Shown: positions 1-37,176 of the stretch, in pieces | Position numbering within the stretch: position 1 is the first letter of the stretch | Layout: each line of letters starts with the position of its first letter | DNA from: a virus | Virus record (IMG/VR): IMGVR_UViG_3300027985_001704 | Coordinates: 1 to 37,176 of that record | DNA: 37,176 nucleotides | Strand: one strand, 5' to 3' | Program-made: the position numbers and the translations under genes | The notes under the pieces: generated by a model | Told to the model about the DNA's origin: nothing | Databases searched by the model: none | What the model saw: only the letters and a program-made list of their open reading frames with translations

Positions 1-39
1 AGAAGGAAGCCTGCCGTCCGTACCCCTGGATACGCACTT

Positions 40-57
40 TTTGCCAGGTTTGGCAAA
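40..57. other. Short perfect hairpin after the polyvalent gene
   Basis: A 7-bp perfect stem (TTTGCCA/TGGCAAA) with a 4-nt loop lies 9 bases beyond the stop codon of the giant gene. It could help end the late transcript, but no U-tract follows on the minus strand, so it is not a canonical intrinsic terminator. The same 66-base end also carries one TGGATA word (27-32) like those clustered near the right end. Confidence 0.35.
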
Positions 58-66
58 CTTCTTCGA

Positions 67-3000
67 TTATTTGTCTATCCGGTCATAATACATGCGATTG
101 AAGGTGGAAAAAATCTCCCGCTGCCGGTCATCAAGCACGCGGAGCTTTGGTGCCGTTTCCGCATCGGACAACCCAGATTTGTAAAGCGCTTTCTTCTGCT
201 CATCGATATTCTTGATCCGGCTATAGACATTATTGACGGCTCGACGCATGGACAGAATCTCAGCGTTCTCCTTTCGGAATGCGGCCAGGTCCCGCTCGGC
301 CTCACCACGAAGACCCGTAATGCGCGCCAACTTGACGTTGTCCTGCAGATTCTTGAGCGTCCGGTTGACGCCATGAATCTCATCATAGTTCTCCTTGAAC
401 CGGGTCCGATCCTCCCAGATACCAGGACTTGCATAGAATCTGCGCATGATGGGCATATCATTGAAGCTGACATCGCGCCCTGTGGCCGGCGAGAGCGCCG
501 CGGCCGTCGTCCTTGTGACCATCCTTCCGACGCCGCCCGTGGCCTGCTCGAAAAGAAGATCGAGCGTTTCAGGACTGACGCTGAACCAACCTGGGACGCC
601 TGCAGAGCCATCGCCGATTGTATTGAGCCAGCTGGCTACGGCCTTGCTCGGCCCAGAAACGGAACGCCAGTACCTAGAAGAATCCGGCTGGTCCTCGTAG
701 ACCTTTGTGGGCATGAGCGGAGTCCCAAACGGAGTGCGCTCGAAGGCGATGTCTACAGCTGGATCGAAGATGGTCGGAGCAAGCATACGCACCCAGCCGT
801 GGGAGTTCTGTAGACTCGCCGCCGACTCAAGAGGATTGAAGTTGTTCAGAAACGATCCAAGAATGCCGGCGCTGGCATTACCGGCATCCCCGCGCCCCAT
901 GAACATGTTGGCAAGATTCTGGCCAATTGCCCAGAAGAACGCGTAACCATAAGGAATGGGAATCCTGATGGCCCGCTCGGTGCCGGGCAGCATGAAGACG
1001 ATGTTGTTGTTCCGTGTCTCCTCCGAGATGCCGAAGTATGCCGGCTCATCATCATCACCGCTGCCGCCGGCAAAGGCATTGAGCAGGGCCAGGGAAAGCG
1101 ATGCGCCGACGATGACGCCAAGATGCTTCGCCGCACGCCCGGGATTATTCTTCATGGTGCGCAGGATGGTAAGCGTACCCTGGATGCCCGCATTGGCGAA
1201 CATGTAGAGCGTATTGATGGCCTGGCCGAACTCGCCCTTGCGGTCGAAGTCGACGGTGATCTCACGGGCCATCAGAGCTGCTTCCTCATTGCTTGCGCCG
1301 GCCTCGACGGCAGCAGAGAAAACGGCAAGACGCGTACTATTTTCGAAGATGTCGGAGGTATTCTTGAAAAGCGCCTCGACCTTGGACGAAAACGCCCTGA
1401 CGTTCTCCATCGTCGATCCCTTACCCTGCAGGACGCGCACAGACTCAGAAATCGAATTCATGGTTTCCTCGGCGCTCTCGAGATAGGCCCACTGAATTTT
1501 TCCGCCGAACTGCTCGAAGGCCGGGATGTGCCCGAGAAGCCTGCGCTGCACTTCGCTGAAACCACTCGTGTCCTTGCCGAAATTGTGGGCGTAGAGAACC
1601 TTCATGGAACTTGGGACAGTCTTGAGGACCTGCTTGGCAAAGACCTTGCCGTCCATGCCGGCAACATTCTGTCGGATGGAAAGCGTATTGAATGCCGCAC
1701 CAAGATCGCGGAAGGTGTTGGGGATGAAAAACTCCACGTTCATCGAGGTGTTCATCTTGATGAGCCATCTATTAACCACACCAAGAGCCTTCATGAGCCT
1801 GCCGGCCTGCGGCGGATTGTTCAGGAATTCAAAGCCGCGACGCAGCCCTTCATCCATAATCCGAAAGTACCGCAACTGCCCACCCTCGTAGACCGGGATG
1901 TAGCCGTTATCGCGCTCAAACTCCTTCGCCTGACCCCGCTTCATCACGCTGACCTGTGTCGGCATGAGGAAGATGCCCTTGGCATTAAGCTGGGCCTCGG
2001 CCGTCGTCGCGGGAGTATCAGGCATATCCTCGATGAGCTGATCCATCTCTTCACGTGAAATAAACCGCTGGAACAACGTGGGATTGGCGTGTGTCTTGAT
2101 GAAATTGTTGATCGTCTTGTTAGTATGGTTGGCCCCGATTTCAGCAATGCGAGCACGCAGACCGGCGAAGGTCGCACCGACAGTAGTCCGCTGCTCATCA
2201 TAGGGAAGACCCATCAGGGTCGGGTTTGCATCACCGTATTTGAATCTGTTTCCGCCCTGGAAGTCGAACTGCTGACCGACACCAAGGATGCTATCGGGCC
2301 GTCCGGGAATCGGGACGAAATACCTGTAGGTCTGCTGCAAGGTATCAAAAGCCGCCTGGCTGACGATGCCGCTTTGCACACCAAGCTCAAGAGCAAACTT
2401 GTTCGTCTCGACCATCTTGTTGACCGCGTCCATCAGCCGACCGGAATATGTGCCGTCAGCGTTTTCACGGATATAGCCGGCGTCGATGTAGGCATCGATC
2501 CATCCCTGAGCAACATCATTGCCCATGCCCGATATCGCCGGAGAATTTTGAGACCTGATGGCTTCTGAGCGTTTGGATCTCATCCTTCTAATCCTCGCCT
2601 CAAGAGAACGACGACCGGCGGCCAAGGCGGCCTCATCGGCAAACATCCCGGAGGCGACCTGGTCGTCAAAACGCGCCCGCATGCGACCTTCAAGTCGATC
2701 AAGATAGGCAGTCAGCCCGACATCGTTACGCTCAAGGGCGTGCAGAGCATGTGCCAAATTGGCCGCATCCTCGACATCGAAAGGCTGACCCCTGAAGATC
2801 TGCTCGAACTCCTTCGTGTATTGGGCCGCATATTCACTCAGACCACCAACACGGCTTTTCTGTGTACGCAGGCCGAACATGAAGTTCTCCTCCGGCGCGA
2901 TGGTCCCCTCATAGTTGAGCACCGACCGTTCCAGGGAATCCCAACGGCGCAGATAGTCTGTCAGCTTGGTCATCAAGGTGTCGGCGGTATTGGCCCGGTA

Positions 3001-6000
3001 TTCTCCAAACTCGTCATAGCGCCGCAGATTCTCGCCGGGGATAAACTCGGGCGAGAAAAGCGCAGAGAATCCCGTGCGACCGGCTACGCGGCTCCCGGCG
3101 AAGGCCCGGGCCAAAACGTCACGAACCTCAAAGGATGTGGCCGCCTCTTCTGCCCTGAAGCCCAACTTGGTCATAAGCTTACGGAATGCAGTGACGACCA
3201 TGGCCGCAATGCGGTCAATGAGCGTGCCCATGTGTTTGTTCGTCGGCCGGCCAGCGGCGGAATCCATCCGCACCTGCTCGGCCAGGCCGGCCATGTACTC
3301 CTCGGCATGTTCGATCCGCTGCTGCCTGGTGGCCACGGCGTTCCGGTCATTCTTCAACTGCGAATTGAAAACGCCGACCATAAAGTCCTCGTACTGCACG
3401 CCAAGGAGCTTGCGCAGACCAAGGTGACCAATACCCTCGTGGTAGATGGTCCGGTTGAATTCATCCCAGTCGAAACTTCCCTCCTTGGTCGCATGCTGGC
3501 CCAGGAAGATGTGGATGGTGCCGTAGCGGTCCACAAGGGCAAGGGCGCCTTCCAGGCGCAGCTTCGCGTTGGCGTACTCGGTCGGGCTGGCCGACTGAAT
3601 GCCGCGAAGCAGCTCGGGCTGCAGCAGATTTTTCGTCGCCGGATTGTGGGCAAACGTCATGCCTGTTTCCCGGATGCCGTGATACTGCACCCTCGGAACC
3701 TGGCCGCCGAAGACGGTCAGCTCTCCAAGGATGGCGTCGGCGCGCTCCTTCAGGAAGTCGTAATGCGGCACGTTGTCGGCCTTCAAGGCATGCGTGGACT
3801 TCGCCCCTCTGGACCGCAGCTTTCCAAGCAGGGCTTGGGCGATTCCCTGGCCGTACATCCTGCCAACATCGGAATACTTGATGATAGCTCGTTCAATCTT
3901 GCTACGCAGTACCTCGGACATGGCAGGGTTCTTGAAAATCTCCTCATGATGGCGCTGTACGGCTTTGAGCAAAGCCTCACCGAAATCAGTGAGTACCGCG
4001 CGCTCTCCAAACTCCACGGGGACTTCGCGGCCGGCAAGCATGATGGTCGCGGAGCGGCCATCCTTGGACCCGGTGTACTTTCCAAGCTCATAGGAGCCGG
4101 GCGCGATATCTTCGACCAGGAGCAAAAGGGCGTAGTCGGCCTGACTGATCTTCATCTCACGCAGAGGAGGATATTCCTCACGGTTCGCCGCGGCCTGGTC
4201 CTCGGTGATGAGCGAGTAGCCGATGCCATCGGTGCCGGTGAAGGCAACGATTTCACTGGTGTCCCTGGCTCCAAAACTCTCGCCATCGACAGATAGCTTG
4301 GAGCGGGCGATGCTCATCAGCACATCTTCGGGGTCGGCATAGGACTCGGCCAAAAGCGTCTTGGCATTATCGAGCGTGGGCTTCTCGGAGAGCCTATTGG
4401 CGATAGAGACATGCTGCGCATCACCATGCCCGAAGGTGTCGATGATCGCCTGCACAAGGTGTGCATCAAGAGCTTCGGAGAACTCGGCCGGATAGAGCGT
4501 TTCCTGATCCGGGAAGCCGGAGCTTTCCTTGGTCTTTGCCTTGAACTCCTCATTGCTCCAGACCTTGCGGCGCTCTTCGATGGAGTCGCCCATCATCGCC
4601 AGAGCAATGTCGGCGGGGAAGCCGCCGGAAGCCAGGTCGTAAGCCAGGGCCCCAACGTCAATGTTGGAATTGATGGACGTATCGCGCCCGGTCAAAAAGG
4701 CATTCAGGGCCTTGTCCTCAAGAGATACGATCCGGCCATAGCCGCCCCACTTCAAAGCCTCACGCAAGGCACTGGCTGCATCCTTACTGCCACTCCAGGG
4801 ATTGTTGCCATCCTTCTTTTTCGGAGCGAGCCTGGAATACTCATCAAGATAGGCCCGCAGCAGGCCTGCCAGCGACATGACCTTGCGGGCCATTGCTTTA
4901 TCTGAAGCGTTCAACTGATTGTAGGTGGTGGCACCCTTGTCAAAGGTTGGGATTTCAATCTGAACAGCGTGCCGGGCATAGGCCAATCGGGCCGCGAGAT
5001 TGGACGGAGCGCCGACACTGCGGTTGTGCAGGTTGGTGTCCATCGAGGCTGCAGCCAACATGTAGAGGGCAACATCGCTGTAGCCGGATTCCATGAGCGA
5101 CCGGATATTCGTGGAAAGCACCCCGGTAGAAAATGCCTTCGCGATGGTCAGATCGCTACCGGCACGACCAAGTTTTTTGAGAATGCGGTCCACAGCGAGG
5201 CGGGCGGTTTTGGGTAGGCTGGCAAAAAGACCAGTATGACCGGACTGCAACTCTTCCGCACGGAAGGAATAGTCCATGACGGACGAGATCATGGCATCAG
5301 CCGTCCGTCTTGCTTCCAGAATTTCGGCCGGCGTACCGTCAGGCTCCATAAGGTCAAGAAGCCGCTGATCTTCATCGTCAAGTTCCATGATGCCAACCTT
5401 GCCTTGTGTGGCCGGAGCATCACGGTCATCCGCAGCGGTAGAATCTTCGACCTCATCAGCCTCAGCAAAATTTTTCAACGTCTCGCTAGCAAACTCCTCG
5501 ACATCCTGTTCTTCAACCTTGCTATCAATATAGCTATCAATGGCATCTTCAACATTATTCATAACAGACTGACTCTGCTCTTCCGTAATGATGTTGAAGC
5601 AAACGTAGTTATCAAGCTGTTCTTCAATAAGAGAAAGTATTACGCCATGAGCATTGTTAACCAGAGCTTCACTGTTTTTATCACCCCTGAATTCTTTAAC
5701 GACATTTACGGCATTATTGAAATCCTTGTTGCCGATAATGTTCGAGATTACTTCGCGGATAAGACTTTCAGATGCCATATCGGCATTCGACTCACCGATG
5801 TGTAGAATGCGTTCCTGCTCGTTACCGTCGAAGGTGACAAGCCGCTGTTGACCAGAAACGTCAGTGATAATTTTCGCATAGACAGCTCGGTCAACGATGG
5901 CAGATTTTGCACGGTATGCGATTCCAGCAACAGCCTTGCGATTTTCTCTGGCCTGCAGACCGGACATGATCTCGTAGCTGTCCATCATCCTGAAGCCATC

Positions 6001-9000
6001 TTTTTCACTGAAACCAGCCATGATGTCCCATACGCGAGGAACAACGTGGAGTTGGAGATTCGAGAGTTCTTCGAGACTATGAATCTTCACCGAGCCTGTG
6101 TCGGACTGAATCCAGGAAAAGCCGATTGAGCCATTATCCTTCATCACCGGCTCCATCAGCGAGTAGCCAAAAACCTGCTTGTTATCGACATAACCGGAGG
6201 TACGCCCTCCAACCAGTAACAGTCTGTCACTATTGCGATCATACAGCATGGCTCCGGGGCCAACCCGGCGAAGATCCTGATACTGACCCTTGGCCGGCAA
6301 GAGGTCCTGAACGGCGGCGTAGGTGCTACCAGGAGCCGAGAAGAAGGTGCCCTCGCGGCCGTTGAGTCCATATTCCATATCGCGGAACAAGGACCATGGG
6401 GCAATGCGGGCCGCATCCTTTTTGAATTCACCCATAACCGGAACGAACTTGTTCCCCGCGGTCTTTTCAGCGAACCCGGCCTTAAACATGAGTTCCAGAC
6501 GATCTTTCTGTAGCCCCTTATAGACGAGTCCGTTCATACCCTTTTCTGCGTTGCGCAGGCCGAGGCCAATAAGGCCAAGAAGAATCTCCTCTTCATGCAG
6601 TTCTTGTATCGCGCTGTCTTTGGACACAAGACTTTTCGCCTTGCGAGAAAGATCAACCAACTCCTGTATTTCGCCTTCTGTAACAGAAGGGAAAACTGCG
6701 CCATCGATCACTGAAACCTGATTGCTCCCGTATTTCGCATTCAGGGAAGAAACGGCATCGGACACGATACGGAACATTTCATTGTTGGCGCTTGTCGATG
6801 TGGTGTCCATCGAGGCAAAATCGCCCTGATCGCTCCACAGGGCATTCGTGGAGGTGTTTTTCGGGAACATGAGTTCAGCAACGGCCGCATGGTTGGTCAG
6901 CACACCGAAGGACCTGAGCATATCCACGATGCGATTGTGGAGCCCAATGACATTCCTGGTGAAGCTGGCGACGGAATCATGGCCGGAGATGAGTTTGGCG
7001 TTCTCGCGTCCAGGGCCAAGTATCGCGGTGGTTGTGACGGCATCACTGCGAATGGATTCGGCAAACTTGAAGGCCTCTTCAAGACGGGCCTTGTCGGCCT
7101 CATGCATTGCGGCACGGTCATTGACATCCATCGCCAAGATGGTCTGCAGCTGCTCGGCATCTTCCAGGCTGATGAACCCTGCGATATTTGCCGACAGGTC
7201 AATCTTTGCGGAACGACTGGCAATCGAGTCGTACTTTTCGGCTCGGGCCTGCCCGGCGCGCCCGGAATAAACGCGCTCGGCAACGAGCTTGCCGATGAGC
7301 TTGGCGTAGAGTCCCTTGGCCTGGTCGGCCATGCGTTTCATGCCAGGCACAAATTCCATGGCCCTGCGGACCTCGGAAACGATGGCGTCGACATAGGCCT
7401 CGTAATTTCCCAGGTTGGACGGAGGAACACGCTCAGTAATTGGCGTGGCAACCTTGCCAGGAGTATTCAGGATGGCAACGCTGTCCATGTCTCCATAGGA
7501 CATCTGATCCTTGTCCATGCGCTTTCTGTTTGTGCGAAGATTCTTTTCAAGATCATAGAGCATCGTACGCGTCTGCTTGAGATCGCGTACAAAGTTGTTG
7601 AAATCCTCTCCGTAAAAAGACTCCATGTTCATATAGAACGTGCTTTCATCATCGACGATCTGGCTGATTAGAGATGTTGCGATACGAATGCCATCCTTCA
7701 TTTTCTTCATGAACTCGCCGGTACGTTTCGTTCTGAGCCCAAGACGTTCCTTCTTGTATTTTGCACGAATGGCAGAACGTTCATCGGCTTTTGCATTATC
7801 AAGTTCTGCTGACATCTTTGCGCGCAGACGATTGAGTTCACGAACTGCATCAGCCGACCTGTCTTCCGCAGGCCCAACATTCATTGCGTACGACATGACG
7901 CCGCGCAAAAATTCATTCAGCTCACGGGAAAAAATGAATCTTGCATCACCGCGCTTGATAGAATCAGAATATCCTTTGGCAGCATCCTTGATTTTCTTCA
8001 GATCCTGAGAGAGCACTTTCGCAAATTCTTTTGGAGCAGTAGCCGCAAGAACACGCATCTGGCGATGTCTGGGAAGAGCCTTGAAGGCATCAATAGCGAT
8101 TTGCTGCTGATACTGTGAACCAAGTCTGCCTTCTTTTCCAGCACGCAGAAATTCCTGCCGCACAGGTTTCCCGAGATAAGCAAGAAGATTCGCCTTGAGC
8201 ATCGCATCAATCAGCTTTCTTTCAGCAACCTTCTGCTCATCGGCAGCGGCATTCATGTCCGTAAAGGGAATAATTTGATCAGAGTCACGACGCTCCCCAA
8301 ATCGATAGTCGGGTTTGGTAAAAAGCTCTCCAGCTACCCTAGCGACATCGAAATCATGGATTCTTTGCATATCCTCCAAATAGGTACTTGGCTTTGCTTC
8401 GGCAGGCTGTGCCGTGGAATCCACACCTTCTTCGGCGGCAAAACGAGGATCTTCTTCACGAGGAGCCTTCTTTTCCTGTACCGGCCAAGTCTTTGACACA
8501 TGCTGCAACTCGCCATCAGACAGCCGTTCAAGAACCTTGAATTTGACCTGATAGTAACTTTCGTCGCTACCCATGAAATCTTTCTTGTCACCAAGATACT
8601 GGGGATACATGGCCGCATCCCAGCCTTCTAGCTTGGACCATTCCTCGGGAGAAACTTGTGCAATAGGCGTTATCGACTCAACATGGGCGGTAATCAATCG
8701 TCCACCTTCAGCCATATAGAACGGCTTGCCCTTGGACAGTTCCAATTTTTCGATCTGCTTGGCAGTCCTGGTCGTAGCAGTCCGCATACCTTCCCAGATG
8801 GCATCAAAGGTGTTGGTCACGCCGGCATCGAGAACGTCCCGGCGCATAGTTCTGCCACGCTCAGGATTGTGCTCATAATTCATGGGGACAAGAGGACCGT
8901 CGTTGCGAATGGCAGGCCAGTTTGAAACTTGCCTGTTTTCGACTGAATTGCCGTCCAAAATAGAATCAAGACGAACCCTCCAGTCGTCCTTAGCCATATT

Positions 9001-12000
9001 TATAACAGGGATGCCTTTACGCGAAGCAAGGTCAATGGCCTGTCCAGTTCCACCAGAATTTATACTTCTGTCTTCACCTGTCTCAATGCCATCTGGTGTC
9101 CATGCTATAACAAAATCTACAGGTGTATCTAATTTTTTACCAAAAATCTGAAACGTATTTCTTGCCTGCAATTTTTTCGCGTAATCACCAAGTTTGTCCC
9201 ACGCTGGATGAACTTCCTTGGCGATAGATAGTGTTTCATCGTTTGCATCCTTTGCCTTAAATACAGTTGACTTTCTTGTGCCAGAAAAAAAACTAATATC
9301 AGCTCCATCAGCATCTCCTGTATTAAGATGATAGCCCCTGGACTCAAGCTCAGAAGCAAGATCTTTCATTGCAGACATGATGTTTTCAGGTGTGCGACGA
9401 GATCCAATGCCAGCGTATGTCATTGTTCTCTTTGCATTGTCATAATTTGGTAGCTCTGCGACAGAACTTGGTAGATTTATTTTTTTATCGAGAACGTCAT
9501 GTTTAGACTGTATAGAGCTTTCGGTCTTATTAGACTCAGATTGACGCCAAAGCTCATTATATGCAGCCTTCAACGACAGCATAAACAACCCATCCTGACC
9601 AGTCCATCGATCTGTCTTTATGGTCTTTCCATTCCTTATAAGATCATGCGATGCGCGTCTTAATTTGGCCCACCCTTCATCAAAACCTTTGCCATCCTGT
9701 AATTCATCCAAAAGCTCTGGATGTTGTTCAAGTTTAGCGACCAATATCTTTGTCATAAGCTCTTTAACGCTATTATCAGACAAGTCACTAAGAGACTTTT
9801 TGCCTTCTTGGTATGCATCTTCAGATCTTGCATATTCTTTGTCATTAAAAACAACAGGAATACGTGCAAAATTTGAAAGTTTATGACCAATCCCTGTTTC
9901 ATAAGAACTAATATTCAGATACTTCTTGGGCTCTGCCTTGGGCTCTGCCTTGGACTCTGCCTTGAGCTCTGCCTTGGGCTCTGCCTTGGGCTCTGCCTTG
10001 GGCTCTGCCTTCGCAACCTGAGCCTCGCCGACAATCAAGACGTTCTTGAGTGGCTGATTATCGGCCAACATCTTGCTCATCTCATCAGCAGTCAGGTGAG
10101 CCAACGTGCTGTCCAAAACGTACTTATTCTCGGGATTGGCCTTGGCGTGATTCAGAAAGATAGCAAAATTGCGCATGACGGCAGCGGCCGGCACCGGCTT
10201 TCCAGAGGCGGTCACGGGAAGACCATAGACCTTTCCGTTCAGGCCCGTCTCACGATTACTCACGCCCTTGACCTGAATGGCACCTTCAGGAACAACCTCG
10301 ACGCGCTGCCATTCCTTGACCGTCTCGGCCTGCGGACGCTCGACGGCACCGGCCATCGACTCCTGGCCGAACCGCCTGGAAGCCTCACGGTGGGCGGCAA
10401 GCAATGCCGTCGATCTGATCCCCGTATTGTCCGTGTGGACAATATGAGCCACGGAGCCCTGGATGAGACTGCCAACCTGCTCGAAGGTGGGCGTCAGCTC
10501 GAAGCCCATCTTGCTGAAAAACTCAAGAATGCGATCCCGCAACCAGACGATCCAGTGTGGAAGTTGCTTCTTGGTGAAATCTGTCATGTTGGCAAGCTGA
10601 CCAAGGAACTCATGGAAGAAAGCATCATCAGCCATCTGCTCTTCCATCGTCTTGCCTTGAAGTGATGTGAAAATCTTCAGGGCGTCATCGTTCTCGACGT
10701 AATTACGGACAACACGATCATAGGCCTCCTTGAAAATCATCTCATCCTTATTCATCTTGCCCTTGATCTGCAGGGCTTTGACGAAAGAGTTTCTGAAATT
10801 ATTCCAAGCCTTCTCGCCACCGTATTTGGCAACCATGGATTCAAGTCCATGATGTACGCCGACTTCATGATAGAAAACAGAGAGCACGCCGCGCTTCGTC
10901 TTGAATTTCTCAGGATCGAACACGGCAGTGCGGTCACCAGCAAAATACAGGCCCATCGTGTACCGGGCCAGGCGGTCATAGTTGATGAGACCGGCCTTGC
11001 GCAGTTTTTCGTAGGTAGCTTCGCCAAGGTGGTCCACAAGGGTGTCGCGGAAAAAGCGGAACTTTTCCAGGGCAGAGTCCATATCTTCGGCACCACCGAA
11101 CTCCGTGCCGTCGTAGGCCTCAATCGGAATGGCGTCATCCTCGAAACCGCGTGACGCCATAGACCACTCATCATCAATTGTGGACATCGGCGCGCGGCCC
11201 TTACGCTGCATCGTCGGACGCTCTTCCTTGGGAGTAGGCAGTATCTCGTTGCCATCCCGTTTCGTCAAAACCTGAGGTGCAACAGCGGCAGCCTTCGTGG
11301 CCTTCTTATTGTAGACCCATTTATCAAACTGTTCCTGCGTCATCTCGACGATGGAACCAAGGCCATTCCAGCCCTTTTCATAGTTGGCGAGATAGATTTC
11401 TTTGGCCTGCGCTTTGTCTTTTGCGCCAAGGACGACCTTGTGCTCATCAAACTCACCAGTTTCAGGATTGTTCTGATTGATGACATAGACGTTTCTATCT
11501 TTGGCTTCTTCATTGTTGGCATCAGACGTAACGAAAGCGTCAACATGGTCCTTATCGGCACCAACACTTCCCTTGATGTATCCATAATGATGTTGCATGG
11601 TCGTTGACCATTCTTTCCCATTCTCGTCCTTGCCAGAACGTGTGGACCCCTGCGGATTCTGGATGGAAAGATTGTGGCCGTAGACCTTGACCGGAGCGAC
11701 GGGATAGTTCTCGGCGGCTTTCTGGGCATCCGTCGGCTCGGCTTTTCCGTTCAGCGGAGATGTGGCCGCCTGGTGGGCCTGGCGGTCAAGGTCGGATTGA
11801 ATCAACTCATGCTCACCGATACCAGGAATTTCTTCGTCAACTGGATCGGGCAAAACCTCGTTGGCATAGCGTTCCAGATCATCGGGGGCGGGGACTGCCT
11901 CGGAAGCCTCATCGCCGGCCTCGGCCATCAACCTGCGTTCCTCATCGCTTTGCTGGGTTGCCTGCGTCGTCTGCTGCGTTGCCTGATTCGTGGTAAGCCC

Positions 12001-14049
12001 GGCGGCCAGATCGTGCGGTCGCTTACCCTCGGTCGGAAAGACGAACTCATCCTGGCCGCCATGGCCGCGTGCGGAATGTTTGACAACAAGCTCGGCAGGG
12101 AGCGTCACTTCTGAAACAGCACCATATTTTTCGGCCTTGGATTTATCCGTGGTCCACCATTGCCCATCTGCCTCATTGGCGGAATTCTCACCACGGTAAA
12201 GCGTGACAGGCGTGCTGGCGTCGGGCTGAGACGTCTGCTTGCCGGCACGCAAATCCTGGGCGGCAGTGACAATCTGTTCAGCCTGCGCCTTAGCTGCATC
12301 CACACGCTTCTGAATTTCGGCAGGATCGGTTACGCCTTCGGCCCGGGCCTTGCGGCCTTCGACAAAAGCGGCGATGCTGACCGGGTCGACAGTGCCCTCT
12401 TCGAGCTTCTGGATGCGGCCATCACGCATGAGATTCTTGAGCTGACGGACGCCAAAGGCCTTGCCATTCTCCGACGGCAACGTCTCATTGATAAGCGCCG
12501 CGGCATCGGCATACGACATGCCCTTGGACTCATTCTCGACATAGCCGGAAAGAGCCTCAAGATCACGACGATTCTGCTCAAGCTTTGCCTGAATGCCAGG
12601 GAAGTCAGCGCCACCCTTGGCAAGAATTTCCTCCTGATTCTTGATACGAGCCTGCAGGTCCTTGATGTGCGCGCCGACATCGGGCGTCTTTTCCATTCCA
12701 AGTGCCGTCTTGGCACCACCAATAGCCTGCGTAGCGACCGCAGAACCCATACCGCCGATGGCACCGGCAATACCGGAACCAAGCACTTCGCGCAGATTGT
12801 CGGAAGTCATCAGCTGGAAATCTGGATCGGAAAAATCAAGGTTGATCAGCGAGGAAATCTCCTGCAGGGCTTCCTGCGTGAACTCTTCGGGCATCTGCTT
12901 GGCAGCTTCGCCGAGCATATTCTTGGCGACATTGAGTACGGCACCAAGGGCACCAGGATTGGCCCGGCCAGAACGCACGACCTTCAAGATATCCTCGACC
13001 GCTTCGGATGCACCCTTTCCCCAGAGTTTGTCGAAGGCCCGGGACGAACCGCCGAATCGCTCAAGCATACCCGACGCGAGACCGGTGGCGACAGCGAGGC
13101 CTCCGCTGGCCTGGTCAATAGCGTGCAGACGAGCGGTGTGCTCATCCATGCCCTGAGCCTGAAATTTTTGTGCAAAGTAGTCCACAGCCTGAGAGAAATT
13201 CCCGCCCGTCTCAAGCATGGCCGTGCCGAGTACCTGGCCCATAGCGCCGCCGGCAAGGCGCATCGACTGCGTCTTGGCCAGATTGAGCGCCACGGACTCC
13301 TCAATACCCTTTTTCATCATCTGCTGAGCCTGACGCTTGACGAAACCCTGAACGACGTTTCCAGCGATACCCTTCTCAATGCCAGCCGCAGCTCCTCCGG
13401 CCAAAGCGCCGGCACCACCGCTTAGAAGACCGAAGGCCATCGAGGGGAACAGATCGCCCATAGTCCCCTGAACCCAATCGACGGCGCTTCCCAGATCATT
13501 GACCTGGGAGAAATCGAAAATCTCCCCTTCCTTCTCCGACATGATCGTCTTGGTGGGATAGAGGGATGCCTGACGCATCTGCTCTTTGTAGACGTCACCG
13601 AACCAGGACGCCAAGCCTTCTCCAAGCTTTCCCGGCAGCAACTTGGACGAACCGAGCATGCCAAGGCCAGCCAGAAGGCCACCAGTTTTGTGAATACCGC
13701 CGACAACGCCACGCGCAAAATCGCCCATTTCTGATTCATTCTTGACGCGTGTCATTTGATCTTCACGTTGTTGAAGAAGATTTTTTGAGAATGATGTCGC
13801 ATCAGTGAGAAACTGATCCATACCATTCGATTTTGCCCAATCTTCAGGGCTTGCAAACTTATTACCGTTAGCTATGTCTCTATTATACAAGGATGTGAAT
13901 ATGCTATCAGGAGTATATCCGTTATCGTTAAACTCATCAAAGTTATCAGAGTACTTCTTCATTGCCCTCTGACCAAGATTCATTGACGTAGACGCCTCAA
14001 CAGGCTGACCCTGCAAGTCCTTTTCTTCGTACTGAGTAGACACATCCAT
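67..14049 (-). CDS. Giant polyvalent (LPD38/DarB-like) virion protein, 4660 aa
   Basis: Probably a virion-carried protein ejected with the DNA to protect it in the new cell. Modules seen by eye, with approximate residues: Gly/Ala-rich hydrophobic stretch 203-225; ART-like (YRGE, WWTTD) 610-690; inorganic-pyrophosphatase-like (HHYGYIKG, ADKDHVDAFV) 785-905; zincin-like YHEVGVHHGLE near 1058; seven KAEP-type repeats 1347-1374; NADAR-like (LSNFARIPV, SEDAYQEGKK) 1376-1520; SLOG-like (YAGIGSRRTPE, GDADGAD, GGTGQAIDLA) 1540-1690; ASCH-like 1735-1835; second zincin-like YHEGIGHLGLR near 3533; LPD38-like region 4090-4560 with a membrane segment at 4308-4328. Start ATG follows AAGGAG. It is the last gene of the late operon. 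Phage polyvalent proteins of this class are known to combine such enzymes; the exact combination, and activity of any module, is inference. The NADAR-SLOG part is AT-rich relative to its flanks. Confidence 0.9.
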   Translation of the reverse strand: MDVSTQYEEKDLQGQPVEASTSMNLGQRAMKKYSDNFDEFNDNGYTPDSIFTSLYNRDIANGNKFASPEDWAKSNGMDQFLTDATSFSKNLLQQREDQMTRVKNESEMGDFARGVVGGIHKTGGLLAGLGMLGSSKLLPGKLGEGLASWFGDVYKEQMRQASLYPTKTIMSEKEGEIFDFSQVNDLGSAVDWVQGTMGDLFPSMAFGLLSGGAGALAGGAAAGIEKGIAGNVVQGFVKRQAQQMMKKGIEESVALNLAKTQSMRLAGGAMGQVLGTAMLETGGNFSQAVDYFAQKFQAQGMDEHTARLHAIDQASGGLAVATGLASGMLERFGGSSRAFDKLWGKGASEAVEDILKVVRSGRANPGALGAVLNVAKNMLGEAAKQMPEEFTQEALQEISSLINLDFSDPDFQLMTSDNLREVLGSGIAGAIGGMGSAVATQAIGGAKTALGMEKTPDVGAHIKDLQARIKNQEEILAKGGADFPGIQAKLEQNRRDLEALSGYVENESKGMSYADAAALINETLPSENGKAFGVRQLKNLMRDGRIQKLEEGTVDPVSIAAFVEGRKARAEGVTDPAEIQKRVDAAKAQAEQIVTAAQDLRAGKQTSQPDASTPVTLYRGENSANEADGQWWTTDKSKAEKYGAVSEVTLPAELVVKHSARGHGGQDEFVFPTEGKRPHDLAAGLTTNQATQQTTQATQQSDEERRLMAEAGDEASEAVPAPDDLERYANEVLPDPVDEEIPGIGEHELIQSDLDRQAHQAATSPLNGKAEPTDAQKAAENYPVAPVKVYGHNLSIQNPQGSTRSGKDENGKEWSTTMQHHYGYIKGSVGADKDHVDAFVTSDANNEEAKDRNVYVINQNNPETGEFDEHKVVLGAKDKAQAKEIYLANYEKGWNGLGSIVEMTQEQFDKWVYNKKATKAAAVAPQVLTKRDGNEILPTPKEERPTMQRKGRAPMSTIDDEWSMASRGFEDDAIPIEAYDGTEFGGAEDMDSALEKFRFFRDTLVDHLGEATYEKLRKAGLINYDRLARYTMGLYFAGDRTAVFDPEKFKTKRGVLSVFYHEVGVHHGLESMVAKYGGEKAWNNFRNSFVKALQIKGKMNKDEMIFKEAYDRVVRNYVENDDALKIFTSLQGKTMEEQMADDAFFHEFLGQLANMTDFTKKQLPHWIVWLRDRILEFFSKMGFELTPTFEQVGSLIQGSVAHIVHTDNTGIRSTALLAAHREASRRFGQESMAGAVERPQAETVKEWQRVEVVPEGAIQVKGVSNRETGLNGKVYGLPVTASGKPVPAAAVMRNFAIFLNHAKANPENKYVLDSTLAHLTADEMSKMLADNQPLKNVLIVGEAQVAKAEPKAEPKAEPKAELKAESKAEPKAEPKKYLNISSYETGIGHKLSNFARIPVVFNDKEYARSEDAYQEGKKSLSDLSDNSVKELMTKILVAKLEQHPELLDELQDGKGFDEGWAKLRRASHDLIRNGKTIKTDRWTGQDGLFMLSLKAAYNELWRQSESNKTESSIQSKHDVLDKKINLPSSVAELPNYDNAKRTMTYAGIGSRRTPENIMSAMKDLASELESRGYHLNTGDADGADISFFSGTRKSTVFKAKDANDETLSIAKEVHPAWDKLGDYAKKLQARNTFQIFGKKLDTPVDFVIAWTPDGIETGEDRSINSGGTGQAIDLASRKGIPVINMAKDDWRVRLDSILDGNSVENRQVSNWPAIRNDGPLVPMNYEHNPERGRTMRRDVLDAGVTNTFDAIWEGMRTATTRTAKQIEKLELSKGKPFYMAEGGRLITAHVESITPIAQVSPEEWSKLEGWDAAMYPQYLGDKKDFMGSDESYYQVKFKVLERLSDGELQHVSKTWPVQEKKAPREEDPRFAAEEGVDSTAQPAEAKPSTYLEDMQRIHDFDVARVAGELFTKPDYRFGERRDSDQIIPFTDMNAAADEQKVAERKLIDAMLKANLLAYLGKPVRQEFLRAGKEGRLGSQYQQQIAIDAFKALPRHRQMRVLAATAPKEFAKVLSQDLKKIKDAAKGYSDSIKRGDARFIFSRELNEFLRGVMSYAMNVGPAEDRSADAVRELNRLRAKMSAELDNAKADERSAIRAKYKKERLGLRTKRTGEFMKKMKDGIRIATSLISQIVDDESTFYMNMESFYGEDFNNFVRDLKQTRTMLYDLEKNLRTNRKRMDKDQMSYGDMDSVAILNTPGKVATPITERVPPSNLGNYEAYVDAIVSEVRRAMEFVPGMKRMADQAKGLYAKLIGKLVAERVYSGRAGQARAEKYDSIASRSAKIDLSANIAGFISLEDAEQLQTILAMDVNDRAAMHEADKARLEEAFKFAESIRSDAVTTTAILGPGRENAKLISGHDSVASFTRNVIGLHNRIVDMLRSFGVLTNHAAVAELMFPKNTSTNALWSDQGDFASMDTTSTSANNEMFRIVSDAVSSLNAKYGSNQVSVIDGAVFPSVTEGEIQELVDLSRKAKSLVSKDSAIQELHEEEILLGLIGLGLRNAEKGMNGLVYKGLQKDRLELMFKAGFAEKTAGNKFVPVMGEFKKDAARIAPWSLFRDMEYGLNGREGTFFSAPGSTYAAVQDLLPAKGQYQDLRRVGPGAMLYDRNSDRLLLVGGRTSGYVDNKQVFGYSLMEPVMKDNGSIGFSWIQSDTGSVKIHSLEELSNLQLHVVPRVWDIMAGFSEKDGFRMMDSYEIMSGLQARENRKAVAGIAYRAKSAIVDRAVYAKIITDVSGQQRLVTFDGNEQERILHIGESNADMASESLIREVISNIIGNKDFNNAVNVVKEFRGDKNSEALVNNAHGVILSLIEEQLDNYVCFNIITEEQSQSVMNNVEDAIDSYIDSKVEEQDVEEFASETLKNFAEADEVEDSTAADDRDAPATQGKVGIMELDDEDQRLLDLMEPDGTPAEILEARRTADAMISSVMDYSFRAEELQSGHTGLFASLPKTARLAVDRILKKLGRAGSDLTIAKAFSTGVLSTNIRSLMESGYSDVALYMLAAASMDTNLHNRSVGAPSNLAARLAYARHAVQIEIPTFDKGATTYNQLNASDKAMARKVMSLAGLLRAYLDEYSRLAPKKKDGNNPWSGSKDAASALREALKWGGYGRIVSLEDKALNAFLTGRDTSINSNIDVGALAYDLASGGFPADIALAMMGDSIEERRKVWSNEEFKAKTKESSGFPDQETLYPAEFSEALDAHLVQAIIDTFGHGDAQHVSIANRLSEKPTLDNAKTLLAESYADPEDVLMSIARSKLSVDGESFGARDTSEIVAFTGTDGIGYSLITEDQAAANREEYPPLREMKISQADYALLLLVEDIAPGSYELGKYTGSKDGRSATIMLAGREVPVEFGERAVLTDFGEALLKAVQRHHEEIFKNPAMSEVLRSKIERAIIKYSDVGRMYGQGIAQALLGKLRSRGAKSTHALKADNVPHYDFLKERADAILGELTVFGGQVPRVQYHGIRETGMTFAHNPATKNLLQPELLRGIQSASPTEYANAKLRLEGALALVDRYGTIHIFLGQHATKEGSFDWDEFNRTIYHEGIGHLGLRKLLGVQYEDFMVGVFNSQLKNDRNAVATRQQRIEHAEEYMAGLAEQVRMDSAAGRPTNKHMGTLIDRIAAMVVTAFRKLMTKLGFRAEEAATSFEVRDVLARAFAGSRVAGRTGFSALFSPEFIPGENLRRYDEFGEYRANTADTLMTKLTDYLRRWDSLERSVLNYEGTIAPEENFMFGLRTQKSRVGGLSEYAAQYTKEFEQIFRGQPFDVEDAANLAHALHALERNDVGLTAYLDRLEGRMRARFDDQVASGMFADEAALAAGRRSLEARIRRMRSKRSEAIRSQNSPAISGMGNDVAQGWIDAYIDAGYIRENADGTYSGRLMDAVNKMVETNKFALELGVQSGIVSQAAFDTLQQTYRYFVPIPGRPDSILGVGQQFDFQGGNRFKYGDANPTLMGLPYDEQRTTVGATFAGLRARIAEIGANHTNKTINNFIKTHANPTLFQRFISREEMDQLIEDMPDTPATTAEAQLNAKGIFLMPTQVSVMKRGQAKEFERDNGYIPVYEGGQLRYFRIMDEGLRRGFEFLNNPPQAGRLMKALGVVNRWLIKMNTSMNVEFFIPNTFRDLGAAFNTLSIRQNVAGMDGKVFAKQVLKTVPSSMKVLYAHNFGKDTSGFSEVQRRLLGHIPAFEQFGGKIQWAYLESAEETMNSISESVRVLQGKGSTMENVRAFSSKVEALFKNTSDIFENSTRLAVFSAAVEAGASNEEAALMAREITVDFDRKGEFGQAINTLYMFANAGIQGTLTILRTMKNNPGRAAKHLGVIVGASLSLALLNAFAGGSGDDDEPAYFGISEETRNNNIVFMLPGTERAIRIPIPYGYAFFWAIGQNLANMFMGRGDAGNASAGILGSFLNNFNPLESAASLQNSHGWVRMLAPTIFDPAVDIAFERTPFGTPLMPTKVYEDQPDSSRYWRSVSGPSKAVASWLNTIGDGSAGVPGWFSVSPETLDLLFEQATGGVGRMVTRTTAAALSPATGRDVSFNDMPIMRRFYASPGIWEDRTRFKENYDEIHGVNRTLKNLQDNVKLARITGLRGEAERDLAAFRKENAEILSMRRAVNNVYSRIKNIDEQKKALYKSGLSDAETAPKLRVLDDRQREIFSTFNRMYYDRIDK
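8979..9927 (-). other. AT-rich NADAR-SLOG module inside the polyvalent gene
   Basis: Residues about 1375-1690 of the giant protein. The DNA here is plainly richer in A and T, with codons ending in A/T (Lys AAA, Asn AAT, Leu TTA), than the GC-balanced flanks. The encoded sequence has a NADAR-like start (SNFARIPVVFNDKEYARSED) and a SLOG-like Rossmann part (YAGIGSRRTPE, then GDADGAD and GGTGQAIDLA). The KAEP repeat marks the N-terminal edge. Composition change plus repeat edge suggest a module acquired separately from the rest of the gene; the domain names rest on motifs only. Confidence 0.6.
9928..10011 (-). repeat. 7 x 12-bp tandem repeat coding KAEP
   Basis: Seven head-to-tail 12-bp units read on the plus strand as GGGCTCTGCCTT, with one-base variants in units at 9952 and 9964. 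They code a Lys-Ala-Glu-Pro type repeat (residues 1347-1374), a charged, Pro-spaced linker. It sits between a preceding domain and the NADAR-like domain, so it probably acts as a flexible tether. Copy number may vary between related phages. Confidence 0.95.
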
Positions 14050-14058
14050 CTCCTTGTT

Positions 14059-15288
14059 TTAAATTCCGCTAGTTAAATCCGGCTGCGCGCCAATTCGATT
14101 TGTAAAAGCCTTTACCTCTGTAAGATACTGCTCCCTTGTCATTGATCCATTTTCAAGAGCACTCTTGAGATACTGCAGATATGCGTCGCTTGTAAACTTG
14201 TTTTGAGATTTTAAAGTTTCATCAGTCTTCTGTGTCTTTGGATCAAAACGTCCAGCCGCTATGTTGGCATCATTTCGCTCTGTTTCTGCAGCTTCCATCA
14301 TTTGCCTTGTCGCAAATGTTCCGCTGTTTTCCATAGCTTGCTGGTCAAGAGCGCCCTGGTTCGCCATACCCTGCTTTGCCAAGTCACCCTGATTGCCGAT
14401 AAGCGCAGTCATAATCTTATTGGCAAGTTCTGTGCGACCAAAAATCTGAGCATCTATCTGCCTGATTTCGTCTCGCATACCCTTTGTAGCAAGAGCCCTG
14501 TCAATAGATTCGCCAAGATTCATATTGGGTCGAACAGGGTTTGAACGATTAAAGGAATCTACCTGCGATAACAAAAGATCACGACGCGACCTCATATCGT
14601 TCATTTCTCGACCATATGTTCCAGGACCGGGCTCGCCTGGGCCAGTGAAAAACTGTGGATTCTGATTTCCGAATACATAATCCTGACCAGCATTGTTAAG
14701 ACGAGCCTGTGCAATCTTGGCATCCTGATCAAACATCTGGGTAAAATCAATTGTTCCACCCATTTTGCTCGTGTCAATCTTACCAATAAAGACACCAGGT
14801 TTCTTATCAATACCGAGAGCATTTTGTGACTGCGCGGTATCAAGCATTTTTCCGTCTTTGAACATTCCGACCTGGCCAGTAAACTCGTTGTTCCCAAGAG
14901 TCAGCTTGGAAGGATCGAAGCGGTTCACGTTATTTGCCGCAGCAGTAGCAACTCCGGCCATAAGCCCAGGAACGTCGCTTGATCTTCCCTCACTTTTTGG
15001 AATACCGGATGACGGCCTGAATGTATTACTCGATACTGTCCTTTGAAGTTGGGCCTGTTCTCCACTCAGACCATAATCAGGCCTTTGTTTTAAACTACGC
15101 TCTTCCATTGCATTTTTTGTCTTTGCAAAGATGTCACGCTGGAGAACACCACCTTCATTTGGATATGAGGCAGAGATTCCGGACACACCACTTTCGTCAC
15201 CATTAAGTTTAGACAGGCTATCTGCACGAGATGCCTCCTTAGCCTGCCTCGCCTTGTTGACGTACTCCTTATAAGGATCTACTACCAT
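14059..15288 (-). CDS. Putative internal virion protein, Gln/Asn/Ala-rich, 409 aa
   Basis: No enzymatic motif seen. The C-terminal third (about 285-345) is a helical, Gln/Asn/Ala-rich stretch with a recurring pattern (GNQGDLAKQGMANQGALDQQ and onward) that looks like an irregular coiled coil. The N-terminal half is polar and probably disordered. It starts 4 bases after the upstream coiled-coil gene with a good ribosome site (GAGGGG) and ends 9 bases before the giant gene. Proteins with this helical Ala/Gln pattern often sit just before polyvalent internal proteins in short-tailed phages. By position I infer an internal or ejected virion protein; a tail protein is the alternative. Confidence 0.6.
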   Translation of the reverse strand: MVVDPYKEYVNKARQAKEASRADSLSKLNGDESGVSGISASYPNEGGVLQRDIFAKTKNAMEERSLKQRPDYGLSGEQAQLQRTVSSNTFRPSSGIPKSEGRSSDVPGLMAGVATAAANNVNRFDPSKLTLGNNEFTGQVGMFKDGKMLDTAQSQNALGIDKKPGVFIGKIDTSKMGGTIDFTQMFDQDAKIAQARLNNAGQDYVFGNQNPQFFTGPGEPGPGTYGREMNDMRSRRDLLLSQVDSFNRSNPVRPNMNLGESIDRALATKGMRDEIRQIDAQIFGRTELANKIMTALIGNQGDLAKQGMANQGALDQQAMENSGTFATRQMMEAAETERNDANIAAGRFDPKTQKTDETLKSQNKFTSDAYLQYLKSALENGSMTREQYLTEVKAFTNRIGAQPDLTSGI

Positions 15289-15292
15289 AGCA

Positions 15293-16531
15293 TTACCCCT
15301 CTATACTTACAGACTGACTTTCGCTGTGCTGTTCGGAAACGGATTCACCATAAGAATAACCGAAACTCACACTCTGTCCCGTAGAATGATTAGAGGACAT
15401 TGAAGCCTGCACATGAACACCGCCAAAAGCAGAAGAAGTCATCTGAGAGTACATACCGGCCTTTGATGCAAGGATATTTTCTGCAAGAGAGTTCTGAGAG
15501 ATTTGTGCCTGCACTTTGAGCTTTGCTTCCTCGATCTCTGCTTGAGATTCGGCCTTGAAAACCTCTACACGCATCTTTATCGTTTCGGCAAGAGTTTCAT
15601 ATTTTGCCTTCAACCCCTCGACAAGGGCCGTATATGCCTTTACTCTTGATTCAAAAACACCGGCCTCCGTCTGGTATGCCGTAGCCTTAGCCTTGTAAGC
15701 CTCAACTTGTCCATTAAATGCAGCAACCTTTGCCTCTATAACCTTAATTGCCGCATCGACCTGCTTAACCCATGCATCAATGGCTGCAGAATACCACTGA
15801 ATTTTTGCCTCATTTCTTTTGACAATATAGTCCTTTGCGGCGGTAATATATGCCTGAGCGACATCGACAGCCTTGTGGAAATTGGCCTGCGTGAGTTCCA
15901 TATTTTTCCCGGCTAGGGAGGCGGAAAGTTCGGCAGAGGATTTTCCATATTCGCGCTCAATCTGCATGATCTTTGCATCGGCAACGCCGGCAGGGATCTC
16001 AAAATTCCTGGACGCAACCTTACTCTCTTCAAGCAAAATTGCTTCATTGCGCTTCTCATCAAGCTGCAATTCGGCCGCATTGTAGATATCGTTCAGGATA
16101 GCCACTGGAATGGCCGGCTCCCCACTAGTCAACCAGAATGCAACCTTGTCTATAAACTCTGATTCAAGGTTAATTGTCCCTTCTTCCCACTCAGCCAAAG
16201 CTGAATCAGGCTTTCCGTCAGGCTCGACGTAGCTTACCTCAAAGTCAGCGAGTTCCGCAGAAAATTCCTTGGTAAATGTATCGGTAAACGACGGAATGTC
16301 ACCACCGAGTTCAGGGACTTCCACACCGGAAGCGGAAATATCATCGACAACAATCGGTGATAATATACCCTCCATCTGATCAACGGATTCATTGAATTTA
16401 TCAATAAAGTCTTCTGCAAGATCAGTGAGATATAAAAATCTTGCGTCGACAAGATCACGAGCCTGAACACCAGGTTCAGACTGCGACGTCATCATCGGAT
16501 ATGATCTTGGAAAATTAAAATCGATTGCCAT
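15293..16531 (-). CDS. Coiled-coil structural protein (tail or internal), 412 aa
   Basis: Residues about 150-350 form one long predicted coiled coil rich in Ala, Glu, Lys and Val (for example VEAYKAKATAYQTEAGVFES, then VKAYTALVEGLKAKYETLAE). The N-terminal ~140 residues are acidic and mixed. The tail end is Ser/His/Gln-rich (SFGYSYGESVSEQHSESQSV), with no Cys. Its ATG directly abuts the upstream stop codon (TAAATG) behind a GGAGG-like site. This length and helix pattern are common among short-tailed phage proteins located between the tail proteins and the internal virion proteins. Role in the tail shaft or as an ejected protein is inference; no enzymatic motif was seen. Confidence 0.65.
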   Translation of the reverse strand: MAIDFNFPRSYPMMTSQSEPGVQARDLVDARFLYLTDLAEDFIDKFNESVDQMEGILSPIVVDDISASGVEVPELGGDIPSFTDTFTKEFSAELADFEVSYVEPDGKPDSALAEWEEGTINLESEFIDKVAFWLTSGEPAIPVAILNDIYNAAELQLDEKRNEAILLEESKVASRNFEIPAGVADAKIMQIEREYGKSSAELSASLAGKNMELTQANFHKAVDVAQAYITAAKDYIVKRNEAKIQWYSAAIDAWVKQVDAAIKVIEAKVAAFNGQVEAYKAKATAYQTEAGVFESRVKAYTALVEGLKAKYETLAETIKMRVEVFKAESQAEIEEAKLKVQAQISQNSLAENILASKAGMYSQMTSSAFGGVHVQASMSSNHSTGQSVSFGYSYGESVSEQHSESQSVSIEG

Positions 16532-18742
16532 TTACGCCTCCACGATTCTTTCTGTGGTTATGCACAATAAGTCTTCTGGTATTCTTGGCCTTGACTCATA
16601 AAGACGCTCCATAACTCCTAATTTATGGTGCCATAAATGCTTATGTCGTCTTTTATAATTATTAAGTATATCAGATCTGAATGAATAACTATCATTATAG
16701 GCTACAGCAATTGTCTTTGACCTTATTCTTGCAATAGTGTCATCCGCGCCAAAATGTATTGCCCAGGGCGGCTTGACATAGACATCCCCAGTATATCGCC
16801 TGCCCCGTCTTATGGTTGTAACTTCCTGCGTCATTACCTTGTCGCATTTTTCAAAATGAGCCGGCCCGTCAGCGAAATCTACAACAAGCGCATGGTCAAC
16901 GAAGAATGCTGATGCTGGACTTTGGTAGCACGAACTTATAATACATATAGACGAATCTTCAGATAACTCATGAAAATTGTATCCAGACGGAGCAGCTTCA
17001 ATCAAATTTCCAGTCATTCCATATATTCTATATATACCATCAGTTCCCCTATCTACATATCCAGATCCGTCAAAAAATACGCCAACACATTCATTGCATG
17101 TAAATGCGACGCCATCAACAAACATCATTCCTTTTAGTGCAATTATTTCACCATTATCTGATAGAAAAACTGGTTCTTCATCAGTAAAATCTGCTATTTT
17201 TGAATAAGTAGATCCTGACAACTTATACACACCATCTTGCGACGAAGTACCCTTCACGACAATGACATCAAAATTTTTAGAATGCCAAAATATCGTAGAT
17301 GATGTGTAGTCATTTATCGTCAAGCCAGCTACTATATCAGGTGTATTTGTCACAATATAGAATATGAGTTTACCAGTAAATGAACCAATAGATATACATG
17401 CAGACGCATTTATTGAAAAATTTTGTTCTATATATAAAAATTTACGCCCATCATATGACCATTTTTTTATATTATCAATTAATATCTTTGCATTTGTAGT
17501 CCCATACAATATAGATGAACCCGACACTACAAACAAATTAGCAGCAAGTTGATATAGTGGCATACCAGTTGGAGACATTAAATCAGAAGCAAAAAGACAT
17601 GATTTAAAATCTCCCTCTACACCAGAGTCCGGAGTTATCTCTGTGTATATAAATACTACATTCCTTGGAGCGCAATATGGTCTCATTGCCATGCATGCAG
17701 GATATCTCGAAGGTGGCGTAGTTCCAGAATCAACAAATGAAATAAGAGAATCTACATATGGTGAAAATTCATGATTCATTATGCCAACATCTGACGTTGA
17801 TATAACCCCATTTATTACGCGAGATATTCTAATGCTTATTTCATATAAAATAGTATAATCTATATATAACGCAGTTGTTGTCTCTGATGCCAAAGATTGT
17901 CCGCCAATAAATTCTGCAAATATATTCATTCCCTTTGAATACCAGTCTTTGACAATATATGGTATGGCACCAAGTTCGCCAAAAAATGAATCAATATAGA
18001 AATATGACCTGTTATAATATGCTATCGGATACCTTCCCGCATTTGATACATATGCAGTTTTTTCATATTGAACAATAGATTCAACGATAGCTTCATCTAC
18101 AAAGTCTCCGCCAGAAAAAAAAGATATAACATTTCCCTTGTCTGCTGCCCTATACGGATTATATCCAGTAGTAGTCCATATTGCAGAGTGAACTATGTCA
18201 AAATTTTCAAGCGCTAAAATACTATATGTAGTCGTAAAATTATATCTTGATAGCAATGCAAGTAAGGTTTTAGATATTCCATCAAATATATAGTTGTTGC
18301 TATATATAGGGGGCCTTGCCGGCTCTCCATCATCAGATTCGTCATAATACAAGGAATCATCTGAAGAAATACTTCCTATTTCTGTTGCAGTTACTGCTGC
18401 TCTGAATCTTGTTATAAATGCTGTTGTTGTGGAAAAAAATGCACCAAATGCACCACCATTTACCTCTCCAATACTATATATAAAATTCCATTCATAAAGG
18501 TATTTTTTATCCTTTACTATTTTCTTTTGTTGACTTGAAACAGGAGCATCTACGATGATGTCAAGCTGACCAAAGTAATACCTAAAGAAAAAACTTACAT
18601 TATGCCCTGGTATACTATCGCTATACGTTCCCTGTTTTTTATTTGAACGCACCAATCTATCTTCAAAAGCTTTCGCCTTAGAAGATATTATTGGGAGAAA
18701 TCTTCTCGACAATTCTTCATCGCCAGAAAAGAAAAATCTCAC
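16532..18742 (-). CDS. Unknown large tail-region protein, 736 aa
   Basis: I do not recognise this family. The protein is rich in Tyr, Ser, Phe, Ile and Asp with few Lys/Arg. Alternating short beta-like segments run through it (for example SSICIISSCYQ and LIFYIVTNTPD), and the middle (about 370-600) reads like a beta-propeller: short hydrophobic strands separated by Asp/Gly/Asn turns. Start is GTG, overlapping the upstream stop (GTGA), with GGAGG 7 bases before it, which supports the start. The DNA is among the most AT-rich in the window. Its position between a small tail protein and the coiled-coil protein suggests a tail hub or receptor-binding role; this is inference. Confidence 0.6.
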   Translation of the reverse strand: MRFFFSGDEELSRRFLPIISSKAKAFEDRLVRSNKKQGTYSDSIPGHNVSFFFRYYFGQLDIIVDAPVSSQQKKIVKDKKYLYEWNFIYSIGEVNGGAFGAFFSTTTAFITRFRAAVTATEIGSISSDDSLYYDESDDGEPARPPIYSNNYIFDGISKTLLALLSRYNFTTTYSILALENFDIVHSAIWTTTGYNPYRAADKGNVISFFSGGDFVDEAIVESIVQYEKTAYVSNAGRYPIAYYNRSYFYIDSFFGELGAIPYIVKDWYSKGMNIFAEFIGGQSLASETTTALYIDYTILYEISIRISRVINGVISTSDVGIMNHEFSPYVDSLISFVDSGTTPPSRYPACMAMRPYCAPRNVVFIYTEITPDSGVEGDFKSCLFASDLMSPTGMPLYQLAANLFVVSGSSILYGTTNAKILIDNIKKWSYDGRKFLYIEQNFSINASACISIGSFTGKLIFYIVTNTPDIVAGLTINDYTSSTIFWHSKNFDVIVVKGTSSQDGVYKLSGSTYSKIADFTDEEPVFLSDNGEIIALKGMMFVDGVAFTCNECVGVFFDGSGYVDRGTDGIYRIYGMTGNLIEAAPSGYNFHELSEDSSICIISSCYQSPASAFFVDHALVVDFADGPAHFEKCDKVMTQEVTTIRRGRRYTGDVYVKPPWAIHFGADDTIARIRSKTIAVAYNDSYSFRSDILNNYKRRHKHLWHHKLGVMERLYESRPRIPEDLLCITTERIVEA

Positions 18743-19227
18743 TTGCGCGCCTCCGCTCCAGGTATAAAAACCATACTTGCAGCGTCGATGGAGAAATAAG
18801 ACCCATCAACATTCTTAAAAGTAAATTGCATATATCGACTGCGTTGATCAGTATCGAGCCCAACCTTCATCCCATCTGCTCCATCCAGTTCTTCAGCGAG
18901 ATATGTCTTTGTCACGCCATTCTCATCAAGAAGGTCAACCGCAATGTCGCCGGTTATGCTGCCTTCCAACAAAAGAGAGCGTGGACTTTTTTCGCCCTGG
19001 TAGCCGAAATCATGCACCGGAAGAGAAAAATACGCATTGATCGGGATGGGAGTGCTGACACCATCTATGTCTTCATATCCATCATTATCACCGCCGTATT
19101 CATACAATCCATCTTCGGTTGTGAATAATAGTTTTTCATCAAAAACAGAAAAATCATTTGCTATATGATTTGTGAATTGGCTTGGAGCTGCGTTTACAGT
19201 ATTTATAATCAATGTAATGTTTGGCAT
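18739..19227 (-). CDS. Small beta-rich tail protein, 162 aa
   Basis: No catalytic motif. The second half (about 65-160: SLPVHDFG, then SRYMQFTFKNVDGSYFSIDA) is a beta-sandwich-like module similar in feel to small tail-associated domains of short-tailed phages, where a ligand- or neighbour-binding role is usual. An acidic loop (EYGGDNDGYEDIDG) lies near residue 45. The 3' end overlaps the next gene by 4 bases (GTGA), so the two are probably translationally coupled and may form one complex. The ribosome site is weak (AGG only). Confidence 0.6.
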   Translation of the reverse strand: MPNITLIINTVNAAPSQFTNHIANDFSVFDEKLLFTTEDGLYEYGGDNDGYEDIDGVSTPIPINAYFSLPVHDFGYQGEKSPRSLLLEGSITGDIAVDLLDENGVTKTYLAEELDGADGMKVGLDTDQRSRYMQFTFKNVDGSYFSIDAASMVFIPGAEARK

Positions 19228-19235
19228 ATATTAAC

Positions 19236-20429
19236 CTAGAATTCAGTTGGAGGTGTGAAATTTTCGGTATAGAGAATTTCTTTCGTTATCCTTATTCCAC
19301 GCATAGATCCCTCAAACGCTTCAGTGTAGGTTGCAAGGCCACCAATAACCAATTTTTCTGTTCCAGATGTAACAATAAAGCCAGCATACCTATCAAACTG
19401 ATCTTCCAAAACACCGTCAAAAAAAACGCTAAGACTATTCGTTGATCCGGAAGGGTCAAGTGTTATTGCGACATGTTTTTCTCCACTCCACGACCCGAGA
19501 GAAGAGTATGCGCCGACGAAAATCGGATCATCAGCAGCTCTATTCATAGTGATATGGATTCCGTACTCAGTCCCCTCACCGGTGCTATAATTGATATCAA
19601 GCAAGAATCCATAGGCACCATTTCCGACCCACATGATTCTATCATCGTTGGCCCATATTGGATTCATGAAAAATTCTAGAGTATATGGGCTGGTGCCATC
19701 ATACAAAAAATTAAAGTCGCCTTCATCGCCAACGCTGAAATATCCTTGTGTTCCGCCAGGAAAGACAAGCGATCCGCCAGATACAGTATAGGTTCCGAGG
19801 TCTGATATAGTTAAATCATGACGCTCAATGACTGCCGAATCTCCAGTCTCAGGGTTGATCAGCATGAAAGAGTTATCAACTGGAGTAACATATACTGCAT
19901 CTTCACCGACAAATATAGAAAACTTAATATCTAATGCACTAGACGGAACAGCTGCCAATGCAGCTTTAACAGAAAACAACGTTGACATAAAAATATTTTC
20001 AATGAAAATCGGCTCATAAAAACACGTTGAGCCAGCTTCATGCCACTTTTTAACAGATTCACCGCTGCCGATATACTGAGGATAGCTGTTGATATCTGCG
20101 GCATTTTCGTCGAATAATGCAACGGTTATGCTCGACGGAAATTCAGGTTGATCTGAAGTTATATACGGTATTACAACTATTTTGGGAATTCCAGATTCAA
20201 CCAGCAATGTAGAAGAGTCAGCGTCAGGTGTTTCTACATCTACTACGGTATCGGAAGTTGTAAAGCTTGCAGTGCAAACTTTACATTTAGGAGATATAAG
20301 ATTTGTCTGCACCATAGTCTGTACGTTTTGCATAGAAATAATTCCGTCGATTGTCCTTTTTGACCTAGCGACATTAATTCCTATAGATCCAGACTCGCCA
20401 GCTTTATTTATGATACCTACTTCAGACAT
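19236..20429 (-). CDS. Tail/fibre protein with C-terminal LamG-like domain, 397 aa
   Basis: Residues about 210-397 look like a concanavalin/LamG jelly-roll: FSVGDEGDFNF, YTLEFFMNP, HVAITLDPSGSTNSLSVFFD, and the closing MRGIRITKEILYTENFTPP, which is typical of Laminin_G_3-type domains in phage fibres that bind sugars. The N-terminal 200 residues are of unknown fold and carry one CxxC pair (KCKVC, near 50). Start ATG has AGGAG 5 bases upstream. Located among the small tail proteins, so a host-binding or fibre role is likely; the ligand is unknown. Confidence 0.7.
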   Translation of the reverse strand: MSEVGIINKAGESGSIGINVARSKRTIDGIISMQNVQTMVQTNLISPKCKVCTASFTTSDTVVDVETPDADSSTLLVESGIPKIVVIPYITSDQPEFPSSITVALFDENAADINSYPQYIGSGESVKKWHEAGSTCFYEPIFIENIFMSTLFSVKAALAAVPSSALDIKFSIFVGEDAVYVTPVDNSFMLINPETGDSAVIERHDLTISDLGTYTVSGGSLVFPGGTQGYFSVGDEGDFNFLYDGTSPYTLEFFMNPIWANDDRIMWVGNGAYGFLLDINYSTGEGTEYGIHITMNRAADDPIFVGAYSSLGSWSGEKHVAITLDPSGSTNSLSVFFDGVLEDQFDRYAGFIVTSGTEKLVIGGLATYTEAFEGSMRGIRITKEILYTENFTPPTEF

Positions 20430-20437
20430 AATAACTC

Positions 20438-20926
20438 CTATATCATACGTCTTTTTTTATCATAGACAAGTATTGTTTCTACATTGCTTCTTATATCTCT
20501 ATCGAGCACTTCGAACATGCTTACACCTACAGCAACTGCTGGAATTGAAGCGTCAATATCGACACTAGAAGCTTCTATCGACATTGATATATTGGTAGAT
20601 ATTGAAGGTATTTCTGCCAACACATCGAAGTTATTTACAGCAAAAAAACTGATATTACATCCAATGGAAGGTATCTCTGCGGTTACATTAAACATCGGGC
20701 ATTCAAACATCGATATGTCAGCGCCCACCATAGGAATGTATGCGTCAGCAACTAACTGTGAGCTAATTATAAATGATACATCAACTTGAATTGCAGGTAT
20801 TTCTGCAATAATTCCACCAAGTGACTCTATTGACGCCTCTATAGAAATTGGCGGTATTGCCGCTACTACGTCAAATCCATATTCTAACGATACATCGTTA
20901 TCTTGGAATAAAAGTAGAAGAGACAT
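20438..20926 (-). CDS. Six-repeat beta protein, 162 aa
   Basis: Almost the whole protein is one repeat of about 21 residues around an Ile-Pro core. IP pairs fall at residues 24, 43, 64, 85, 106 and 128, each in a context like xVxAxIPxIxxxIS (for example NVTAEIPSIGCNISFF and DVLAEIPSISTNISMS). Alternating hydrophobic residues suggest short beta strands stacked as a solenoid or trimeric fibre. Proteins with Ala-x-Ile/Leu-Pro repeats occur in other phage tail regions, but I cannot assign a function. Basic tail end (YDKKRRMI). The Shine-Dalgarno match is weak (AGGGATA). Confidence 0.65.
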   Translation of the reverse strand: MSLLLLFQDNDVSLEYGFDVVAAIPPISIEASIESLGGIIAEIPAIQVDVSFIISSQLVADAYIPMVGADISMFECPMFNVTAEIPSIGCNISFFAVNNFDVLAEIPSISTNISMSIEASSVDIDASIPAVAVGVSMFEVLDRDIRSNVETILVYDKKRRMI

Positions 20927-20937
20927 TTACTGTATCC

Positions 20938-21393
20938 CTATGCGAGAGGAGCTTTCAGACTAAAAGATTTTGCAGCCTGCTTGACGCCTTCTGTCAAATA
21001 ATTCGTCGGTGCCCACAGAGCGTCTCCGCTCGTGATTCCGCACGACATATCCATGCGCAAGGCAGTCGTACTTGCTCCGGTTGTCATGGTATTATCATAC
21101 AACCTGATATATCTGGCAGTGCCAGATGCGATAGGGATGATTGCCCATTCTTCATCGGTAGGCTTTGGACATGCACCGTTGACAGCCGCATCCCAATGCA
21201 ATCCATTCGTCGCCTCGCCAGCGACAAAAGCACCACCATCTTTCGTGATATATCCAAGCAACACACCAACTTCCGCCAATTCAGAACTCGCCGGTTGAGT
21301 ACCATCATAAACGGCTGCAACGCCATTCAAAAATGACGTACGAAGAGTTTCAGCAATAAGATTTGCAAGACCCGTTGTTATTTTCTCGCTCAT
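20938..21393 (-). CDS. Small phage structural protein, 151 aa
   Basis: The pattern near the start (VAAVYDGTQPASSELAEVGVLLGYIT) followed by a beta-rich half (SGTARYIRLYDNTMTTGAST, RMDMSCGITSGDALW) resembles a widespread family of small virion proteins found near the head-tail junction or fibres. No enzyme motif. The ATG overlaps the upstream stop (TAATG), so translation is probably coupled to the head-closure gene. Exact place in the virion is unknown. Confidence 0.6.
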   Translation of the reverse strand: MSEKITTGLANLIAETLRTSFLNGVAAVYDGTQPASSELAEVGVLLGYITKDGGAFVAGEATNGLHWDAAVNGACPKPTDEEWAIIPIASGTARYIRLYDNTMTTGASTTALRMDMSCGITSGDALWAPTNYLTEGVKQAAKSFSLKAPLA

Positions 21394-22301
21394 TATTCAG
21401 TCTCCATAGAAAATATGTAATGTCCAGGAAAAACACATGCAGCACCACTTATCGCACTATCAAAGGCTAGCTTGCCAAATTTAATATTGATAACATTCCC
21501 ATTAACATCACCGACGCAGACGCCGTCCTTTGATGCCCATATAGCTCCGGTGCCGACAACTGTTCGTCCGTCAAGAAGTTGATGACCACCAATATTTTTC
21601 ATTGTTCTCTTAATTGACGGAATCGGATACGCTTCATATGGATGAAAATCTGCTATACACGTTCCCGCATAAAACCTGACTTCATATTCAGTAGAAATAT
21701 ACAGACCACCCTTAACAGAGATAATATCAAGAACATTTGACCCGACATCAAAAAATCCGCTTGCCATGTTAAAACAGCGTGGATTGAATGGCTCGGATTC
21801 CCAAACGAACCTTTCTGAAACAACAAACATCCTTCCACCATGCGCGCGCATGATTGTAAAAGACGCCGGAATTCCAAGGACTCTTGTATCAGATCTACGC
21901 TGCTGTGGAATAGAAGCCGAATATGAGCTGATATTCATATCCTGCATCATGGCTCTAAAAGAACCATTCGAGCAGTATACGATAGATCCGAATTTTTCAA
22001 AGAACATTCGTTCGTTTCCGCAAGAATCATTAACAAGCACGATGCTGCCGTTGCTCATCTTGCGGTACAATTTTCCTTCTGAAACAAAGAAACAATACGG
22101 TCCCCAACTCCACAGGGAATGGCAAGGGCCATCAAAGAGCTTTTTACGACCATTGCGCCTACGTACTTCGCCAGAATTTCCGACGACCACATTGACTGCG
22201 GCAGCCAGCGGACATCCACCATCTTCACCATATTTCAGGCGATGAGGTTCTGTCACATTATCCAGCCCACTCGTTGCAATGAACACAGGGCGTTGTGCCA
22301 T
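21393..22301 (-). CDS. Head-closure / DNA-stabilisation protein, 302 aa
   Basis: The N-terminus (GLDNVTEPHRLKYGED, then AAAVNVVVGNSGEVRRRNGR) is the pattern seen in phage stabilisation proteins related in role to P22 gp10, which plug the head after packaging. The body has repeated short beta segments (SWGPYCFFVSEGKLYRK, GGLYISTEYEVRFYAG), as in a beta-propeller. P22 gp10 is longer (about 470 residues), so this is a shorter relative or a functional analogue. Its ATG overlaps the upstream adaptor stop (TGATG). Gene order adaptor-then-closure fits the role. Confidence 0.65.
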   Translation of the reverse strand: MAQRPVFIATSGLDNVTEPHRLKYGEDGGCPLAAAVNVVVGNSGEVRRRNGRKKLFDGPCHSLWSWGPYCFFVSEGKLYRKMSNGSIVLVNDSCGNERMFFEKFGSIVYCSNGSFRAMMQDMNISSYSASIPQQRRSDTRVLGIPASFTIMRAHGGRMFVVSERFVWESEPFNPRCFNMASGFFDVGSNVLDIISVKGGLYISTEYEVRFYAGTCIADFHPYEAYPIPSIKRTMKNIGGHQLLDGRTVVGTGAIWASKDGVCVGDVNGNVINIKFGKLAFDSAISGAACVFPGHYIFSMETE

Positions 22302-22999
22302 CAGAGCCCCCTTTCATCCAAAGAGTAGGTTATAGGGCCAGAAATTCCGATCATATCACGTACCTGTTCAGGCTCTCTTTCCTTTGATTCCATGCCAAAG
22401 AAACTTGATATTGCTTCAAGCTTTGCCTTGTATACAAAAAGATGCTTATCCGTATTGTACTGCTTTCCGTCAATTCCGTCTTCAATGATCATGAAGATAC
22501 TTGACGCTGCGTAGGCTACGATAGCTTCTTCGCCGAGTAAATCAGGAAGGAACGTAATATTTGACCCATTATCATTAATACTGGAAAAAAGAGGAGGAGT
22601 GGAAAGATAATGCACGAGAAGCGTATTTTCTCTCAAAGGAATGCCTGCAGCGTGTATTTTCTTTCCCTTTATGCAAACATGCGTAATGTCACCAGGACTA
22701 CGAATTTTGGAAATATGAACGAAATCAGAAAATCTGTAATATACAGAACACTTTTCTTCTATTGTGGAGTTATATACTTCGTTGACGCGAGGACCAAGAA
22801 AGTCGCCAGGCATATCGACAACCTTGTCGCCGATAGCAAACGTTACTTCCCCATCAATGACAACAAGATCAGGAGGGGAAACTTCCATAACAACTGCCAT
22901 CAGACCGTCGTTCAGTCTATCAAGAATAAAGGACGGGCCAAACGACCCGTCCTTTACAATTTTCTGAACGCGTTCAATCAGCTTTTCCGCGCTCTGCAT
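22301..22999 (-). CDS. Head-to-tail adaptor, 232 aa
   Basis: Starts with a helical region (AEKLIERVQKIVKDG, RLNDGLMAVVMEV) followed by a beta part with VVDMPGDFLGP, the general layout of gp6-like/P22 gp4-like adaptors that bind under the portal ring. A C-terminal helical part (LLGEEAIVAYAASSIFMIIED) fits as well. It sits between capsid and closure genes. Start ATG has AAGGAG upstream. Codons 15-25 contain a strong hairpin (22927-22956), which may regulate this and later genes. Identity is inferred from pattern and order. Confidence 0.6.
   Translation of the reverse strand: MQSAEKLIERVQKIVKDGSFGPSFILDRLNDGLMAVVMEVSPPDLVVIDGEVTFAIGDKVVDMPGDFLGPRVNEVYNSTIEEKCSVYYRFSDFVHISKIRSPGDITHVCIKGKKIHAAGIPLRENTLLVHYLSTPPLFSSINDNGSNITFLPDLLGEEAIVAYAASSIFMIIEDGIDGKQYNTDKHLFVYKAKLEAISSFFGMESKEREPEQVRDMIGISGPITYSLDERGL
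22927..22956 (-). terminator. Intragenic 11-bp hairpin, terminator-like
   Basis: A perfect 11-bp stem (TAAAGGACGGG and its complement) with an 8-nt loop lies inside codons 15-25 of the adaptor gene, just after the capsid and decoration genes. On the minus-strand transcript it is followed by a broken U-rich run (TTTATTCTTG). It may act as a leaky terminator lowering expression of everything after the capsid. A chance coding match is unlikely at this length, but activity is inferred. Confidence 0.6.
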
Positions 23000-23008
23000 C
23001 AGTGCTCC

Positions 23009-23383
23009 TTACGGACGAAGGCCGCCGATACCGTACTCGTCAACTTCAATGGTGATACCGACAATGCCGGCCACGACCAGCTGCACGCTGACTTCAATGG
23101 GGGTCGTTCCATCGAACATCTGGGCGCGTTCAGCGTCGGTCGCATCGGCGTTCAGGGTTGCCTTGGCAACGTTGCCGATGCCATTGGCACCGGTGGTTCC
23201 GAGGTCGGCTGCGAGAATGTGATGCGTGGCACCCTTCTTGCCGGCCAAGACCTGTGCGGTGCCGGCCGTCTGCGTCGAGTTGACCACAGCACGCAGGCCG
23301 GCCAGCTTGCCCGCATCGGGAATGGGCAGATAATGCTTCACGGCGGAGGTGGTGCCGGCAACGGTGTAGGTGTATTTCTTCAT
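23009..23383 (-). CDS. Capsid decoration-like protein, 124 aa
   Basis: A small, soluble protein rich in Ala, Gly, Thr and Val with no Cys or enzyme motif (TSAVKHYLPIPDAG, then PIEVSVQLVVAGIVGITIEV). It begins 11 bases after the capsid stop behind a strong AGGAGGG site, so it is probably made in amounts close to the capsid protein. Position, size and composition suggest a head decoration or capsid-stabilising protein. I recognise no specific family. Confidence 0.55.
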   Translation of the reverse strand: MKKYTYTVAGTTSAVKHYLPIPDAGKLAGLRAVVNSTQTAGTAQVLAGKKGATHHILAADLGTTGANGIGNVAKATLNADATDAERAQMFDGTTPIEVSVQLVVAGIVGITIEVDEYGIGGLRP

Positions 23384-23394
23384 TTCAGCCCTCC

Positions 23395-24378
23395 TTAGGA
23401 CACGGTGACACTGGTCGCCCGCACGTGTGCGAGGCGGTTGGTGCAGACCAGCTGACCCATCCAGCGCGTGTTACAGGTGTAGGTTTCCGGCGTGCGGATC
23501 TCGGCCTTCCACTCGGGCTTGGTGAAATTCCGCTGGCTGTGATGGATGATGTCCAGATACTTCGTGTTGTAGCCGTCAACGTAGCCGGCCGTCTGGCGTT
23601 CATCGGAAGTGATGGCCGCGCCCTTGAACAGGACGTTGTCGAATCCGGAATCGGCCAGGGCCTTGTCACTGTAACGGACCTGGGCCTGAATGGTCGCTTC
23701 ATACGCGTCCTTCAGATCTTCAGTCGTGATGTACAGGTCGGGCTTAGCGGCGTCGGAGTTGCCGATGGAGGCCAGGCGACGGATGTACTGCATGGTGGCG
23801 AAGCTCATCACCTTGGCGGTGGTACTGTAGCCGGCCTTCCACATGGAGGTAGAACCGTCTTCCTTCAACAGATCCTGCGGAGCGATTTCGCCGTAGGTGG
23901 TGCTGGCAGTCTGATCGAAGAGGGCCTTCACGCCTTCGAAAGGACGGGCGTCGGCGTAGGGGGCTGCGGCCAGGTTCTCGGCGCGCGTACGCCAGATGTC
24001 GATGGCCATGGTGTCGCGGATCGACTTCTGCATGTTTTTGAGCTTCGTCTGGATGATGTTCACCATCGCAACGTCGCCGCTGTTCAGGAGCTGATCTTCC
24101 ATGTCGTAGGTCGAGATGCCGAAGTAGGCGGCGTACACGAAGAAGGCCGCAGTGATGATCTCTTTCTTGGCGACCGGGAATTCGGTCTTCGGGCCGTAGG
24201 CACCGGTATGCTGCTTGCCGTATTCCAGGTTGGCCTGAATTTTGAGACCGCCGTTGAAGGACTTGCCTTTCTTGGCCAGCTTCCAGATCAGGACATGGTC
24301 CCGGAAATAGATGTCTTCGGGCACACGGTTGAAGATGAAGTCATCCGTGACTGCCTGGAGTTCGTCGAGAAGAGCCAT
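23395..24378 (-). CDS. Major capsid protein (HK97-fold), 327 aa
   Basis: Follows the scaffold gene, as capsid genes do. Length and pattern fit a phage major capsid protein: N-terminal helix (LLDELQAVTDDFIFNRV), a long central helical region with an acidic/aromatic stretch (AAYFGISTYDMEDQLLNSGD), and a beta/alpha C-terminal half (PDLYITTEDLKDAYEATIQA, then NVLFKGAAITSDE). No N-terminal delta domain or protease site is evident, in line with a separate scaffold. Start ATG has GTGAGG upstream. Codon use is strongly GC-biased, as expected for a highly expressed gene. Confidence 0.85.
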   Translation of the reverse strand: MALLDELQAVTDDFIFNRVPEDIYFRDHVLIWKLAKKGKSFNGGLKIQANLEYGKQHTGAYGPKTEFPVAKKEIITAAFFVYAAYFGISTYDMEDQLLNSGDVAMVNIIQTKLKNMQKSIRDTMAIDIWRTRAENLAAAPYADARPFEGVKALFDQTASTTYGEIAPQDLLKEDGSTSMWKAGYSTTAKVMSFATMQYIRRLASIGNSDAAKPDLYITTEDLKDAYEATIQAQVRYSDKALADSGFDNVLFKGAAITSDERQTAGYVDGYNTKYLDIIHHSQRNFTKPEWKAEIRTPETYTCNTRWMGQLVCTNRLAHVRATSVTVS

Positions 24379-24388
24379 GCTCTATACC

Positions 24389-25231
24389 TCACTGATTCTT
24401 GGAACGTACGCCCTGCAAGGCTGCCAAACCACCTTCGAGTGGTTTGCGACCATCGCCGCGGGAAGTAAGAGGAACCTGCATGGCTCCTCCGTTTCCGGCA
24501 CCAACGACGGGGGCCTGCTGCTGGGCTGCGCCCTTGATTGAATTCTGCATCTGCGTCTGAAGATTTTGCATCTCAGTCTGCAGCTGGCCTGTTGCCGCCT
24601 TAGCCATATTCGCCTGATACGCGAAATAGGCAGAAACGTTGTCCATGATAGGATTCGCCTGCCGGATAGCCTGAGCCTCCGGAGACTTGACGAAGTCCAT
24701 GAAGTCAGGATGTTCGGCCAAAAACGCGTCCTGTGCGCCGCGAATCTGCTCTGCCTCTTTTTCCTGATTCAGGTCATTTTTGACCTGAAGACGAGCCTGC
24801 TCGGACAGAAGCGGGGCCGTCTGGCGGATCATTTCCGCGTAGGTAATTTCACCAGCTGTCGCCTTTTCCTGGAGGTCGGACAGCTGCTGTTCGATCTTCA
24901 TGGCCAAATCTGCGTTCGGATCGGCAACCTGCTGACCTTGCTGACCTTGCTGACCCTGACCGGCAATTTGCTGTGAGAGGGAAGCCAGTGTGCTTCTGAT
25001 TTCACCCATAAAATCCTGACCCTGCTGGCCGGCCTGATCCTGACCCTGCTGGCCGGCCTGATCCTGACCCTGCTGGCCGGCCTGATCCTGACCCTGCTGG
25101 CCGGCCTGATCCTGACCCTGCTGGCCGGCCTGGACCTGTTGCTGTTCAGTAACAGGGGCAACGTAGTCCTTGGAGTTGTCAATGACCCGACTATATGTCG
25201 GAACCGCAGTAGTTTGATCGATATTGCTCAT
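24389..25231 (-). CDS. Scaffolding protein, 280 aa
   Basis: Acidic, Gln-rich, mostly helical protein directly upstream of the capsid gene, the usual place and make-up for a scaffold that shapes the prohead. Residues about 33-72 are five perfect QAGQQGQD repeats followed by shorter GQQ repeats near 95. The middle (DLAMKIEQQLSDLQEKATAG onward) is a predicted coiled coil. The C-terminus ends in a basic tail (LAALQGVRSKNQ), as scaffolds that bind capsid often do. Start ATG has AGGAGAG upstream. Confidence 0.75.
   Translation of the reverse strand: MSNIDQTTAVPTYSRVIDNSKDYVAPVTEQQQVQAGQQGQDQAGQQGQDQAGQQGQDQAGQQGQDQAGQQGQDFMGEIRSTLASLSQQIAGQGQQGQQGQQVADPNADLAMKIEQQLSDLQEKATAGEITYAEMIRQTAPLLSEQARLQVKNDLNQEKEAEQIRGAQDAFLAEHPDFMDFVKSPEAQAIRQANPIMDNVSAYFAYQANMAKAATGQLQTEMQNLQTQMQNSIKGAAQQQAPVVGAGNGGAMQVPLTSRGDGRKPLEGGLAALQGVRSKNQ
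25014..25133 (-). repeat. 5 x 24-bp tandem repeat in scaffold gene
   Basis: Five identical or nearly identical 24-bp units in phase with the reading frame; each codes QAGQQGQD. Such perfect DNA identity means recent expansion by slippage or recombination. Just downstream in the gene (24938-24960) a 9-bp unit (CTTGCTGAC type) is also repeated. Confidence 0.95.
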
Positions 25232-25280
25232 GAATCTCTCCTAAACTGTATTTGAAAATTACGTCAACATTTTGCGAAAT

Positions 25281-25550
25281 TTAATTTCTGGGCACAATCC
25301 CGTTCTTTTTGCAATAGCGTTCCAACTCCGACCTTGTCTCAATACGCGGGCCACTATCACCCTGGATTTGCGCACGAACATTCTTATCGAGCCAGACCGG
25401 ATGATCGTCCTGTGTCGCAATTTTCGTAAAAGTCTGGTCAGCATTATTTCCGCAAGCAGGACACGAACTGCGAACACTGTGCGCCGACATTGGACACACT
25501 ACCTCAAAAGACTTGTTACATACGTTGCAAAAGTATTCATATGTAGGCAC
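25281..25550 (-). CDS. FmdB-type zinc-ribbon protein, 89 aa
   Basis: Starts MPTYEYFCNVCNKSFEVVCP, with a second knuckle CPACG: the CxxC...CxxC zinc ribbon of the FmdB (Zn-ribbon_8) family. Function of the family is poorly known; regulators and small accessory proteins are proposed. The C-terminal half (SELERYCKKNGIVPRN) could be a short helix that binds a partner. Start is GTG with AGGAG 5 bases before. It stands between another Cys-pair protein and the scaffold gene, an unusual place for such a protein. Confidence 0.8.
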   Translation of the reverse strand: MPTYEYFCNVCNKSFEVVCPMSAHSVRSSCPACGNNADQTFTKIATQDDHPVWLDKNVRAQIQGDSGPRIETRSELERYCKKNGIVPRN

Positions 25551-25559
25551 AATGACTCC

Positions 25560-25775
25560 TTATGCTCCTGTGGTTATTATGTATCCAATTTTAGAACAAT
25601 TTGGACATTGAAGTTTTTTGAGAGGTGTTTTTTCGGGCCAAACGCCTTGATAGCGATGGTAGCACTGTAAACAAATAACTTCTGCTGTACGGTACGGCTG
25701 TCGTTCTTCAATTGGAGTAACCTTCCCTGCGAGATAATTTCTAATATCTGTTGGAATATTAACTGGCTCTTCCAT
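25560..25775 (-). CDS. Small zinc-ribbon protein, 71 aa
   Basis: Two Cys pairs (CLQCYH and CPNCSK) about 25 residues apart form a likely zinc ribbon in the C-terminal half; the N-terminus is polar. I recognise no family. The chosen ATG (MEEPVNIPTD) has GAGGGG 4-5 bases upstream, better than the earlier GTG at 25787, which overlaps the upstream stop and is the alternative start. Only 9 bases separate it from the FmdB-type gene, so the two are probably made together. Confidence 0.65.
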   Translation of the reverse strand: MEEPVNIPTDIRNYLAGKVTPIEERQPYRTAEVICLQCYHRYQGVWPEKTPLKKLQCPNCSKIGYIITTGA

Positions 25776-25783
25776 GCGACCCC

Positions 25784-26311
25784 TCACATGAATTCAGGAT
25801 TATCAAGCGTCCACCATGAACCACCATCAAATCTTGGAATATTTATAATCTCATCTTCAGTTTCTATCTCATCAAATAAAGCCAATTCTGGCAATACGTC
25901 AAATACATGCTGAGGACAGAATCCCAAAAACTCTGTGCTCATTATTCCAGCGCGACGTTCGATGACGGCTTCACGATCAAAACCCTCAGCCTCATCTGCG
26001 GCAATTGCTGCCTGTGTTACGGGATGGAATCCGCTTTTGTCTCCAGTGAGCATGTACGTCAGGGCGAGTGCCTGGCCATCAGCGGAGTCGAGACGGAAGT
26101 CACAAAGGAATTCTCCAGCCTTGTCGATATCGAGTAAGGCTTCGGCAGGGTCTTTCGCCAACCTGATATAAAATACATCTTGCGAACAGCGAATGTAGTG
26201 TAGTCGAGGAGATCCATACAGAATAGGTTGCCCGTGACGGTAGTCGGATGGATCATTGAAAGTCTCTGTTATAGTATAGTATGCGCCGAATGGTTGGTAG
26301 TCGTGCATCAT
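25784..26311 (-). CDS. Unknown protein, 176 aa
   Basis: Acidic protein with mixed helix and strand and no motif I recognise; Cys at scattered places only. The ATG at 26311 overlaps the stop of the fibre gene (ATGA) with GGAGG 10 bases before. An earlier ATG at 26320 lies too close to the same GGAGG. The tight coupling to the fibre gene suggests the two products act together, perhaps as a fibre partner or chaperone; this is inference. Confidence 0.6.
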   Translation of the reverse strand: MMHDYQPFGAYYTITETFNDPSDYRHGQPILYGSPRLHYIRCSQDVFYIRLAKDPAEALLDIDKAGEFLCDFRLDSADGQALALTYMLTGDKSGFHPVTQAAIAADEAEGFDREAVIERRAGIMSTEFLGFCPQHVFDVLPELALFDEIETEDEIINIPRFDGGSWWTLDNPEFM

Positions 26312-28344
26312 GCTGCCCATGCCTCCAGAAGTTCAGAATCCGAAACCTGCTTGCGCCATGCTGTTATTTTGTTGTACCACATTGGATAGGCGTTGTTGTA
26401 GCCGAGCATGAGGCGATAGAGCGTTGAAGGCCCGAACGATCCGTCAAAAGCTGCCCACGAACTCCACTGTATCGCAGTGTGTGTTCCTTCAATCATGTAC
26501 CCGACGCGGAATTGTGTTCCAGCTGTGTTGACTTGGGTGACGCGGCGGATGATGGCGTTGCGTTGAAAAAGTATATCACCACTAACATATGCCACATTTG
26601 TTTTGTCGTACGATTTGATAATTGTGACAATACCAGTGCTGCCCTTTTGCCCGTAGTCAATATCCTGTTGGGATGCCAAGCAAGACAGGTACGGAAATAG
26701 CGTACTATTCGGCAAATCCGCACTCCCCACGCCCATCATCACGCGAGTTGCTATGGTGAGGGGTTGTGGCTGGATGCGTTGGATGGAATGAATTTTGACA
26801 GTCCCTGTGTATGCTGTTATTGCGTCAAATCCTGTCATTGCATATTCCCCTGCGGTCAATATAAGCTTGTAGCGGCCTATAGTATTTGGCAATACAGAAG
26901 CGACTCCGCCCCTGACTTTTATCGCACATGCTCCAGAAGTATATGAAATTACTTCAGCGTCTACTAAAACACGATCATCAGTGTTAACTCCGCCAATTGT
27001 CATCCATGCATCTGCAGTACCGCCGGAACATATCCACATTCCAGATCCACTGTATGTCCATCCAGCTTCTCCAGTAACAAGTGAATCATCCCACTTTTCA
27101 ACCCCATCCGGCTCACCATCCAACGCTTTCCACATTTCGCTCAACTGCGTGGCGGGGATTACGCTCTGTAATGAAATTTTCGATGTCTTTACTGTCATTC
27201 CAGTTGCACTTGGCGTTAGCGCAAATGACTTTGCGGTCCCATTTGGTGTAGATATGTATTTGTACGTTCCTGGCGAGGTTATAATTGCTGTCTGCGACGT
27301 GTTCTGGCAATATACATACAAATTTCCGCCAGATATAGAGTCAACAACTATCTCTATAATATGTGCCGGACCTAATCCAATATCTCCTATGGTCTTCAAC
27401 GGAGTCCATGCTGTCGTTTCTGTGACGTCTATGTTACCAAGTATAAATTTCTCAATCCCACTCCTTTTATACTGCCCATCATTCGTCTCTGCGTCCAAAT
27501 ACTGTGGCATAGAGAACCAACAGCCGTTCGTGGTCGTGGCGTTGGAGGCTGGTTGGGTGACAGGGCCGGATGCGGTTGTCGGGACGTAAGGTTGAGGGTA
27601 TGCGGTTGCTGTGATTTGGGGGCTGGAGATGGTGACGGTTCCAGTAGCGCTTCCGCTCGTTATCCCGCATCCGATCAGGAAAAGCGGAGTTCCTGCCGTG
27701 GTTGACACGGTGAGTACAATGGCCAGTGTGTGTAATCCTCCTGCTGGCACATAGGATTCGGCCTGTGCTACTCCGTCAACAGTGTATTGGAATGTCGAAC
27801 CAGCTGGACGGGTGTTTATCCTGATAATATCATTGAGCGCGACGGAGCCGTCGCATATACAATCTGCGCCAAAACGATATACCGTTGACGCAGAAACAGA
27901 TATTACCTCTCTGATCGAGCGGTTTGACGCCGACGCTGTGAACTTTAAGCCGCCAGTAACGGCCTCCAACGAGCCAACTGTTCCAGCGTCAGACCATCCA
28001 GTCGGCGCAGTTCCAGGCGTCCCGCTCACAGCCCCAGCAAACACCGAGTTCGTGAGCAGATTCTGCACCACCCCGCAACCCCGCAGCCCCTTGAACCCTG
28101 CAATCACATCAACCGTAGGCTTCGCGCCGACATTAAGCGTAGAGCCATCTTTCTGTTTTTCATACTGTGGAGCAAGTATGGAATGATTGAACGCATGCCG
28201 ACCACGCGTTAATTCTGAAAATTTTTCCTTGTCAGCATCATAATGAAACATAACGCCAGGAGGATAGCGTAGCGACCCTCCTATTGCAGCCTCATTAATC
28301 CGCTTGACGACATTTGCCGCAACAGATTTCGACATTGGGCGCAT
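26308..28344 (-). CDS. Head-fibre/spike-like protein with sugar-binding-type domains, 678 aa
   Basis: Residues about 90-260 (NLLTNSVFAGAVSGTPGTAP ... AYPQPYVPTTASG) match by eye the head spike/fibre or carbohydrate-binding modules of phage proteins: beta-rich, Gly/Thr/Ser-rich, ending in a PYVPT-type motif. The C-terminus (YNKITAWRKQVSDSELLEAW) resembles the end of LamG-like fibre domains. The N-terminal ~90 residues probably attach it to the virion. Its position between portal and scaffold favours a head-attached fibre over a tail one. Start ATG has AGGAG 6 bases upstream. Ligand unknown. Confidence 0.65.
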   Translation of the reverse strand: MRPMSKSVAANVVKRINEAAIGGSLRYPPGVMFHYDADKEKFSELTRGRHAFNHSILAPQYEKQKDGSTLNVGAKPTVDVIAGFKGLRGCGVVQNLLTNSVFAGAVSGTPGTAPTGWSDAGTVGSLEAVTGGLKFTASASNRSIREVISVSASTVYRFGADCICDGSVALNDIIRINTRPAGSTFQYTVDGVAQAESYVPAGGLHTLAIVLTVSTTAGTPLFLIGCGITSGSATGTVTISSPQITATAYPQPYVPTTASGPVTQPASNATTTNGCWFSMPQYLDAETNDGQYKRSGIEKFILGNIDVTETTAWTPLKTIGDIGLGPAHIIEIVVDSISGGNLYVYCQNTSQTAIITSPGTYKYISTPNGTAKSFALTPSATGMTVKTSKISLQSVIPATQLSEMWKALDGEPDGVEKWDDSLVTGEAGWTYSGSGMWICSGGTADAWMTIGGVNTDDRVLVDAEVISYTSGACAIKVRGGVASVLPNTIGRYKLILTAGEYAMTGFDAITAYTGTVKIHSIQRIQPQPLTIATRVMMGVGSADLPNSTLFPYLSCLASQQDIDYGQKGSTGIVTIIKSYDKTNVAYVSGDILFQRNAIIRRVTQVNTAGTQFRVGYMIEGTHTAIQWSSWAAFDGSFGPSTLYRLMLGYNNAYPMWYNKITAWRKQVSDSELLEAWAA

Positions 28345-28347
28345 AAT

Positions 28348-28626
28348 TTACTCCTGGCAGAATACGGAGAAACTTCCAGACCCGTACGTTGAACACTTAA
28401 TTCTGTAGAGACCGCCATCAGGTGTGTCGATAACGGTGCAATATCCAGACGAAATCTGATATATCGTATACCACTCTCCATCAGAAAGCTTTTGCTGCAC
28501 ATCCAGTATCGCCCCAAGAAGAGACGGATGGATAATCTTAAATCTTGACCCGGCAGCAGACTCGATATCGCTACGCTGAGGGAACTCGCCAGTCATCTCA
28601 TCAACAGCAGTAAAAGTAGTCTTCAT
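28348..28626 (-). CDS. Unknown small protein, 92 aa
   Basis: Short, mostly beta protein (GEWYTIYQISSGYCTVIDTP, then GLYRIKCSTYGSGSFSVF) with no family I recognise. It fits between portal and fibre genes without gaps (3 bases before the fibre start), has a GAGG-type ribosome site, and its codon use matches its neighbours. A small head or connector protein is plausible. Confidence 0.55.
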   Translation of the reverse strand: MKTTFTAVDEMTGEFPQRSDIESAAGSRFKIIHPSLLGAILDVQQKLSDGEWYTIYQISSGYCTVIDTPDGGLYRIKCSTYGSGSFSVFCQE

Positions 28627-28640
28627 CTCAATCTCCTCAT

Positions 28641-30788
28641 TTAACCTTTCTGTTGCGTCATCGGAACACCGGACTTTGCCGGAGCACCACCCCTTTGCCG
28701 CTGCGGAGCCTTACCGCGCATATTCATTCCACCACCACCCATGCCGGAAGGCATCGGCTGTCCATTTTCCGCGTTGCTGTTTCCACCCCTGGAAACAGGA
28801 TCATCACCAGGACCGCCCTGGGCCTGCATAGCCATCTGGTAGATTTCCTGCACAAGCTCGACAGGCAGGCCGGCCTGCACCAAAATTTCCATAGCTTGCT
28901 CCAACGGGCCAGCCTCCGCCATGCGCTCGACAACCTCACGCCAGCCACGGAATTTGACGGCTTCGAGCAGCGCACGCTGATCGATCGCCCCGGCTGCGAA
29001 GAGATCCACAGCCATCTGGCGCTCTTCCGCCTCAGTCTTGATCACCGTCGAACCACTCTCGACGATATAGCTGAACTTCTGACCAGCAAAGTTGATACCG
29101 GTAATTTCCACAGCCTTGCCGCTGACATTGACAAGCTCAGCGTCGGTATGAAAATTCTGAATCATACTGATGAACATGCGACCACGATTACGGACGAGCG
29201 AATCAACACCACGAATTTTGGCACGAATGAGAGCTGCGGCACGCTCCTGCAGCATCTGAATAGCCGAAGCCGCAATAATACCCGCAGGAGCATCACCGCG
29301 ATCAACGTCTTCAATCTGACTGGTACGATCAAAAAATCGTGTCAGGACATCAAGAGCCTGAAACAGCCAGGCAGGGGGCGTTGGCATGTCAAGAAATCTG
29401 ATTCCAGCACCAGTAGTGGCGCTACTTGGCTGCAAAACAAGCCTTTCGATATAGGCGAATTGCGACTTATCAAGTCCGGTGTCTCTGGGAATTATAACGG
29501 CTGGGAGCAAGGAAAGCTTCAGGTATTTAACAATGATACGCCAAAGTTCATCGATGGCCTGTGCGATATCACCAGTTGTCTCAGCCTGGGAGAATCCCCA
29601 GAACATTTCCGTATCAAGATATGACCTGCTCACTGAGAACGGGAACCTTTTATAGAGATAGCAGTCCTTGATGTAGTCTACAGGCATAGACCAATTCAGG
29701 TTTGGATTAGGTCCATCATAGGCGACAATGTAATCACCACGACCCTTACCTTCTTTTGCATCAATGCCCTGAACAAGAACAACGAGACGTATTCCGCCTG
29801 GAAATGCTTCCTTGACAACTTCGACTTCAGACATCAAAGGCTGCCCAGAATCTTTGTGTACGCCAAGCTGAACTTGCTGTTTCTCGACTTTAACTGAATA
29901 GTCTCTGCACCAGACTTCAATCAACAAGCCCTTTTTACCCCAATGACCCATTGTGTTCATCTTGGTCGTGTAGCGATTGGGATCGAACCCACCACCAGAC
30001 GCAGGCAGTGAGCCGGGGCCGGCACCCTGCATATTCGAATCGATCACGATGTCTTCACGGTCAGTCAGAAACAGCTCGGCGTGTTTTGCAAGCTCTGTGA
30101 CCTTGCCTTCAAGGGCTGGATATCTCTTTTCGATAACAGAAATATCTTCGGCATAATGATGGCAGCAATACGGCATTTTCTGAATATCATGATACTTCCC
30201 AGGACAAGGAAGGAATGCCGTGATATCAAGAGGACACGGTATGAGTTTGCCGTTGTCCGCATCAAGGACGCCCTTCTCAATAACTGTTCCGTACGTTTCC
30301 TGCGTCTTTACAGCGAGTTCGAGAGTCTGGTACTGCTGCTCTTCGTTATTCCACTGGTCAACCATCGCCGATAACGAAGAACTTGTGGCCTCATCACCGC
30401 TCGTGGCCTGCACGCTGGCAACAGGATTTCTCGCCGTAATGTTTGCCACCGTCCGTTCGATATTCGCACCGATCAGCCCCAGAGAAAGACTTGCGTTTTT
30501 CCCGCCCAGAAGCGTCTCACGGAGCTGCCGGTGCACCATCGTTTTTGCCCTGGACACAACGTAGTTTGCCATCCATCGTTCATGCATGCCAAGGCGCTGG
30601 ACCTCGGCTGCAGCCTCCTCATAGAGCCGGCCGAAGTACTCGGAGACGCCGTCGTCGCCGACAGCCGGCATCTTTGCCAACGCGAATCGCTCACCATTCA
30701 CCGCTGGCCTGGCCGTATCATCCTCCCGGTCGGCTCTCATGGAGAGCAGAGCCGCTTTACCGCGATCAATCACTTCACGAAAATTCAT
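28641..30788 (-). CDS. Portal protein, 715 aa
   Basis: Length and pattern fit the P22-type portal (about 725 residues): N-terminal MHERWMANYVVSRAKTMVHR, a central wing region, GANIERTVANITARNPVASV, and a helical C-terminal part (QEIYQMAMQAQGGPG onward) ending in a Gly/Met/Gln-rich tail that may be disordered. It forms the dodecameric DNA gate for the terminase. The ATG at 30788 has GAGGTGG 3-6 bases before, which favours it over a GTG at 30800. A Pro-rich tail and lack of a protease domain are normal for the family. Confidence 0.85.
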   Translation of the reverse strand: MNFREVIDRGKAALLSMRADREDDTARPAVNGERFALAKMPAVGDDGVSEYFGRLYEEAAAEVQRLGMHERWMANYVVSRAKTMVHRQLRETLLGGKNASLSLGLIGANIERTVANITARNPVASVQATSGDEATSSSLSAMVDQWNNEEQQYQTLELAVKTQETYGTVIEKGVLDADNGKLIPCPLDITAFLPCPGKYHDIQKMPYCCHHYAEDISVIEKRYPALEGKVTELAKHAELFLTDREDIVIDSNMQGAGPGSLPASGGGFDPNRYTTKMNTMGHWGKKGLLIEVWCRDYSVKVEKQQVQLGVHKDSGQPLMSEVEVVKEAFPGGIRLVVLVQGIDAKEGKGRGDYIVAYDGPNPNLNWSMPVDYIKDCYLYKRFPFSVSRSYLDTEMFWGFSQAETTGDIAQAIDELWRIIVKYLKLSLLPAVIIPRDTGLDKSQFAYIERLVLQPSSATTGAGIRFLDMPTPPAWLFQALDVLTRFFDRTSQIEDVDRGDAPAGIIAASAIQMLQERAAALIRAKIRGVDSLVRNRGRMFISMIQNFHTDAELVNVSGKAVEITGINFAGQKFSYIVESGSTVIKTEAEERQMAVDLFAAGAIDQRALLEAVKFRGWREVVERMAEAGPLEQAMEILVQAGLPVELVQEIYQMAMQAQGGPGDDPVSRGGNSNAENGQPMPSGMGGGGMNMRGKAPQRQRGGAPAKSGVPMTQQKG

Positions 30789-30806
30789 TTTCCACCTCAC
30801 TATGAT

Positions 30807-31352
30807 TTATTTTCCGCTCTGAAGCTTTCTCACACGATAAACGGTAATTCCGCAAGTTTCTGCGATTGTCGATTGCGTTGCGCCCTCGGCCGTCATCTTC
30901 AGAATTGTTGCTATGAGAGGATCTTCGATGTCAATGTTATCATAAAGTCCACAATCATTATCGAAGCAAGAATCGTCATGATTGCCATTATCGACCAGAA
31001 CGCTCCCCTGGCCGCCGTCTCCCTCGCCCCACGACGGCGAATGTAAGATTGCACTGAACTCGTCGACGCTGTTTTCTGCGTTCTTTTCTTTTTCTGCAAA
31101 ATACACCTCCAACTGACCATTCACATATCCCATCCGAATCGGCTCACCGCACTGAACACACGCGACATTGTCGCCAACAGTACATTCATTGTGCGGAAAG
31201 TCGTACCAGTTGAAACCGTTCACACCATATTTTTCAAGAAGAGCAACAAAGTCGCCCCTCATAGGAGATGCCGGATTGAATTGCGCTGTAAGTTCATAGA
31301 ACACGCCGCCACAACATTCGCACTTGAACGGAATTCCTGCATACTTACTCAT
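30807..31352 (-). CDS. Cys-rich protein with C-terminal helix-turn-helix, 181 aa
   Basis: N-terminal half has CECCG and CVQCGEP (about residues 11-68), a probable metal knuckle. Residues about 145-180 (ILKMTAEGATQSTIAETCGI) look like a helix-turn-helix. The middle is acidic and probably disordered. It overlaps the upstream membrane-protein stop by 8 bases and stands between terL and portal. A regulator or packaging accessory protein is possible; family not recognised. Confidence 0.6.
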   Translation of the reverse strand: MSKYAGIPFKCECCGGVFYELTAQFNPASPMRGDFVALLEKYGVNGFNWYDFPHNECTVGDNVACVQCGEPIRMGYVNGQLEVYFAEKEKNAENSVDEFSAILHSPSWGEGDGGQGSVLVDNGNHDDSCFDNDCGLYDNIDIEDPLIATILKMTAEGATQSTIAETCGITVYRVRKLQSGK

Positions 31353-31737
31353 CGCTCACCCCCGGCGCTGAAGCCTGGAACGGACCACCGGCCGGCCTTC
31401 TTTTTCTCGACAGCATCTCTGCAGTTGCCCTTCCAATCTGGACATCCAGCTTCTTAAGAGCATTTTCATACTCCATACGAGCCTCATCATCCAGCTTCGC
31501 ATCCATACCGCCGTCCACACGGGCCTGATAAAGAGACGTGTCGCTGAAAATATCAGCAGAAGCCTGATATGGAAGGTCACCCGTATCAGGCTTCCTGTTA
31601 CTTCCAGAAGCAAGTTTCATCATTACGGCAAAAGTCACAGCGAGCATAAGCAAAACTAAAGTAAACGCCGCTAATAATGCATAAATCATCATTTGCAAAA
31701 CGTCGTTTTGCTGCAAAACTATTGTTCCTTCCATCAT
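31345..31737 (-). CDS. Single-span membrane protein with helical tail, 130 aa
   Basis: A clear membrane segment at about residues 16-40 (MMIYALLAAFTLVLLMLAVT) is followed by a charged, probably coiled stretch (LDDEARMEYENALKKLDVQI) and an Arg-rich end. The chosen ATG has AAGGAGGGG just upstream; an in-frame ATG further upstream would overlap terL. A spanin- or holin-like lysis part is possible given one membrane span plus a helical body, but no family motif is seen, so the call stays open. Confidence 0.6.
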   Translation of the reverse strand: MMEGTIVLQQNDVLQMMIYALLAAFTLVLLMLAVTFAVMMKLASGSNRKPDTGDLPYQASADIFSDTSLYQARVDGGMDAKLDDEARMEYENALKKLDVQIGRATAEMLSRKRRPAGGPFQASAPGVSDE

Positions 31738-31747
31738 TACCCCTCCT

Positions 31748-33412
31748 TTATCTGGCTTGATGAACCCTAAGACCACCTATTTCCTCTGCCAGATAGCCCA
31801 TATCAGCAGTTCTTGGAAGTGACAAGTCATCCATAATAGCAGAATTATCTGATCCAGCCTGTGCAGAAAGAAAATCCCTCTCGCATTCGCCAAGCGGTGC
31901 AGGCTTTTCAAGATCCTTTAACAATATTCCCAATGAAGGACGAGACGTTGCTACATACCTGATTTCGTCAACTGCATGGTCCTCGCCTGCAGTATCAATA
32001 TCTTCAAAGTCAGTCATATCACGCTCCTGCTCAGGGAGCGTCCTTATTGCATGCTCGCAATTATCAGTAAAGAACAACATCGGTTCACGCTCTTCAGAAA
32101 GAAGAATCCGATCACCATTTTCGTCTTCACCCCATTCTGCAGAGACCTGAACACCGTGCAACAACTGCCTTACAGTATCCCATCCGCTAATTCGCCTATT
32201 CTCAGCACGCCTCCATACAATTCCAGTATCCGCAAACTTCTCTGCTATACTGGGACCGTCCTTCTCTGCAAAAACACTCGGGTCAGCTATTCTGTCCATA
32301 GATGGTGTACGGCCCATGAGCCAAGGCATCCTTGCCTCCATATCAACCATCCTCGTACCGACATCAGTACTCTGTAACCTCAGTCCAACATTAGCCTCTA
32401 TCTTTCCAGTTTGGGGATTCTTGGGACAACCATACCATTCATGGAACCTAATTAATGCACCCTTCCTGAATATACGCGCGCCTCCAGGCAACGGTACAGA
32501 CGTCTCGCCGTCTGCAACAGCATACCACCCAATCGAAAACGGCGTAGCAGAACCCCAGTCCATTCCAACAATACGAGGCCAATGCGCAGGAGGCCTGAAA
32601 CTCGGAATGACATGCTTAAACGGGTTCCACACGTCTCCAAAGAAGCCGCCAAGGACAACATCCCAGTCTCCTTCCAACCACGCTTTCCTAAGAGCAGGAT
32701 CTTTGATCGATCTGAGCAAGTTAACATACTCTGGATCGTTCTCGCACAGAATCAAATTGTCTTCCACACGGCTCGGAATGAAAACCATGTCCATGCCGCT
32801 CGAATCACGCATAACCTGACCAGGCCTGCTACCCTTCGGCATAAACCTGCTCTTCACCTGCGAATGACCAGGACCGCCAGGGTTAGCCGTCAAAAACATA
32901 CTTGTCGGAACGCCTGCAGCAGAACGCAAACATCCCTTCAGCATTTCTATCATCATATCAATGTAAGAAAACTGGCAGGCCTCTTCTATCGACACCATAG
33001 TGAAGCTTTGGCCCTGAAAAAACTCTGCTTTTTCTATACTTTCAACAACAGTCAATGTAATAATAGCGCCATTATGGAACCTTAAATAGTTTGTGCCAAC
33101 TTCAGGACCCACAAGCTCAGCAGGCAGACCAAGCCTTATCAGTTGACGCAACCTTGTCCTAATACCAGCAAAATATTTGAAACTCTTCCTGATAAATAGA
33201 CCATTCCAATCATACCCGTGACGCAATGCTCCATATATCTGCTTTCCTATGGCGCAGTCTGTCTTTCCACCGCCTCGTGCGCCACCAAACAATATCATAC
33301 GAACAGGACACAACGTAGCCATCAACTGTGGACCCTGCTGAGGTGCCCATATGTCTGTCACATTTAAATTTGAAACTGATGCAACAACAGCATCGCGCTT
33401 CTTTTTTGCCAT
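31748..33412 (-). CDS. terL: Terminase large subunit, 554 aa
   Basis: Packaging ATPase and nuclease. Seen: Walker A GGARGGGKTD (about 45-54), Walker B-like TMVSIEEACQF (140-150), coupling motif LTANPGGPGH (177-185), nuclease start GMDWGS (285-290), a later ADPSVF, and HAVDEIRY near the end, which carries the third acidic site. All key residues are present, so it should be active. ATG at 33412 has AAGGA 7 bases before; a TTG two codons earlier is less likely. The gene is separated from terS by an opposed cassette. Confidence 0.95.
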   Translation of the reverse strand: MAKKKRDAVVASVSNLNVTDIWAPQQGPQLMATLCPVRMILFGGARGGGKTDCAIGKQIYGALRHGYDWNGLFIRKSFKYFAGIRTRLRQLIRLGLPAELVGPEVGTNYLRFHNGAIITLTVVESIEKAEFFQGQSFTMVSIEEACQFSYIDMMIEMLKGCLRSAAGVPTSMFLTANPGGPGHSQVKSRFMPKGSRPGQVMRDSSGMDMVFIPSRVEDNLILCENDPEYVNLLRSIKDPALRKAWLEGDWDVVLGGFFGDVWNPFKHVIPSFRPPAHWPRIVGMDWGSATPFSIGWYAVADGETSVPLPGGARIFRKGALIRFHEWYGCPKNPQTGKIEANVGLRLQSTDVGTRMVDMEARMPWLMGRTPSMDRIADPSVFAEKDGPSIAEKFADTGIVWRRAENRRISGWDTVRQLLHGVQVSAEWGEDENGDRILLSEEREPMLFFTDNCEHAIRTLPEQERDMTDFEDIDTAGEDHAVDEIRYVATSRPSLGILLKDLEKPAPLGECERDFLSAQAGSDNSAIMDDLSLPRTADMGYLAEEIGGLRVHQAR

Positions 33413-33490
33413 TTCCAATTCCTTTTTTCCAAAAAATTTTCACACCAGTTATTGCTTTTTTCCGCCTTTTGCAATCGATCGGTAGGTTGA

Positions 33491-33548
33491 CCACAAGTTT
33501 TGAGAGACAAGACGGTTTGTCTACCAGAATCCACAGTTTTTGGGAGAC
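33491..33548. promoter_or_regulatory. Direct repeats and dyad upstream of terL
   Basis: Two copies of an ~18-bp word (CCACAAGTTTTGAGAGAC at 33491 and CCACAGTTTTTGGGAGAC at 33531) lie 40 bp apart, start to start, with a 6-bp dyad AGACAA/TTGTCT between them. Four turns of DNA separate the copies, so two bound proteins would face the same side. The block sits about 80-140 bp before terL and could regulate terL and/or the divergent cassette. No convincing -10/-35 pair was found. Confidence 0.45.
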
Positions 33549-33925
33549 TACGGGAAGAAGTGGATCTTGGAGTTTGGGGGAAGGGTAGGCATGTAGGTGG
33601 TTCCATATACATGCGCACGCCCGGTACAGGAGTCCCTACCCCTTGATTCGGTCGCACGCTCGCAGCACCGAGACCAGAGCCGCGGCGTCACGGCCCATTG
33701 CATGCTCGAAGACTCGCAGCAAGGGCCGCGCCACCGCTCCCGTGCTCGCTCTGCTTCGCACAAGAGCGTATTGCGCTCCTTCGTCGCGCTCCAGTGCGCC
33801 AAACCGCGCTTCGTGCGCCCCGCTTCTACCACGCGATCTCCTTGCCCCAGTGCAAATATCATCGCATCTTAAGCTCACATGGGGTGAGTGGGGATGCGGT
33901 GGCACCAAACCCATAGGAGGACACC
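33549..33925. other. GC-rich non-coding region with many dyads
   Basis: About 375 bases between the terL control region and the first plus-strand gene. It is rich in G and C and holds nested dyads: GGGTAGG (33583-33589)/CCTACCC (33635-33641) enclosing CATGTA/TACATG (33590-33613), and small GAGCG/CGCTC and CTCAC/GTGAG hairpins further right. Open frames here on both strands give odd, Arg/Ser/Cys-heavy sequences, so I call it non-coding. A leader or structured RNA for the next gene, or a remnant of other DNA, are both possible. No tRNA-type motif seen. Confidence 0.4.
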
Positions 33926-34417
33926 ATGTCCACAGCTACCAATCGCTCCCAGGCCCAGTCCCAGTCCACCACCGCCGCTCAGACCCGTGAGACCATGCCT
34001 CTCGCGCAGTTCCTGGCCGATCACACCATGCGCAACAGCGAGGTCGTCACCGGCGCACTGAGCCTGTCCAACGTGTCGTACCTGCCCGCCAACGAGGACC
34101 AAAAGTCCACGTTCGGTGGGCTGCTCCAGGGTTTCGTGGACCCCGTCACCGGCAAGCCGTGCTCGTTCGTCGGCCGTGACGGCGTCGCGGTCATCGGCGG
34201 CTGCCCGGTCAGGCTCTTCGGAGAGGACGCTGACTTCTGCGAGGAGCAGCTCGGCATCGAGCCCGCATCGGTTCTGCACCTCGGCATCAAGGCCGACGCC
34301 CAGGGCCGCGTGTACCGCAAGGAGGATGGCACTGTCTCCTTCCTGGCTATCAGACTCGCGGATCTGAACGGCGAGTTCGGCTGGGAGGGCAAGATTGCCT
34401 TCCAGCGCAAGGGCTAG
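33926..34417 (+). CDS. GC-rich cassette protein, 163 aa
   Basis: Family not recognised. The N-terminal 24 residues are polar and Ser/Gln/Thr-rich (SQAQSQSTTAAQTRETM), then a compact, probably beta-rich body with Cys at about 78, 93 and 104 and a C-terminal WEGKIAFQRKG. ATG has a strong AGGAGG 5 bases before. Codon use is strongly GC-biased, unlike the other cassette genes and most of the window, which suggests either high expression or outside origin. A strong terminator follows 7 bases after the stop. Confidence 0.7.
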   Translation: MSTATNRSQAQSQSTTAAQTRETMPLAQFLADHTMRNSEVVTGALSLSNVSYLPANEDQKSTFGGLLQGFVDPVTGKPCSFVGRDGVAVIGGCPVRLFGEDADFCEEQLGIEPASVLHLGIKADAQGRVYRKEDGTVSFLAIRLADLNGEFGWEGKIAFQRKG

Positions 34418-34424
34418 GCCGGCA

Positions 34425-34456
34425 GGCCGGGCAGCTTCGGCCGCCCGGCCTTTTTT
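34425..34456 (+). terminator. Intrinsic terminator, UUCG loop
   Basis: GGCCGGGC stem (8 bp, one mismatch, then 2 bp) with TTCG loop and six T directly after. Strong canonical form. The next ribosome site starts about 14 bases later, leaving no room for a promoter, so the following genes probably depend on read-through. Confidence 0.9.
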
Positions 34457-34480
34457 GTACAGACAGAATAGGAGGTAGGT

Positions 34481-34573
34481 ATGGAAGAAGAGATAGGCAC
34501 CAGTGTCGAAGTAGAAGAGATAGATCCATCATCTGAGGAATGGGAGGCATGGGAATATGAAAGTCAGTGGTAG
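34481..34573 (+). CDS. Acidic micropeptide, 30 aa
   Basis: Very acidic, Glu-rich peptide (MEEEIGTSVEVEEIDPSSEE, then two Trp) with a strong AGGAGG 5 bases before the ATG. Its 3' end overlaps the next small gene by 17 bases. Small size makes it uncertain, but the ribosome site and overlap chain support it. Acidic small phage proteins often mimic DNA; that is a guess here. Confidence 0.55.
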   Translation: MEEEIGTSVEVEEIDPSSEEWEAWEYESQW

Positions 34574-34706
34574 CTTTCACAGACTGACGTGGCTCCAGGT
34601 CCACAGAGCGTGGTGGTGGAGAGAGACTGAGGTTGTTCGAGAGGTTTACAATGGACGCCGTGAGTACTTTTTCGGTCATCGGTGTCCACAAAGGAGGGCG
34701 AGATGA
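34557..34706 (+). CDS. Basic, Trp/Arg-rich small protein, 49 aa
   Basis: Basic peptide with a WWW run and many Arg (KVSGSFHRLTWLQVHRAWWW, ending CPQRRAR). Its ATG follows GGGAGG at about 9 bases, and its stop overlaps the next start (ATGA), a normal sign of translational coupling. No family seen. Confidence 0.5.
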   Translation: MKVSGSFHRLTWLQVHRAWWWRETEVVREVYNGRREYFFGHRCPQRRAR

Positions 34707-34972
34707 GCGACATTACATGCAGACGCACAAAATGGCGTAGAGCTGGTGGAAAGATTGAAATTGCACCAGGTTATTACTGGAAAACATATGGTCCATTTTC
34801 ATCGCAAGAAAAAGCAGAAGAATTCAGAGATGGAAAGTTGGATGCTGAACGTGAAGAAAGACGTGAGGAGATTGGTGCTGACGACATGCAACTGGAAATA
34901 GACAATCTTCGTCACTGGATCAAAGAACTTGAGAGAAGAGTTCTCATACTCGAAGGAAAGGAGCAGATATGA
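34703..34972 (+). CDS. Small protein with C-terminal coiled coil, 89 aa
   Basis: N-terminal CRRTKWRRAGGKIEIAPGYY is a basic, compact region. Residues about 45-85 (AEREERREEIGADDMQLEID onward) are a charged coiled coil. The start ATG has AAAGGAGGG upstream and overlaps the previous stop (ATGA); its own stop overlaps the next start (ATGA). A structural or DNA-binding role is possible. Confidence 0.65.
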   Translation: MSDITCRRTKWRRAGGKIEIAPGYYWKTYGPFSSQEKAEEFRDGKLDAEREERREEIGADDMQLEIDNLRHWIKELERRVLILEGKEQI

Positions 34973-35073
34973 GTTACGAGATGAGTTGCGCAGAAGTATT
35001 TTGGTCGACGTGGATAGGAATGGCGGACATTCTGATCTGGGCGTATGTGGCGCTCCAGATCGCAACGTGTTGA
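34969..35073 (+). CDS. Short hydrophobic peptide, 34 aa
   Basis: Hydrophobic, Trp/Ala/Ile-rich peptide (STWIGMADILIWAYVALQIA) that could be one membrane segment, with Cys near both ends. ATG overlaps the previous stop (ATGA), behind AAGGAAAGGAG. The gene ends 6 bases before a terminator. Possible membrane-acting peptide such as an exclusion or lysis aid; speculative. Confidence 0.5.
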   Translation: MSYEMSCAEVFWSTWIGMADILIWAYVALQIATC

Positions 35074-35079
35074 ACAGGT

Positions 35080-35114
35080 GGACGAGGGCTTCGGCTCTCG
35101 TCCCTATTTTTTTT
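35080..35114 (+). terminator. Intrinsic terminator, UUCG loop
   Basis: 10-bp stem (GGACGAGGGC, one G-T pair) with TTCG loop and eight T after a short CTA spacer. It ends the four-gene micro-operon 34481-35073. Confidence 0.9.
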
Positions 35115-35606
35115 GCCCCGGCGGCCGCCTGGCGACAGTCAACAACCCCCTGACTCAATAACTCCATGCCCCAGGCATACCGAGTTCATCATATATGAAG
35201 TGGATGCCGATGCACTTCATGCCTGATGAACAGTTCATGAAAAGTGAATTCATGGAACCTCAACCTTCACTTTAAGTTTTCTAATGAACGCACGACGTAC
35301 GACGACGCACGTCGATGAATGTGGGGCCTGGCATAAAACCCCCCTCATCCCCCTCGTTGAAAAATAGCAAAATAGAAAAACCTGATAATTGAGGAAACTT
35401 GATTTCCAGCTGCTATGGTGAACCGGGGCTTCCCGGCCATTGGCCCCCGAAAAGGGAAAAAAAGAACATAGAAAAAAACTATCGAGTGAAAAATCTGCTT
35501 CGGGAGCCCAGGGCGCGCACCATGAGTAACCTCTTCGATCTCTATTCCCTCTTGCAAATAAACTATTCCGTAATAACACGGGAAGTAAAAACCAAAGGAG
35601 CCGATA
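35115..35606. other. Gap of 490 bases, no firm gene
   Basis: Mostly non-coding. It holds a small ATGCC/GGCAT hairpin (near 35166), repeated TTCATG words (35190-35255), an ACGACG-rich stretch (35289-35315) with a CGACGT/ACGTCG dyad, and a G/C-then-A-rich stretch (35425-35480). TTGAAA (near 35358) and GATAAT (near 35383) are 21 bases apart, too far for a good promoter. A 26-aa Met-rich frame (35195-35275) and a 32-aa frame (35522-35620, MSNLFDLYSLLQ) lack ribosome sites. Confidence 0.4.
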
Positions 35607-35780
35607 ATGGCAACGTCTGATTATGCAAGAAAGTTGTTCGCTGATGGACTTATTGAAATGGTCGAATGGAACGAACTGGATACATATGTTCCTCGTGTTG
35701 AAAAGACTGGCCTCGACCATATCTTACATATAGAAGGGGTTGATATTAAGGTGGAACAACCAGAAATGATCTGGGAATAA
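35607..35780 (+). CDS. Small acidic protein, 57 aa
   Basis: Acidic 57-residue protein (MATSDYARKLFADGLIEMVE ... EMIWE) with AAAGGAG upstream. No Cys, no membrane segment, no family seen. A terminator follows 27 bases after the stop, so it is probably a single-gene unit. It may be a regulator or host-interaction protein. Confidence 0.7.
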   Translation: MATSDYARKLFADGLIEMVEWNELDTYVPRVEKTGLDHILHIEGVDIKVEQPEMIWE

Positions 35781-35793
35781 CAATAAGAAAAAA

Positions 35794-35809
35794 ACAGACA
35801 GACAGACAG
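35794..35809. repeat. 4 x ACAG microsatellite
   Basis: Four tandem ACAG units between the last cassette gene and the terminator hairpin. Short and slip-prone; on the minus strand it places a pyrimidine-rich run after the hairpin. Confidence 0.85.
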
Positions 35810-35832
35810 GCCCTTCGGGGCCTATTTTTTTT
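35808..35832 (+). terminator. Intrinsic terminator, UUCG loop, overlaps terS stop
   Basis: AGGCCC/GGGCCT stem with TTCG loop and eight T after one A. It ends the 57-aa gene and its 3' part overlaps the stop codon of terS, which runs the other way, so it may also stop the terS transcript (pyrimidine-rich run on that strand). Confidence 0.85.
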
Positions 35833-36775
35833 CTGGCGTTACATCGAGGGCCGGCTTTGACTGTTGCGATAGAAACTGCGCTTGCCATTCTTCAACAGTC
35901 ATCGAAGTTGGCGGCAAGGAATTCATATTGATAATATTCTGCGTTATATTTGTAGTAGACTCTTCTTTCTGTGGCTTAGCCTTAGCATCATTCCAGTCAA
36001 AGTTAGTAGCGAGGTCAAGCTTATGGCCGGACATAAGTCCACCACCAGATATAATTTCAATATTCCGCTGGTCTTCAATTCTCATGAGAGCCCTGGCCAC
36101 GATGTAGCCGGTCAACTCATCCTGATGCTCTGAGGCAAACTGCAGCATCTGTTTCCGATGCATAAATCCTATTGTATAAGCAAGTCCAGGAACAGTATAA
36201 GAACGCCTGCGTTTATCGCAGTCATCAAAATAGTAAGATACACGGGCGGCCATTTCAGCAGCATCAATAGTCTCAACAGCAGAGACAAAAGTAGCTGTGT
36301 CCTGCAATAACAAAGCAATGACTTTCTGACACGAAATAATATGCGAGATAAGTTTATCATCGCCCACAATGTCGGAGACGTGTTTGAGCGCCTGTTTGAC
36401 CCCTCGCATATAATAACTTTCTACTCTCTTTCTATCCTCTTCATCCATATAATCATCTTTAAGAGCGCGATCGACACCGCCATCCATAGTTCTGACATAT
36501 GTTGCTGAGGGAAGTTTCGATTCTGCCACAGGGGGAGGGGAGATAGCCAGCTCTATATCAGACAAAAAGCAATCATCAGAAATGAGTGATTCAAGTCTGA
36601 GTTTGTTGGAAGCAAACGCATGGTTTCTTCTTTCTTCCTGCTTCTTTTCCTTCTCCTCACAGGTCTGCTGGCATTCGTCTTTGATCACATCGTTAATGAC
36701 AGCCTCAGACATCTTTGTCTTTTTGACCTTTCCTGATGAAACTGAATTCTTCTTTGTCTTGGGCTGACCTGCCAT
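35822..36775 (-). CDS. terS: Terminase small subunit, P22 gp3-like, 317 aa
   Basis: DNA-recognition partner of the packaging motor. The region about 205-275 (YTVPGLAYTIGFMHRKQMLQ ... NIEIISGG ... HKLDLATNFDWND) matches the pattern of P22 gp3-type DNA-packaging proteins: a GLAYTIGF-type helix, a central helix, then an FDW(N/K)D end. The N-terminal ~60 residues are Lys/Glu-rich and probably disordered; the longer length than usual comes from this part. ATG at 36775 has GGAGG 5 bases before, better than the one at 36787. Identity is by pattern and its place before terL. Confidence 0.7.
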   Translation of the reverse strand: MAGQPKTKKNSVSSGKVKKTKMSEAVINDVIKDECQQTCEEKEKKQEERRNHAFASNKLRLESLISDDCFLSDIELAISPPPVAESKLPSATYVRTMDGGVDRALKDDYMDEEDRKRVESYYMRGVKQALKHVSDIVGDDKLISHIISCQKVIALLLQDTATFVSAVETIDAAEMAARVSYYFDDCDKRRRSYTVPGLAYTIGFMHRKQMLQFASEHQDELTGYIVARALMRIEDQRNIEIISGGGLMSGHKLDLATNFDWNDAKAKPQKEESTTNITQNIINMNSLPPTSMTVEEWQAQFLSQQSKPALDVTPEKK

Positions 36776-36838
36776 AAAGTCCTCCATGTAACGAAATCAC
36801 TCTTACAGACAAGAGTCTTATGCCACAGGTGGGGAGGG

Positions 36839-36858
36839 CTGTAAAGACGTCCTTACAG
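36839..36858. promoter_or_regulatory. 20-bp near-palindrome over a -10-like box, terS operator
   Basis: CTGTAAAGACGTCCTTACAG is a dyad with one mismatched pair (6-bp outer arms and a GACGTC centre). On the minus strand it overlaps a TATACT (36857-36862) that could be a -10 box for terS, 64 bases before the ATG region. The -35 is poor (no good hexamer 16-18 bases up), so it may need an activator. A second dyad ACTCTT/AAGAGT lies at 36799-36816 in the leader. Confidence 0.5.
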
Positions 36859-36986
36859 TATACCGATAAGTGACTGGTTTTTATGACCTTTCCCTTCTTT
36901 TCAGACCCCCTATATAGGGCAACTTTTTTTTGACACTGGAAGGCAAAGTCAAAAAGGCCGTAGACCGACTTTTCGCGTCACCCCCG

Positions 36987-37085
36987 TGGATACGTGGATA
37001 CTCTTGGATATTTACTTTTGAAAGTAAATATCCATCCAATTCTCCAATGATTTCATAGCTGTGGATATCATTTGGATAATGGATA
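36987..37085. repeat. TGGATA iteron-like array with 28-bp palindrome
   Basis: Six TGGATA words (36987, 36995, 37005, 37062, 37073, 37080) and one inverted copy (37029) in about 100 AT-rich bases. Two copies form the arms of a perfect palindrome (37006-37033; 13-bp arms, TG centre). Such arrays bind initiators or regulators. A single TGGATA also lies at 27-32, at the other end of the window. Confidence 0.65.
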
Positions 37086-37176
37086 TTTATTTTTCTGATT
37101 TTTACATTTTGAGAAGTGTTTTTGTCAGGATGCAACAGAGTTGCGCGTCGTTCAGGGTCGAAAATGAATTTTTCCC

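Follow-up and report, generated by a model that had tools for sequence, protein, structure and literature searches.

The viral sequence analyzed here (IMG/VR record IMGVR_UViG_3300027985_001704, 37,176 nucleotides, hereafter the window) encodes a giant protein in which a shortened NADAR-like domain and a DprA-like SLOG domain form an AT-rich block next to an ASCH-like domain. The domain identities, the import-like composition of the block, the recurrence of these domains among the giant virion-type proteins that other phages encode, and the retention of the catalytic Glu and Lys of NADAR and of the SLOG motifs were computed directly. The reading that we favor, to which we give about an even chance, is a virion-delivered N-glycosidase or nucleotide-binding cassette directed against host nucleotide signals, its ejection, its catalysis and its action against such signals being inferred.

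The giant protein and its cargo region

The three domains lie in one open reading frame, and its conserved ends and cargo region are arranged as follows.

67..14049, minus strand: polyvalent protein of 4,660 aa, a single open reading frame holding all three domains
12349..13974, minus strand: N-terminal part of the backbone (residues 26-567), common to the relative P0002 (L003; blastp 38% identity, 1e-93)
11314..11730, minus strand: InPase domain (residues 774-912), part of the variable cargo (Pfam PF18823, 8.3e-48)
9922..10011, minus strand: KAEP repeat linker (residues 1347-1376), read from the sequence, GC-rich (0.62)
73..8901, minus strand: C-terminal part of the backbone (residues 1717-4659), common to P0002 (blastp 26% and 43% identity)
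448..1044, minus strand: LPD38 domain (residues 4336-4534; Pfam PF18857, 4.8e-37)

The initial annotation had placed the domains in a virion-carried protein, and the gene context agrees with it, since the InPase/LPD38 protein is encoded behind the genes for terminase, portal, major head (capsid) protein and head closure Hc3, all on the same strand, and related cassettes occur in crAss-type giants. The protein also gave PHROGs matches to phrog_14770, phrog_616 and the DarB-like phrog_10089. Several unrelated effector domains (InPase, LPD38, SLOG, NADAR-like and ASCH-like) are thus combined in a protein encoded beside virion structure genes, and the protein resembles the polyvalent phage proteins in its giant multidomain form, its InPase and LPD38 domains, its variable cargo between conserved ends and its position behind head genes (Iyer et al., 2017; PMC5512222). 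It is probably ejected into the bacterium with the phage DNA. It differs from the polyvalent proteins of that survey in the AT-rich NADAR-SLOG block inserted beside ASCH, and NADAR, SLOG and ASCH are unmentioned in the main text of the survey (PMC5512222).

The GC content of the NADAR region (0.385) and of the linker plus SLOG (0.407) is low compared with that of the gene (0.536), and their GC3 (0.30 for both) compared with 0.606. The 981-nt interval of lowest GC in the gene (0.398) starts at residues 1375-1377, the non-overlapping minimum being 0.471. The AT-rich block that had been proposed was therefore recovered by the sliding-window analysis, although it does not begin exactly at the KAEP repeat, as had been stated, but directly after it, and it stops before ASCH. 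Since NADAR plus SLOG form the lowest-GC block of that size in the gene, just past the KAEP linker, they look imported. The view of the three domains as one imported set did not hold: a common imported origin of ASCH and NADAR-SLOG was rejected because P0002 has ASCH without both and the GC of ASCH (0.51) is backbone-like, and ASCH, judged from sequence, belongs to the older backbone.

Identity of the three domains

The cassette, its neighbor and the residues considered below are located as follows.

9535..9921, minus strand: short NADAR-like domain (residues 1377-1505), AT-rich, assigned by PHROG, HMM, a sister domain in L044 and an AF2 model
9820..9822, minus strand: Glu1410, corresponding to catalytic E88 of E. 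coli C7 NADAR (invariant alignment column)
9799..9801, minus strand: Lys1417, corresponding to catalytic K95 of E. coli C7 NADAR at E+7 (column at least 90% conserved)
9604..9612, minus strand: Asp1480 and Trp1482 (DRW), likely corresponding to D130/W133 of ADP-ribose-bound NADAR (alignments; 8bau sequence)
9397..9534, minus strand: linker before SLOG ending LP-x7-TMTYAGIGSR, restricted to giant-protein SLOGs
8941..9429, minus strand: SLOG domain (residues 1541-1703), AT-rich (phrog_768, 2.4e-46; tree clade 100/99)
8524..8901, minus strand: ASCH-like domain (residues about 1717-1842) with GxRTATTR and EEWSKLEGW motifs, assigned by P0002, HMM and fold

The three neighboring domains of the initial annotation proved real, and the SLOG domain is certain from its sequence, being of the phage DprA-like type (phrog_768), with every invariant position of the alignment retained (GIGSR, GAD, H1614, RN and GGT). 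Its identity is 44% to the closest named phage and reaches 57% among other giant proteins. Unlike other phrog_768 members, it falls in a separate clade found solely in giant open reading frames (100/99) and carries the LP-x(5-8)-TMTYAG linker, present in 15/15 giant and 0/65 standalone SLOG loci. Thoeris ThsA shares the SLOG superfamily, whereas the window SLOG is without a SIR2 partner, and the sequence-profile matches of this SLOG in the PDB were weak ones to DprA only, ThsA being absent; the sole PADLOC match was a weak one to PsyrA, on SLOG (0.033).

The short NADAR is a divergent form of the superfamily on which sequence, the L044 sister (47% identity, 2.6e-25) and the AF2 model agree. 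The sole PHROGs matches of the region were phrog_1017 (7.8e-5) and phrog_652 (8.8e-4), the YbiA and T4 gp30.3 families, and a purpose-built HMM scored 22.5 bits on the window in two colinear blocks, whereas none of 2,000 shuffles exceeded 8.8; Pfam PF08719 gave no match in the window at its curated threshold. A NADAR fold, the absence of which would have refuted the initial annotation, was seen in the AF2 model (pLDDT 85.5, from an input alignment that included NADARs), which matched YbiA (Z 8.7 over 115 aa) and the ADP-ribose-bound NADAR 8bau (Z 7.3 over 105 aa) in the PDB, the next entry scoring 3.5. Foldseek returned an E-value of just 0.47, and a viral-fold search weak matches only, though NADAR-rich. 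The domain is thus like YbiA, DarG1 and T4 gp30.3 in its modeled fold and correctly spaced catalytic Glu and Lys, and unlike them in being short, below Pfam detection and joined to SLOG within a giant protein.

The pocket bears out the initial annotation in part. The equivalents of catalytic E88 and K95 (PMC11543638) are kept, whereas in alignments to the known ADP-ribose site (PMC11543638) the segment with K75, G78, R79 and V81 of 8bau is deleted, some 32-35 residues being missing, and Y84, D86, W89 and R93 are substituted. At the third catalytic residue, on the last strand, an Arg stands at the YbiA Glu column and His1468 follows 3-4 residues later, also in L044 and L033. Since the ADP-binding part of the pocket is missing, recognition of plain ADP-ribose is not to be assumed, which speaks against the simplest form of the function in the initial annotation, and the substrate is probably smaller or held differently; from its sequence, the domain could be inactive or retargeted. 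These changes also make it unlikely, in our view, that NADAR clears phage DNA of ADP-ribose attached to guanine, in the way that DarG1 counters DarT1, with SLOG and ASCH aiding substrate finding. Such an activity would agree with the retained Glu and Lys and with the guanine-ADP-ribose hydrolase activity in vitro common to the tested phage and bacterial NADARs (PMC11125620). However, the lost or replaced segment is where ADP-ribose is bound by its pyrophosphate and adenosine, DarT1 toxicity in vivo was not rescued by NADARs without DarT1 linkage (PMC11125620), and a DNA-binding extension was not identified in the window NADAR.

The ASCH identity is supported by fold, albeit in a model built from four sequences (pLDDT 74.8), which matched YqfB best (Z 9.1), followed by DUF984 (7.7) and ZmASCH (7.0). 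An HMM from three distant members scored 53.8 bits on the window, where 2,000 shuffles reached 11.2 at most, and Pfam gave zero matches on the segment in the window and in P0002 alike. An Arg stands where, we presume, the catalytic Lys of YqfB is located. Together with the truncated NADAR pocket and the Arg at the YbiA Glu column, this residue would fit domains that are inactive or purely structural, kept as ligand-free spacer relics in a modular giant. We regard that as improbable, because all invariant SLOG positions are retained and L044, at 47% identity, keeps the NADAR Glu, Lys, His, Asp and Trp, which suggests selection.

Recurrence and proposed action at entry

Related domains were found in several arrangements in other giant phage proteins. 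A short NADAR directly follows SLOG in L044 and L033, ASCH directly precedes SLOG in L029 and L045, and the crAss-type virion RNA polymerase motif (GxDFDID) is present in seven SLOG-bearing giant open reading frames. The giant protein of crAssphage cr272_1 carries NADAR, DUF7831, SLOG halves and ASCH behind this motif. The window protein shares these domains with the crAss-type polymerase proteins, but its backbone is of the LPD38 type, and no such polymerase motif was seen in it. CrAss-type phages are among the most abundant gut viruses, and in PhicrAss001 the RNA-polymerase proteins were identified as virion cargo by mass spectrometry (PMC10172136). This recurrence in giant virion RNA-polymerase proteins suggests a portable kit against host alarm nucleotides at entry. 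Single-sequence scans of IMG/VR found nothing closely related to the module or to the 915 aa that follow it, a NADAR scan with YbiA and gp30.3 as queries retrieved no relative, backbone and short-NADAR scans of bacterial genomes were both empty, and tblastn of the window, L044 and L033 NADARs on 50,697 phage records gave zero significant matches.

Genomic context also bears on an alternative to counter-defence, in which the cassette, with InPase, would salvage or clean up nucleotides for metabolism or for taking over the host. In Pseudomonas phage K4, a close standalone relative of the SLOG is flanked by thymidylate synthase, PhoH and ribonucleotide reductase genes; one in RHph_Y60 lies near dCMP deaminase; and InPase is part of the giant protein itself. 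Nevertheless, we consider a metabolic role unlikely, since SLOGs of giant proteins are joined to NADAR, ASCH, DUF7831 and DUF4326, without biosynthetic domains, and an ejected protein would act ahead of replication.

In the counter-signal reading that we favor, the polyvalent virion protein and the phage DNA would most likely be ejected together. Into the cargo region of this protein, between the flexible KAEP linker and the resident ASCH, an AT-rich cassette made up of a DprA-type SLOG and a shortened NADAR would have been inserted. Because the NADAR and SLOG superfamilies act on nucleotide N-glycosidic bonds or bind nucleotide ligands, the cassette would most likely cleave or capture a small ribonucleotide-type host signal or toxin made upon infection, and ASCH would probably add nucleic-acid or nucleoside binding. 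A bolder and more tentative proposal, possible but rather doubtful, is that SLOG, together with a short NADAR of a new family and a subfamily of ASCH, constitutes a portable entry cassette swapped between two unrelated kinds of ejected giants, the LPD38-type polyvalent and the crAss-type RNA-polymerase proteins. Before any phage gene is transcribed, this cassette would disarm a nucleotide signal of the host that is not plain ADP-ribose. Most known phage counters to defences based on NAD or nucleotides are proteins produced after infection; if confirmed, carriage in ejected proteins would let such a cassette act ahead of phage transcription. In addition, the crAss-type giants provide a concrete set of testable sequences, and the short NADAR is a natural experiment that may tell which region of the NADAR pocket determines the substrate.

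Couplings of SLOG, NADAR and DUF4326 in viruses have been predicted to counter ADP-ribose-type signals, and the viral SLOG/NADAR/Macro/DUF4326 couplings have identical domain partners (Iyer et al., 2022; PMC9503650). Those couplings are mostly standalone, whereas the window cassette and its relatives lie within polyvalent and virion-RNA-polymerase-type giants and have a short NADAR. The carriers of the cassette seen here are metagenomic viruses.

Setting and composition of the cassette-bearing giant protein

The cassette of a short NADAR-like domain (residues 1377-1505) and a SLOG domain (1541-1703), adjoined by an ASCH-like domain (1717-1842), lies within P0001, which is encoded by the following feature of the 37-kb virus record:

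67-14049, minus strand: single ORF, giant protein of 4,660 aa

The protein contains an InPase domain (PF18823, 8e-48) and LPD38 (PF18857, 5e-37), is similar to DarB-like and other giant phage proteins, and its ORF is preceded on the same strand by the terminase, portal, capsid and head-closure genes; by these traits it is one of the polyvalent proteins as defined by Iyer et al. 2017 (PMC5512222), and we infer that it is packaged and ejected. The sole close relative found for the whole giant protein is P0002 from viral locus L003 (IMGVR_UViG_3300040971_000196, 107-12613), which matches residues 26-567 and 1717-4659 and none of the stretch between, indicating that residues 568-1716 constitute a variable cargo region and that the ASCH domain belongs to the backbone. 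No InPase, NADAR or SLOG was seen in the differing cargo region of P0002.

The GC content was 0.385 for the NADAR and 0.407 for the SLOG domain (GC3 0.30), compared with 0.536 (GC3 0.606) for the whole gene, in which the lowest value among stretches of the cassette's length that do not overlap it was 0.471; this composition points to import of the NADAR-SLOG pair. Giant relatives carrying SLOG domains are mostly AT-rich (GC 0.26-0.37; 0.48 in locus L031), which fits a role as the donor side.

Some additional features were observed in the window. The motif TLYRGE...GQWWTTD at residues about 615-650 (window 12100-12210) recalls ADP-ribosyltransferase-like phage domains, with no family match, and two HExxxH zincin-like motifs, YHEVGVHH and YHEGIGH, occur near residues 1060 and 3536 (close to window positions 10870 and 3440), one in the cargo region and one in the C part, while the P0002 cargo region has a true HExxH (HEIIH) instead. 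Directly upstream of the capsid gene, an AGQQGQD tandem-repeat protein (window 24389-25231) is perhaps a scaffold.

Identity of the three domains and the NADAR pocket

Residues 1541-1703 matched phrog_768, the DprA-like phage family (2.4e-46), and retain every invariant position of a 20-sequence alignment; relatives of this SLOG occur in 1,243 phage records. The ASCH domain shares GxRTATTR and [ED]xWSxxEGW with P0002, loci L029 and L045, and crAssphage cr272_1; a model from three distant members scored the window at 53.8 bits, the best shuffle reaching 11.2, and the AF2 model (pLDDT 74.8, four sequences) best matched YqfB, an ASCH-fold ac4C amidohydrolase (Z 9.1), with other ASCH structures also on top.

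A Pfam search did not recognise NADAR in residues 1377-1505. Over two colinear blocks, a NADAR HMM scored 22.5 bits, whereas none of 2,000 shuffles exceeded 8.8, and only two PHROGs were matched, the YbiA and T4 gp30.3 families. A sister domain in locus L044 is 47% identical (2.6e-25), and a model from both domains detected a third short NADAR in L033 (3.5e-8). The AlphaFold model (18 sequences, pLDDT 85.5) placed YbiA first among solved structures (Z 8.7 over 115 residues, rmsd 3.1) and 8bau, a P. nicotianae NADAR with ADP-ribose bound, second (Z 7.3 over 105 residues, rmsd 2.9; next row 3.5), a match that is partly dependent, as NADARs were among the aligned input sequences; the Foldseek E-value is weak taken alone.

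The NADAR pocket has been established by mutants and an ADPr complex (PMC11543638), and was mapped here through the 8bau sequence, with paper numbers taken as chain index minus 2, reckoned from the E/K spacing. Glu (1410) and Lys at +7 (1417) are kept, and probably also the D..W pair (1480, 1482); the stretch with K75, G78, R79 and V81 is deleted, and Y84, D86, W89 and R93 are replaced. By this sequence-level mapping, the ribose and catalysis side is thus retained and the ADP side lost. A His (1468) common to all three short NADARs was noted with regard to the third catalytic residue.

Related cassettes in other giant proteins

Giant ORFs hold 15 of the 80 SLOG loci in IMG/VR, and since these loci were collected via SLOG, co-occurrence with the short NADAR is to be read among SLOG-bearing loci. 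When 72 SLOGs were placed in a tree, that of the window grouped with 11 giant-protein SLOGs in one clade (100/99). The linker LP-x(5-8)-TMTYAG precedes SLOG in the window and in 15/15 giant loci, and in 0/65 standalone ones. The domain orders were as follows:

Domain orders in the window and related loci
Window: NADAR-SLOG-ASCH
L044 and L033: SLOG-NADAR
L029 and L045: ASCH-SLOG
L031: SLOG-DUF7831-DUF4326, within a giant virion-type protein (988-10185)

These differing orders indicate that the cassette parts are shuffled yet remain together.

Seven giant ORFs of the SLOG-bearing set contain a GxDFDID-type motif, which we take to be that of the crAss virion RNA polymerase, and several align near it to gp23 of crAssphage cr272_1. 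The cr272_1 giant protein (NC_055903.1, 53236-72396), translated with TAG as Gln, carries NADAR, DUF7831, DUF1848 and SLOG halves flanking ASCH. RNA-polymerase proteins of PhicrAss001 have been detected in virions (PMC10172136). In cr272_1 the domains lie behind the DFDID motif, the NADAR is canonical and DUF1848 is radical-SAM-like.

Novelty and possible ligand

Polyvalent proteins have been described before, as have phage SLOGs and the coupling of SLOG with NADAR; the short NADAR family and the SLOG clade of giant proteins look like new variants of these established types. The open-access texts searched contained no account of either NADAR or SLOG within polyvalent proteins or virion RNA polymerases, though such cases may be shown in figure 5 of Iyer et al. 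2022. The cassette fits the theme of the viral couplings described in that paper (PMC9503650), for which a role against ADPr-type signals has been predicted, although its NADAR is without the ADP grip; we therefore favour as ligand an N-glycoside or nucleotide that is smaller or bound in another way. The main rival explanation is that the cassette serves nucleotide metabolism, in line with the location of standalone SLOG kin among nucleotide-metabolism genes.
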